A DNA stretch of 64,000 nucleotides from an uncultured Pelagibacteraceae bacterium (GTDB lineage Bacteria; Pseudomonadota; Alphaproteobacteria; Pelagibacterales; Pelagibacteraceae), in NCBI GenBank assembly GCA_902570915.1, contig CACGAB010000002.1:1-64000 (forward strand), written 5' to 3'. A model generated the notes under the pieces. The model was not told the DNA's origin. It was given only the letters and a program-made list of their open reading frames with translations, and made no database searches. The translations under genes and the position numbers were made by a program. The stretch's first letter is position 1, and every line of letters begins with the position of its first letter. Below are positions 1 through 64,000 of the stretch, in pieces.

Positions 1-385
1 TTAATAATTCATCATGATAAAATTCAACATATTGATTGAAAATCAAACAATATTCTCTCCACCTTTTTTCTCTTTCTTCATCTTGTTTTGTAAAAATGTA
101 AGGCTGCATACCAGCCATATTTGCAAGATACTTTACGGCTTCACCAAATCTAAGATTTTGTGTTTTCATTACAAAATCAAAAATATTTCCATGTTCTGAT
201 GTAGCAAAACAATGATAAAATTCTTTTTCGTCGTTGACTGTAAATGAGGGTGTTTTTTCATTTTTAAAAGGTGAAAGACCTACAAATTCTTTTCCTCTTT
301 TTTTTAAACTTACAAATTTTGATATGACTGTTGAAACCTTTAATCTAGTTTTTATTTCATCAAGATATTCTTTTGGATATTTCAT
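1..385 (-). CDS. dnaG: DNA primase, N-terminal part (runs off window start)
   Basis: Reverse-strand translation from ATG at 385: MKYPKEYLDEIKTRLKVSTVISKFVSLKKRGKEFVGLSPFKNEKTPSFTVNDEKEFYHCFATSEHGNIFDFVMK..., the CHC2 zinc-finger/primase N-terminus. Not in the ORF track because it has no stop inside the window. Confidence 0.93.
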   Translation of the reverse strand, partial: MKYPKEYLDEIKTRLKVSTVISKFVSLKKRGKEFVGLSPFKNEKTPSFTVNDEKEFYHCFATSEHGNIFDFVMKTQNLRFGEAVKYLANMAGMQPYIFTKQDEEREKRWREYCLIFNQYVEFYHDELL

Positions 386-387
386 TA

Positions 388-849
388 TTATTTATTCAAT
401 AGTTCTTTGATAAGAGATCCAGCTTTAGCAAAATCAATTTTATCGGAGTATTCTTTTTTTAATTCACCCATAACTTTACCCATATCCTTTAATGAAGATG
501 CGCCTAGTTTTGTTATAATATCCTCACATATTTTTTTTGTTTCTTCGTCTCCTAAAACCTTTGGTAAAAAACTTGATATTATTTCATATTCATTTTGCTC
601 AACTTCCAATAAATCAGTTCGATTATTTTTTTTATAGATTTCAATTGATTCGGCTCTTTGCTTAACCATTTTTTTAAATAGCTTTTTAATATCTTCATCG
701 TCTGTCTCTTTCTTGTTGGGGCCCGATCTATTTTGAATATCTAAATCTTTGATGGATGATAAAATTAACCTATAAGTTGATATTTTTGTTTTATCTTTAG
801 ATTTTAGTGCATTTTTGTATTCAGTTTCGATTGTTTCTTTTAAAGACAT
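388..849 (-). CDS. GatB/YqeY domain-containing protein
   Basis: ORF MSLKETIETEYKNALKSKDKTKISTYRLILSSIKDLDI...; YqeY-like length and motifs; adjacent to dnaG and carA. Confidence 0.85.
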   Translation of the reverse strand: MSLKETIETEYKNALKSKDKTKISTYRLILSSIKDLDIQNRSGPNKKETDDEDIKKLFKKMVKQRAESIEIYKKNNRTDLLEVEQNEYEIISSFLPKVLGDEETKKICEDIITKLGASSLKDMGKVMGELKKEYSDKIDFAKAGSLIKELLNK

Positions 850-975
850 AATTTTTTAATCTACTTTAAAGCAAAAAATTCTCAAAAGAAAAATTGTTTT
901 TTTTCAATTTTATAATACATCTCTGTTGCGATAATAATTCAATTATTGTATTAACCTTTAACTTATGAGTTGTAA

Positions 976-2173
976 TTGATCAAAAAAGCAAAAAAAACTA
1001 ACTCAAAAAAAATCTCAGATAAACAAACAGGTATTTTAGTTCTTGAAAATAGAAAAGTTTTTAAAGGCATTGGTATTGGCTACCAAGGAACAGCAACTGG
1101 AGAAGTTTGCTTCAACACGTCTCTTACAGGGTATCAGGAAATAATCTCTGACCCATCTTATGCTGGGCAAATAATCAATTTTACTTTTCCTCACATTGGT
1201 AATGTGGGTACCAATAGTGAAGATCATGAGTCTGATAAAATTTGGACAAAAGGAGTTATATTTAATTCAGAAATAACTTCACCTTCAAATTATAGATCAT
1301 TTTTACACCTCGATGCTTGGTTAAAAAAAAAATAAAATCGTCGGTATCACTGGATTAGATACAAGAAATTTGACCAATTTTATTAGAGATAAAGGAGCAC
1401 CAAAAGGCACAATATCAGTCTCAAAAACAGGAAAATTTAATATAAATAAAATCATCAATGTAACTACAAAATGGAGTGGATTAAAAAATTTAGATCTTGC
1501 AAAAGAAGTTACAACAAAGAAAAATTATCTTTGGAAAGGTTTCAAAACTTGGAAAAAGCAAATTGGATTTCAAAAAAATAGACAAAAATCTTTTCATGTT
1601 GTTGCTATAGACTATGGAATTAAAAAGAATATTTTAAGATATTTTTCTGACTTTAAATGTAAAGTTACAGTTGTTCCGTGTAATGCTAGTTATGAAAAAA
1701 TTTCATCTCTAAAACCTGATGGAATATTTCTATCAAATGGTCCTGGAGATCCTGCTGCAACTGGAAAATATGCTATTGGAATAATAAGAAATCTTATTAA
1801 AAATCATTTTCCAATATTTGGAATTTGTCTTGGTCACCAATTACTTGGCTTAGCCCTAGGAGCGAAAACTAAAAAAATGAAGCTTGGACATCGTGGAGCC
1901 AATCATCCAGTAAAAAACTTTATTAATGATAGTGTTGAAATTACCAGTCAAAACCACGGTTTTGAAATTGTTAAAGAAGGTTTGCCAAGAAATCTAGAAA
2001 TTACTCATGAATCTTTGTTTGATGGAGGAATAGAGGGAATTCGATTAAAAAATAAACCTGTGTTTTCTGTTCAATATCATCCAGAGTCCAATCCAGGCCC
2101 GCAGGATAGTGTTTACCTTTTTCAAGAATTTATAAACAACATTAAAAAAAATGCCAAAAAGAAAAGATATTAA
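976..2173 (+). pseudogene. carA: carbamoyl-phosphate synthase small subunit, interrupted by an apparent +1 frameshift at a 10-A run (ORFs 976-1335 and 1370-2173)
   Basis: First ORF has the CarA N-terminal domain (TGEVCFNTSLTGYQEIISDPSYAGQIINFTFPHIGNVGTN). Second ORF has the GATase domain (FGICLGHQLLGLALGAKT, FSVQYHPESNPGPQD). Removing one A from 1323-1332 gives a continuous ...DAWLKKNKIVGITGLDTRNLTNFIRDKG. May be a sequencing error or slippage site rather than a true pseudogene. Confidence 0.85.
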
Positions 2174-5100
2174 AAAAATTTTAGTCGTTGGAGCTGGCCC
2201 AATAATTATTGGTCAAGCTTGTGAATTCGATTATTCTGGAACCCAAGCATGTAAAGCATTAAAGGATGAAGGTTATAAAGTGATTTTAGTTAATTCGAAT
2301 CCAGCAACAATAATGACTGACCCAGATGTTGCAGATAAAACTTATATAGAACCAATTACATTAGAAATTCTTGAGATAATTTTAAGAAAAGAAAAACCCG
2401 ATGCAATTTTGCCAACCATGGGTGGCCAGACTGCATTGAACTTGGCAATGGAAGCAGAAAAAAAAGGTGTTCTTAAAAAATATGAGATTGAACTAATCGG
2501 TGCTAATTCAAAAGCAATCTCTAATGCTGAGGATAGGAAAAAATTTAGAAAAAATATGATGGATATTGGTATAGATTTACCAAAATCAAAAGTTGTTAAT
2601 AAATTTAATCAAGCCGCAAAAGTTTTAAAACAAATCGGTCTACCTGCAATTATTAGACCTGCTTTTACACTTGGTGGTCTTGGAGGTGGAATAGCTAAAA
2701 CAAAAAAAGACTTTTACAAAATAATTAAAAATGGATTACACGAGTCTCCATTAAGCCAAGTTCTAGTTGAAGAATGTTTAGAAGGTTGGAAAGAATTTGA
2801 AATGGAAGTTGTAAGAGATAAGAAAGATAACTGTATTATTATTTGTTCAATAGAAAATATTGACCCGATGGGAATTCATACAGGTGACTCTGTTACAATT
2901 GCACCAGCGCTGACTCTTACTGACAAAGAATATCAAGTAATGAGAAACGCATCTATTGCATGCCTTAGAAAAATTGGAGTTGAAACAGGAGGATCTAATG
3001 TTCAGTTTGCCATAAATCCAAAAAATGGACGAATGGTTATTATTGAAATGAATCCAAGAGTATCAAGATCATCCGCATTAGCATCGAAGGCAACAGGATT
3101 TCCGATTGCTAAGATTGCTGCAAAACTTGCTGTCGGTTACACTTTAGATGAATTAAAAAATGAGATAACAAAAGTCACTCCTGCATCTTTTGAACCAACT
3201 ATTGACTATGTGGTCACAAAAATTCCAAGATTTACTTTTGAAAAATTTTCGACCTCACCTGCAACTTTAGGTACATCAATGAAATCAGTTGGGGAGGCGA
3301 TGGCGATAGGTCGAAATTTTAAAGAGTCTTTACAAAAAGCATTGGTTTCTCTTGAAACAGGGTATTCAGGCTTAGATAGAGTTTTTAATATTAATAGAAA
3401 AAAAATAGAGAAAAAACTTAAAGAAAATATTCCTAATAAACTTTTACTTGTCGCAGAAGCTTTTAGAAAAAAGATCAATATAAAAAGAATTCACAATTTA
3501 TCGAAAATCGATCCATGGTTTTTAGAACAAATTAAAGAGATCGTTGATAACGAAAATAAACTTAAAAACAAAGGTGTTCCAAGAGACTTTGTTGAATTCA
3601 ATCGTATTAAATCTATTGGTTTTTCAGACAAAAAAATATCCGAATTAACCAAAATTCCTGAGAGTGTTGTAAGAAAAAGAAGAATGGCTTTAAAAGTATT
3701 ACCTGTTTATAAAAAAGTGGATACTTGTGCTGCAGAATTTAAATCTTTTACACCTTATATGTACTCAAGTTATCAAAGAAATTTTTCACTTAATTCAGAG
3801 TGTGAGGCAGAGCCAACTCAAAAGAAAAAAATCATTATCTTAGGAGGGGGTCCTAACAGGATTGGTCAGGGAATAGAATTTGATTATTGTTGTTGCCAAG
3901 CAAGTTTCGCCTTAAAAGATGCAGGATTTGAAACGATTATGGTCAATTGTAATCCAGAAACTGTATCAACAGATTACGATACAAGTGATCGATTATATTT
4001 TGAACCTCTTAAAGAAGAGTATGTTTTCAACATCATTAAGAAAGAGCAAGAGAAAGGAAACTTAATTGGAGTGATAGCACAATTCGGTGGCCAAACTCCT
4101 ATAAAGTTGGCTGAATTTTTATATCAAAACAAGCTTCCAATTTTAGGAACACAATACACTTCAATTGATCTTGCTGAAGATAGAGATCGATTTAGAAATC
4201 TTTTAAATAAATTAAAATTAAAACAGGCTGAAAGTGGAATTGCTAAAACTTACAAGCAAGCAATAAAAATTGCTGACAAAATTGGTTTACCTTTAATTGT
4301 AAGACCCTCTTACGTTTTAGGTGGAAGAGCTATGGAAATTGTATATGAGAAAAATGATTTAAAAAAGTTTGTTGAAGAAGCCTTTAAAGCTGCAGAGGAT
4401 AATCCAATATTAATTGATAAATTTATTAATCAAGCGATGGAAGTTGATGTGGATGCATTATCTGATGGTAAGGATGTATTTGTTGCAGGTATCATGCAAC
4501 ATATTGAAGAAGCTGGAATTCACTCTGGAGACTCGGCGTGTAGTCTGCCTCCTGTTTCAATTAAACCTTATTTGATTAGAGAAATAGAAAATCAAACAAG
4601 AAAATTAGCTTTAGCTCTTAAGGTTAAAGGGTTCATGAATATACAATTTGCAATTAAAAAAGATCAGATTTACGTAATTGAAGTAAATCCAAGAGCAAGT
4701 AGAACTGTGCCTTTCGTATCAAAAGCAAAAGGTTTACCTCTTGCTAAAATTGCCTCAAGAATTATGGCTGGTGAAAAATTATCTAAATTTAATTTAAAAG
4801 ATAAATCTAAAGGAATGTATGCTGTTAAAGAAGCTGTATTTCCATTTAACAAATTTCCAAATAGCGATTTACTTTTAGGTCCTGAAATGAAATCAACTGG
4901 TGAGGTTATGGGTTTTGATAAAAATTTTGGTATGGCTTTTGCTAAGAGTCAAATTGCATCTGCTAATTCTTTACCAAAAGATGGCCTTGCTTTTATTTCA
5001 TTAAAAGATGCACACAAAGATGAGGGAATAGATTTAGCAAAACAATTGATCAAACTTAAATTTAAATTGTGTGCTACTAAAGGGACTGCTGAATATATTA

Positions 5101-5375
5101 GAAAATTTGGTATGAAATGTAAGAAGATTAATAAAGTTAGTTCAGGCACTCCTCACATTGTTGATGTTTTGGATGCTAAAAAAATTGCTCTAGTGATTAA
5201 TACTGGTGGCGGTAACAGTGAACATCGAGTTAGTGATGCCATAGCTTTAAGAAGAGCAACTTTAAAAAATAAAGTCCCTTATTGTACTAATATGTCAACC
5301 GCATATGCTTGTTTAGAGGCAATAAAATCACTAAAAACCAAAAAATTAGAAGTGACTGCTTTGCAAAATATTTAA
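2151..5375 (+). CDS. carB: carbamoyl-phosphate synthase large subunit
   Basis: 1074 aa; duplicated ATP-grasp halves, [27 protein letters not shown]-terminal MGS-like domain. Confidence 0.97.
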
Positions 5376-5376
5376 G

Positions 5377-7560
5377 TTAAAAAACTTTTCTTAAATTAAA
5401 AAAAGCTTGTTTAATATCACTAATATCAAAAGGGTCTTCATTTATTATTTTAAAATCTAATTCAAAATCATTAATGGTTTTGCTTAAAATATATTCTGAT
5501 CTTAGATCATCAGATCCTTGAATATTAAAAGCATAATTTGTTTCTTTACTAGGTAAATAGCCAATAGCTAAATGAATTTTATCAGTATGACCAAATCCAA
5601 GTGCCGAGTTGCGTTCATAAATAAAAAACAAACTGAAATTTTCATCATAAATAACATCAATGCCTGCTTCAGCATTAATGTTATGTAACGCTCCAGAGTC
5701 TAATTTGGTATCAAATTTACTTGAACTATCATTTATGTAGGAATATTTTACGTTAGATGAGCTATTTAGATTAGCCTGGTATTCTAATTTACCATGTTTT
5801 TTTATTTTGTATTTTTTATTATTTAATTCTTCAACTGAAGCTATAGACAATCTTAAATTTCTTGATTGAATACTTTGTTCGTCAAATCTCATTCCAGTTT
5901 GTCCACTTTCAGAATAGCTACTCAACAATGTATAACCTAAATCAATTTGACCAACAGGTATTAAGGTAAGCTCATCCTTTTTTATCTCCTCTTTCAATTT
6001 TAAAGTTCCATAAATTTGTTTACCGTTTCTATTTCCAGTTAATTTATTTCCATCTAAAACACTTAAGATGTCTGACTTAAGTGCACCAATACCAACTACC
6101 GCATCTAAAAATCTATTATCATCTTTTACCGGAGTGGTTGAATAATAAGTTAAATTGTAAGTATCTGTATCTAAATTACTTCCATCGATACCAACTTTAA
6201 TGTCATTTTGACTAAATCTTAACGCTAGCCCTTTTATTCCTCGATCATCAGTAAACTTGTCAGCACCAATAGTAATGCCATCGGTATAGATTTTTTTCTT
6301 AGATGAAATATCTGTTTCTCTAACTTTACCAAAAGCAAAGCTTCCCTCAGCCCAATAAAAAATATCTTCATTTTCATTTTTTTCTTTAGGTGTAGTGGAA
6401 ACTTGAATAGCCTCAGCTAGAGAGGCTAACATTTCATTAGAGAAATTAAGTTTAATATTTCTAAAGCTTAAATCTTGAAGATCTTTATTTCGTCTAATCC
6501 ATTTTAATCGATTAAGAGCTGCATCTGTTGAGTGTTCAATTGTTCTATTTGCAATATTAATTTGAGCTTCAGCTACTCCTCTTCTATCTCCTTCTGTAAT
6601 CTCTGTACATTTTCCAGCAAAAAGATTGAACGGACAAGGTAAGTGATATTCTATAATCATTGAATTAACACCTGTCTGAGCAAGATGTGCAACATACATT
6701 TTTAACCCAGAGGGGCTAAACTCTATACCTTGGGGGTCAGCAAGTACTGCACTATTTTCAAATTGTTTTGCATTTACACCACCATCTAAAGTTGCTGTCG
6801 AAATATTAAAACCCTCAGATAAAGTATATTGATTAATCTGATTCCTTTGTGAACCTACCATAAACAATCTCGTACCATTTTGATTGAACGCTATACCCCT
6901 ATTTTGCCCTTCAGAATCTTGAGTTGCTAATTCAGCAGATCTGATAAAATTAGCTCCACCCGAAAGATCAAAACTTTTGTTTAATGAATATTGATGCAAG
7001 TGCTCAATGTCTGCGCCTTTCTCGTTAACAAACATCATTGTACCATCAGGACTAAATGTTAGACCAAATAATGAACCAGCGCCTACTTGTGATGAAACAT
7101 CAATAAAATTTCCATTATACGTTACTGATGCTGATGATATATCGAAATTTGTAGAGAGCGAATATTCAAATACTTTTCTATTTGCTCTTCCACCAATAAA
7201 CATTTTTGATCCATCATTATTAAACTGGACGTTCATTGCATTACCGTCTTGACTAGCGACTGAAAATTCATTGACAAAAACAGCTGTCGATATGTTGTAT
7301 GGTATTGATAGAGTATATGAAAATACTTTATTTGTATCGTTATTAATAATAAACATTTTTTTTCCATCATTATTAAATGAAATATCTCTAGCATGAGTTG
7401 TTTGAGCATTAACCTCAAATTTTCGTATTGCATAATTGGAGGTAGTAAGATCATCGCCGGCTGATATAAAATTAGCATACGCGTTTTGAGCAAAAAAATT
7501 AGTTATGAGAATCGAAAAAAAAGATAAAAATATGTAGATTTTGTTTTTTTTCATAACCAC
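5377..7560 (-). CDS. secreted beta-propeller-like passenger with C-terminal autotransporter-type beta-barrel (paralogue 1)
   Basis: N-terminal signal sequence; repeated 'xFNNDGKKMFI / FSPDGTMMFV / FSPSGLKMYV' blade motifs; barrel half with GNRNGKQIYGTLKLKEE; C-terminal residue Phe. Shares architecture with the next two ORFs. Confidence 0.75.
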   Translation of the reverse strand: MVMKKNKIYIFLSFFSILITNFFAQNAYANFISAGDDLTTSNYAIRKFEVNAQTTHARDISFNNDGKKMFIINNDTNKVFSYTLSIPYNISTAVFVNEFSVASQDGNAMNVQFNNDGSKMFIGGRANRKVFEYSLSTNFDISSASVTYNGNFIDVSSQVGAGSLFGLTFSPDGTMMFVNEKGADIEHLHQYSLNKSFDLSGGANFIRSAELATQDSEGQNRGIAFNQNGTRLFMVGSQRNQINQYTLSEGFNISTATLDGGVNAKQFENSAVLADPQGIEFSPSGLKMYVAHLAQTGVNSMIIEYHLPCPFNLFAGKCTEITEGDRRGVAEAQINIANRTIEHSTDAALNRLKWIRRNKDLQDLSFRNIKLNFSNEMLASLAEAIQVSTTPKEKNENEDIFYWAEGSFAFGKVRETDISSKKKIYTDGITIGADKFTDDRGIKGLALRFSQNDIKVGIDGSNLDTDTYNLTYYSTTPVKDDNRFLDAVVGIGALKSDILSVLDGNKLTGNRNGKQIYGTLKLKEEIKKDELTLIPVGQIDLGYTLLSSYSESGQTGMRFDEQSIQSRNLRLSIASVEELNNKKYKIKKHGKLEYQANLNSSSNVKYSYINDSSSKFDTKLDSGALHNINAEAGIDVIYDENFSLFFIYERNSALGFGHTDKIHLAIGYLPSKETNYAFNIQGSDDLRSEYILSKTINDFELDFKIINEDPFDISDIKQAFFNLRKVF

Positions 7561-7592
7561 TTTATAAAAAATATATTTGAAATTTGAAAATA

Positions 7593-9782
7593 TTAAAAAG
7601 TACCAGAAATCTCTAAATTTGCACCATAATCAGGGATTTTACTAAATAAACTATAATTAGAGTTTAGTTTTAAATTAAAATTACCCATTTGTTTTAGATA
7701 GCTGACTTTCGTATTATTATTGTTTATTGGATCATAAATTAAATCTAAATTTGCATTATGTTTTTTCACGCCACCAAACTTAATTAACAAACTATCTTTG
7801 TGGCCACTTTTGTCTAGACTTTGAAATCTTTCATAATTAATTGCAATTGTACGACCATCTGAATACATATATTCAAAACCTATATTCCCTTTTACATTGT
7901 GTAATGAATGAGTATTTATAGTTTTTTTAAGAGTAGTATTATCAAGATGATTTTTAACATAATGATCAATATTTGGTGTTAAATCATAAATATATTCTAT
8001 AAATCCATTTCGACTTATGGTGTCTTCATTTAAATATAAAATATCATCAAATTTCAAACCTGCGGAAATATTTCCTGTTTTAAATGTAAGTCTCTCGTGA
8101 CTTTCAACGTTATTAGAGACAACACCAAAATCGGTATAATCTGAAAATTGAGTAATACCCACTTCAAGCTTACCAAATGGGATCAATTGATATTTGGTAT
8201 ACTCATTTTCATTTTCATAGCTCATTGATGTATAAATTTGTTTGCCATTTCTATTGCCGGTAACTTGATCTTTGCCTAACTGGTCTATCATTAAATAACT
8301 AGCACCAAATAATAAATTAAGATTAGACCGATTTTTTAGAGGCACACTACTGTAAATATTTAAAGAAAATGTTTGTGCATCTAATTCATCGCTTGACCCA
8401 TCATCTATATCAACTTCTTCATTACCGTATCGGAATGCATAACCAAAAATCTTTTTATCCACTAATTTATCTGCACCAAACATAATACCTTTAGTCTTAA
8501 CTTCCTTAGGTTTAGAGGATGCTGTATCACCTACTCTTCCAAATGAAATATCTCCATGAGACCAGTAAGACCAATTCTTTTTATTGATTTTAGAATTTTC
8601 TTTTTTTAATGATACTTGAGTATATTCAATATTATTTAATGAATTTTCTAAGTTTGTTTTTAATGCTGCTAAAATTGGATTATGAATATTCAGTTTAATT
8701 TCATGATTGGTTAAATTAGTTCTTTCATCATTTCTTCGTAACCAATCAAATCTTTTAAAAATTGTTGAAGAATTTTGATAAATTACATTTTTAGCAATTT
8801 CTACTTGAGCCCCTATTGCTGTAACAGCATCCGTTTCACAAATTACAATCCCATAAGGACAAATTAAATCGTATTCGTGTACTCTATCACGGGTACCAAT
8901 TGCCTTATCTTGGTAAGTAACTTGGTAAAGTTTCATTCCATCTTCGGAGAAACCCATACCGAGAGGAGTTCCATTAGTTCCATCACTTCCTAAACTCTCG
9001 AATACTTGCTGGACTTTTCCTACAAACGTTGCTGAAGTTATATCAAAGCCTGTTGATAGTTTATAAACATAGATGAATGTCGCAATTGGATTTATACGAC
9101 TTTCAATTACATACATTCTTGTACCATCATCATCAAATGAAAAATCTTGAAGTACTGCTGCTGCAACTGTACCACTAATTGCAAAACTATTTCCTTCGGT
9201 AACTGTGCTCGTGTCATAAGGAGTAGATAAATTAAATTCAATTATTCTTTTACCACCAGTAACAGTGTGAGCATCAATTAGAAACATTTTTGTTCCATCA
9301 TTATTAAATTTAACAGCTCTGTTGTTATTTATATCTGGATCCGGATCTGTTTTAAAATGAAAACCATCATCAGCAACCATGGTGGCATTTGAAAAATCAT
9401 AGGGAGTTGAAAGCAAATGGGCGTTAAATCCACCTCCATCATTAATAGCAAAAACTTTTGTTCCATCACTATTAAACTCAAAACCTTGTGGTTGTTGTAT
9501 GTTGTCAACACCTCCATTAGTAGCTAATTCAACTTTACTATTAAAATCGATTGTAGAAATATTAAAAGGGGTATCAACATCGAATTGTAATAAAACATTT
9601 GCTCCAGAATGATAATCAGAAAAAAAAATTCTAGTTCCTGCAGGATTAAATCTCACATCTGATGGAGATTTTACAATATTAGTCAAACTAACTGTTCTTA
9701 ACAAAGTAGGTTTAACCTCAGCAAATAAATTTGATGATAATAAAAACAAGATAACAAAAATTTTTACTAAAAGCTTTTTCAT
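7593..9782 (-). CDS. secreted beta-propeller-like passenger with C-terminal autotransporter-type beta-barrel (paralogue 2)
   Basis: Signal peptide; 'FNPAGTRIFF', 'FNSDGTKVFAI', 'FNNDGTKMFLI', 'FDDDGTRMYVI', 'FSEDGMKLYQV' repeats; barrel 'WSYWSHGDISFGRVGD...VTGNRNGKQIYTSMSYENENEYTKYQLIPFGKLEVGITQFSDYTDFG'; ends ...ISGTF. Confidence 0.77.
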   Translation of the reverse strand: MKKLLVKIFVILFLLSSNLFAEVKPTLLRTVSLTNIVKSPSDVRFNPAGTRIFFSDYHSGANVLLQFDVDTPFNISTIDFNSKVELATNGGVDNIQQPQGFEFNSDGTKVFAINDGGGFNAHLLSTPYDFSNATMVADDGFHFKTDPDPDINNNRAVKFNNDGTKMFLIDAHTVTGGKRIIEFNLSTPYDTSTVTEGNSFAISGTVAAAVLQDFSFDDDGTRMYVIESRINPIATFIYVYKLSTGFDITSATFVGKVQQVFESLGSDGTNGTPLGMGFSEDGMKLYQVTYQDKAIGTRDRVHEYDLICPYGIVICETDAVTAIGAQVEIAKNVIYQNSSTIFKRFDWLRRNDERTNLTNHEIKLNIHNPILAALKTNLENSLNNIEYTQVSLKKENSKINKKNWSYWSHGDISFGRVGDTASSKPKEVKTKGIMFGADKLVDKKIFGYAFRYGNEEVDIDDGSSDELDAQTFSLNIYSSVPLKNRSNLNLLFGASYLMIDQLGKDQVTGNRNGKQIYTSMSYENENEYTKYQLIPFGKLEVGITQFSDYTDFGVVSNNVESHERLTFKTGNISAGLKFDDILYLNEDTISRNGFIEYIYDLTPNIDHYVKNHLDNTTLKKTINTHSLHNVKGNIGFEYMYSDGRTIAINYERFQSLDKSGHKDSLLIKFGGVKKHNANLDLIYDPINNNNTKVSYLKQMGNFNLKLNSNYSLFSKIPDYGANLEISGTF

Positions 9783-9820
9783 TATTACTTTATAAAAAAA
9801 AAAATTAAAATTTGTAAATA

Positions 9821-12301
9821 CTAAAAAGTACCAGAAATTTCAAAATTTACTCCATAATCTTTAATTTTGGATAATAAATTCATTTTAGAACTCAAATTAT
9901 AATTCAAATTACCTATTTGTTTTAGATAGCTGACTTTCGTATTATTGTTGTTTATTGGATCAAAATCGAGAGCAAACTGATTATTTTCTTCTTTTGATTT
10001 ACTAAATTTAATAATAAAAGTTTTGTTATTAAAATTTTGAGATACTGCTGAATGTAAACAACTTTCACAATTATCTAAACTTTTTATGTATTTATAATCA
10101 AAAAGTATAGTGAAGCCATTTTCAAGTATATACTCTAAACCAATATTAGTTTTTAATTTTTTATTCGAATAGCTATTAATTGTCTCTTCATTTACAACAG
10201 TTGAACCTAAATATGAATATTTGTAGGCATTATCATCTGCCAGATCATAAATAATTTCAATTCCTCCCATGGGTTGGAATGTTACCCTATCTCTCTCAAT
10301 TTTTTCCATTTCAAATAAAACACCACCAGCAAATTCTCCACTTACAAATGTATCATCATGAAAACGAATATCTGTAGCTGGTCGATCGCTAGCTTTACTA
10401 ATAAAATCTGTAAATTCAGATAATTCTGTTACCCCATAAGTAAGTTTTCCTGTAGGAGTAATATTAAACTTACCATATGTCTTTTTAGTTCTGTAATTAA
10501 TTGATGCAAATGCCTGTCTTCCATTTCGTTCACCTGATATTTTTCCTAGGTACTTATTATCGAACCTTAGGGCACTCAGGCCTAAAACTGCATTAATATA
10601 CTGATTGTTGTTTGTTGGAACAGTTCCATAAATATTTAATGTCAAAGACTCGAGGTCAACTTTTTGACTAGATCGTCTAATATTCGATGCACTATCTCCA
10701 TACCTCAATGCCAAACCAAAAAACTTATTATCTCCAATTTTTCTATCTGAGCCAAATGTTATACCTTTCGTTTTAATACCTTTTGCTTTATCTACGAGTG
10801 TTTCTTGATAATCTCCTATTGATAAATCCAGTAAACTCCATGACGACCATTTAGATTTTTTCTTTTCGTCATTTTTTTGAGTATTACTCACAAGGGATAC
10901 TAAATTATTTTTTAATGAAGGTTCTAACTTACTTGCTAGAGATTTTAATATAGGATTGGGGTAGTTTATATTTATATTGTGACTAGTTAAGTCTTCTTGA
11001 TCTCTATTTCTTTTGATCCACTCAAATCTTTTAAAAATAGTATCAACGTTTATACTTATATTTTGTTTAGCTAATTCAACTTGAGCATTAACAGATGCAC
11101 TTGCATTGGATACACATGAAACAATGCCATAAGGACAATCAAGGTCAAATTGATAAATATTATCTATCGTTTGTCCAGCATCTGCTTGTGAAATAAATAA
11201 TTTCATACCATCACTTGAAAAAGAAAAACCCCATATTATTCCATGACCCGCTGGATAACTCCTCGCTTCGTCTGCATCTCGTAATGCTCCTCCAGGGGAG
11301 ACACGATATAGAAAATCATGGCCTCCTAAATGAGTAGCTGTTGAAACATCAAAAGGTTTGCCTAAACTAAATTGCTCAATGCTATTAGTATGATTTTTAT
11401 TAAAAAAAGAGATAAACATTTGACTTCCATCATCACTAAACTCAATATCTCTAGCCGCTTGAAAATTAGCGACATCTTCAACTCCAATTGTAAATAGATT
11501 TACACTATGAATTTCTGTAGCAGATGTGATATCAAATGCTGGTGATAATGAAAAAGTTGCCACCACAGGTGTGTCAGCATCTTCGCCTTGATCCACAGAA
11601 TACATTCTTGTACCGTCTCTGCTTAACGAAAAACCAGTAACTTTTGTTGAGGTGCTTAAATCAATTTGATGTATGTATTTTGCCGTTTTAAAATCAAAAG
11701 GTGTACTTAAATCATATCTATATACATCACCTGTGCTATTCAAAATATAAAAAATCCTACCACCTTTTGCTACATGAATACTTCTATATGCAGTAGAAAA
11801 AAAGCTCAAACCTTGTGCCAGAAATTCTGGATGATCAACATCAAAACCATCAATATCATCACAAGTATGTGGTATATTATCTGTAGTATCAGTTTTTACA
11901 GTGTTTAATTCAAATGGAGTAGCAACTTTGTTCATAGATAAATCAAGGTCACCCATATAACCACTAGTAGGACTAGCATCCATGTCAGCATTAATAGAAA
12001 AAACCATTGTGCCGTCATCACTCCACACGATATCTCTTAGATCCTCAGTTCTATCGTGTTTAAGTTCTGTAAAGTAGCTTTGCACCGATGTTGTTTGGTT
12101 AATCTGTTCTAATTTAGAGCTAAAACAACCGGGTGCACTATTTGGAATTCTATTTTCTTTATGTGTAAGTGTTAAAGCGGCGGCTAGAGCTAGTGTAGAA
12201 AAAAAGGCTGTAAATAAGAAAAAAAATATATTAGTACTTATAACACCTGTTTTTAAAGACTTAAAAATTTTTTTAATATTTAATTTTTTAAAAATTTTCA
12301 T
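9821..12301 (-). CDS. secreted beta-propeller-like passenger with C-terminal autotransporter-type beta-barrel (paralogue 3)
   Basis: 'WSDDGTMVFSI', 'LSRDGTRMYSV', 'FSDDGSQMFISF', 'FSSDGMKLFI' repeats; CPYGIVSC linker; barrel 'SKWSSWSLLDLSIGDY...ISGERNGRQAFASINYRTKKTYGKFNITPTGKLTYGVTELSEFTDF'; ends ...ISGTF. Confidence 0.77.
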   Translation of the reverse strand: MKIFKKLNIKKIFKSLKTGVISTNIFFFLFTAFFSTLALAAALTLTHKENRIPNSAPGCFSSKLEQINQTTSVQSYFTELKHDRTEDLRDIVWSDDGTMVFSINADMDASPTSGYMGDLDLSMNKVATPFELNTVKTDTTDNIPHTCDDIDGFDVDHPEFLAQGLSFFSTAYRSIHVAKGGRIFYILNSTGDVYRYDLSTPFDFKTAKYIHQIDLSTSTKVTGFSLSRDGTRMYSVDQGEDADTPVVATFSLSPAFDITSATEIHSVNLFTIGVEDVANFQAARDIEFSDDGSQMFISFFNKNHTNSIEQFSLGKPFDVSTATHLGGHDFLYRVSPGGALRDADEARSYPAGHGIIWGFSFSSDGMKLFISQADAGQTIDNIYQFDLDCPYGIVSCVSNASASVNAQVELAKQNISINVDTIFKRFEWIKRNRDQEDLTSHNININYPNPILKSLASKLEPSLKNNLVSLVSNTQKNDEKKKSKWSSWSLLDLSIGDYQETLVDKAKGIKTKGITFGSDRKIGDNKFFGLALRYGDSASNIRRSSQKVDLESLTLNIYGTVPTNNNQYINAVLGLSALRFDNKYLGKISGERNGRQAFASINYRTKKTYGKFNITPTGKLTYGVTELSEFTDFISKASDRPATDIRFHDDTFVSGEFAGGVLFEMEKIERDRVTFQPMGGIEIIYDLADDNAYKYSYLGSTVVNEETINSYSNKKLKTNIGLEYILENGFTILFDYKYIKSLDNCESCLHSAVSQNFNNKTFIIKFSKSKEENNQFALDFDPINNNNTKVSYLKQIGNLNYNLSSKMNLLSKIKDYGVNFEISGTF

Positions 12302-12311
12302 GAATTAAGAT

Positions 12312-14363
12312 TTATTTCTTTTTGATTAGCTCAGTATTATTGATGTTTATAGCCATACAAGTAATATCATCCCTTAATTTTTCAGCACCCCAATTTAATT
12401 CTTTTTCAATAGACTCAACTATAGTTTTTGGTGTCACATCTGACATGCCATCTATGATTTTTTGCACTCCTTCTGCGCCTAATTCCTCACCATTTTTCAA
12501 ATAGCCTTCCGTTACACCATCAGTATAAACAACAAATGTCTTATCTTTAAGGTTCATAGTATTGGATTTAACCATAGACTCTGTGAAATATTTAACAATT
12601 CCAATGGGTGGCATTTCTGATTTGATATATTCATAATTTTTATTTTGATCAAAAGTCAAAATACTTTCATGCCCTGCATTAATAAATACAAGTTCTCCAG
12701 TTTTAATATTTAATTTTCCAAAAACAGCGGTCACAAACATCCCTTTAAATTTAGCCTCAACAAGCTCATTATTGACACCGAACACAACTTTTTCTAATGG
12801 AAACTTCAAGTTCGTAAGCGTTCTAAATATTGAAGATGCTTTTGCCATATACATACCCGCTTTGACCCCTTTTCCTGATACATCGGCTAATGTGAAGAAG
12901 TATTCTTCCGGGGTAGATCTTACCACATCAAAATAATCTCCCGATACGTCTCTTGCAGGAACGTTCCTTGCAAAAATAAAATTTTCAAATTTTGATATAT
13001 CTGGGAATAAGCTTTTTTGAACTCCTGCAGCTAATTCTCGTTCTTTTAATAATTTTGCCTCTTTTTGTAAATTATCTAAAGCTATTTTGTTTTCCTCAAT
13101 AAATCTAAAATAAAGACCGGTTAAGAAGGTAGCGGTTACAATAAATATAGGGTAACTCATATCTACTAATTCAGATCTAAATTTATAAATAGAAAATCCA
13201 ATAATTATGATCGCCAAAATATTTCCAAAGAAAATCGATAAACTTAGTTTTGGTTTTACTTTTTGAGATAAAATAAATGTAATTAAAGCAACGATAATAG
13301 AAAACAATAACTCAAATATATATGTGTTTGGATTTCTAACCAAATACGATTGGTCCAAAATATTTTCAATAACATTAGCATGAACTTCAACTCCTGGTAT
13401 AGTTACCCCAAGAGGAGTTTTAACTAAATCGAATAAGCCTTGTGCTGACGCGCCAATTAAAACATATTTGTCTTTAAAAAAATCTGTTTGAAATTTACCA
13501 TCATAAACATCTCCAGCAGAAATATATTGGTTTTTATCTGACTTTTTATATTTAATCCAAATGATCCCATTAGGATCGGAGTCTATTTTATGAGGTCTTG
13601 CACTAATTCTTTGAATTCCAACTTCATTTAATTCCACATAAATATTTTTTTGTTTAGAACCAACTCTAACCATCTCTAAACCCATGGTTGGATACATTTT
13701 TTTATTGAATTGAACAATTAAAGGTAGAGATCTAATGATACCGTCTAATTGATCTAAAAAAGAAATAGATCCTAATCCTTTGACATTTTTTTCTAATACT
13801 TCTAGTGAGCCTATGGAATAGGGATAAGAGTAAGTAAATTGTTTTGGTTCCCCACCTTTAGATAAAAATCTAGCTTTTGCTTTTCGATCATAATTTGAAT
13901 GCGATGGAACGTTGCTACCTAAAACAGCAATTATTGATTTAGATTCTTTCAGTTTTTCAGAAAATATATCGTCTGGACTTTTTAAATTCTGAAGTTCTGC
14001 TATGTCAGATGGAATTAAACCATATGATTTAATTATAGCATCGGGTGATTGCTTATCCTTTTCAGTGAAAAAAATATCAAAACCTATTGCCTTTGGGTTT
14101 GACTCGTTTAACTTATCTAAAATTTCTGCAAAGACAATTCTATTCCAAGGAAACTGACCAAACTTACCTAAACTTTTTTCATCAATATCTATAATTACAA
14201 CATCTGAATTTTTTTTTTCTGCAAATACTTTTTGGTAAAGATCAAAACTTAAAAATGATATTGATTTAATAAAACTTGGGTTAAGAATTTTTAAAAAAAT
14301 TAAGAGAATAAGTAAGGCAAAGAAAACTACGTAATTTAGATTTTTATGTAAAATTGCTTTCAC
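12312..14363 (-). CDS. CHASE2 sensor domain protein with C-terminal SpoIIE/PP2C-type Ser phosphatase domain
   Basis: N-terminal TM and CHASE2-like 'DVVIIDIDEKSLGKFGQFPWNRIVFAEILDKL...AIGFDIFF'; TM helices; C-terminal 'VQKSLFP...ARDVSGDYFDVV...FTLADVSGKGVKAGMYMAKA...GMFVTAVFG...INAGHE...FVVYTDGVTEG...RDDITCMAI'. Confidence 0.9.
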   Translation of the reverse strand: MKAILHKNLNYVVFFALLILLIFLKILNPSFIKSISFLSFDLYQKVFAEKKNSDVVIIDIDEKSLGKFGQFPWNRIVFAEILDKLNESNPKAIGFDIFFTEKDKQSPDAIIKSYGLIPSDIAELQNLKSPDDIFSEKLKESKSIIAVLGSNVPSHSNYDRKAKARFLSKGGEPKQFTYSYPYSIGSLEVLEKNVKGLGSISFLDQLDGIIRSLPLIVQFNKKMYPTMGLEMVRVGSKQKNIYVELNEVGIQRISARPHKIDSDPNGIIWIKYKKSDKNQYISAGDVYDGKFQTDFFKDKYVLIGASAQGLFDLVKTPLGVTIPGVEVHANVIENILDQSYLVRNPNTYIFELLFSIIVALITFILSQKVKPKLSLSIFFGNILAIIIIGFSIYKFRSELVDMSYPIFIVTATFLTGLYFRFIEENKIALDNLQKEAKLLKERELAAGVQKSLFPDISKFENFIFARNVPARDVSGDYFDVVRSTPEEYFFTLADVSGKGVKAGMYMAKASSIFRTLTNLKFPLEKVVFGVNNELVEAKFKGMFVTAVFGKLNIKTGELVFINAGHESILTFDQNKNYEYIKSEMPPIGIVKYFTESMVKSNTMNLKDKTFVVYTDGVTEGYLKNGEELGAEGVQKIIDGMSDVTPKTIVESIEKELNWGAEKLRDDITCMAININNTELIKKK

Positions 14364-14422
14364 AAATCAAATTTATAGGTAATTGGATTAAAGTAAATAA
14401 ATCTTATTTACGAAAGATCTTT

Positions 14423-15697
14423 TTATTTTTTTCTTGTTCTTTTCTTTTTAGCTTTTCTCTTCTTAGCAGCTCTTTTCTTCTTCACTACTCTTTTCTTTTT
14501 AACGATTTTTTTCTTAGGTTTCTTCTTAACTACTTTTTTCTTCTTTTTCGGTTTTTTCTTCACTGCTTTTTTCTTTTTAGCTGGCTTTTTCTTTACTGCT
14601 TTTTTCTTTTTAGCTGGCTTTTTCTTAGTAGCTTTTTTCTTAGTAGCTTTTTTCTTCGTAGCTTTTTTCTTAGCAGGTTTTTTCTTAGTTACTTTTTTCT
14701 TTTCAGTTTTTGTTACTTTTTTCTTAACAGCTTTTTTCTTTTTACCTTTTTTACCTTTTTTGGCTTTTTTCTTCTTACCTTTTTTCTTACCTTCGTCTAA
14801 TTTAGCTTTTTTCTTTTGCTTTTTAGCTTTTGCTTTTGCTTTCTGAGCTTTTTTCTTTTCTGCTCTTTCAGCTTTAATCGCTACTTTCTTCTCTTTATCT
14901 TTTTGAATGTTCTCTTTAATTATTGTTTTAATTTCTTCTTTTTCAAAACCTAGTGCTTTTAGTTCTTTTTTAAGATTTTTTCTTAATTGTTTTCTCTCAG
15001 CTTTAGTCTCATTAGGAGATAGCTTGGCTACTCTAAGAGCTTTCATTTTTTTATTAAATTTCTTTAATTGATTTTTAGTAATTTTTTTCGCTTGACCTGG
15101 CGCTTTTCCTTTGGTCATCGAAGTCATACTATACGGGTTATCTAATAAAGTTTGACCAAGATTATTTCCAACTAAAACTGCTCCTGGTCTCATACCTAAG
15201 GTATTATTTTTTCCTGGACCAATTAATAAAGTATCTGTTTTTCCTTTTGAAACTATAGTTTGAAATTCTGTTCCTCTTGAACCTAAAGTTCCCTCAGGAA
15301 CTTCGACTGTAAGGCTGTCAGGATTTTTTTTACTTATTAATCCTGAAATAACTTTTAAACTTCCTTGTTTTACGCTTGCAACGATTTTTCCATCATTTGT
15401 TTCTGGATCAAAAATAAAAGTATCCATCACAACTTCAGAGTCTTCACCAACTGTAAAAGTTGACTGATCTAATAATAAAATCTGTGTACCTGAACCTGGT
15501 GCAGCATAAATCGTTTCATTTAAATAAATTTTATCGCCAGCCTTTAACTGTCTTGTTTCAGTTTTTACCGTTCCAGATATGGCTCCAACTATTCCAACAA
15601 GTTGCTTTTCAATGCTAAGCTTCTCAGCAGAATTCACTTGAGAAGAAAGAATTAAAAATAGCCCAATGACTGCACTTAAAATTTTTTTCATTACCAT
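14423..15697 (-). CDS. FecR-domain periplasmic protein with long histone-H1-like lysine-rich C-terminal tail
   Basis: Signal peptide (MKKILSAVIGLFLILSSQVNSA); FecR-like 'ETRQLKAGDKIYLNETIYAAPGSGTQILLLDQSTFTVGEDSEVVMDTFIFDPE...SLKVISGLISKKNPDSLTVEVPEGTLGSRGTEFQTIV'; tail of repeated KKKPAKKKATKKKATKKK... to the C-terminus. Confidence 0.85.
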   Translation of the reverse strand: MVMKKILSAVIGLFLILSSQVNSAEKLSIEKQLVGIVGAISGTVKTETRQLKAGDKIYLNETIYAAPGSGTQILLLDQSTFTVGEDSEVVMDTFIFDPETNDGKIVASVKQGSLKVISGLISKKNPDSLTVEVPEGTLGSRGTEFQTIVSKGKTDTLLIGPGKNNTLGMRPGAVLVGNNLGQTLLDNPYSMTSMTKGKAPGQAKKITKNQLKKFNKKMKALRVAKLSPNETKAERKQLRKNLKKELKALGFEKEEIKTIIKENIQKDKEKKVAIKAERAEKKKAQKAKAKAKKQKKKAKLDEGKKKGKKKKAKKGKKGKKKKAVKKKVTKTEKKKVTKKKPAKKKATKKKATKKKATKKKPAKKKKAVKKKPAKKKKAVKKKPKKKKKVVKKKPKKKIVKKKRVVKKKRAAKKRKAKKKRTRKK

Positions 15698-15809
15698 GAA
15701 ACTAGCAAATTTAGACGAAAATAGGAATAATTAATGTTCATTATGGGTTAAAAAAAACGCAGTAAAACTGAGGTTAATCTAACCAAAAAATTAAATTTTA
15801 TTAAAAAAA

Positions 15810-17111
15810 TTAATTTAACCTAAAAGATTTTGAAAAACTCAAAGAAAAGGAATCTGCGATATAATCATAATTAACAATATTCGCTTCAGAAAAAAGTTTT
15901 TCATAAGATAAATTTATAAAAAGGCTTCTGTTAGGATCTATCCCTGGAAAAATGTCTCCAATAGCCTTTGTTAAAATTATATCAAATGTATTTGTAAAGT
16001 CTGATCTTATTGTATCATTAACTGACGTGTCTGCTTTCTTGTAATCATTGAAACTCATACTATTACTTACTGCGATATAAGCCCAAGGAAATGCAAAATT
16101 AATTCCAAAACCTACATCATAGTTTTCATAATCATTTCCAGCGTCAACTATTGAATCGGTATCACTGTAACCTAAACTAATATTAGTTGTAATCAGTTGA
16201 TTTACTATAAAGTCGTGGCCTAAAGTTATACTATGACCACTTGAGTTTGTTTCATTTGCAGTAGTGTCCATTGTATTATTATTTCCTTTTGAGTTTGAGT
16301 ATGAAAATCCATAACTAAAAGAATTTCTCTCACCGACAGAAAAGAAACCTCCTAAACCATACATCTTAGAAAAACTATCAGCATCATGTTGATAATCTGA
16401 TTTGTTTAAAATAAAATATGGACTAACACTTTGTCCTAAAAAAACTGTATCTAATCCAAGAGTTAAACCATAACTTTGATAATCATCATCAGCTTCATGA
16501 TATTGTTCAGATGTAGTTTGGGACAAATTAATAAGTAACGAGGACTCCTCTCCAACAGGTCGAGATGCAGATAATCCCATACTGCCACTCAAAGTTCTGT
16601 CAAATTTTGGAGAATTAAAAATTTCACGTGATCCAGATGAATCTTTAAATCTCGTACTTGAAACACTATTAACATTATCAGATGCAATGACTCCAGTTGA
16701 AAAATCGGCAGCAAAAGTCCAAAGACCTGGTTCTCGATCTTTTAATTCCTCTTCAATTTCTTGTAATGTTTCTAAATCTTCAGATGAAAGGTCCCTTCTT
16801 AATTTCATTTCTTCAATAATGGTTGATGCTTTTTCTGGTGAGTCAACTTGTACCAAAACTGACAATAAATATAATTTGATTTCGGTATTATCAGGATAAA
16901 GCATATTCAATCTTTCAAGTGTAGAAATTGTCTGCTTAAAGTTTCCCATTTTACCTTGTTGCTGGGCATACTTTAAATTTAAATCTAAATCATTGGGTTT
17001 TTGTAAAATTTGCATGTACGTAATATTTTTTTCGGAAGAGACAGCAAAGGTTGTCATCAGCAACAATGTTGAGATAAAAACAAATATTAATTTGTTGGTA
17101 TTTAAATTCAT
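15810..17111 (-). CDS. TPR-containing outer-membrane beta-barrel-like protein
   Basis: Signal peptide; TPR-like N-terminus (NLKYAQQQGKMGNFKQTISTLERLNMLYPDNTEIKLYL); remainder has alternating beta-strand pattern (SYGFSYSNSKGNN..., SLFINLSYEKLF). Adjacent to the FecR gene. Confidence 0.6.
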   Translation of the reverse strand: MNLNTNKLIFVFISTLLLMTTFAVSSEKNITYMQILQKPNDLDLNLKYAQQQGKMGNFKQTISTLERLNMLYPDNTEIKLYLLSVLVQVDSPEKASTIIEEMKLRRDLSSEDLETLQEIEEELKDREPGLWTFAADFSTGVIASDNVNSVSSTRFKDSSGSREIFNSPKFDRTLSGSMGLSASRPVGEESSLLINLSQTTSEQYHEADDDYQSYGLTLGLDTVFLGQSVSPYFILNKSDYQHDADSFSKMYGLGGFFSVGERNSFSYGFSYSNSKGNNNTMDTTANETNSSGHSITLGHDFIVNQLITTNISLGYSDTDSIVDAGNDYENYDVGFGINFAFPWAYIAVSNSMSFNDYKKADTSVNDTIRSDFTNTFDIILTKAIGDIFPGIDPNRSLFINLSYEKLFSEANIVNYDYIADSFSLSFSKSFRLN

Positions 17112-17171
17112 AAAAGTGAAAGATATTAAGTCTATTTATTTTTTCAATTAATATTTTTTTGGTAATTAATA

Positions 17172-19325
17172 CTATTTTCCAATACTTATTACTGTTAAAT
17201 CATCATCCAGTTTTTGGTTTTTGCTTGTATTTATTACCATTCTAGTTATGTCACTTAATTGTTGTTTTGTATCTTTGTTGTAATTAGCCTCAATTATATC
17301 TATTGATCCATCTATACCTATTTCATTTCCTTTATCATTTAAACTTTCAGACAGTCCATCTGTAAATGCATAAAATCTTGAGCCATTTAGTTTCATCTTA
17401 TTAATATTATAAATACTTTTGTCTTTCTGTTTGATAACACCTAAGGGAGGCGCTGAACTTTGAAACTGTTCGTATTTTCCATTATCATTTCTGACAATTG
17501 CAGGCTGATGACCTGCGTTTACCCATCTAATTTCATCAGTAATTAAATTGTATTCACCAATTATTGAAGTTACAAACATTCCACCAGTTTTAGTATTATT
17601 TAAATCATTATTCATATGTAAAACCATTTCATCTGGATCTACTTTTGATTGAGATAAAACTTCGAATAAAGTAGATGCTTTTGCCATAACCATTCCAGCA
17701 TGAATACCTTTGCCAGCAACATCAGCAATTATAAAATAAATGCTATCATTGTGAGGATAGAAACTAAAGAAATCACCTGAGACCTCTCTAGCTGATAAGT
17801 TTATTCCGTACACAGGATAATTTTTTAAATTTCTTTTTGGTAAAAAGTTTTCTTGAACTTTTACAGCTAATTTAACCTCTTTAGAAATTCTTTCACGCCA
17901 CTTGTTTTTTTCCTCTTCTGTTGTTTCAAGCTTGCTCATTAACTTATTATAATAAAGACCAATCACACCACCAGCGGTAAACGGATCTTGAGGCCCCCTT
18001 ACTTTAAGATCTCCAGATTCTGATTGTTTGTTTAAAATTGAAATTAAATCATGCTCAATTGAAACTGCATTATGTTCTGCAATATTTAATCCTAATTCCT
18101 CTTGAACGGTACTTACTCTTAATGGATAAAATTTGTTTACAAAACTCAAAATTATAAATGATGAAATAAATGTAAATGATCCGATTGCTAAAATTCCTAT
18201 TAATTGAATTTTAATTTGTGAAAATCTATCAAGACCAGTATCTAAAATATTTAAATCGCTAAAAAACCCGACAGCTAAAGTTCCCCAAATACCAGCAGCC
18301 AAATGAACTGGAACAGCACCAACAACATCGTCAATTTCAAATTTGTTTAAAAGTTCATTTACAAAAATTGCAATAATCGAACCAATGATGCCAACAAAAA
18401 TTGCGGTGACAGATGTCATTGAATTACATCCTGCAGTAATTGCAACTAAACCTGCTAACGGACCTAAAATAATATAAAAAGGATCGGGTTTCTTGTGTTT
18501 AAAATATGAAATACCTAATCCAGTTAATAAACCAAAAGCAGCAGCTAAAAATGTATTAATTAAAATTAAAGGCACTACTTCATCCATTGCACCGTTACTT
18601 CCGCCATTAAAACCAAACCAACCAAACCACAAAATGAGTGTACCTAAAACAGCAAGTGGAAAACTAGATCCAGTAAATTTTCCTTTATTAGCATTGGAGT
18701 ATTTGCCAATCCTTGGCCCCAAAATAATTACTGCTGCTAACGCAATCCATCCACCTACAGAATGTACAATAGTACTTCCAGCAAAATCAACAAAGCCTAG
18801 ATCTGAAAGCCATCCAGTTGTTCTTACTGAACCAGTAACAACTAGTAACTGATCTACCGTATCATATTTTGAAAGATAGCTTGAAGACCACGCCCAATGA
18901 CCAACTATGGGATAAATTATTCCAGTAGCTAAAACAGTCATAATCAAATAACCATTAAATTTCATTCTTTCAGCAACAGCACCAGAAATAATTGTTGCAG
19001 CCGTTGCAACAAACATTGCTTGGAATACAAAGTAAGTCATGTACTCCGCTTTGTTAGTTTTAAAAAAAAATAAATCAGTGCCAAAAAAACCGTAATAAGA
19101 AGTACCAAACATGATACCAAAACCAAATATCCAAAAAATAACTACAGATACTCCAAAGTCTGCAGCATTTTTAAGGGCAACATTAATGCTATTTTTATGC
19201 CGTGATAAACCAGTTTCCATGCACATGAAACCCGCTTGCATTATAAAAACTAGAATTGCGCAATCTATCACCCATAAAGTATCAATGTTACTTGTTAGTA
19301 CATCAATTACTTCTTGGGGCATCAT
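17172..19325 (-). CDS. ammonium transporter (Amt/MEP/Rh) fused to C-terminal SpoIIE/PP2C Ser phosphatase
   Basis: N-terminal ~400 aa are Amt: 'DCAILVFIMQAGFMCMETGLSRHKNSINVALKN', 'FAGSTIVHSVGGWIALAAVIILGPRIGKY', 'FGWFGFNGGSN', 'VPVHLAAGIWGTLAVGFFSD'. C-terminal ~240 aa: 'VKVQENFLPKRNLKNYPVYGINLSAREVSGDFFSFY...FIIADVAGKGIHAGMVMAKAS...GGMFVTSIIGEYN...WVNAGHQPAIV...FYAFTDGLSES...LDDDLTVISIGK'. One continuous 717-aa ORF. Confidence 0.95.
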   Translation of the reverse strand: MMPQEVIDVLTSNIDTLWVIDCAILVFIMQAGFMCMETGLSRHKNSINVALKNAADFGVSVVIFWIFGFGIMFGTSYYGFFGTDLFFFKTNKAEYMTYFVFQAMFVATAATIISGAVAERMKFNGYLIMTVLATGIIYPIVGHWAWSSSYLSKYDTVDQLLVVTGSVRTTGWLSDLGFVDFAGSTIVHSVGGWIALAAVIILGPRIGKYSNANKGKFTGSSFPLAVLGTLILWFGWFGFNGGSNGAMDEVVPLILINTFLAAAFGLLTGLGISYFKHKKPDPFYIILGPLAGLVAITAGCNSMTSVTAIFVGIIGSIIAIFVNELLNKFEIDDVVGAVPVHLAAGIWGTLAVGFFSDLNILDTGLDRFSQIKIQLIGILAIGSFTFISSFIILSFVNKFYPLRVSTVQEELGLNIAEHNAVSIEHDLISILNKQSESGDLKVRGPQDPFTAGGVIGLYYNKLMSKLETTEEEKNKWRERISKEVKLAVKVQENFLPKRNLKNYPVYGINLSAREVSGDFFSFYPHNDSIYFIIADVAGKGIHAGMVMAKASTLFEVLSQSKVDPDEMVLHMNNDLNNTKTGGMFVTSIIGEYNLITDEIRWVNAGHQPAIVRNDNGKYEQFQSSAPPLGVIKQKDKSIYNINKMKLNGSRFYAFTDGLSESLNDKGNEIGIDGSIDIIEANYNKDTKQQLSDITRMVINTSKNQKLDDDLTVISIGK

Positions 19326-19334
19326 TGATATGTA

Positions 19335-19625
19335 TTATCTATAAATACTCATGGGGTCGTAAATACAATCTGATTGATCGATAGTCTCGAAAAAAATTTC
19401 ATTTAAATCAGATGAATGAAAAGTCTGACAATATCCTTGTTCTGTAACTTCTGCCTGTAAGCTTTTTTTTGCCTCGTTAACAGCCAGCGAGCTAGCAAAA
19501 GATGTGGAGGCTTGTGAAATGGTTCCACCGGTTGCTAATGTGATGCTTGGATTCATCATAGCAGAATATTGAGTACAATTGCTTAAAAGTGGAAAAACTA
19601 TTAAAATTAAAATCAATTTCTTCAT
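19335..19625 (-). CDS. small putative lipoprotein of unknown function
   Basis: MKKLILILIVFPLLSNCTQYS: lipobox-like signal sequence; 96 aa; ends 9 nt before the Amt-PP2C start. Confidence 0.6.
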   Translation of the reverse strand: MKKLILILIVFPLLSNCTQYSAMMNPSITLATGGTISQASTSFASSLAVNEAKKSLQAEVTEQGYCQTFHSSDLNEIFFETIDQSDCIYDPMSIYR

Positions 19626-19713
19626 ATTAAACGTCTTAAATATAAAACTTAAACAAACTTAAAGGCTCTATATATCCATTTTGGGTTAATATACAATTTC
19701 ATAATTGTAGCTA

Positions 19714-20148
19714 TCAACATTCCGAAGTATCAATACTACCACTATCATCTATATCTAACTGGCAATCACCGAGGCCTAGAGCTCTAACTGTATAAGAAGT
19801 TGTACCTGATGAAAACGAGCAAAAAAGAAACCCATTTTCCTTCTTTATATAATTTGCTTTCCCAAATAGATCAGTTCCTATGGCTTCTGTTGTTGCATCA
19901 GATGGTGTACACGACGTTTCTGCAGTTGGTACTTCACAGTAACCATCTGTGGTAGAATAATAAGTTCCACAACTAGCGTAATGATCTGTTTGAGCTAATC
20001 CAATCTGCATTAAGACATTTTCTGCAGCCTTTTTTTTTGTACCACCAATGTAACCATTATAAGCGACAGTTCCAACCGCAGACAAAATACCTATTATAGC
20101 AACTACAACCAAGAGCTCGATTAAAGTAAATCCCGAGCTCTTGATCAT
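19714..20148 (-). CDS. type IV pilin-like protein
   Basis: MIKSSGFTLIELLVVVAIIGILSAVGTVAYNGYIGGTKKKA: class III signal/type IV pilin N-terminus; Cys residues in C-terminal part. Confidence 0.93.
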   Translation of the reverse strand: MIKSSGFTLIELLVVVAIIGILSAVGTVAYNGYIGGTKKKAAENVLMQIGLAQTDHYASCGTYYSTTDGYCEVPTAETSCTPSDATTEAIGTDLFGKANYIKKENGFLFCSFSSGTTSYTVRALGLGDCQLDIDDSGSIDTSEC

Positions 20149-20161
20149 ATAATTTTGATTT

Positions 20162-20716
20162 TTATTCTAGCGCTATTGACGCAGTTATACCATCTGCTCC
20201 ACCACCTGGATCTGTAGAAAGTGAAACTGAGTTACCAGTACCTGATACCTGAACTTTACCAGTTGTGCTAGTACAGTCAGTTTCTCCACCACCGTACCCA
20301 CCTCCAGTACCCTCAGGTTCTTCAGCACCAGCCTCATCAGATGATGCAGCCATCACTGCATTACATGCATTGTTGTATGGACTCTTGTCAGCAAAAATAG
20401 GATCTGTCTCACTAGATATATGATCTGCAACTGTTTCACCTGCATTTCCACCATCTACTGCATCGTTATAATCTGAGCAAGTAATACCACCTGATCCAGC
20501 AGCATTCTTTAAAATTGTTGCACTGTCATCCAAAGTACATTTTTTTGTCTCGGATGCTACTACCTTTAGTACATTGGCATGTATGGTTTTTACTGCATTC
20601 TTTTTAGCAGCACCAGTGTACCCGTTGTAAGCAACAACTCCTACTGCAGCTAAAATACCTATGATTGCAACAACAACCAATAATTCTATAAGTGTAAAAC
20701 CTTTGTTATTTTTCAT
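20162..20716 (-). CDS. type IV pilin-like protein, possibly major pilin
   Basis: MKNNKGFTLIELLVVVAIIGILAAVGVVAYNGYTGAAKKNA; Gly/Glu-rich C-terminal region. Confidence 0.93.
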   Translation of the reverse strand: MKNNKGFTLIELLVVVAIIGILAAVGVVAYNGYTGAAKKNAVKTIHANVLKVVASETKKCTLDDSATILKNAAGSGGITCSDYNDAVDGGNAGETVADHISSETDPIFADKSPYNNACNAVMAASSDEAGAEEPEGTGGGYGGGETDCTSTTGKVQVSGTGNSVSLSTDPGGGADGITASIALE

Positions 20717-20887
20717 TTTAGTTCCTCTTTTTATTTAATTCTTAATTCTTAATTCTTATTAATAATTTATGATATGTAAATACTTTATAAACATTAGAAT
20801 ATCTAACAAAAATAAATATTTTTTGTCCATAATGGGTAAAAATTATACATTTTAAGATTTATTTATGCTATCAGTCTTTAAATATTT

Positions 20888-21187
20888 ATGACTTATAAAG
20901 TAACAGAAGATGGAAATATCAGTACAGTATTTCTTAATGGCGAAATAGACATGGACGTGACCGAAAAAGCAAAAGAGGTCATTTTACCTATAGTAGAATC
21001 TGGAAAAGAAGTTCATTTAAACTTAAAAGATGTTTCCTACATGGACTCGTCAGGAATTTCTGTTTTAATTGAAAGTCATCAAAAAGCTTTAGAGCATAAT
21101 ACTAAAGTCATTGTTAAAGAGGTAAGTAAATCTGTTTTAAAAGTAATTATGATGGCAAAACTTGAACAGATTTTAAACTTGGAATAA
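20888..21187 (+). CDS. STAS-domain anti-sigma factor antagonist (RsbV/SpoIIAA-like)
   Basis: 99 aa; 'TVFLNGEIDMDVTEKAKEVILPIVESGKEVHLNLKDVSYMDSSGISVLIESHQKAL' with the DSSGI phosphorylatable-Ser motif. Confidence 0.92.
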   Translation: MTYKVTEDGNISTVFLNGEIDMDVTEKAKEVILPIVESGKEVHLNLKDVSYMDSSGISVLIESHQKALEHNTKVIVKEVSKSVLKVIMMAKLEQILNLE

Positions 21188-21600
21188 TGAATATTGAAGA
21201 GTCTAAAGATTTCCTTGTAAGCACTGCCAGCTTGAAAGAAGTGAGAACTTTTTCTAGAGAAGTATTTGAAAAAATAAATTTACCCCAAGAACAAAAAGAT
21301 GAACTTGTATTAGCAATCGCTGAGGCTGCACAAAATATTGTTAAACACGCTTATAAAGATGTTGCAGAAACATCAGACAGAATGGAAATTAAAATTTCAC
21401 TTAAAGATAGTGACTTAGAGATAGGTTTCTTTGATAAAGGCAAAGCAGTAATACCAGAAAATATTCAACACAGAAAATTAGATGACATTAAACCAGGTGG
21501 TCTTGGTACTTTTTTTATTAAGCAAATTATGGATGCAGCGGTTTTTAAAAAAGACCAAAAAGAGTGGGTAAACCATTTGGTGCTTACCAAAAAAATTTAA
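21187..21600 (+). CDS. anti-sigma factor / serine-protein kinase, HATPase_c (RsbW-like)
   Basis: 'ELVLAIAEAAQNIVKHAYKD' N-box, 'LEIGFFDKGKAV', 'GGLGTFFIKQIMD' G-box; coupled to the STAS gene (start overlaps its stop). Confidence 0.9.
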   Translation: MNIEESKDFLVSTASLKEVRTFSREVFEKINLPQEQKDELVLAIAEAAQNIVKHAYKDVAETSDRMEIKISLKDSDLEIGFFDKGKAVIPENIQHRKLDDIKPGGLGTFFIKQIMDAAVFKKDQKEWVNHLVLTKKI

Positions 21601-22835
21601 CCTATCAACGCTCCAACGTTGAAAATTGGTGAATACATTGCAATCATTAATCCACCGATCATAACACCCATAAACACAATCATTATCGGTTCAATTAAAC
21701 TAGACATATTATCAACTGCACCATCAAACTCTTCTTCATAATACATCGCAACAGAACCAAACATTTCATCTAGCTGACCTGTTTGTTCACCAACAGAAAT
21801 TAATTGACTAAAAGTCGGGGGGAAGAGTGGTTCTTTTAAAAATAATTTTGTCAAAGTATCTCCAGAAAAAACTCCCTTCTTAACATTTTCCAAAGCTTCT
21901 GTTACAACCACATTATTACTTACTGATTTTGCAATCTCTATACTTTCCAATAAATTTACTCCGGCTGCACTCAAATTTCCCATTATCAATGAAATTCTTG
22001 CAAGTAATGACTTTAGTATTAAGTCACCAAATACTGGCAACTTTAAAATTTGTTTATGCCATCTATATTTAATCATTTCATTTTTAGAAGTTAAATATCT
22101 AAATGCGATAATCGAGGTAATTATAGTTATTAATAACACCATTCCACCTGTGCCTCTTAAAAAGTCACTCATAGACATAATAACAGCTGTTGGAGTTGGT
22201 AAATCTAAACCCATTCCAGCATACATTTTTGCAAATACTGGAACGACTTTTATTAACATAAATGCACTAACAGTTATTGCTACTGAAAACATTATAGCCG
22301 GATACATCAATGCAGATTTTATTTTCTTTTTTATTTTTTCTTTTTTTTCTAAAGAGTCGACAATCTTTAATAAAAACACATCTAATTTACCACTGGCTTC
22401 ACCTGCTTTTATAAGATTACAATAAACATTATCAAAATATTCAGGATATTTTTCAAAACATTTAGATAGAGTTACACCCCCTTCAAGGCTTTTTCTAATA
22501 TCCTCGATTACTTCTTTTATTGCTGGACTTTCTAACTGATCTCTTAGCATGGCTAAAACTTCGAGAATTGGTAAGCCTGCTTTAACCATGGTTGCAAACT
22601 GCTTTGAAAAAATTAAGACATCCTCTACTTTTACTTTTTTCTTACCAAAAGAGAAACCCCCACCACTTTTTGACTTAGTTTTAGTTTCTCCCTTTTTCTT
22701 TTTTGATCTTATTAAGTTTGTGATTATAATTTTTTGTTCTTTAAGCTTATGTGATGCCTCTTCCTGATTGATAGCTTCAATATCACCCTCTACATATTTG
22801 CCATCAGCAATGCCTTTATAAGTAAATGCTTCCAT
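21597..22835 (-). CDS. pilC: type IV pilus inner-membrane platform protein PilC (GspF family)
   Basis: 'DVLIFSKQFATMVKAGLPILEVLAML', 'LISVGEQTGQLDEMFGSVAMYYEEEFD', 'LSSLIEPIMIVFMGVMIGGLMIAMYSPIF'-like GspF motifs. Confidence 0.95.
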   Translation of the reverse strand: MEAFTYKGIADGKYVEGDIEAINQEEASHKLKEQKIIITNLIRSKKKKGETKTKSKSGGGFSFGKKKVKVEDVLIFSKQFATMVKAGLPILEVLAMLRDQLESPAIKEVIEDIRKSLEGGVTLSKCFEKYPEYFDNVYCNLIKAGEASGKLDVFLLKIVDSLEKKEKIKKKIKSALMYPAIMFSVAITVSAFMLIKVVPVFAKMYAGMGLDLPTPTAVIMSMSDFLRGTGGMVLLITIITSIIAFRYLTSKNEMIKYRWHKQILKLPVFGDLILKSLLARISLIMGNLSAAGVNLLESIEIAKSVSNNVVVTEALENVKKGVFSGDTLTKLFLKEPLFPPTFSQLISVGEQTGQLDEMFGSVAMYYEEEFDGAVDNMSSLIEPIMIVFMGVMIGGLMIAMYSPIFNVGALIG

Positions 22836-22856
22836 TTTTATTTAAGTATATAATAA

Positions 22857-24608
22857 TTATGAGGCTGATAAAACCCGCTCGTATTCTCTAAAATTCAGCT
22901 CTCCATTAGCAATTAGCCTTCTTCCCATATCTTGCATAGTTTGAAAACCCTCTTTAATTGCTATTTCTCTCAATTCAGGTGTTGTTGCTTTTCTAAGTAT
23001 TGCCTCTTTAACTGGTTTTGAAACAACTAAAATTTCGTAAAGACCTTGTCTACCCTTATAACCAGTATCTTTACACTTAGGACAGCCTTTCCCTTTAAGA
23101 GCTTTAACTCTAGAAGCTAATTCTGCTGTAAAGCCAAGATCTTGCAAAACTTTTGGATTAACATCATCATCAGGAACTCTACAATCTTTGCAAGTCCTTC
23201 TTGCTAATCTTTGTGCTAAAACCATTTGGCATGCAGCACTAATTAAATAATCAGGAGTGCCCATGTTTTGTAATCTAGTTATGGTGCTTGGAGCATCATT
23301 CGTGTGCAAAGTACTAAATACTAAGTGACCAGTGAGTGCAGCTTTTAATCCGATATCAACTGTTTCCTTATCTCTCATCTCACCAACAAGTATTATTTCT
23401 GGGTCTTGTCTTAAAAAAGATCTCAATGCCGCAGCAAAACTTAATCCAATGTCATCTTTAATCTGGACTTGTCCTACACCATCTAGCTCATATTCAACAG
23501 GATCCTCAGCTGTTAGAATATTTAAGTGAGGCTTACTCACCTCTTTTAAAATACTATAAAGAGTTGTTGATTTACCAGATCCTGTTGGTCCAGTTACTAG
23601 TATTAAACCTTGAGTTCCATGAATTGCTTTTCTTAAATTCTGTAAATCAACATCTTCAAAATTTAATTGCTCTAAAGTAATGTCACCAGCATCTTTATTT
23701 AAAACCCGCATTACTATTCTCTCATTATTAGCTGTCGGTAAAATCGATAAACGTAAATCAACAACTTTACCATCTATCTTAAAATTTATTGCTCCATCTT
23801 GAGGTAATCTTCTTTCAGCAATATCTAATTTACCCATTATTTTAAATCTGGTAACAACCGCTCCATAATTATCATGAAGAAATTTTTTATATTGCTCTTG
23901 CTCTTGGAGCATTCCGTCTAATCTATATCTAACTCTTGAGCTAAATCTGTATGGTTCGATATGAATATCACTAACACCTGATTTAATAGCTTCTGCTACA
24001 ACTGCTGTACTAAATTTTATTACTTCCGACTCATTTTCAATTGCTTCAATATCTTCTTCTGGAGCTTTTTCTAAAACTTCGCCCGCTTCACCTAAATCAG
24101 AGTCAAAGGTTTTTGTTTTCTCTTTATTCTCTTGTCTAATTGTTGCAGTTGTAACGTCTCCACTTTCTGATTGAAGTTTTTCAATAAACTCTGAAATTTG
24201 AGAAACTTTTGCAGCATGTAGCTCTATATTTTTTTTTGTAATTGCTTTTAAATTTCTCATAAGACCAAGCTTTGAACTATCTGAAATTGCAATGTGAAGA
24301 GTTTTACCCTCAACTTTAAAAGGCGCTACAAAATTTACGTTTATGTAATTTGAAGGCAGCACACTTTTAATTTCATCGCTTATTTGAATTTTAGAAAGAT
24401 CTACAATTTCAAGACTTTGTTCTTTTACTAAAACATCTAAAATTTTATTTTCGTCAGTTAACTTAAGTTCAAATACTGCATCTATTTGAGATTTATTTCC
24501 CTCAGTACTTATCTTTTTAATGTTAATTAAATCTTTTCCAGAAATAATATCATTATCAATTAATACATTGATTAAATTTATTTCACTTTCTCTACTTATT
24601 TTTAGCAT
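22857..24608 (-). CDS. pilB: type IV pilus assembly ATPase PilB (GspE family)
   Basis: Walker A GPTGSGKSTTLYSIL, Asp box ILTAEDPVEYELDGVGQVQIKDDIGLSFAAALRSFLRQDPEIILVGEMRDKET, C4 motif CKDC...CPKC. Confidence 0.97.
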   Translation of the reverse strand: MLKISRESEINLINVLIDNDIISGKDLINIKKISTEGNKSQIDAVFELKLTDENKILDVLVKEQSLEIVDLSKIQISDEIKSVLPSNYINVNFVAPFKVEGKTLHIAISDSSKLGLMRNLKAITKKNIELHAAKVSQISEFIEKLQSESGDVTTATIRQENKEKTKTFDSDLGEAGEVLEKAPEEDIEAIENESEVIKFSTAVVAEAIKSGVSDIHIEPYRFSSRVRYRLDGMLQEQEQYKKFLHDNYGAVVTRFKIMGKLDIAERRLPQDGAINFKIDGKVVDLRLSILPTANNERIVMRVLNKDAGDITLEQLNFEDVDLQNLRKAIHGTQGLILVTGPTGSGKSTTLYSILKEVSKPHLNILTAEDPVEYELDGVGQVQIKDDIGLSFAAALRSFLRQDPEIILVGEMRDKETVDIGLKAALTGHLVFSTLHTNDAPSTITRLQNMGTPDYLISAACQMVLAQRLARRTCKDCRVPDDDVNPKVLQDLGFTAELASRVKALKGKGCPKCKDTGYKGRQGLYEILVVSKPVKEAILRKATTPELREIAIKEGFQTMQDMGRRLIANGELNFREYERVLSAS

Positions 24609-26147
24609 CTATAGAATCCTTGGTGCGATAAAAACTAATAATTCATCCATATTATCAGTATTCTGTTTTCCTTTAAATAAATTTCCAACAACCGGAACAT
24701 CTCCTACACCAGGAGTTTGTTGCTTGCTGTTAGTTAAAGCATTCTTTTTAATACCACCTATAACTACAATATCGCCATCAGCTATTAATAATTTTGTGCT
24801 AATTTCCATTTTATTGATTGCAGGATCTCCTGGATTAGATCTATTAGGAGTATCATTATTAACTTGGATATCCAAAAGAACGTTTCCATCTCCAATAATG
24901 CTTGGTGTAACAGTCATTTTTAATGCTGCTTCTTTAAAAGAAGTATCTGACCCTTCTGCTGAACTAGAAGCGTAAGGTATTTCTTCACCTTGTGTGATAG
25001 TTGCGACCTGATTATCTAAAGTAAATATTTTTGGATTAGATATAGTTTTTCCAAGCCCCTGGGACTCAAGTGCAGTTATTTCGGTCTTTAAAACTGCTGA
25101 TCCTGTCTTCTTTAATATTCCAATACCACTTGTCTTACCGGCTGCTCCAAAATTTGTTATTGAGTCAGTAGTGGAGCCTATAACAGCAGTAGCTGCACCT
25201 ATGTCTGCATCTCCTGATGATCCTGCTTGAACACCACCTATTATCTCACCCTGTCTTCTGTAGTATCCGCCAAGAGCAGTGCCTAAAGCTCTTTCAAAAT
25301 CAGAATTAGCCTCAACAATAAAAGCTTCAATTAAGACTTGTCTTGTTCTAACATCAATTTCTTTAATTATTTTATCAACTACGTCTAAATCTTTTTCTTT
25401 TCCTCTTGCAATAATCGATCTTGTAGTTTTTTCTTCAGTAATTTGAACTAAAGAGATTCCACCATCAACTGCTTTAAATAACTCATCTAAAGTAGCTTTG
25501 GCCTCAGCAGGACTTATGTAATAGAGTCTAAATATTTCTGAAATTAATGGCTCAACAGAGTCCTCTAATTCAACTTTTTTTCTAACAGCAGAAGCTCTTG
25601 CTGATTTTGTAGATTCTTGTTGAGTTAAATTTGATGGAGAATGAACTCTTATTAAATTACTTTGAACATCAAAATCAGCTGCATAGTTTTTTAGATCTAA
25701 AAGCGCATTAAAAGCTTTGTCCCACGGAATATCAATCAATTGTGCTGTGACCGAGCCGGCAACTTCATCACCTATGAGGATATTTATCTCACCTGCTTTT
25801 GCCATCAGTTCTATTGCAGTTCTATAATCTAGATTTTTAAAATTAAATGAAATATTTTGCTTTAATAATTTATATTCGTCACCAATTAGCAAATAGTTTC
25901 TTGCTTTTTGTGAAGAAATTTGTTTTCTTTTACCAAGTTTAATTACGTCAGCCTCAGCTGGTTTTGGCCCCATCTTAGCAGTTTTATCAACTTCTATTTT
26001 ACCTTTCTTCTTGATGTCATCTTTTATTAAAGGAGTGTTGTGTTTAAATTTTTTTGTTCCAAATTTACCGTCAGTAGCACAACCACTTAAAAGCAAAGCT
26101 GAAAAAATGCTAAATAAAATAAAAAATTTAATATTTTTAAAATTCAT
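24609..26147 (-). CDS. pilQ: secretin PilQ/MshL-like outer-membrane lipoprotein
   Basis: Lipobox LLSGC; secretin motifs 'VLIEAFIVEANSDFERALGTALGG', 'TISNPKIFTLDNQVATITQGEEIPY', 'TPGVGDVPVVGNLFKGKQNTDNMDELLVFIAPRIL'. Confidence 0.93.
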   Translation of the reverse strand: MNFKNIKFFILFSIFSALLLSGCATDGKFGTKKFKHNTPLIKDDIKKKGKIEVDKTAKMGPKPAEADVIKLGKRKQISSQKARNYLLIGDEYKLLKQNISFNFKNLDYRTAIELMAKAGEINILIGDEVAGSVTAQLIDIPWDKAFNALLDLKNYAADFDVQSNLIRVHSPSNLTQQESTKSARASAVRKKVELEDSVEPLISEIFRLYYISPAEAKATLDELFKAVDGGISLVQITEEKTTRSIIARGKEKDLDVVDKIIKEIDVRTRQVLIEAFIVEANSDFERALGTALGGYYRRQGEIIGGVQAGSSGDADIGAATAVIGSTTDSITNFGAAGKTSGIGILKKTGSAVLKTEITALESQGLGKTISNPKIFTLDNQVATITQGEEIPYASSSAEGSDTSFKEAALKMTVTPSIIGDGNVLLDIQVNNDTPNRSNPGDPAINKMEISTKLLIADGDIVVIGGIKKNALTNSKQQTPGVGDVPVVGNLFKGKQNTDNMDELLVFIAPRIL

Positions 26148-26643
26148 TTGCCTCTTTTATTTGGTTTTTAAAATTCATAATTATGTACTGGTTATCATCA
26201 GCTTTTTCGAAAACTGCTCTTTTTATACTAACGTCAACAAGTTTCACACCACTTAAGACTTCTTCAAATAATTCTACCGTCATAAATTCACCATTGTCAT
26301 CAACTAAAGTAATGAAACTATTATCTTTAGCAGAAAATGATCCAACGAGTTTATACGATCTTAGTTTTACTGCACTTGATGTAGGTGTTACCTCTGTTAC
26401 TATGTCACTAGCTGTTGACGCATCACCAGCAAATGGATCATTTAAAGGCAACGGTTCTTCTTTTACTACAATTTGACCTGTTTCTTTACTAATGTTTTCT
26501 TGTTGTGATGCCTGCTTCTCTTTAACTTGTTTATTAATCTCTTTTGCTTTTTCAACAATGTTTTGATCGTGACTATCTGACATTACTTTCTGTGAGAAAG
26601 TAATAACTATTAAAACCAAGAATATGAGTCTAAAAAAATTCAT
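26137..26643 (-). CDS. PilP-like type IV pilus assembly lipo/periplasmic protein
   Basis: Position between PilO and PilQ; 'NDPFAGD...VKLRSYKLVGSFSAKDNSFITLVDDNGEFMTVEL' is PilP-like. Confidence 0.7.
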   Translation of the reverse strand: MNFFRLIFLVLIVITFSQKVMSDSHDQNIVEKAKEINKQVKEKQASQQENISKETGQIVVKEEPLPLNDPFAGDASTASDIVTEVTPTSSAVKLRSYKLVGSFSAKDNSFITLVDDNGEFMTVELFEEVLSGVKLVDVSIKRAVFEKADDNQYIIMNFKNQIKEANEF

Positions 26644-27331
26644 CTGGTAAACCCACTATTGTTAATACACCAGTTACTGCTACCGTACTGGTTGTATCCC
26701 CTTTTATCACTTTAATTGTTTCTTTGTCAAAATTTAACATTTTTTGAGACATAGCTACTTGTCTCTTAAACTTAATATATCCAAGAAAATTGCCCTTTAT
26801 TTGAAAATTTACAGGTATTCTGTAATACGCAATATTTTTTTTAACACTGGTGTCAGCTTTCTTCTTTCTTTTTCTCTTTTTCTTCTTTTTCTTTGTATCA
26901 GTAGAGGCAATAGCTGATGCCTTTGTTATAGGCTTTGGTTTGCCCTTTTCAATCTTTGAAATAACTAAGTTGTTTATCCCAGCGAATTCACTAAGTGTCT
27001 CATAAAGACCTTCCACCTCAGCTTTACTGTGAAATAAAGTAGAATATTGCTCGTATCGAGGAGTAAGTTTTTTTATTTTAGCTTTACTAGCTTTAATTTC
27101 TTGGTTCATCTTTGTTATCTCAGCTTGTTTTTTTTGCATGTTATCCAACTGAGCTTTTTTCTTCTCAACAATTGGGCTTAAAACCGCGTAATAAATAATT
27201 AAAAAAACAATTACTGATAAGAATCCAATACCAAATTTAATTAGAATTTTTTTATCTATAGATTTAATTTTAGCTTTTACACTTTCTAGGTTGATGTTCT
27301 TTAAATCTAAACTAATATTCTTTAAATCCAT
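26630..27331 (-). CDS. pilO: PilO-like type IV pilus assembly protein
   Basis: Single N-terminal TM, coiled-coil, 'LYETLSEFAGINNLVISKIEKGKPKP...YYRIPVNFQIKGNFLGYIKFKRQVA'; operon position. Confidence 0.85.
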   Translation of the reverse strand: MDLKNISLDLKNINLESVKAKIKSIDKKILIKFGIGFLSVIVFLIIYYAVLSPIVEKKKAQLDNMQKKQAEITKMNQEIKASKAKIKKLTPRYEQYSTLFHSKAEVEGLYETLSEFAGINNLVISKIEKGKPKPITKASAIASTDTKKKKKKRKRKKKADTSVKKNIAYYRIPVNFQIKGNFLGYIKFKRQVAMSQKMLNFDKETIKVIKGDTTSTVAVTGVLTIVGLPDEFF

Positions 27332-27334
27332 AAA

Positions 27335-29668
27335 TTATCCCTTAACATCCACAAAAACTGTAAAGTTCTTTTTAATATCAGCAGAGTCCCCAGCCTTACC
27401 TTTGTAATTCATTTTACCTAATGATGCTTGTACAACTAACTGCTGCGCCCCTAAATTATTAATTAACTTCAAAATGTCTTGATCGGTAGCAGCCTGACCT
27501 TTTATAATTACTTTATTTTTGCCATTGTATTCAACTGACGCAAATTTTATTCTTTTAGGAACACTCATAGCAATTTGAGCTAAAACTCTATAACTATTCT
27601 GCTTATTTGATTTTAAACTTTTACTCAATTTTAAGGTATTTGAAATTATAGCTAACTCTTTTTTAATTTTCTTTTGTTCAGATATTTTAGCTTTATGAGT
27701 TTTTAGGACAGTATTGTAATTAACTAGTTTTTTATTGTATGATTGGATGTTCCAGAAAGATAAGCCAAAAAGAATTATATATATTGCAGCTACTGAAGCA
27801 GCTATACCTTTGAAAGCAAAACTTGAAAAAGCTTTCATCTTTTTTTCTTTAATCATGCCTTTTCTGTTAGGAAGTAAGTTTATATTTTTAACGGCGGTAA
27901 CAAATTTATAATAGCCAAATACATCCAACTTTCTAAAAGCAAGACCTACAACTGACGATAGATATGATCTGTTAATTAAATCTACTTTTTCTTTATTTTG
28001 CTGAGGGATTAACAATCCATCAATTGGATCAAATAAGTTAAAGCCAACATTTAATAAACCCTTTCTAAAACTTGACAAAAAATCCTCAACATTTTTTAAA
28101 TCCGAGACTACTTTTATGTTTCTTATTCTTTTCTCATATTTGGTCTCAAAATCTTGAACAGCTTGTTTTACTTGAGTTAAAAATCTTCTTACTAATGCCT
28201 CTTTTTCTTCAACATCCTGTGATTCTAATAATATTTTTCTATCTTGGCCTCTTAAAAAAATATCAGTAATTATTGGATTATTGTCGTATAAAATCATTAA
28301 ATAATTTTCATCTAAACCAAATTCCAAAACCGCAGTAAGATTTACATCGTCAGCTTTATTGGAGATTTGATTAATTTGATCGACAGCAGATTTTAATGCA
28401 AAACATTTTACATCAATTATAACTGGGTTGAGATTACTTTGCTTGATTATTGAGGTATAATTATTTATGTCAGCCAATTTTGAAGCAACAAACAAAATAT
28501 CCATTGTGTTAGCTTTTTCGTTTCTATTAATAACTTGATGGAAAATTGAATAATCGTCTAAATTATCAGTTAACTGAACTAAATTTTCCCAAAGTGAATT
28601 AGTTTCAATTGCTTTTTGCAATTCCTCTTCTTTCATCAACGGTGCTGTTACAACTCTAATAATTGCGCTTGTGACAGGTATAGCAATAGCAGCATTTAAA
28701 GTTGTGATTTTAGATTTTTGTAATGCAATTGTAAGTTCTGCTCCTAATTTTTCTCCATTATCTAAAACATTTGCGTCATCTGGTAAGTCAACTGGGTGCG
28801 CATAAAATTTATCCAATACCCATTGATTTGATTTATTAGTTGATACTTGGGCTAATCTTATTTCTTTGTTTGTAATTTCAACTCCAACAATTTCCTCTCC
28901 TTTAACTGCTGACTTTCCAATTTTAGATTTAAAAAAGCTAGTAACTTTTTTCGAAAGTTCATTAGTTTTGAGTGATGGTTTGGAAACTGAACTTTTTTCT
29001 AAGAAGCTTGGCTTTTTAAATTTAATATTTTTTATATTGTCTAAAAAAGCAAATTTTGATTTTTTATTTTCTTGTTCGTCCTCTGTTGATTGATTTAAAA
29101 TAGAAGCGTCAATTTTAGGTTCGGTTAACGTAGTTGTTTGACTCGTTTGTTCTTTATTAACAATTTGAGTTGAAGTTTCCGGTTGAACAGATGTTTCTTC
29201 AGTTTTAACAGGTTGCTCTTGAATTTCTTTTTCTTTTTCTTTTCCCGCAACAACGTCGTCAAACCATTTTTCTAAAATTGGTATTGCTTCCTCCAAATTA
29301 GGAGTTCCTGATGATGAAATTTTTTGTTTTCCATCATGATAAAGTCTCCCAACCCAATTTTTTGATTTTAATTCACCTTTGTATTTGTCTTGTCGGATAT
29401 AAATATGTAACCTTCCGTCTTTCTTATGGATTACCTCATGTGAGGATCCATTATCTTCATCTTTTTTTTCACTAGATGTATCTAAATTTTGTGTTTGATC
29501 ATTATTTTCGTTATTATTTTGATTTGATTCAGAGACAGGATCATTTTTTTGATTATCTACACCCTCAGGTTGATTATTTTCATCAACTTTAGATTGATTC
29601 TCAGTTTCTGACTGAGACCTTTCCTCTTCAATAATTTTTTTTTCGTCGTCTTGATCGTTCATATACAA
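27335..29668 (-). CDS. PilM-PilN fusion protein with acidic N-terminal extension
   Basis: 777 aa: acidic/Gln-rich ~80 aa N-terminus, a small 'KNWVGRLYHDGKQKISSSGTPNLEEAIPILEKWFD' segment, PilM-like actin-fold domain (EEIVGVEITNKEIRLAQVS...), then PilN-like 'INLLPNRKGMIKEKK...' with TM, coiled-coil and periplasmic domain. Confidence 0.85.
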   Translation of the reverse strand: MYMNDQDDEKKIIEEERSQSETENQSKVDENNQPEGVDNQKNDPVSESNQNNNENNDQTQNLDTSSEKKDEDNGSSHEVIHKKDGRLHIYIRQDKYKGELKSKNWVGRLYHDGKQKISSSGTPNLEEAIPILEKWFDDVVAGKEKEKEIQEQPVKTEETSVQPETSTQIVNKEQTSQTTTLTEPKIDASILNQSTEDEQENKKSKFAFLDNIKNIKFKKPSFLEKSSVSKPSLKTNELSKKVTSFFKSKIGKSAVKGEEIVGVEITNKEIRLAQVSTNKSNQWVLDKFYAHPVDLPDDANVLDNGEKLGAELTIALQKSKITTLNAAIAIPVTSAIIRVVTAPLMKEEELQKAIETNSLWENLVQLTDNLDDYSIFHQVINRNEKANTMDILFVASKLADINNYTSIIKQSNLNPVIIDVKCFALKSAVDQINQISNKADDVNLTAVLEFGLDENYLMILYDNNPIITDIFLRGQDRKILLESQDVEEKEALVRRFLTQVKQAVQDFETKYEKRIRNIKVVSDLKNVEDFLSSFRKGLLNVGFNLFDPIDGLLIPQQNKEKVDLINRSYLSSVVGLAFRKLDVFGYYKFVTAVKNINLLPNRKGMIKEKKMKAFSSFAFKGIAASVAAIYIILFGLSFWNIQSYNKKLVNYNTVLKTHKAKISEQKKIKKELAIISNTLKLSKSLKSNKQNSYRVLAQIAMSVPKRIKFASVEYNGKNKVIIKGQAATDQDILKLINNLGAQQLVVQASLGKMNYKGKAGDSADIKKNFTVFVDVKG

Positions 29669-29681
29669 TTTAAAATTTTTT

Positions 29682-30017
29682 CTCTAACACAATTTAACGA
29701 ATCTCTAACACAAAATATTACTTTAGTCTAACACAAAATTATAAAATATATGTTCAAAATGAGCTAAATAGTAAAAAAGTCAACAAAATAGCCATTTTTT
29801 ACAAATTAAAATAATTTATAAATATAAAATTTTAAATCTAGATTTAAATAAACTCTAACACAAATCATAAATATTTAATTGTGTTAGAGTATTTCTATTT
29901 TGTGTTAGAATATTCAATTTTAATTTTTTATTAAAAAAGTCAATAAAATCAACAAAAAGTAAAATTATTCTAAATTTGGAATTTTTTGTGTTAGAGTTTT
30001 AGATTTATGTGTTAGAG
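29682..30017. repeat. array of eight short repeats CTCTAACACAA(AAT): four direct on the left, four inverted on the right, with a central hairpin-capable pair
   Basis: Plus-orientation copies at ~29682, 29703, 29727 and 29853; reverse-complement copies (TTGTGTTAGAG) ending at ~29889, 29910, 29996 and 30017. Central pair CTCTAACACAAatcataaatatttaaTTGTGTTAGAG. Confidence 0.9.
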
Positions 30018-30086
30018 TTTAATATTTTCACTCTATTACACTCAAAAATTGTAAATTCTATATTTAATTTATGAAAAATTTATTTA

Positions 30087-30113
30087 CTCAATTAAAAATT
30101 GAGCTTTTTTTTT
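30087..30113 (+). terminator. candidate intrinsic terminator (plus strand)
   Basis: CTCAATT-AAA-AATTGAG perfect 7-bp stem followed by C and T9. Confidence 0.55.
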
Positions 30114-30215
30114 AAAAAAAAATAGTTTTTTTCTCTTTTTAAGCGAAAATTAAATAATAATTGAATTTCTTAAATAATTTTTAAAAATAATTTTCTTAAA
30201 ACACATTTTTTTATT

Positions 30216-30518
30216 TTAATTAGGCTCTCCTCTTATATCTGTAGTTAACTCTTGATAAATCAAAACTGTAATTGCGTTAAGATTATTAATAATTCTGTTA
30301 AAATTCCAAGTGGTATCAACATTATTACAATTTAATTCTCTAAAGTAATAAACTTTTGCTCGTGGAAGCGTTGGAAATATATCTTCAGAGATAATATTAA
30401 GCTGATTTGTTTTTTTTTCAATTGTAAAATTATATCTACAAACATTTGACGTCGCCCAAAACAAAAGAGCAGAAATAATTATTGCAAACAAGACCATTGT
30501 CTTACTTATCGCAAACAT
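30216..30518 (-). CDS. small membrane-anchored protein of unknown function
   Basis: 100 aa, N-terminal hydrophobic helix 'MVLFAIIISALLFWATSN'; immediately downstream of the GAF-PP2C gene on the same strand. Confidence 0.5.
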   Translation of the reverse strand: MFAISKTMVLFAIIISALLFWATSNVCRYNFTIEKKTNQLNIISEDIFPTLPRAKVYYFRELNCNNVDTTWNFNRIINNLNAITVLIYQELTTDIRGEPN

Positions 30519-30527
30519 AAAAGAAAA

Positions 30528-31898
30528 TTATGCTCCGTCTACAACAACAATAGTCAGATCATCTTTTTGAATACGACCAGACTTAATTATATCCTCAACA
30601 ATTTTATTTAATCTTTCGTGATTAGGTGTTTGTTGATACTTTGTAATATAATTTTTGAAACCATCGGACTCTAACATGTTACCTTTAGGATCTTTCATTT
30701 CTGTTATACCATCAGTGAATACATACATCGAACTTTCAGAAAATTTTATTTTTGTCTCTTTGTATTTAATCTTCGACATAATTCCTAAAGGCGGACCTGC
30801 TTCACTAAAGTTTGTAAATTTTCCATCTTTAGAATGAATTAGTGGTGGTTCATGTCCTGCGTTAGCAAGTAGTAATTCTTTTTTATTACTGTCGTAAATA
30901 CCTATAAGCATTGTTACAAACATTCCACGTGCAGCTGTTTCACAAATTTCAGAATTAAGTAAGTTTAATAAATCAGCAGCAGAAAAAATTGTTTTACTTA
31001 AGCATCGATAAAGACTCGAAGCCTTTGACATTAAAAGGGAAGATTTAATTCCTTTACCAGATACATCTGCAACACCAAAACCAAATTTACCATCACCTAG
31101 ATCAGAAAAATTATAAAAATCTCCTGATACAACTTTTGCTGGGATGTTTATTCCTGCTATAGGAAAGTTTTCTTTTTTATTTTGTGACAACAAAGTTTTT
31201 TGTATCTCACCAACAATTTCAATTTCTTTTTGCATTCTATTCTTATCAACTAAATCTTTTGCCATCTTAGCATTGTTTATTGCTAATGCAGCTGGACCAG
31301 ACAAAGTTTCTAAAAGTTTTCTATCATTCTCTTCAAAAAGTTTATTGTTAGTTTTTTTATTTAAGCAATGAATAACGCCAATACATTCATCCGATACAAT
31401 TAAAGGGGAACATAGAACTGAATAAGTTGTAAAATTTGTTTTATTATCTAAATCGAAATAAAATTCTGCAATTTCTCTAATATCTTTTCTAACATCACCA
31501 ACTCTAATACATTTTTTCATGACTGCAGCTTTTCCCATAACTCCTTGAGTAATTGGGATTTCAAAATCTTCAAGATATGCTTGATGTTTTGAAGCAATAC
31601 ATTGGAACGATTGATTTTTTTTATCTATTAAAAAAATATTTGCTGCTTGTGCATTAATTCTTTTTATAATTAATTCTAATGAGTTATTAAGTGTTTCTTT
31701 TAAATCAAGAGACATTGCAAACTCTTGATTCATTTTAGTTACCAGCTCTAAATCTTTACTGCTAGTGTCATCTATTTTGATCGTTTCCTTTTTTTTTACT
31801 CCAAAAAACATGTTATTTATAAATTGATATTCGTTATTTTTTTGATAATTTTGAAATTGATGGAAATCATTATTCATGCGCCTAATTTCTATTTGCAC
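30528..31898 (-). CDS. GAF domain protein with C-terminal SpoIIE/PP2C Ser phosphatase domain
   Basis: GAF-like 'ALELIIKRINAQAANIFLIDKKNQSFQCIASKHQAYLEDFEIPITQGVMGKAAVMKKCIRVGDVRKD'; SpoIIE 'ETQ...ISGDFYNFSDLGDGKFGFGVADVSGKGIKSSLLMSKAS...GMFVTMLIGIYD...NAGHEPPLI...MYVFTDGITEM...KDDLTIVVVDGA'. Confidence 0.92.
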   Translation of the reverse strand: MQIEIRRMNNDFHQFQNYQKNNEYQFINNMFFGVKKKETIKIDDTSSKDLELVTKMNQEFAMSLDLKETLNNSLELIIKRINAQAANIFLIDKKNQSFQCIASKHQAYLEDFEIPITQGVMGKAAVMKKCIRVGDVRKDIREIAEFYFDLDNKTNFTTYSVLCSPLIVSDECIGVIHCLNKKTNNKLFEENDRKLLETLSGPAALAINNAKMAKDLVDKNRMQKEIEIVGEIQKTLLSQNKKENFPIAGINIPAKVVSGDFYNFSDLGDGKFGFGVADVSGKGIKSSLLMSKASSLYRCLSKTIFSAADLLNLLNSEICETAARGMFVTMLIGIYDSNKKELLLANAGHEPPLIHSKDGKFTNFSEAGPPLGIMSKIKYKETKIKFSESSMYVFTDGITEMKDPKGNMLESDGFKNYITKYQQTPNHERLNKIVEDIIKSGRIQKDDLTIVVVDGA

Positions 31899-31976
31899 CT
31901 AACTGATGCAATTATGTTAGTACAATACTGCATTAATGGGCTCATAGAATTTTCCTCTCAAATTAAACTCTAAACT

Positions 31977-32741
31977 GTGTTCTATATTATAACATTTATC
32001 CTTGGAAGTATATGGGGGAGTTTCGCAAACGTTTGTATACACAGGCTTCCAAATGATGAAAGTATGGCAATTAAGAGATCATATTGTCCAAAATGCAGTA
32101 CCAAGATCAATTGGTTTGACAACATTCCTCTATTGTCTTTCTTTATACTTGGTGGAAAGTGTAGAAGTTGCAAAGTTAAAATAGATATAAGATATTTTAT
32201 AGTAGAATTAATCAGTGTCTTAAGTTTTTTACTAATTTACCATATTTATGGTTTAACTATCACAACTCTGTTGTTAGCTTTGTTAAGTATTTTTTTTATA
32301 ATCATATTTTTTATAGATTTAAATCATTTTATAATCCCTAACAGCCTTACTTTTCCATTAATGATAATTGGTTTTGCAAAATCGTTTGCTCCAAATTTAG
32401 ACTCAAATCTCTTTCCTGTTTATCTTAACTCACTTATTGGAGGAATTATGGGTTACTTGGTCATTTGGTTAATCATTCTTTCTTATAAAAAATTTAAGAA
32501 CAAAGAAGGTATGGGACTGGGGGATGCAAAGTTACTCTCTGCAATTGGTTTTTGGTTCGGCTGGATATGTATTCCCTTTATAATTTTTATATCTTCTGTT
32601 GTAGCACTTCTAATTGTAACACCATCTCTAATTAAAAAATCAAAAACAATGTCCTCTCAAATTCCATTTGGTCCGTATATTATAATCGGTTGTGTGGTTT
32701 ATATTTCTTTTTTTGATAAATTTAAAATATTTTTGTTCTAA
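31977..32741 (+). CDS. pilD: prepilin peptidase (PilD/TadV family)
   Basis: 'GSIWGSFANVCIHRLPND', CxxC pair 'CPKCSTKINWFDNIPLLSFFILGGKCRSC', 'FFIDLNHFIIPNSLTFPLM', 'GMGLGDAKLLSAIGFWFG'. Non-ATG start in the track. Confidence 0.95.
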   Translation: MFYIITFILGSIWGSFANVCIHRLPNDESMAIKRSYCPKCSTKINWFDNIPLLSFFILGGKCRSCKVKIDIRYFIVELISVLSFLLIYHIYGLTITTLLLALLSIFFIIIFFIDLNHFIIPNSLTFPLMIIGFAKSFAPNLDSNLFPVYLNSLIGGIMGYLVIWLIILSYKKFKNKEGMGLGDAKLLSAIGFWFGWICIPFIIFISSVVALLIVTPSLIKKSKTMSSQIPFGPYIIIGCVVYISFFDKFKIFLF

Positions 32742-35700
32742 TAATTTTCTCGCCAATTTCCTCTGAACACTGAGATTGCTCCGTCATTAGAAAGTAAAGA
32801 TATAAGTGTATCTTCTTGGTCTTCACTATCTGTTGTAATGTTTGCAAAAAGTTTATCTGCAAACACTTCTAACTTCGAAAGAACACCAGGTTGTAAATAA
32901 TAACAACCTGTCTTTTCATCAAAGCCTGCATTTGCATCCATCTGTCTGCTTGCTCGTCCAATTTCTTCTGAGGTATTAATTCCACATTCATCATCAGCGG
33001 CACAGACATAAGCGTTTCCGACATTACACTTTCCGCCCTCTGGTGGTTGATAAACAGGGTAATAAACCGTGCCCTTAAACACAGTGGGTGATGCGGTAGC
33101 TTTGTGATATAAATTTTGCGTTAAGTTTGGAGCTCCTGTATCTGTGACTAAAGACTCGTCTTGTCTTTTGTCAAATGGCTTATCTAATTTAAATACCCAG
33201 GCGTCCTTAGATATCGCAGGACAATCTCCCTGATCCATTGTTTCGTCAGCAGTATTTACACAATTTGGACTTAAAGTATATCCGTCTTCTGCATCAATCT
33301 TTCTTGCATTCATAGCCTCTGTTAAAGACCCAACACCTCCAGAATTAACCATTCTAAAATTTGGAAAATCAAAATCTCTTATTCCATATAAGATGTTATC
33401 CATTCCTCTTGATCTCCGCGCGATGTCATTAAAGTCCCCAGTGGCTCCAAACAAATATAAGTTTTTAGTATCCATTCCAAAAGCAGCGTCCATTCCAAAA
33501 AAACTAACTCTGCCGTTTTCCTCGTTTGTATTTAGAGAAAATAAAGTAGTATGATCATATAATTCTATTGGCGCCGGATTAGAGCCTTTAGAAGTCAGTT
33601 CATTAGTTAAGTTAATTTTTGAAATTTTCCCCTCATAATCGTTTACATAAACCATTGCTCCCCGCCATTTCGCACCTCTAAAAGTATCTGGAGTAATTAC
33701 CACTGGGTCACCCAATACTGAATTAGGAAGATCGTTTAATGTACCTCCATAAGCACTTTCAAATGAGTTATCGATATCGACTAAATCGATTAACCCATTC
33801 CCTCCGCTAGCTATTTTCCCAGGGTATTGGCCTCCACTTTGCTCACTCATGGACTCTAAATCTATTACATATACAGCTGAACCAACACCGCCAACTCTAC
33901 CAAATCCAGCGGGCATTACTGCAACATATCTATCACTATCTATAGACTCTTCTCTTTCAACTGGAAGTCTGAATATTCTTGGCGTTGCCCAAGTTTCACC
34001 CATCTTACTATAATCATATACTGGGTTTTCAGTTCCTATATTAGGAATTTTAACAGTAAAGAAAGTTGTCTCATCATCGGATGCTAGAGAACCGTCATCT
34101 TCACTCAGATTAATTACTAGTTCCTCTCTAAATGTAATTGTTGCTAATGATGCTTCTTGTACAATCGTATCTACGGTTAATGATGTAACAGTTCCATCTA
34201 TAACTTTTTGAACAGGTAAAGTTGATGGATCATCAATAAATTCTTGCGGCATAATATATGGAAATCTCCAAACTCTGCCTTTGTAACAAGCGGCTGTACC
34301 ACCCGAGTAAAAATTACTGTCGGTCACACAATCTCTAATCTTATCTCTTTCAGTATAATCATTACCAGTGCTATCATTAGCTAGGTCAGCATTTCTAGCT
34401 ACTTCAATATTAAATTTAGCGTTTTTAGCTTCCTCTGAGTCATTAATATTCAAGCTTCCACCTGTATAATCTAATGCTGGAGCTGGTGAGTCTTCACTGT
34501 TAATTATTGTACCATCACTTAAAGCTATCATAACTTTACTTCGAACAAAATCATTGTAAACAGAGAATACATGAATTGGTTCTGATGGCTCTGTCACATC
34601 TAAAATAGAATATCCTGCACCACCTCTTCCGTAAGGAATCATTAATATGGTACGCCAAGATTTTGTTGCCTCTGGCTGCCCATTAGGTTTCACAGCTTTA
34701 ATAAACATGTCATGTACAACTGGTGAACCATCAACTGCAAATATTGCATTCGTACCGCCTTTTCCATTACCAATTGCTTGATCTAGGTTATCATTTACCA
34801 TCTCCGGTAACTTTCCAGCAATGAACGGTGGAACAAAACCCCAAAGCTCCTCTCCGGTTTTAGCATCAAACGCGTGCAACATTCCATCATTAGCTCCTAC
34901 ATAAAGAACTCTTTGCCTTTGGCTTAAACTAGAAGCAAAACTAGCATAACCATTTTTTTGTCTGTAGTATGCTTCTTGATTTGTGGCTGTGTAGTTCGTG
35001 TTTGCGCCTGGAGGTCCAACCTCAACTATCTGAGAATGATATATGTCGCCAAGAATATTTTCTCTCTTAGCTCCTTTTCCAGAACATCTGTCGTCACCTG
35101 TATTGTATAGAAAGTAATCCGCACCTCTGACGAAATTAATCAAACCTTTTATATCATCATCATTTCCATCTGGTCCTGGACAAGTAGAACCCGTTTTATG
35201 ATAATCGGTAACAGTGTTTCCTAAAATTTGAAATAATTTATTAATTTCAGAACTGTTTCCTTCAACCCAGTTGTTCCAGCCACTATCTACGTAACTTACA
35301 CCCTGCAGAGGGGTCCAAATTTTTCTTTTAGATATATCTCTTTGTGCTAGTATTTTTGCTGCGTCCCAATTATTTGCAGGGTCGTCATGAATAACAAAAC
35401 CGTCTGGCGTAACGCCCTTTCTCATTAAATGTCCTATCCACTGTTGTCCTTGCGCTAATGAAAATTGTCCCTGAAACAAATCTCCACCTTCTTGCACGGT
35501 AGCAGTTATGGCTGGAGCAGAAAATGAGAGCCTACTAGCAATGATTCTCTCTATCTCACTTTTTAATTTTGTAACTAACTCTTTTGGATTTTCTGCAATA
35601 ATTCTTTGTCTACATTCTGGATCAGTTTGAGCTGATGTACCAAAATTAGGATCATCACAACTACCAGCTTTTGCTGCTTCTTGAAATTGCTCGTCTCCTC

Positions 35701-37600
35701 TATCTTTTATTCCTCCACCATAGGCTATAAAAATCGTCTTAACTCCTTTTGCATTTCCAAACCGATCTTTGTTTACCCCCGCTGCTGCACTATCAATTCT
35801 TAAATCTCTAATTTGTCTCAAAGCCAGGTCGTGGTGTTGCCACATACCATCACCTATTACAATAACGTAGTTAAGTTGACACTCTGGACCGTCTTTAGTT
35901 ATTCCAATGTTTGGGTCTAACATATACTCGTAAGCAAGTTGAGAAAATGCAGTACCATCTGTTCCAAATCTTGTTTTCATTCTATCAACAGCTTCAACTA
36001 TTCGATTAGATGTATTTGGTCCAATTCCTACAGGTATACAAGAGTTGTCATCGCATTGGACAGATTTACCTAAAGGATGTTGGGCAGCGTTAGACCACCC
36101 CCGGTAATAATCACAATAATCATTGCACCTTTGAAATTTTTTTGCCTTGGGACACATGTTGTGACAAGAATATTCTGTAAACGGTAACCATTTTCCCTTA
36201 GCTCCTCTTCCGTTTGCTCTTGTTCCAGCGTTCCAATATCCATAACCAAAATACGCTCCACTAGTTAATGAACTGTCGTTAACAACTGCTTTAATTGCCC
36301 TCTTGGCTCCTTCAGCTCTACTTACTATTTTAGTTCCCAATTCGTCAACCCAAGTCATGGACCCTCCACTTATATCAAATTCTTGAATTGAATTTTTCGC
36401 ATTACCAACCCAAACTCTGTCATTGGACACATGAAGACCCATAGGTATATTAAAGAGAATATTTGATGCTGTGGACGCTGTTGGACCGAACCCCCCAACA
36501 GTTGTTGTAGTAGTTATGTTCGATGAGTTAATTGATAATTTTTGCAGTGTGTGGCTAGTGTTACTTGTTGCATAGATAATACTTTCATCTTGTGGATCAA
36601 TACTCATTTTCGCAACTAGATTGTAAACATTGCCATTAACATTTCTCTGAAAACGTGTAGGCGCTTCAAGATTTGGACAAAAGTTTACGCCATCAGATGA
36701 AATTGAAATTTTATAAATTTCTCCGCTAACAACGTAGTAAAGATTGTTTCCACTATCCATAGAAATTGAACTTGTAGATCTTAAGTGGGTTCTGAATGTT
36801 GAATTGAGACTATTAACAGGACAAAGCAATTGGTTACCAGTCGAGAGATTTCTTGAAAAAACAAATTCTTCTTGACCATATCTAAAACAAACCCATCTCT
36901 TTCTTTTTTTCTTTCCTACCCTTCTTTCATCAAGGCAGACTTCTTGATGACCCGTTACAATTAAATGGTCTTGGCTATCAATAGTTTTAATATCCAAACC
37001 TAGTGGATACAATTTATCAAATCTTCCAGTAGACATTTTCCCAAGTTCAGTACTACTAATAACCTCTACGCAATTGCCAGACGCATCTATAGCTACAACA
37101 GACTCATAATCATACGAGATTGAGTAAATAACTTCTTTACCTGCTGGTGAAACTCCATTTACATCTGATGACTTATCCATTTCACGAACAGTTCTTACTC
37201 TGCTATCTTGTCTGCCAGTCTCTAATTCACACGAGGGCATACTGTTTGATCCTTGGAATAGCCTATCTCCCTTGCCATCACCGTCAGGATCAACAAATGT
37301 TGGATCAAAATCCTCTGTGTCGTAATCAAATTTTACAATTGCGCCTCTAGCTTGCCCAACCATTACATCACCATCATTAAGCAAAATTAAATCATTTGGA
37401 TTATAAATTGCTGCACCACCAAAAGGGTTTCCGTTCATACTAGCTGATGTATCAAGAAGAATTAATATATTTGCTTTAACATCGCCTGTACCTGAACCCG
37501 GTGGTAATGATTTTGAAAGGGCATTTTGATTAAACGCCATAACTAATGCAAATAGATAGAAAAATAATCTTTTTATTGAGTCCATTTTAAACATTACCAA
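32738..37600 (-). CDS. pilY1: PilY1-like type IV pilus tip/adhesin protein with N-terminal VWA-like segment
   Basis: 1620 aa; MIDAS-like '[14 protein letters not shown]'; PilY1 C-terminal beta-propeller '[40 protein letters not shown]...[11 protein letters not shown]...[15 protein letters not shown]'. Confidence 0.93.
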   Translation of the reverse strand: [1620 protein letters not shown]

Positions 37601-38130
37601 TACTGCCTATATTCATTAGTTGTAATTATTAATTCTTCCTCGACCAAAACATCCAATCTTAAAGTTTTACTATAATAATATTTCTTATTATCCTTCTCCC
37701 AACTAATATGTCCAAGCCATTTTGGATCAAAAACTTCTTTGGCTTCTTCTCCATAATTTTCTTGAATATAATAAAAGAGAAAAGATTTTTTATCATTTAT
37801 CTTAGATATATTATTATTAAGAATTAACTCATAACCAATAACAGTTTCTCCACCTAGAGAGTGAATTCTAATTTCAGTTTCCTCCGGATAATGGTCTGGA
37901 CACCAATTTTTAAAATTCGTTGTTGCAAACCAATAATTTGTTTTTTCAGCATTTGGATTCATATCTATTAATTCAATATTCTTATCTATATCAGGCTCAC
38001 CTAACATCTCAGTGACACTTGAAAAACTCTCTCCAATTTCAAATTCTAGATCACATTCTTCAGAATAAACAGGATTAAATTTTAGAAAAGTTAGTAAAAA
38101 TAAAGTTATTAAAAATATATTTCTTCTCAT
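37594..38130 (-). CDS. secreted hypothetical protein within the pilus operon
   Basis: Signal peptide MRRNIFLITLFLLTFLKFNPVYSEEC; 178 aa; overlaps the pilY1 start by 7 nt, implying translational coupling. Confidence 0.6.
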   Translation of the reverse strand: MRRNIFLITLFLLTFLKFNPVYSEECDLEFEIGESFSSVTEMLGEPDIDKNIELIDMNPNAEKTNYWFATTNFKNWCPDHYPEETEIRIHSLGGETVIGYELILNNNISKINDKKSFLFYYIQENYGEEAKEVFDPKWLGHISWEKDNKKYYYSKTLRLDVLVEEELIITTNEYRQYW

Positions 38131-38134
38131 GATT

Positions 38135-39031
38135 TTATGTCGGCATTACCACAATACTTTCTAAAGGTATTAAAATTTCAACATCTCCATTATGGTATTC
38201 TCCTCTGCCTCCTGGCCCATAAAGAATCCCACAGGAATATATTTTATATGCTGTTCCTTGTGAGTCAACATTACTTACATCTGTTGCAATACTAGATCCA
38301 TCGTTTCTATATGCGGCTGCCCCCACATTTACGATAAAATATTCATAAGCAAATCTTTTTAAGAAATTAAATTCTGCCCTAATAAATTTTTCTTTTTCTT
38401 CAAAATCCTCAGGACTATCTCCACTTTCATTAACTACTTCATCATCAGTGTTAAAACTTGTGCTATTAGGATCTAAACATTCTGCATTTGATCCTGTGCA
38501 TAGAAGTGGTCCAACGATATCCAAAAAACTTTTTTCAACTGGAAGTTGGCCCTTTCCAATAATTGAGACATTGCCCTCATCATTTGTATCGAGGTTTTTA
38601 AAACTCATTAAGCATTGTGAGCTATCTTTAGCAACTTCTGTATCATTTTGAGCTGGTCCTCGTATAAATGTATGTCTGAAGAAACCATTTTCTGATTTGC
38701 TCGCGTACTCAGTTTTTGTATCCTGCCATATCTCATTTTTAACATTCCAGACTGCTAATGGACCAGGTTCTGCAGGAGGATCTCCGAGGACATCATTGTC
38801 ACTGGGCATGCTATTCATCCAAGGTCCAAGATATTTATCCAAGATCCATTTCTCTCCCTCTAAAAGACCAGCTTCGGCCACATAAAAAGTTTGCTGGTAC
38901 TGATCACTACTGTTGTTACTTTGATGATCCCCTGATGAAATAACTATTAACGAACCGCCCATTAAAGACATTACTATTAAAAGTATAATTGATAAAACTA
39001 ATGCAAATCCTTTTTCTTTATTACTATTCAT
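38135..39031 (-). CDS. pilX: PilX-like minor pilin/assembly protein
   Basis: 'EKGFALVLSIILLIVMSLMGGSLIVISSGDHQ...YQQTFYVAEAGLLEGEKW' = PilX N-terminal motif; upstream of pilY1. Confidence 0.82.
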   Translation of the reverse strand: MNSNKEKGFALVLSIILLIVMSLMGGSLIVISSGDHQSNNSSDQYQQTFYVAEAGLLEGEKWILDKYLGPWMNSMPSDNDVLGDPPAEPGPLAVWNVKNEIWQDTKTEYASKSENGFFRHTFIRGPAQNDTEVAKDSSQCLMSFKNLDTNDEGNVSIIGKGQLPVEKSFLDIVGPLLCTGSNAECLDPNSTSFNTDDEVVNESGDSPEDFEEKEKFIRAEFNFLKRFAYEYFIVNVGAAAYRNDGSSIATDVSNVDSQGTAYKIYSCGILYGPGGRGEYHNGDVEILIPLESIVVMPT

Positions 39032-40014
39032 TAGTTAGCCATTCCTATTCCACCTAAGTTTCTTGTATGCACTGTTAAAAAAATTGGATCTCTTTTGAAA
39101 GCAGCATCTTCACCAGTAAATTCTGTAGCTTCTCTTCCGAGAGATAAAATTTTTCTTTTTGTTCCCTCTCTAAGATTTTTAAAAAATCCAGATTTTGAAG
39201 CTGATCTAAATGTTAAAGTCATATCAACCGATCGAATATCATAAATATTTTCAGGATCTTTTGGATCTGCATCCACTACTCGACCAAATTTATCCATAGC
39301 AACAAATGACATGTCGGATAAATATTCTCTAACTAACTGACCAGAGTAACAATCGTTATCTGGAGGACAATTGTTGACGACCCACTCTCCTCCTTCTGGA
39401 TCATCTAAAGCCTGTCTCCAATATTTCTTTGATCTGAAAACTCCATAAAATTTGTCATTATCTTTTTCCATAGCATGGGCAAAATAAGAGATCTTATATC
39501 TTGTATAAAATTGTTCCCCGCCTCCAACATCAGCATTTGCATCAAAATCTCCATAAACAATATGGATTTGATCACAACAAACTTCATTTATTTTTTCATC
39601 AATTATATCATATCCAGGAACAACAGGGTCTGCATCTGATAGTCTAGTTGCATCTCCAAGTCTATTTCTATAAATAACAACTGGTGCATGGCTGATACTT
39701 TCTTCAGCAGCAGTATCACCTGGAACAAATCGTAGATAATCAATTCTTGGAATTCTCTCTCCTTCAGGTCTTGCTTCATTCTCAGCATTGTAACCATAGT
39801 AATATTTAAAACCGGCCATCCTTACGTCTCTCATTATCATGGAAACTATATCTCTTCCTGACTTACTAATACCAGCAACATCCGTTACCCTAGAGTAAGT
39901 TTGGTTTATTACTGAATAAGTGGTGTACATTGCACCAATTATTATTGCGGATATGACGATACCTATAAGCATCTCTATCAAACTTACCCCTGCGTTTTCA
40001 TGAGTTCTTATCAT
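39031..40014 (-). CDS. pilW: PilW-like minor pilin
   Basis: 'NAGVSLIEMLIGIVISAIIIGAMYTTYSVINQTYSRV' prepilin motif; PilW length and position. Confidence 0.82.
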   Translation of the reverse strand: MIRTHENAGVSLIEMLIGIVISAIIIGAMYTTYSVINQTYSRVTDVAGISKSGRDIVSMIMRDVRMAGFKYYYGYNAENEARPEGERIPRIDYLRFVPGDTAAEESISHAPVVIYRNRLGDATRLSDADPVVPGYDIIDEKINEVCCDQIHIVYGDFDANADVGGGEQFYTRYKISYFAHAMEKDNDKFYGVFRSKKYWRQALDDPEGGEWVVNNCPPDNDCYSGQLVREYLSDMSFVAMDKFGRVVDADPKDPENIYDIRSVDMTLTFRSASKSGFFKNLREGTKRKILSLGREATEFTGEDAAFKRDPIFLTVHTRNLGGIGMAN

Positions 40015-40748
40015 TCTCCAGCTCCTCTAGCTCGATATTTGGGTTCATAGTCTGCTTGGAAATATAAAAATCTTCTTTTCTTTCCACCGTTTAAATTGAA
40101 TTGAATTCTTCCAACATACATTCGATCATCAAATATGTTATTATTAGTATATGTACATTTGTTTGAGGCCCAACGACACATATCAAACATCTTAATCGAC
40201 TTTGTATCTTTTTCGGTTTTACATTTTATTAATTGATCTTGGTTTAAAATTGCCTGCCACTTTAGTATTTGGTTTGAAGCAGCACTTTTTCCTCCCCAAA
40301 TTGATGCTTCATCTTTTTTATAAAGAGGCAACCTTTCTTCTGTAGAGCATTTATCCGTATTTATAATGTTGGTTATATTATTAAGCTTAGTATCTGATCC
40401 ACAAGCATTAGTATCCCCAGATTCTTCAAAATCCAAATTGGTATAAAATTGTACAAATTTTGCGCACGCTTTTCGATCTGCCTCTGAAGGCATATATGCT
40501 TTACCATCTTCAAAAATCAAAGCCTGTTCATCATTTTCACTTACTCCTACATAAGTATCTTTGTAACCAAGTACTCCCTCTGCAATCATTCCTACTAAAT
40601 GTCCAGCTTTTGACCTCTCTCCTGAAACATCAATAGAATTTACTGCATAGCCAACCATTTGAAAAATTCCTATGAAACCAATGCCAACTATTACGCTTGC
40701 AACAATTGCCTCTAATATACTCATCCCTTTTTCTTTGTTATTTTTCAT
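40011..40748 (-). CDS. pilV: PilV-like minor pilin
   Basis: 'NKEKGMSILEAIVASVIVGIGFIGIFQMVGYAVNS' prepilin motif; operon position. Confidence 0.8.
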   Translation of the reverse strand: MKNNKEKGMSILEAIVASVIVGIGFIGIFQMVGYAVNSIDVSGERSKAGHLVGMIAEGVLGYKDTYVGVSENDEQALIFEDGKAYMPSEADRKACAKFVQFYTNLDFEESGDTNACGSDTKLNNITNIINTDKCSTEERLPLYKKDEASIWGGKSAASNQILKWQAILNQDQLIKCKTEKDTKSIKMFDMCRWASNKCTYTNNNIFDDRMYVGRIQFNLNGGKKRRFLYFQADYEPKYRARGAGE

Positions 40749-40749
40749 T

Positions 40750-41454
40750 CTATTGAGTAACCCAATCTCCTTTTACTTCAGCCCATTTTTCAACTTTAAT
40801 ATTACCAAATCTTGACCAAATAATACGATAATCACATTGAGGACCTCTACGTATATCCATTTCGTCCCTAGGAGATAAGTGTCTATCACAAATACCTCCG
40901 GTTCCAAATAATTCTAAAGAATTTTCTCCGTCTAATTCATCGGTTGTACTATACCATCTCCCATCTTTTGAAAAACATACCCCTACCTCATCTTCATCGG
41001 CTAAAGTTGTTTGAAGGTTATTTAAAACCACACTGGACACCTCGGGCCTATCAGATATGGTACCATCATGATCCCAGTCAGCTACATCTCTGGAGCACCT
41101 TTCAGATGCGTTTCTAAAAGCTCCTGAAGTAATTCTGTCACCTAATGTATCTGCTGTTATTCCTCTTGATGTAATTGTAAGAGCAGTACCGGTATCTTCT
41201 GAGTCTTCATAAATTATGTAAACTTGAACAAAAGCGTAAAGTCCCCTTTGTACTTGTGAGTTTATATTATCAAATACATTAAATGCTTTGAGGACATCGG
41301 ATTGCACTGCTCTAGCTTTATTCCAGTCTAATATTCGTGGGAAAGAAATAGCTGATAGTATACCCACAATACATAGCACAACTATAACTTCTAAAGTTGT
41401 AAAACCTTTATTGTTCTCTACCAGCTGATGCATCAATTTTACCTGCTTTGACAA
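40750..41454 (-). CDS. FimT/GspH-like minor pilin
   Basis: 'NNKGFTTLEVIVVLCIVGILSAISFPRILDWNKARAVQSDVLKAF' prepilin motif; start may be the internal Met at ~41433. Confidence 0.8.
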   Translation of the reverse strand: MSKQVKLMHQLVENNKGFTTLEVIVVLCIVGILSAISFPRILDWNKARAVQSDVLKAFNVFDNINSQVQRGLYAFVQVYIIYEDSEDTGTALTITSRGITADTLGDRITSGAFRNASERCSRDVADWDHDGTISDRPEVSSVVLNNLQTTLADEDEVGVCFSKDGRWYSTTDELDGENSLELFGTGGICDRHLSPRDEMDIRRGPQCDYRIIWSRFGNIKVEKWAEVKGDWVTQ

Positions 41455-42421
41455 GTTCCTCTAAAGATTTTGTCATTGTAATCATTCCTTCCTTGACGGC
41501 GGTCTGCATGATGCTTGGTATTTGGTGGATTTTAGACTCTCGTATTAAGTTTTGAATTGGTGCTGTACATTTCATTACCTCAAAGGCACCACAACGACCT
41601 TGCCCGTCTTTTGTTTTAAGAAGTCTTTGGGTTACAACCATTTTTAAAGATGTAGAAATTTGAGCTCTAATCTGCGCTTGTTGTTCTGGCGGAAATACGT
41701 CTATGATTCTGTTTATGGTACTTGGGGCACCGCTTGTGTGCAAAGTTCCAAAAACAAGGTGACCTGTCTCAGCTGCAGTTAAAGCAAGTGAAACTGTTTC
41801 AAGATCTCTCATCTCTCCAACTAATATAACATCTGGATCTTCTCTCAATGCGGCTTTTAATGCACTAGCAAAAGATTGAGTTTGTTTTCCAACCTCTCTG
41901 TGGGAAACAATACTCTTTATATCTTTATGAATAAATTCAACTGGATCCTCAACCGTTATAATATTTGAGGTTCTTGTCTTGTTAATTTCATTAACTATAG
42001 CTGCAAGTGTTGTTGACTTACCCGAACCGGTTGGACCTGTCACCAAGACCAAACCTTTGTGCATATCAATGATATCATAAAGAACAGGCGGTAAATCAAA
42101 TTGATCCATCGTTGGAATTACACTCTCAACTCTTCTTAATACTGCAGCCGGACCATGAATAGTTTTGTAAAAGTTTGCTCTAAATCTTAGTCCACTTAAA
42201 GTTACTGAGGAATCTAATTCATGAGTATCCTTAAATCTATTCATTTCAATTTCATTACAGTTTGTTGATAATAAATCTTGGAGATCCTGAGCTTTAACTA
42301 CAACCTCTTTAATTTTATGAATTTCACCAGTTTGACGGTAAGCTAAAGGCCAACCACTTCTAATATGAAAATCGGAAATTTTTTTATTATTTTTTGCGAG
42401 TTCTTCTAATTTTTCAAACAT
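41408..42421 (-). CDS. pilT: type IV pilus retraction ATPase PilT
   Basis: 'GLVLVTGPTGSGKSTTLAAIVNEIN', 'IITVEDPVEFIHKDIKSIVSHREVG', 'ALREDPDVILVGEMRDLET', 'AAETGHLVFGTLHTSGAPSTINRIIDVFPPEQQ'. Confidence 0.96.
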   Translation of the reverse strand: MFEKLEELAKNNKKISDFHIRSGWPLAYRQTGEIHKIKEVVVKAQDLQDLLSTNCNEIEMNRFKDTHELDSSVTLSGLRFRANFYKTIHGPAAVLRRVESVIPTMDQFDLPPVLYDIIDMHKGLVLVTGPTGSGKSTTLAAIVNEINKTRTSNIITVEDPVEFIHKDIKSIVSHREVGKQTQSFASALKAALREDPDVILVGEMRDLETVSLALTAAETGHLVFGTLHTSGAPSTINRIIDVFPPEQQAQIRAQISTSLKMVVTQRLLKTKDGQGRCGAFEVMKCTAPIQNLIRESKIHQIPSIMQTAVKEGMITMTKSLEELVKAGKIDASAGREQ

Positions 42422-42626
42422 AAAAAATATTTATAAGTGATTATATAAGTATATCACTCTAAAAGTAAAATTTACTATGATTAAAAATCATTTGGAAAAA
42501 AGTTAGAAAAATCGAAAAATTTCATGATACAACTTCAGATAGTAAGGTCAAAATGGGTTGCTTACTATTTTATCTCATCTAATACGATAGACTCTTAAAA
42601 AAATTTAAATTACCTTTTATAAATTA

Positions 42627-42866
42627 ATGAGTACTGAAAATTTAAAAGCAAACCAAATTGAAAATACGGTTAATCAATCCGATATTGGTTATTATATTGA
42701 GAAAAGTTTAGATAAATTTTCAAATACTACTTCGGATAAAGGGTACTGGAAACTTTACGACAAAAATAATCCTGACGACGATGGTGATCAAATAAAAACT
42801 GTTTTTGGTATTTGTTTTACCTTCTTTACTTTACTAATATTGGGATCTTACTCTTGCTTTTTGTAA
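42627..42866 (+). CDS. small protein with C-terminal transmembrane segment
   Basis: 79 aa; charged N-terminus and single C-terminal hydrophobic helix 'VFGICFTFFTLLILGSYSCFL'. Confidence 0.45.
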   Translation: MSTENLKANQIENTVNQSDIGYYIEKSLDKFSNTTSDKGYWKLYDKNNPDDDGDQIKTVFGICFTFFTLLILGSYSCFL

Positions 42867-42896
42867 GAAAATAATTTTGAAAAAATTAATTGTTAA

Positions 42897-43559
42897 TCAA
42901 TCGACTTTCCAATCAGTTTTGAAAGTGACATAGTTTACTTGAATACATCTTCTTTCTTTTATAATCTTTTTTTTCTCCATCCCATGCCAGGTATTTGGCC
43001 CACTTGAAAAAAGATAACCATAATTGTGTTTATAAGGAACAGTTTTTACTTTCTCTAGTTTATCGTTGTAAAAATCAGTCCCCAAATCTTCTGACTCACC
43101 TTCTTTATTAACAAAAATCAATCCTGACATTAGTTTTTCTTTGATATCACAGTGCGGTTTCAACCAAAAACCCTCACGATCACAAATTACTTCTACTCTA
43201 ACGTAAGAATTAGAAAGATCTTTGCTAATCATTTTTGAAATTGCCTCGTAGGTTTCTTTGGATTGTAATTCCTTAATGAATTTTACTAAATTTGGAAATT
43301 TTGATGAATTTTCTTTTGTTACAAAACATCTAAATTTTATCGCCTTACCTCCAGATGCTATTCCTTCCCTGAATTCTGCCGCTCCACCATCGATTGCTCT
43401 AGTACCATCATAAGTTAAATTATGTTTGCTAACATCCGGTATATCAGCAGTAATTATTTCTTGAATCGTTTCATCGCTTAAAGCATTATTATATTCCCAA
43501 TGATCAAATGGAAAATCATACTTTTTTGATTGTTTTAAAATCGAACTAAGAAATGTCAT
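42897..43559 (-). CDS. 2OG-Fe(II) oxygenase-like protein
   Basis: 'REGFWLKPHCDIKEKLMSGLIFVNKE' (HxD) with distal 'TWHGMEKKKIIKERRCIQVNYV' (H...R). Confidence 0.65.
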   Translation of the reverse strand: MTFLSSILKQSKKYDFPFDHWEYNNALSDETIQEIITADIPDVSKHNLTYDGTRAIDGGAAEFREGIASGGKAIKFRCFVTKENSSKFPNLVKFIKELQSKETYEAISKMISKDLSNSYVRVEVICDREGFWLKPHCDIKEKLMSGLIFVNKEGESEDLGTDFYNDKLEKVKTVPYKHNYGYLFSSGPNTWHGMEKKKIIKERRCIQVNYVTFKTDWKVD

Positions 43560-44496
43560 AATTTTTAATCTTGCTCTTTATATATCCTGATATTCTATCA
43601 GTTTCATTAAGTTTTTCATATTTCCAATTATCTACTTTATGATTTAGATCTCTAATAATATTAAGTCCTTTAAACATTTCAAAAAATTTTTTAAATCTAT
43701 CGTTATTTTTTACGTGTGGCATATGCGCTACATAAATCGGTTTACCAGTAATTGCTGCTTCAGAAATCATAGATGTAGAGTCACAAGTAACAACTATATG
43801 ATCTGCAAGTCTTAAGGATGATAGGTACGCTTTTTTATCAATATCAGTAATGACAACTTGGTTTTCATCAAAATAATTTTTTGCTTTTTCAATTATCTTT
43901 TTAGGAGTTCGCATTGAGGGAATTAAGATCAACTGATATCCATTATTTAAAAAATTTTGTTTAATCTTATAAAAAATATTCTCTATTTCTGTCTCCTTAT
44001 AATCATAATATTTATTAGGTCCTCCAACTATTAGAGTAACTATTTTTTCTTTATTTATTCTAGGCTTCAAATAAGAAATATTTTCATCTAATTCTCTCTC
44101 TGTTAAATAATGAATAGCTCCTTTGCTAGAAATGACATTTTCTCCTATCAAACCATCGTGTTCAGGAGCCACTACAAAATCAAAATTAGATAATGAAACC
44201 TTTGGATCTTGGATATGAATAATAGTAATTTTATCTTTAAATTTTTTTTTTAAAAAAAGTGATGGAATAACGCTTTTTCGGCCACAAGAAATAACAACAT
44301 TAAAATTATTATCAATTTTGTTTTTAAATACAAAATCATGTATTGGAGTAATTTTTGGAGGAATAAGCTTCCAAAAATTATTAAGTTCAATTTTTTCGTG
44401 TATAAAATCAAGATCTAAAGCTTTGGCTAGTCCTTCAACCTGACTAATCATGCCATGCATACCTTCGGTCAATAATAAACCTTTTAATTTAGTCAT
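43546..44496 (-). CDS. ELM1/GtrOC1-like nucleoside-diphosphate-sugar epimerase family protein
   Basis: 'LLTEGMHGMISQVEGLAKAL', 'VVISCGRKSVIPSLFLKKKF', 'VTCDSTSMISEAAITGKPIYV' are typical of the mitochondrial-fission ELM1 family. Confidence 0.75.
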   Translation of the reverse strand: MTKLKGLLLTEGMHGMISQVEGLAKALDLDFIHEKIELNNFWKLIPPKITPIHDFVFKNKIDNNFNVVISCGRKSVIPSLFLKKKFKDKITIIHIQDPKVSLSNFDFVVAPEHDGLIGENVISSKGAIHYLTERELDENISYLKPRINKEKIVTLIVGGPNKYYDYKETEIENIFYKIKQNFLNNGYQLILIPSMRTPKKIIEKAKNYFDENQVVITDIDKKAYLSSLRLADHIVVTCDSTSMISEAAITGKPIYVAHMPHVKNNDRFKKFFEMFKGLNIIRDLNHKVDNWKYEKLNETDRISGYIKSKIKNYDIS

Positions 44497-44517
44497 TAAT
44501 CACTATATAGCTTTCAT

Positions 44518-45462
44518 ATGAGTCAAAATCCAACTAAACACACAAAAGTGTTGATAATTGGATCTGGTCCAGCCGGATACACTGCAGCAGTTTATGCAGC
44601 AAGAGCAATGCTTAACCCTATCTTAGTTTACGGCTCAGAACCAGGCGGACAGCTCACCACAACCACAGACGTTGAAAATTATCCAGGATTTGCTGATGTA
44701 ATTCAAGGGCCTTGGCTGATGGATCAAATGAAAGAGCAAGCTAAAGCTGTTGGAACTGAGATGATAGAGGATCACATTAGTTCAGTAAATTTAAAAACTT
44801 CTCCTTTTGAAGCTATGGGTGATACTGGACAGAAATACACTGCTGACAGCATTATTATTTCAACTGGTGCCCAAGCAAGATGGCTAAATTTAAAATCTGA
44901 ACAAGACTTTAGAGGATTTGGTGTTTCAGCGTGTGCTACTTGTGATGGATTTTTCTTCAAAGATAAAGAAGTTGCTGTTGTGGGCGGTGGAAATGCAGCT
45001 GTCGAAGAGGCGATGTTTCTGACAAAATTTGCTTCAAAAGTAAAATTAATTCACAGACGAGACAGTTTAAGAGCAGAAAAAATGCTTCAAAAAAAATTAA
45101 TGGCAAATAAGAAAATTGAAATTATGTGGGACTCTGTCGTAGAAGATATTGTCGGAGACAAGGACCCTAAGAATGTCAAAGGAATTAAAGTAAAAAATGT
45201 AAAAACAAACAAAATTGAAGAAATTAAATTAGACGGAGTTTTTATTGCCATCGGACATGATCCAGCTACACAATTATTTAAAGACCAACTCAAAATGGAT
45301 AAAGAGGGTTATTTAATTACTAAACCAGATTCTACAGAAACAAATATTCCTGGTGTTTATGCAGCTGGCGATGTTAAAGATAAAACATTTAGACAAGCAG
45401 TAACTGCAGCTGGAATGGGTTGTATGGCAGCTTTGGAAGCTGAAAAATTTTTATCACATTAA
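44518..45462 (+). CDS. trxB: thioredoxin-disulfide reductase
   Basis: 'LIIGSGPAGYTAAVYAARA', redox motif 'SACATCDGFFFKDKEVAVVGGGNAAVEEAMFL', 'GVYAAGDVKDKTFRQAVTAAGMGCMAALEAEKFL'. Confidence 0.97.
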   Translation: MSQNPTKHTKVLIIGSGPAGYTAAVYAARAMLNPILVYGSEPGGQLTTTTDVENYPGFADVIQGPWLMDQMKEQAKAVGTEMIEDHISSVNLKTSPFEAMGDTGQKYTADSIIISTGAQARWLNLKSEQDFRGFGVSACATCDGFFFKDKEVAVVGGGNAAVEEAMFLTKFASKVKLIHRRDSLRAEKMLQKKLMANKKIEIMWDSVVEDIVGDKDPKNVKGIKVKNVKTNKIEEIKLDGVFIAIGHDPATQLFKDQLKMDKEGYLITKPDSTETNIPGVYAAGDVKDKTFRQAVTAAGMGCMAALEAEKFLSH

Positions 45463-45463
45463 C

Positions 45464-46411
45464 GTGAAAAATAATCTACATGTGTTTTTAGGTGCAACTG
45501 TAGCTGATGCTGCAGCGAGACCTTTACATTGGGTTTATAATCAAAAAAAACTGAATTCTTACATAAAGGGAAGAAAAGATTTCTCTTTCTTAAAAGAAAA
45601 TAAAAGTCCTTTTTATAATATTAAAACAGGTAAAGTTTCTGGATATAATGAAATTGGTCAGGTCATGTTCAAAACTCTGCTTGAGGGACATGATGATATC
45701 AACCAACGTTTTAAAAAAAATATTCTTAAAAATTTCGGCCCTGGAAGTATTTACTGGAGGAATCTAGGGCTTAGATCAAAGTATAAAAAAGTTAAAGACT
45801 GGCGTGGCATAGTTAAAGGACCCTGGATACATCAAAATGTAATAGAAACTATTAGAAATATTAAATTAAAAAAAAAAATAACGGGTGGAGTTAAAGTCAA
45901 TGAGTCTGATGGTTTTTGTGCAAGCCTTCCCTATTTTCTTTATGGTTTTGATTTGAAAAGTTTAAAGAAAATAATCTCAACCGTAACCGTTTCAAAAATA
46001 AGTCATAAGTATGCCTTAGCTAAATTTCATATAATAGACTTAGCTCTTAAAGGAGCGCGAAATCCAATAAATGAATTTGTCAAAAAATTTAGAAAAGATT
46101 CCAATTATAAGACTATCATTAATGACATAATCAAAATTAAAAAATTAAAATTAAGTTCTCACCCATCTGTTGTCAAAAAACTTGGTATGGCATGCAGCTA
46201 TCCTGGAACATTTAATAGTTCAATACATGCAATAATAAACTCAAAAAACTACAAAGATGCTATTTTAAAAACAATTAAGGCTGGTGGATGTAATTGCTCT
46301 AGAGCAAATTTTATTGGTGCGTATTTTACAGCATTAAAAGGATTAAACTCTGTTCCAAAATCTTGGATCAAAAAAACTCTCCCAGCAAAAAAAATTTTAA
46401 ATCAAAGATAA
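45464..46411 (+). CDS. ADP-ribosylglycohydrolase-family protein
   Basis: 'FLGATVADAAARPLHWVYN', 'SDGFCASLPYFLYGFD', GTG start; family-level resemblance only. Confidence 0.6.
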   Translation: MKNNLHVFLGATVADAAARPLHWVYNQKKLNSYIKGRKDFSFLKENKSPFYNIKTGKVSGYNEIGQVMFKTLLEGHDDINQRFKKNILKNFGPGSIYWRNLGLRSKYKKVKDWRGIVKGPWIHQNVIETIRNIKLKKKITGGVKVNESDGFCASLPYFLYGFDLKSLKKIISTVTVSKISHKYALAKFHIIDLALKGARNPINEFVKKFRKDSNYKTIINDIIKIKKLKLSSHPSVVKKLGMACSYPGTFNSSIHAIINSKNYKDAILKTIKAGGCNCSRANFIGAYFTALKGLNSVPKSWIKKTLPAKKILNQR

Positions 46412-46413
46412 AA

Positions 46414-49796
<3,383 letters not shown>

Positions 49797-49815
<19 letters not shown>

Positions 49816-50552
49816 TAATCACTGGAGGGGCAACTAGAATTGGCGCTGCAATAGCTGAAGAATTATCTGGCCCGAATATAGAAATAATTATCCATTACTA
49901 TAAATCAAAATCCAAGGCAGAGAAATTAAAGAGGAAATTGCAAAAATATGGAACAATTGTAAATTTAATTAAAGGTAACCTAAGCAAAGAAAAGGATATC
50001 TTAAAAATTATCAAATTTTCAAAATCCAAAATGAAATTTTTTGATTGCTTAATTAATAATGCCTCAATATTTGAGAATGACAAATTAGAAAATTTTAACT
50101 CAAAAAGTTGGGAGAAGCATCTTTCAACAAATCTTAAAGCCCCTGCTCTTTTGTCAAAAGAGTTTTCAAAGAATACTAGGGGCAAAAATAACAACATCAT
50201 AAATATTATTGACCAAAGAGTTTTTAAACTAACTCCATTTTTCTTCTCTTATACGCTAAGTAAAAGTGGACTTTATACATTAACAAAAACTAGCGCCATG
50301 AGTCTTGCGCCAAAAATACGTGTAAACGGTATAGCACCTGGTCCCACATTAAAGAATAAAAGACAATCAGATAAACATTTTAAAAAACAATATTTAGCAA
50401 CACCATTAAAACAACAAGTGGATGTTAAGGAAATATGTAAAGCTGTAAAATTTTTTATTGAAAATAGCTCTATTACAGGTCAAGTTTTGGCAATTGATAG
50501 TGGTCAAAATTTGAATTGGCAAACTCCCGATGTTATAGGTAGCAAAGAATGA
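49797..50552 (+). CDS. short-chain dehydrogenase, pteridine-reductase/FolM-like
   Basis: '[20 protein letters not shown]' (TGxxxRxG of PTR1/FolM type), '[16 protein letters not shown]', '[34 protein letters not shown]'; close to folB. Confidence 0.75.
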
Positions 50553-51457
50553 GATTTTTAATTTTTACTGTCTCGCTATTCCTCGCAACAACTGTTTATG
50601 CTAATGATCATAATATAAACAAAAGTGGATTTTTATCAAAAAAATTATCAGTATCAGCTTTATCAAAAATAGATAACCCTGAAGAAAAAATTATTTTAAT
50701 TTACAACCATGGTCAAAATACTTTTGATGGCGCAAGCAACTCTTGTACCGATTATGGGCAAATTAGAAATCAAGGTTCACTTGTTGGCGAAAGAATAAAT
50801 GGAAAAGAAATTATGGTTTATAATCTTTGTACTCATAAAATAAAAGGTGATATGCCATTAAAATGGTGGATATCAAAAGATAAACCATATGTAGGAAAAA
50901 CAAAAATAGACAAAAGGGTTGAGGCTAATTTGCAATTAGTAAAACAACTAAATTCTTTAGGCGTTCCAAAAAATCAAATTTTTGTTACTGGACATTCTTG
51001 CGGAGGTCTTACAACTTTACTTTTTTTTTCGAGACATCCAAATGAAGCGGCTGGTGGAATAGCATATATGCAAGCATGTTTTGGCCAGCTTACAAAACAA
51101 TATAAAGTTAAAAAACTTGGAGCTGATAAAGCTTTAGAAAAATTCAAAAAAAAAAGACCCGGACCATATAAAGTTAGAGAAAAATTTAATGATGAAATTA
51201 AAAATTTGAAAGTACCGCTACTAGCCTTCACACATCCAAAAGATAATTATGAGGGATTACTATCAGACTGGCTGGAAGATATACCTGGCATGAAAAGAAT
51301 AGTTATCTCAGATGATTTTAAAATTAATGGGAAAAAATGTAAAAAGAAGGGAAAAAATCAGACAGATCCTATCAAGAAAGGGCATAATATGGACCAAGGT
51401 ACTTGTTTCCAGTATTATAATTCAGAAATAAAAAATTATATTAAATCAAGAATTTAG
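50549..51457 (+). CDS. secreted alpha/beta-hydrolase-like protein
   Basis: Signal peptide; nucleophile-elbow-like 'GHSCGGLTTLLFFSRHP'. Confidence 0.55.
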   Translation: MRFLIFTVSLFLATTVYANDHNINKSGFLSKKLSVSALSKIDNPEEKIILIYNHGQNTFDGASNSCTDYGQIRNQGSLVGERINGKEIMVYNLCTHKIKGDMPLKWWISKDKPYVGKTKIDKRVEANLQLVKQLNSLGVPKNQIFVTGHSCGGLTTLLFFSRHPNEAAGGIAYMQACFGQLTKQYKVKKLGADKALEKFKKKRPGPYKVREKFNDEIKNLKVPLLAFTHPKDNYEGLLSDWLEDIPGMKRIVISDDFKINGKKCKKKGKNQTDPIKKGHNMDQGTCFQYYNSEIKNYIKSRI

Positions 51458-51460
51458 CTG

Positions 51461-51886
51461 ATGGCAAAAAATAATTTTAAAATTGTTAAGATTAATAAAA
51501 CAAAATCTCTTTTTAATTACGAAAAAAAAATTTTAATCAACGAACTAATTTTAGATTTAAAACTTGGTTATTATGATTTTGAGAAAGTTAAAGCACAAAA
51601 AATAAAATTTAGCTTAGAAATAGATTATGAAGACAAAAAACCAACTAATGATAAGGATATTAAATCAATTGTAAACTATGGCACGGTGGTAAAATTAATA
51701 AAGAACTTAGTAAAAAAGAAACATTATAATTTTTTAGAGACATTGGCTGAGGCTGTATTTGATGAACTATTTAAAGACCAGAGAATAGGTAAAATAACTT
51801 TAAAAATTGAGAAACTAGAAATCTTAAAAAATTGCTCATCTGTTGGAATTCAAATTTCAAAAAAAAGAAGTCATGATAAGCTCTGA
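51461..51886 (+). CDS. folB: dihydroneopterin aldolase-like protein
   Basis: '[34 protein letters not shown]...[38 protein letters not shown]' FolB pattern. Confidence 0.82.
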
Positions 51887-53708
51887 AATTGGAAAAGAAG
51901 TTATTAAAAAAGAACTTTCATTAATTCCAAAACTACCTGGCGTTTACCGAATGTTGAATGAAAAAGAAGAAATTCTTTATGTTGGAAAAGCTAAAAATTT
52001 ACCAAATAGATTAAAAAGTTATATCTCCGAAAAAAATCACATTATTCGAACAGAAAGAATGTTGTCCCAAACAAGGAAACTTGAGGTCACAACAACATCT
52101 AACGAAAGTGAAGCTCTACTTTTAGAGGCAAATTTAATTAAAAAATATAAACCTAAATTCAACATACTTTTAAGAGATGATAAATCTTTTCCATTCATAT
52201 TTATTGGCAATAAAGATAAATGGCCCCAAATTAAAAGACATAGAGGAAAGAAAACTAAAGAGGGATTTTATTTTGGCCCTTTTGCCTCCGCCGGTTCTGC
52301 AAATTGGACCATTAAAATGATACAAAAAATTTTTCATTTGAGAGTTTGTGATGATACTGTTTTTAAAAATAGAGAGAGACCTTGTATTTTATATCAAATC
52401 AAAAGATGTTCTGCTCCATGTGTTGATTATATAAAAAAAGAGGATTATCAACAAACAGTAAAGGACGCGATTGAGTTTGTTTCTGGTAAGTCGAGAAGAA
52501 TTCAAAAAAATTTATCAGATCAAATGGAAAAGGCTAGTGAGGATTTAGATTTTGAAAAAGCAGTAATTCTTAGAGATAGAATAAAGTCTTTAAATATAAT
52601 TCAATCATCTCAGAGAATAAATGAAGCCAATCTTGTAGAAGCAGATGTAATTGCTGGCTATAAGGAGTCTGGTAAAACTTGCATTCAAGTATTTTTTTAC
52701 AGGTCAAAACAAAATTGGGGTAATCAGTCCTTTTTCCCAAAACATGATCCTGATGAAAAATTAAGTAACATTTTAAATTCTTTCATTTCTCAATTTTATG
52801 AAAATAAAAGTGTTCCTTCCTCAATAATTTTATCTGAGGAAATAAAAGAAAAAACTTTAATTGAAAAAACTTTGTCCCAGAAGGAAAATAAACAGATACT
52901 TATTTCTGTAGCAAAAAAAGGAGCAAAATTAAAAGTTATTAATCAAGCTATTAAAAACGCAAAAGATAGCCTTAATAGAAAACTATATGAAAGCCAAAAT
53001 AATCGAGAGTTATTCGACTCGGTAGCGAATAAATTTAATTTAGAAACAAATATCAATCTCATAGAGGTGTACGATAATAGTCATATTCAAGGAACAAATA
53101 GCGTTGGTGCTTTAATTGCTTATGGTGATGAAGGATTTATCAAAAAAAGATACAGAAAATTTAATATAAAAATAAAAAAAAATGAGCAAGATGACTATGG
53201 AATGATGAAAGAAGTCTTAACAAGAAGGTTTAAAAGAGCTATTCAAGAAAAAGATAATTACCTTACTTTTCCTGACTTAGTTTTAATAGATGGCGGAAAA
53301 GGCCAATATTCAGTTGCAAGAGAAAGTTTAAATGAGTTAGGACTTCATGATATCCCCGTTATTGCCATAGCTAAAGGCAAATTTAGAAATAGTGGAAACG
53401 AGACATTTTTTCATAATGGTAAAGAATATAAATTTGCAAAAAATGATCCTACCCTTTTTTTTCTCCAAAGAATTAGAGATGAATCTCACAGATTTGCAAT
53501 AAGTGCCCATAGATCTAAACGAAAAAAGAGTTTGAGTAAGTCCCTTTTAGATCAAATAGATGGTATTGGAATGATTAGAAAAAGAGCATTGCTTAATCAT
53601 TTTGGCTCTGCGAGAGCAGTTGAATCTGCAAGTCTTGATGAAATTAAATCTGTTGATGGTGTAGAAGAAAAAGTTGCTAAAAAGATATATAACTTTTTTC
53701 ATGAATAA
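51873..53708 (+). CDS. uvrC: excinuclease ABC subunit C
   Basis: '[31 protein letters not shown]' GIY-YIG domain, '[23 protein letters not shown]', '[14 protein letters not shown]', C-terminal HhH. ATG at 51873 preferred over the track's TTG at 51843. Confidence 0.96.
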
Positions 53709-53716
53709 AAATAAAA

Positions 53717-54301
53717 ATGCTTAAGAAAATACCTAATATATTGACCATTGGAAGAATTTTGATTGTTCCATTTTTTGTTTTAGCATTTTACCTTCCTGGT
53801 TTTTATGGTGACTTTACTGCATTAATTCTTTTTTTAGTCGCATCATTTACTGATTTTTTAGATGGTATGTTAGCTAGATTGCTTGGAGAGGAATCTAAGC
53901 TGGGTGAGTTATTAGACCCAATCGCTGACAAGATAATTGTCGCTGCAGCTCTTATTCTTTTAGTAATGGATGGTACTATTCGAAATTATGAAGTTATTGC
54001 AGCTATAATAATTCTAACACGTGAAATATTAGTTTCTGGTCTAAGAGAATTTTTAGCTAAAGGAAAAATTAAACTTCCTGTTTCAAATTTAGCTAAATTG
54101 AAAACTGTTTTACAGATGGTTTCGATTGCTCTTTTACTTTCAGGTGATACTGGAAATAAAATTATAAATTTTCAAGATTATAATGCTCAAACAATCGGAA
54201 TCGTTTTGTTATGGCTCTCCGCAGCTTTAACACTTTTTACTGGGTATGAATATATGCGGAAAGGAATTGATCATGCAATTTCAGAGGATAATAAGGATTA
54301 G
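53717..54301 (+). CDS. pgsA: CDP-diacylglycerol-glycerol-3-phosphate 3-phosphatidyltransferase
   Basis: 'DFTALILFLVASFTDFLDGMLARLLGEESKLGELLDPIADKIIVAAALILL' CDP-alcohol phosphotransferase motif. Confidence 0.94.
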   Translation: MLKKIPNILTIGRILIVPFFVLAFYLPGFYGDFTALILFLVASFTDFLDGMLARLLGEESKLGELLDPIADKIIVAAALILLVMDGTIRNYEVIAAIIILTREILVSGLREFLAKGKIKLPVSNLAKLKTVLQMVSIALLLSGDTGNKIINFQDYNAQTIGIVLLWLSAALTLFTGYEYMRKGIDHAISEDNKD

Positions 54302-55179
54302 GCTGCTTTTTTCTTCTTTACTAAAGTTTGATAGCTCTCATTAAGATTAATTATCATATCACAAACTTTGTATTGGTTTTCAGCGATGCAAGATACTGGA
54401 GTTACCTCTGCAGCTGTACCGGTTAAAAAACATCCAACAAAATTTGGAAGTTCATTTGGATTTATTTTTCTTTCGTGAACTTTTATATTCTTAGATTTTG
54501 CAATCTCAATTACAGTCCTTCTTGTGATACCATCTAAAAATGAGTCAGGTATTGGAGTATGTAGCTCTCCTTTTTTATCTTTAAAAAATATATTTGCCCC
54601 TGTTGCCTCGGCAACATTTCCCTCATAATCTAACATCAATGAGTCTGTATATCCTTGTTTTTCAGCTTCATGCTTTGAAAGAGTGCAGATCATATAAAGT
54701 CCTGATGCTTTTGTATCCCAAGGTATAGTATCTGGTGCGGGTCTTCGCCACTTGGATATATTTAATTTTATACCTTCTACTTTAAGCTTTGGATCGAAAT
54801 AAGATCCCCACTCCCAAGTGGCTATTGCGACATGAATTTTTGTATGCTGGGCAGATATAGCCATCATTTCACTTCCTCGCCAAGCAACTGGCCTAACATA
54901 TCCATTTTCAACCTTTTGTGTTGCTATTATTTTTTTACTAGCTGAATTGATTTCATCTTCTGTATAAGGAATTTCAAAACCCATTCTTTTTGCTGAATAA
55001 AATAATCTTGATGTGTGCTCCTCTAGTTTAAAGATTGAACCATCATAAACACGCTCTCCCTCAAAAACACAACTCGCATAATGTAAACCATGACTTAAAA
55101 CGTGCAATTTAACGTCTGACCAATCTACTAAACCGCCATTGTACCATATTTTTCCTGATCTTTTATCGTAAGGTATCAT
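54298..55179 (-). CDS. ilvE: branched-chain amino acid aminotransferase
   Basis: 'KIWYNGGLVDWSDVKLHVLSHGLHYASCVFEGERVY', 'LDGITRRTVIEIAK', 'CFLTGTAAEVTPV'. Confidence 0.94.
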   Translation of the reverse strand: MIPYDKRSGKIWYNGGLVDWSDVKLHVLSHGLHYASCVFEGERVYDGSIFKLEEHTSRLFYSAKRMGFEIPYTEDEINSASKKIIATQKVENGYVRPVAWRGSEMMAISAQHTKIHVAIATWEWGSYFDPKLKVEGIKLNISKWRRPAPDTIPWDTKASGLYMICTLSKHEAEKQGYTDSLMLDYEGNVAEATGANIFFKDKKGELHTPIPDSFLDGITRRTVIEIAKSKNIKVHERKINPNELPNFVGCFLTGTAAEVTPVSCIAENQYKVCDMIINLNESYQTLVKKKKAA

Positions 55180-55244
55180 GTATGAAATATTTATTTTTAA
55201 AAAATATCTTTGTATCTTTAATATGTCAATATAACTTACCTATT

Positions 55245-55682
55245 ATGAAAGAACTTTTGTATCTAAAAGACGACCAATTAAAAGATCTGATTGAGAAATT
55301 ATTTGTAGGCTATAGAGAAACCTTTTCAGACTCAAAGAAAATTCTGGATAAGTACTCAATTGGTTTAGCTCACCAAAAAGTTATACATTTACTATCAATG
55401 TATGAGGGTATTTCAATTTCTAAATTACTCAAAAAACTTAAAGTAACAAAACAGAGTTTAAATAGGGTATTAAAAGATTTAATAAAACTTGAGATTATTG
55501 TTTTTAAAAAAGATGATTTAGATACAAGAATTAAACATGTTTATTTAAATGAAAAAGGTAAAAAAATTTTCGAGGAAATATTTTTGTTACAAAAAAAAAG
55601 AATTTATAACGCCCTTTTAGACTCAAGTTCTGAAGAGGTAATTAATTTTGATAAAGTCTTAAAAAAAATCATCAATGGATAA
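55245..55682 (+). CDS. MarR-family transcriptional regulator
   Basis: wHTH 'ISISKLLKKLKVTKQSLNRVLKDLIKLEIIVFKKDDLDTRIKHVYLNEKGKKIFEEI'. Start chosen at MKELLYLKD rather than the track start at 55182. Confidence 0.82.
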   Translation: MKELLYLKDDQLKDLIEKLFVGYRETFSDSKKILDKYSIGLAHQKVIHLLSMYEGISISKLLKKLKVTKQSLNRVLKDLIKLEIIVFKKDDLDTRIKHVYLNEKGKKIFEEIFLLQKKRIYNALLDSSSEEVINFDKVLKKIING

Positions 55683-56352
55683 TTTTATTGCTCATATATT
55701 GGTTGTAGATGACGATGATGGAATAAGATCTTTAGTAAAAAAGTATCTAAATGAAAACAATTTTTTAATATCTACGGCAGAAAATGCAGAAGATGCTAAA
55801 AAAAAAATAGAATTAATAAAGTTTGATTTAATAATATTAGATATAATGATGCCAGGTAAAAGTGGATTAGAATTTATTCAAGAAAATAAAAAAAAGTTAG
55901 AGACTCCAATTATTTTATTGACTGCCAAAGGTGAACCAAGTGAAAGAATTGAGGGTTTAGAAATAGGAGCTGATGATTATTTGCCTAAACCTTTTGAACC
56001 CAGAGAATTAATTTTAAGAATTAAAAATATCCTAAATAAGACAAAAAAAGTTAGTCAAAAAAGAGTAATTGAATTTGATAAAATAAAAATTGATCTTAAT
56101 AAACTTGTGATTTTAAAGAATGATAAGGAATTTAAGATTAATAATACTGAAAAAGTTATATTAGAAAAAATGATTAATAATCCAGGCAAGACTTTTTCTA
56201 GAGAAAATATTGGTATACTAATTAATTTAGATAAAGAGAGATCTATAGACGTAATCATTACTAGATTGAGAAAAAAAATTGAGGATGATCCAAAAAATCC
56301 TAAATTTTTGCAAACTATGAGAGGGGCTGGGTATGTTTTATGGATTAAATAA
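55675..56352 (+). CDS. OmpR-family response regulator
   Basis: REC 'LVVDDDDGIRSLVKKYL...LIILDIMMPGKSGLEF...ILLTAKGEPSERIEGLEIGADDYLPKPFEPREL' plus winged helix. Confidence 0.94.
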   Translation: MDNFIAHILVVDDDDGIRSLVKKYLNENNFLISTAENAEDAKKKIELIKFDLIILDIMMPGKSGLEFIQENKKKLETPIILLTAKGEPSERIEGLEIGADDYLPKPFEPRELILRIKNILNKTKKVSQKRVIEFDKIKIDLNKLVILKNDKEFKINNTEKVILEKMINNPGKTFSRENIGILINLDKERSIDVIITRLRKKIEDDPKNPKFLQTMRGAGYVLWIK

Positions 56353-57652
56353 AATTATCAAAAATATTCTTCCAAAAAGTTTGTTTTATAGAGCACTACT
56401 TATTGTGGCAGTTCCAGTTCTAGTGTTACAGCTTGTTGTAACAATTGTTTTTTTTGACAGCTTATGGATCAAAACAACTAAAGGTATGACCAGAGCGTTA
56501 GTAAACGAAATGAGTACACTTCTTGAATTTTATAAAAATGAAAGCTACGATAAAGATGAAATAAATAATCTTTTTTCTATTTACCAAGATTTAAATTTTG
56601 AATTCGTAAAAGATGAAAAGTTTGATTTTGTCTATACCGATAGATGGTTTAGTCCAATAGATCGAACTTTAAGACGTGAGCTGAAATCTAGGTTTAAATT
56701 AGATAATTTTTGGTTTGATACGACCAATTATAAAGAGTTGATCGATATTAGAATTAAATATGAAAGTGGTTATATCAAATTTCTTGTACCAAGAGATAGA
56801 GTTACGAGTTCATCAGCAAGAATATTTGCGCTTTGGATAACTGTTCCAGCTTTGATAATGGTTTTAATATCTCTAATTTTTTTAAAAAATCAAACAAGGC
56901 CTATAACTAATCTCGCTAGAGCTGCAGAAAAATTTGGCAAAGGTGAAGAAATTGATGAATTTAAACCATCAGGTGCCTCAGAGATTAGACGTGCAGGTTA
57001 TGAATTCGATAAAATGAGAAAAAGAATAATAAGACATTTGAACCAAAGATCTGAAATGTTATCAGGAATTAGTCATGATTTAAGAACTCCCCTTACTAGA
57101 ATGAAATTACAAATAACTTTTATAAAAGATAAAGAACTTTCAAAAAAATTAACGGAAGACGTTGATGAAATGGAAAAAATGCTCAATGAGTACCTTCAAT
57201 TTACAAGTTCATCTTTTGCTGAAAAAGATGAGATGTTCAATCTAACAGATCTGATTAATGAAATTATAGAAAAATATGACAACGATAATATCTCATTAGA
57301 ACTTATGCCAAGAGTTTATTTTAATGGAAGAAAAAATTTAATCACCCGTTGTATCAATAACCTTCTAAATAATGCAATTAAATACGCTAAAAAAGTAAAT
57401 ATAGAATTAAACAAAAATAATAATAATCTTTTCATTAAAATTGAGGATGATGGTCCGGGTATTCCAAAAACTGAATATGAAAATGTATTTAAACCATTTT
57501 ATAAAATTAATAAAGGTAGGGCAGACTCAAAATCTAGTGTTGGATTGGGATTATCAATAGCGTCAGATATAATAAAATCCCATGGAGGTAATATTAAATT
57601 AGATAAATCTAAGATGAATGGTTTAAGCGTTAAAGTTTTTTTACCCGTCTAG
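56333..57652 (+). CDS. EnvZ-like sensor histidine kinase
   Basis: Two TM, HAMP, H-box 'SEMLSGISHDLRTPLTRMKLQ', N-box 'CINNLLNNAIKYAKKV', 'EDDGPGI', 'VGLGLSIASDIIKSHGG'. Confidence 0.93.
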   Translation: MFYGLNKIIKNILPKSLFYRALLIVAVPVLVLQLVVTIVFFDSLWIKTTKGMTRALVNEMSTLLEFYKNESYDKDEINNLFSIYQDLNFEFVKDEKFDFVYTDRWFSPIDRTLRRELKSRFKLDNFWFDTTNYKELIDIRIKYESGYIKFLVPRDRVTSSSARIFALWITVPALIMVLISLIFLKNQTRPITNLARAAEKFGKGEEIDEFKPSGASEIRRAGYEFDKMRKRIIRHLNQRSEMLSGISHDLRTPLTRMKLQITFIKDKELSKKLTEDVDEMEKMLNEYLQFTSSSFAEKDEMFNLTDLINEIIEKYDNDNISLELMPRVYFNGRKNLITRCINNLLNNAIKYAKKVNIELNKNNNNLFIKIEDDGPGIPKTEYENVFKPFYKINKGRADSKSSVGLGLSIASDIIKSHGGNIKLDKSKMNGLSVKVFLPV

Positions 57653-57881
57653 ATTTAGAATTTTTCTTTAATTTAATCTTTTCAATTTTATTTTCTAAAA
57701 TTTCAACTCTTTTAGAAAGAATTTCAAACTCATCTTTGCTAGTTAATTTAAGTTTAAAAACCAATTCATCTCTTTTTGATTTTAAAATTGAGAGTATCTC
57801 TGACGTAATATCTTTTGAAGAAACTATACCTTGCTCAATTAACTTGGCGAATCTATCGATTACAAATTTTGAGTTTTTCAT
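57630..57881 (-). CDS. BMFP-domain protein (UbiK/YqiC-like)
   Basis: 83-aa coiled-coil 'RFAKLIEQGI...ILKSKRDELVFKLKLTSKDEFEILSKRVEILENKIEKI'. Confidence 0.7.
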   Translation of the reverse strand: MKNSKFVIDRFAKLIEQGIVSSKDITSEILSILKSKRDELVFKLKLTSKDEFEILSKRVEILENKIEKIKLKKNSKSRRVKKL

Positions 57882-57930
57882 ATATTTATATAATAACTTA
57901 TTATAATTTAAATTATAATTATTATTTGAA

Positions 57931-58713
57931 ATGTTTATTAATAATTTTGACCCAGTCGCTATTCAAATTTTCTCACTCGAAATAAGGTGGTATTCTTTAG
58001 CTTATATCGTTGGTATTTTGCTAGGGTGGTTTTTAAGCAAAAAATTTTTTATTTCTGAACCAAAAGTAAGTGAAAAATTTGATGATTACATAACTTATCT
58101 TATTTTAGGTTTAATTATTGGTGGTAGATTAGGATATGTTATATTTTATAACCTTGAATTTTACGTAGACAATTTATTAGATATTTTTAAGATTTGGCAA
58201 GGTGGTATGTCGTTTCATGGAGGAGTTATAGGGATCGTAATTGCAACTTATTTTTTTGCAAACAAAAATTCACAAAGTTCATTTAGCTATTTAGATATTG
58301 TATCTCTTGTTGCGCCCATAGGTATTTTTTTTGGTAGAATAGCAAATTTTATTAATTCAGAACTTTATGGTGTCGAAACTAATGTTGCTTGGGCAGTCCA
58401 ATTTCTAAAAATAGATAACTTGTATCGACACCCCACTCAGTTATATGAAGCATTTTTTGAAGGTATAGTTCTATTTTTAATTCTAATATATTTTAGAAAT
58501 AAGAGTTTTTCCAAAAGACCTGGCTTTATCTCTGGTATATTTTTGGTTTTTTACTCAATTTTTAGATTTACAATTGAGTTTTTAAGAGTTCCTGATGACC
58601 AGCTGGGTTATTTATTGTTCAATCTAACTATGGGACAACTTGTAAGTATCTTTTTTTTAATCATCGGATTTTATTTATCAATCTCTAAATATGAAAACAG
58701 ACAAAATAGTTAG
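57931..58713 (+). CDS. lgt: prolipoprotein diacylglyceryl transferase
   Basis: 'GGRLGYVIFYNLEFY', 'GGMSFHGGVIGIVIA', 'GRIANFINSELYG', 'RHPTQLYEAFFEG'. Confidence 0.96.
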   Translation: MFINNFDPVAIQIFSLEIRWYSLAYIVGILLGWFLSKKFFISEPKVSEKFDDYITYLILGLIIGGRLGYVIFYNLEFYVDNLLDIFKIWQGGMSFHGGVIGIVIATYFFANKNSQSSFSYLDIVSLVAPIGIFFGRIANFINSELYGVETNVAWAVQFLKIDNLYRHPTQLYEAFFEGIVLFLILIYFRNKSFSKRPGFISGIFLVFYSIFRFTIEFLRVPDDQLGYLLFNLTMGQLVSIFFLIIGFYLSISKYENRQNS

Positions 58714-59734
58714 TCTACCCTTAGACAAGTTTATCAGTAACTCTATGTATAATAAAAATTCTGGGTATTACATGAAAAAAAACCCATTTGGTAAAAAAGG
58801 AGATTTTATCACAGCTCCTAATGTATCAAGATTATTTTCTGAAATGATTGCTATTTGGATTGTAAGTTTTTGGAAAAGTATAGGGTCACCAAAAGAATTT
58901 AACTTGATCGAACTTGGCGCAGGAAACGCTGCAATGATGAAAATTCTCATAGAAAGTTTTAAAAAATTCCCATCGTTTTTCAAATCCTGTAGATTGGTAA
59001 TTCATGAAATAAGCCCAACACTGAAGAATATACAAAAAAAAAAATTATCAAATTCAAACATAAATTGGATAAACGATTTAAAAAAGATTAAAAAAATTCC
59101 TAGTATATTTGTTGCTAATGAGTTTTTTGATGCACTAGCAATCAAACAATTTCAAAAAAAAGGGGGTCTATGGTTTGAAAAATTTGTTAGTTTGAACAAA
59201 GAAAAAACTTTTTTTTCAGAAGAAAAAATTAATATGAAAAATTATGAGAGAAAGATTGATTTTAGAATATCTAAAAATCAAAATTTTATAGAATATTCAG
59301 AGCTTGGTATTAATTACCTTAAACAAATTTCAAAAATAATTAAGGCGAGATCTGGAGGAATTTTAATCATAGATTATGGATATACTGAGGATAAAATGAA
59401 AAATACTTTACAAGCATTATATAAACACGAATATTCAGATGTTTTAGCTAAAATTGGAAGTTCCGATATCACGCACAATATTAATTTCCGATTGTTTGAA
59501 AAAATAATCAAGAAACTTGGTGGATTAAAGCATAGTTTAACAACACAAAAAGAATTTCTCACAAAAATGGGCATTAATGAAAGGGCTGAGATAATTGCAA
59601 AAAATCAAAACTTTTTAAAAAAAGCAGATATTTATTACAGATTAAAAAGGCTAACAGATGAAAAACAAATGGGAAAATTATTTAAAGTTATGTTAATAAA
59701 AAATCAAAATAACAATTTTAATTTAGGATTTTGA
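58691..59734 (+). CDS. SAM-dependent methyltransferase, MidA/NDUFAF7 family
   Basis: 'GYYMKKNPFGKKGDFITAPNVSRLFSEMIAIW', 'LIELGAGNAAMMKILI', 'IFVANEFFDALAIKQF', 'ILIIDYGY'. Confidence 0.88.
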   Translation: MKTDKIVSLPLDKFISNSMYNKNSGYYMKKNPFGKKGDFITAPNVSRLFSEMIAIWIVSFWKSIGSPKEFNLIELGAGNAAMMKILIESFKKFPSFFKSCRLVIHEISPTLKNIQKKKLSNSNINWINDLKKIKKIPSIFVANEFFDALAIKQFQKKGGLWFEKFVSLNKEKTFFSEEKINMKNYERKIDFRISKNQNFIEYSELGINYLKQISKIIKARSGGILIIDYGYTEDKMKNTLQALYKHEYSDVLAKIGSSDITHNINFRLFEKIIKKLGGLKHSLTTQKEFLTKMGINERAEIIAKNQNFLKKADIYYRLKRLTDEKQMGKLFKVMLIKNQNNNFNLGF

Positions 59735-59735
59735 T

Positions 59736-60494
59736 CTGATCACTTCTCAAAAATTATTAAAAAATAAAAATATAAGTCATGGTTTTTTTAATAAGAATGG
59801 AGGTAAATCAAAAGGAATATATAAAGGTCTTAATTGTGGCCTTGGTTCTCTTGATAACAAAAATAACATTTTAAAAAATTTAAAAATTGTCAAAAATAAA
59901 ATCGGAAAAAAAACAAAAAAAATTTATTTGGTTCATCAAGTACATAGCAATAAGTTGGTTTTTCTTAATGAAAATTCTGAATTAAAAAAAAGGATTAAAG
60001 CTGATGCAATTATAACTGACCAAAAAAAACTTCCGATAGCTGTATTGACCGCAGATTGTGTGCCAGTATTGTTATATGACTATGAAAAAAAAATTATCGC
60101 AGCTATACATGCTGGTTGGAAGGGTGCATATAAAGGCATAATCAAAAATGTTATTAATTTTATGCTTAAAAAAGGTTGTAATCCAAAAAATATTATTGGG
60201 GCAATTGGTCCATCAATTACTCAAAAAAACTACGAAGTAAAAGCCGACTTTAAAAAAAAATTTATTGAAAAACATAAAAAAAACAAAATTTTCTTTAAAA
60301 ATAAAAAAAAACTAATTTATTTTGACTTACCAAATTATGTCAAAACTCAACTTAAATCACAAAAAATCAATAAAATCGATATGATTAAAATCGATACATT
60401 TGATAGAAAAAATAATTTTTTTAGTGCAAGAAGATCATTAAAATTAAATCTCAATGATTATGGTAGAAATATTTCAATAATTATGATTAATTAA
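59736..60494 (+). CDS. pgeF: multicopper polyphenol oxidase (laccase)/peptidoglycan-editing factor, PgeF/YfiH family
   Basis: Track ORF begins at TTG 59928 but in-frame translation extends upstream: (L/M)[43 protein letters not shown]..., matching the family N-terminus. Core '[33 protein letters not shown]'. Confidence 0.85.
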
Positions 60495-60501
60495 GTTTTT
60501 C

Positions 60502-61434
60502 ATGAAATTATTAACTGGAAATAGTAATAAGATCCTAAGTAAAAATATCGCCAAGTATTTAAAATCTAAACTTGTCAATTCCAGTATAAGAAAGTTTGCA
60601 GATGGTGAAATTTACATTGAAATAAATGAAAACATAAGAGGCAATAGTATTTTTATAATTCAATCAATTTCTTCACCAGCTAATGATAATTTAATGGAAT
60701 TATTATTATGTATTGATGCTTTAAAAAGATCATCAGCAAAAAATATAACTGCTGTAATCCCTTATTTTGGCTATGCAAGACAAGATAGAAAAGTTGTACC
60801 AAGAACATCTATATCAGCAAAGCTTGTTTCAAATTTAATTACTCAAGCTGGAGCAGACAGAGTAGTAACAGTTGATCTCCATGCTGGTCAGATACAAGGT
60901 TTTTTTGATATTCCAGTAGATAATCTTTTTGCAACTCCAATATTTGCGCGACACATTAAAAAAAAAATTAAAAGTAAAGATATAATCTGTGTTGCACCAG
61001 ATGTTGGTGGTACAGAAAGAGCTAGAGCGCTTGGAAAAATTTTAAATGTTGGACTTGCAATAGTTGATAAAAGGAGACCTAAGCCAGGACAATCTCAAGT
61101 AATGAATATAATTGGTGATGTTAAAGGTAAAACTTGTATTCTTGTCGATGACATAATTGACTCTGGTGGAACGATAGTTAATGCAGCTAGAGCTTTAAAA
61201 AATAGAGGTGCTAAGGATGTTTTTGTTTATATAACGCATGGTGTGCTAAGTGGGGACGCAGTAAAAAAAATTAAAAAATCTGTCATCAAAAATTTGGTAA
61301 TAACTGATACAATTGATAATGTTGAAAGAACGAAAAATGTAAAAAATATAGAAGTTTTACCAATTTCTGGCCTTATGGGTGAGGCAATTAAAAGAATTTC
61401 TAATTCAACTTCCGTTTCAGATTTATTTAAATAA
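60502..61434 (+). CDS. prs: ribose-phosphate pyrophosphokinase
   Basis: '[28 protein letters not shown]', '[27 protein letters not shown]', '[29 protein letters not shown]'. Confidence 0.97.
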
Positions 61435-61477
61435 TTACCTTGATTATTTATCAACATGAGTTAAAAAACCCTCTTTT

Positions 61478-62206
61478 ATGAATTCATTAGAAGCTAACAT
61501 TAGAGATAACAAAACTAAGGGTGAATTAAACGCCATTAGAAACAATGGAGAGGTTCCTGCAATTGTTTATGGCGGTAAAGATGAAAATCAAAAAGTTTCT
61601 ATTTCAAAAAAAAAACTTAAATACTTAATTGAGAAAGAAAATTTTTTATCAAATATCATAACACTAAATGTTGGTGGTAAAAATTTAAATGTTTTACCAC
61701 GAGAAGTAAAGTATCATATCTTAAGTGATGAACCAACTCATGTTGATTTTTTGAGAATTTTACCTGGTGTTAAAATTAAAATTGATGTTCCAGTAAACTT
61801 CATCAATCATGACAAATCTCCAGGACTTAAAAGAGGCGGAGTATTAAACATTGTCAGAAGAAAAATCGAATTGAGATGTCCTAGTGAAAAAATTCCTGAA
61901 AATATTACAATTGATTTGGATGGTGTAGATATTGGTGAAAGTTTTAAAATTTCATCTGTAAAATTAGATAGTGAAGTAACTCCTACCATTCAAGGAAGAG
62001 ATTTCGTAATTGCAACTCTAGCGGCGCCGACTGTAATGAAAGAACCAGAAAAACCAGCTGAGGCTGAAACAGCAGAAGGCGAACCAGGGGCAGAGGGATC
62101 AGAGACTGCAGCAGCTGATGGTGAAAAGACACCAGCCGAAGGTGAAAAAAAAGATGCTGATGATAAAAAAACTGCCGAAAAAAAACCTTCAGAAGAAAAA
62201 AAATAA
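61478..62206 (+). CDS. rplY: 50S ribosomal protein L25/general stress protein Ctc with acidic C-terminal extension
   Basis: 'NKTKGELNAIRNNGEVPAIVYGGKDENQKVSISKKKL', 'HVDFLRI'; C-terminal Ala/Glu/Lys low-complexity tail. Confidence 0.93.
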   Translation: MNSLEANIRDNKTKGELNAIRNNGEVPAIVYGGKDENQKVSISKKKLKYLIEKENFLSNIITLNVGGKNLNVLPREVKYHILSDEPTHVDFLRILPGVKIKIDVPVNFINHDKSPGLKRGGVLNIVRRKIELRCPSEKIPENITIDLDGVDIGESFKISSVKLDSEVTPTIQGRDFVIATLAAPTVMKEPEKPAEAETAEGEPGAEGSETAAADGEKTPAEGEKKDADDKKTAEKKPSEEKK

Positions 62207-62240
62207 TATCATTAAATTGGATAAAATTTCTCAATAATTT

Positions 62241-62801
62241 ATGCTTTTGTTTGTAGGTCTAGGTAACCCAACTCCAGATAGCGAAAATAATCGACATAAT
62301 GTGGGTTTTAAAATCATAGACAACATTAATAAGAAATATAGTCTTTCTAAGCAAAAGCCAAAATTTAAAGGTCTTCTTACAACTGGAAATATTAACAATA
62401 AGAAAATTTATGCAATTAAGCCCCTAACATTTATGAACAATTCAGGCATTTGCATAAGAGAATTAATTGAATATTTTAAAATTGATGCCGAAGATGTAAT
62501 AGTTTTTCATGATGATCTTGATGTTGAATTAGGAAAAATTAAAGTAAAATTCGGTGGATCAAGTGCAGGTCACAATGGGATTGCCTCAATAGATAAATTC
62601 ATCGGTAAAGATTACTCAAGGGTTAGGGTGGGTATAGGAAAACCTAAGAATGGGATTGAAGTTTCAGATTACGTTTTACAAAATTTTGATGAAGATGAAA
62701 CAGTTGGCATTAAAAAAATTTCAAATAGTATCACTGAATCAATTTCTATTTTGGTAGAAAAAAAATTAGATTTATTCTCAAGTACAGTTAATAATAAATA
62801 A
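62241..62801 (+). CDS. pth: peptidyl-tRNA hydrolase
   Basis: 'LFVGLGNPTPDSENNRHNVGFKIID', 'PLTFMNNSGICI', 'VFHDDLDVELGKIKVKFGGSSAGHNGIASID'. Confidence 0.96.
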   Translation: MLLFVGLGNPTPDSENNRHNVGFKIIDNINKKYSLSKQKPKFKGLLTTGNINNKKIYAIKPLTFMNNSGICIRELIEYFKIDAEDVIVFHDDLDVELGKIKVKFGGSSAGHNGIASIDKFIGKDYSRVRVGIGKPKNGIEVSDYVLQNFDEDETVGIKKISNSITESISILVEKKLDLFSSTVNNK

Positions 62802-63874
62802 TGAGCTTGAAATGTGGGATTGTTGGTTTGCCAAATGTTGGTAAATCTACACTGTTTAATGCTTTAACAAATTCAAATAAAGCACAAGCTGCAAATTTTC
62901 CATTTTGTACAATAGATCCTAATGTAGGTATTGTTGCTGTCCCTGATGATAGGCTAGATAAATTAGCAAAAATATCCAAATCTAAAAAAGTCATTAATAC
63001 AACAATCTCATTTGTTGATATTGCAGGATTGGTTAAGGGTGCTTCAAAGGGTGAAGGTCTTGGGAATAAATTTCTTTCTCACATAAGAGAAGTTGATGCA
63101 ATAATTCATATGATAAGATGTTTTGACTCTAGTGATATACAAAATGTTAATACAACTGTTGACCCAGTGAGAGATTTAGAAATTATTGAAACAGAAATGA
63201 TGCTCGCCGATCTTGAGTCGATACAAAAACGACTTGAAAAAAATAATAAAAAAAATGTCGATGAGTCAATAATTAAAATTCTTGAGAACACTCTGGAATG
63301 TATCAATAATAATAAGGATATTTCTTTATTAAAAAACCAATTTAATAAAAAACTATTAAATCAAAGTGGGTTATTGTCTCTTAAACCTAAAATATTTGTG
63401 TGTAATGTTGATGAAAAAAGTGTTCAGTTTGGTAATAATCACTCAAAATCTTTTATAGATAAATTTGGCCAACAAAACACATTAGTTATATCTGCAGATA
63501 TAGAAAATCAAATTAACGAATTAGATGTTGATGAAAGAAAAAACTATATGGAAATGATTGGCTTAAAGAGCAAAGGGTTAAGCCTATTAATACAAAAAGC
63601 TTATAATATTCTAGGATTAGAAACTTACTTCACGTCCGGTCCAGAAGAAACTAGAGCATGGACTATTCAAATAAATAGTACCGCACCTGAGGCAGCGGGT
63701 GAAATTCATTCAGATTTTGAAAAAGGATTCATTAGAGCTGAAACAGTCTCGTATGATGATTTTGTCACTAATAAGGGTTGGGTGAATTCAAAAACTAATG
63801 GTAAAATGAGATTAGAAGGTAAAGATTATATTGTTCAAGATGGGGATATTCTAAACTTTCGTTTCAATACGTGA
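62801..63874 (+). CDS. ychF: redox-regulated ATPase/GTP-binding protein YchF
   Basis: 'KCGIVGLPNVGKSTLFNALTNSNKAQAANFPFCTIDPNVGIVAVPDDRLDKLAK', C-terminal TGS-like domain. Confidence 0.97.
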   Translation: MSLKCGIVGLPNVGKSTLFNALTNSNKAQAANFPFCTIDPNVGIVAVPDDRLDKLAKISKSKKVINTTISFVDIAGLVKGASKGEGLGNKFLSHIREVDAIIHMIRCFDSSDIQNVNTTVDPVRDLEIIETEMMLADLESIQKRLEKNNKKNVDESIIKILENTLECINNNKDISLLKNQFNKKLLNQSGLLSLKPKIFVCNVDEKSVQFGNNHSKSFIDKFGQQNTLVISADIENQINELDVDERKNYMEMIGLKSKGLSLLIQKAYNILGLETYFTSGPEETRAWTIQINSTAPEAAGEIHSDFEKGFIRAETVSYDDFVTNKGWVNSKTNGKMRLEGKDYIVQDGDILNFRFNT

Positions 63875-64000
63875 CCAAATTCTTTTCATACTAAAATAGA
63901 CTAAAATTGTAAGAATAATTAAGTATACGATTGCTTTAAATCCCATTTTGTGTCTAGATTCTAAATGAGGTTCAGCTGCCCACATCAGAAAAGTAGTGAC
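63851..64000 (-). CDS. petC: cytochrome c1, C-terminal end (runs off window end)
   Basis: Reverse translation: VTTFLMWAAEPHLESRHKMGFKAIVYLIILTILVYFSMKRIWSRIETKV*, the conserved cytochrome c1 C-terminal TM anchor. Overlaps the ychF 3' end by 24 nt. Confidence 0.85.
   Translation of the reverse strand, partial: VTTFLMWAAEPHLESRHKMGFKAIVYLIILTILVYFSMKRIWSRIETKV

Follow-up and report, generated by a model that had tools for sequence, protein, structure and literature searches.

A helically phased site array upstream of pilMN in SAR11 bacteria and its putative reader, an integrase-type domain of PilMN

No other group of bacteria is as abundant in the surface ocean as SAR11, whose members have streamlined genomes with few regulators. 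For the SAR11 group, a median intergenic spacer of 3 nt has been reported (PMC2704228). In the stretch of Pelagibacteraceae DNA analysed here (64,000 nucleotides, called the window throughout), an intergenic gap of 547 bp (29669-30215) lies upstream of a type IV pilus operon and holds an array of short repeated sites, raising the question of which protein reads these sites and what it does there. Under starvation in darkness, Ca. P. ubique HTCC1062 reportedly becomes abundantly piliated and up-regulates pilA (PMC3090418), a response that offers a physiological setting for testing pilus control. A long intergenic region kept in streamlined genomes, together with a DNA-binding head on a pilus protein, would offer a testable answer on how SAR11 pili are controlled. 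Neither the array, nor a DNA-binding domain in SAR11 PilMN, nor the two as a module had been described in the open-access papers that we searched.

An array of short sites in front of pilMN

The gene next to the array, pilMN (27335..29662, reverse strand), encodes a 775-aa platform protein of the inner membrane in which PilM and PilN are fused, with PilM_2 (PF11104) and PilN (PF05137) domains, as also laid out in its AlphaFold model; this length is counted from an ATG at 29662, with a TTG at 29668 as an alternative start. Downstream in the same operon are pilO, pilP, pilQ and pilB (22857..27331, reverse strand), in an order that is kept in relatives, and after pilB comes pilC (21597-22835). 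This arrangement, with PilM and PilN domains ahead of pilO-P-Q and pilB-C, identifies the locus as a type IV pilus platform. Close to the operon, we also observed AmtB, an ammonium transporter, joined to a phosphatase domain of SpoIIE type (17172-19325, reverse strand); taken with a HATPase (anti-sigma-kinase-like) protein (21187-21600) and a GAF-SpoIIE protein (30528-31898), it is suggestive of a partner-switching circuit that links pili with nitrogen status.

A motif scan of the window located all eight copies reported in an earlier note on this DNA, as CTCTAACACAA-type sites within 336 bp (29682-30017). Closest to pilMN, three sites lie on the forward strand: S1 (CTCTAACACAA, 29682..29692) lies ~20 bp ahead of where pilMN translation starts, a position kept across loci, with S2 (CTCTAACACAA, 29703..29713) 21 bp from S1 and S3 (GTCTAACACAA, 29726..29736) 23 bp from S2. 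A central group begins 127 bp (12 turns) from S3 with C1 on the forward strand (CTCTAACACAA, 29853..29863), followed by its inverted partner C2 (29879..29889, reverse strand) and, 21 bp from C2, by C3 (TTCTAACACAA, 29900..29910, reverse strand). Finally, a distal pair on the reverse strand comprises D1 (29986..29996), 86 bp (8 turns) from C3, and D2 (CTCTAACACAT, 30007..30017), 21 bp from D1. The middle pair at 29853 and 29879 forms an 11-bp inverted repeat, as the earlier note had described. The further degenerate copy reported at 30031, CTCTATTACACTC, does exist, yet its sequence departs from the family core and we excluded it from the members of the array.

The CTCTAACACAA 11-mer, allowing at most one mismatch, occurs exactly eight times in the 64-kb window, always within 29682-30017, while shuffled versions of the window gave a mean of 1.55 matches and reached eight in 0 of 100 shuffles. 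Genome-wide, in an assembly of 948 kb in 37 contigs that is ~72% complete, all seven exact copies of TCTAACACAA fall in the intergenic region upstream of pilMN, and a looser pair search found no second close pair of sites elsewhere in the same genome. The repeat is thus not a 12-mer at background frequency, a possibility the earlier note had raised against itself; its suggestion of an uptake- or packaging-type signal gains no support, since the motif is found at a single locus only. An origin of replication or a parS site is not favored either, as the local GC skew tracks gene strand and the array site differs from DnaA boxes and parS.

We scanned GTDB species genomes (264 Gb) for two direct copies spaced 19-23 bp apart. 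This pattern matched at least 119 stretches, and among the matches listed nearly all are from Pelagibacterales (SAR11). Within the genus, direct pairs occur in 67 of 399 genomes, while the control pattern gave no matches. The array lies directly upstream of pilMN in nearly all of the ~120 named-genome loci among the matches listed. Its neighbor on the far side varies, and may be a 100-aa ORF with a GAF-SpoIIE phosphatase, a divergent pilT, pilY1, or others. Pair matches outside SAR11 (UBA1177, a gut uncultured bacterium, a horse-faeces Bacilli bin, and a Chloroflexi groES region) were taken as chance, because they have only two or three exact copies, lack pil genes and the PilMN domain described below, and come from a 264-Gb scan. 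A separate match labelled Gammaproteobacteria NAT271 has a SAR11-like pil locus, and its bin is probably mislabelled.

Across the Pelagibacteraceae, we identified 118 distinct arrays with at least five copies, recurring upstream of pilMN. With F and R for the two orientations, the usual layout is F-21-F-23-F, ~127 bp, a central group (either F-25-R-21-R or F-21-F-25-R), 86 bp, and R-21-R. In these 118 arrays, spacings between sites of the same orientation cluster at 11, 21, 32, 53, 86, 97, 117, 128, 139, 150, and 161 bp, with a period of ~10.7 bp and a mean resultant of 0.84 (a statistic that ignores relatedness); the F-to-R step takes two sizes that differ by ten bases. Spacings that are multiples of ~10.7 bp place the sites on one face of the helix. 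Moreover, among 645 distinct copies the information is essentially confined to CTCTAACACAA, while the spacers drift. Overall, core-only conservation, drifting spacers and helical phase are the signature of a protein that binds one face of the DNA.

The orientation rule reported earlier, with left copies pointing one way and right copies the other, holds in the window, but relatives do not all follow it: in some the middle copy is flipped, and some clades (L118 and L131, for example) have copies in a single orientation only. Copies closest to the start codon are reversed in some divergent clades, indicating that a fixed operator geometry is not universal. Two loci (L187, 496-1337, and L234, 1316-2160; genomes G170 and G443) have arrays of 12-15 copies that appear partly duplicated; G443 combines 15 copies with the PilMN domain described below. 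The copies do not decay freely in relatives, the second way in which the earlier note had thought it might fail, as the array is kept upstream of pilMN and the 11-mer is nearly invariant. The proposal of a multi-site operator for pilus regulation is well supported by an array that is helically phased and stands upstream of pilMN essentially throughout SAR11 loci.

The N-terminal domain of PilMN and its integrase relatives

Which protein reads the array? The earlier note overlooked the likely DNA-binding partner, the N-terminal domain of PilMN itself. The PilMN N-terminus consists of an acidic tail, a compact domain of ~62 aa, a disordered linker of ~110 aa (AlphaFold), and then the PilM core, in a protein that the AlphaFold layout predicts to be membrane-anchored. 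Mean pairwise identity among long-form PilMN proteins is 24% in the tail, 80% in the ~62-aa domain, 28% in the linker, and 65% in the PilM core. The domain (aa 76-138; 29249..29437, reverse strand) is our candidate for an integrase-type, arm-binding-like reader of the array. AlphaFold models it as strands followed by one helix, both alone (pLDDT 83.5) and within PilMN, and Foldseek matches include integrases and the P4-like Int 3rmp, none at E ≤ 0.001. Searches with the domain gave nothing meaningful in Pfam at a threshold as loose as E ≤ 10, no PDB match by sequence or profile, no match to lambda Int by hhalign, and no homologues in phages, plasmids, or IMG/VR. Separately, the domain region (29200-29437, reverse strand) matches weakly (E 7e-4) to phrog_17986, a group of small phage proteins of unknown function that may be a related family of stand-alone DNA-binding proteins.

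A profile search with the domain revealed a second context, the N-terminus of proteins of 423-425 aa in two SAR11 genomes (L227 and L228, the two such proteins found). Both are integrases of the tyrosine recombinase type (PF00589 and PHROG), and the window's domain is 59% identical to the integrase N-terminus (E 2e-22). In the reverse direction, a profile built from the two integrases retrieved PilMN N-termini in 59 other genomes. The domain-bearing int genes adjoin tRNA-Leu(CAA) and are flanked by sites resembling those of the pilMN array: L227 has CTCTTACACAA at 1914 (forward) and 3402 (reverse) with a one-mismatch copy at 3413, and L228 has CTCTTACACAA at 1785 (forward) with one-mismatch copies at 3274 and 3285. 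These counts were matched in 0 of 200 shuffles, and the repeats also surface de novo among the 8-mers common to the L227 and L228 flanks. Some pilMN arrays in turn contain the variant CTCTTACACAA, and in lambda, too, annotated Int-binding sites lie on either side of int. We also noted that the surrounding SAR11 genomic island (L227, 1100-3580; L228, 980-3450), set at tRNA-Leu(CAA) and containing the domain-bearing tyrosine recombinase, includes a serine recombinase of the resolvase family and, beyond int, a tRNA-like fragment.

The domain thus occupies the N-terminus of tyrosine recombinases whose genes are flanked by cognate-type sites of ~10-11 bp, and we apply the label "arm-binding" on the basis of this place, the predicted topology, and the flanking sites, with curated families (Pfam, PDB profiles, and lambda Int by hhalign) giving no sequence match. 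What speaks most strongly for the domain as reader of the sites is that one domain family stands beside near-identical sites in two unrelated settings.

The array also follows the domain within the genus. In our PilMN search, genus proteins fall into two forms, a long form (mostly ~700-860 aa) and a short form (~570-600 aa), with the short form lacking the N-terminal ~210 aa. Scored by exact pattern, direct-repeat arrays occur in 66 of 71 genomes with the long N-terminus and in 0 of 67 others (p = 6e-34, a value that ignores shared ancestry and is not to be taken literally). Three of the five long-form exceptions have arrays of variant layout (G170, G252, and G191), and the other two end at contig edges (G301 and G361). 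Two of the 67 array-less genomes (G335 and G211) are contig-edge truncations and uninformative, and nine short-form and two diverged loci that we read individually contain neither the domain nor a clustered array. Arrays are also present in those other genera of the family that have the domain. A PilM-core tree places the short forms within the domain-bearing ones and needs no more than two to three changes. At one locus (L134, 132-185), domain and array occur with a PilM core that groups with short, array-less forms; constraining this core to its domain-bearing relatives was only marginally rejected (p-AU 0.047). This placement is suggestive of a joint move of domain and array, possibly by transfer.

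Two alternatives bear directly on this association. In one, another trans-acting regulator, such as a response regulator or a LytTR- or AraC-type protein, recognizes the array, and the presence of the PilMN domain is incidental. The 21-bp direct-repeat period with its GTTAG core does resemble LytTR- or AraC-type sites, but none of the 398 genus genomes searched has the LytTR domain (PF04397), with a positive control search, and we therefore disfavor a LytTR-type operator. Moreover, the co-occurrence of domain and array, and the presence of the same motif beside integrases with the same domain, run against any incidental role, and we regard a separate regulator as quite improbable. In the other alternative, the array is the remnant attP arm of an integrated element, kept for recombination and not for regulation. 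The match between the motif and the SAR11 integrase flanking sites, and the domain common to both, would fit such an origin. However, no integrase gene was found beside the array in the window, PilMN has only PilM and PilN after its head and no C-terminal recombinase part, and most array genomes searched lack such an integrase. The layout, kept genus-wide and in further genera of the family, is also unlike that of an inert remnant, and we consider this reading highly improbable.

We favor, at a probability of roughly 70%, a reading in which the array consists of arm-type sites recognized by the N-terminal domain of PilMN, a homologue of SAR11 integrase N-termini. The N-terminus of an ancestral element's int and its arm sites most probably landed before pilM and stayed there.

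The pilMN promoter and proposed modes of action

Aligning 59 distinct loci on S3 revealed a conserved promoter-like element just upstream of it, with a TTRACC-like hexamer, a 17-bp spacing, and a TATAAT-like hexamer. In the window, the putative -10 element of the pilMN promoter is the TATAAT at 29738..29743 (reverse strand), assigned by this S3-aligned conservation; the -35-like element is weak, and a simple consensus promoter scan did not list this promoter. The predicted transcription start falls in S3, which places S2 and S1 in early transcribed sequence; the start codon follows ~20 bp past S1. The array thus overlaps a conserved promoter-like element, in agreement with the earlier proposal that the copies overlap the pilMN promoter region. 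A second conserved block (29751-29763, reverse strand; CCYA-N4-TGARCA-like in relatives) sits between the putative -35 and -10 elements and may be a site for another factor.

The position of the start also bears on the structured-RNA reading listed in the earlier note, taken here as a pilMN leader folded from the inverted copies. The region folds as a single strand more strongly than its shuffles (z -4.8), but a strong fold is expected of any inverted-repeat array and we do not take it as evidence. With the start in S3, most of the array would be untranscribed. In addition, the single-orientation copies of L118 and L131 cannot pair, same-orientation sites follow the helical phase of DNA, and Rfam gave no match in the window, nor in this region even at an E-value of 1. 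Together, these observations make an RNA leader very improbable.

Since S3-S1 cover the predicted start and the early transcribed region, binding there would block transcription. In the favored reading, PilMN carries a domesticated integrase-type arm-binding domain and is probably an autoregulator of its own promoter. If PilMN does bind the array, we judge autorepression its likeliest mode, at somewhat better than even odds. In such a scheme, the PilMN domain would bind CTCTAACACAA, and several PilMN heads on one face of the DNA would join the S, C, and D groups into a single nucleoprotein complex. Occupied S sites would repress the operon, creating a negative feedback that eases as PilMN enters pilus machines, and the C and D groups would assist repression by looping or wrapping.

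Because PilN is membrane-anchored, a bound locus would be held at the membrane for as long as it is bound, and the main rival to autorepression is accordingly a tether. Here, the PilMN head would hold the chromosomal locus at the membrane pilus base with little effect on transcription, for positioning, for coupling synthesis to assembly, or for competence. The predicted membrane anchor and the ~110-aa disordered linker from head to PilM suit such a role, as do the eight phased sites over 330 bp, which exceed the needs of a simple operator, and the C and D groups, which stand far upstream of the predicted promoter. Yet a tether could sit anywhere, whereas the array is found immediately upstream of pilMN in all clades, and S1-S3 overlap the conserved promoter-like element; we consider a pure tether unlikely. 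We also entertain, as a tentative idea that is on the unlikely side, an assembled pilus base whose several PilMN heads grip the phased array in an intasome-like manner; the membrane machine would then have hold of its own promoter and sense its own copy number or assembly state.

If autoregulation by PilMN is borne out, the locus would clearly exemplify, in a bacterium, the retention of an integrase-type DNA-binding domain and its sites as a regulatory module. It would also be a case of a structural pilus protein that reads DNA, with part of the pilus machine controlling its own gene. Should the pilus base itself grip its promoter, gene control would have been built from domesticated integrase parts within a pilus motor.

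Comparison with known systems

LytTR regulators such as AlgR, ComE, and AgrA resemble the PilMN system in their direct repeats of ~21-bp period, and AlgR and ComE act on pili or competence. They differ in that the family is absent from all 398 genus genomes searched.

The system also resembles tyrosine recombinases with N-terminal arm-binding domains and arm-type sites, of the lambda Int and Tn916 Int type. These have a small N-terminal domain, as does PilMN, whose domain is modelled as a beta sheet with a helix and is homologous to the N-terminus of SAR11 PF00589 recombinases. In both systems the sites are non-palindromic, ~11 bp long, arranged as direct and inverted copies, and in helix phase. 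In PilMN, however, PilM and PilN replace the core-binding and catalytic domains, the sites lie in a promoter region and not in an att site, and the domain shows no detectable sequence similarity to lambda Int.

ToxR and CadC are membrane-anchored transcription factors, and like PilMN, for which DNA binding by the head is proposed, they carry a cytoplasmic DNA-binding head on a membrane-spanning protein. Their heads are winged-helix domains and they are dedicated regulators, whereas PilMN is a structural part of a machine. PutA is a bifunctional autoregulator that links location or activity to its own expression. The proposed PilMN system would resemble such a multi-operator autoregulator, assembled from the arm-binding module of an integrase. 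PutA shares with the proposed PilMN system a DNA-binding domain fused to a protein with another job and several operators in front of its own gene. PutA, in contrast, is an enzyme with a ribbon-helix-helix domain, while PilMN is a pilus platform protein with an integrase-like domain.
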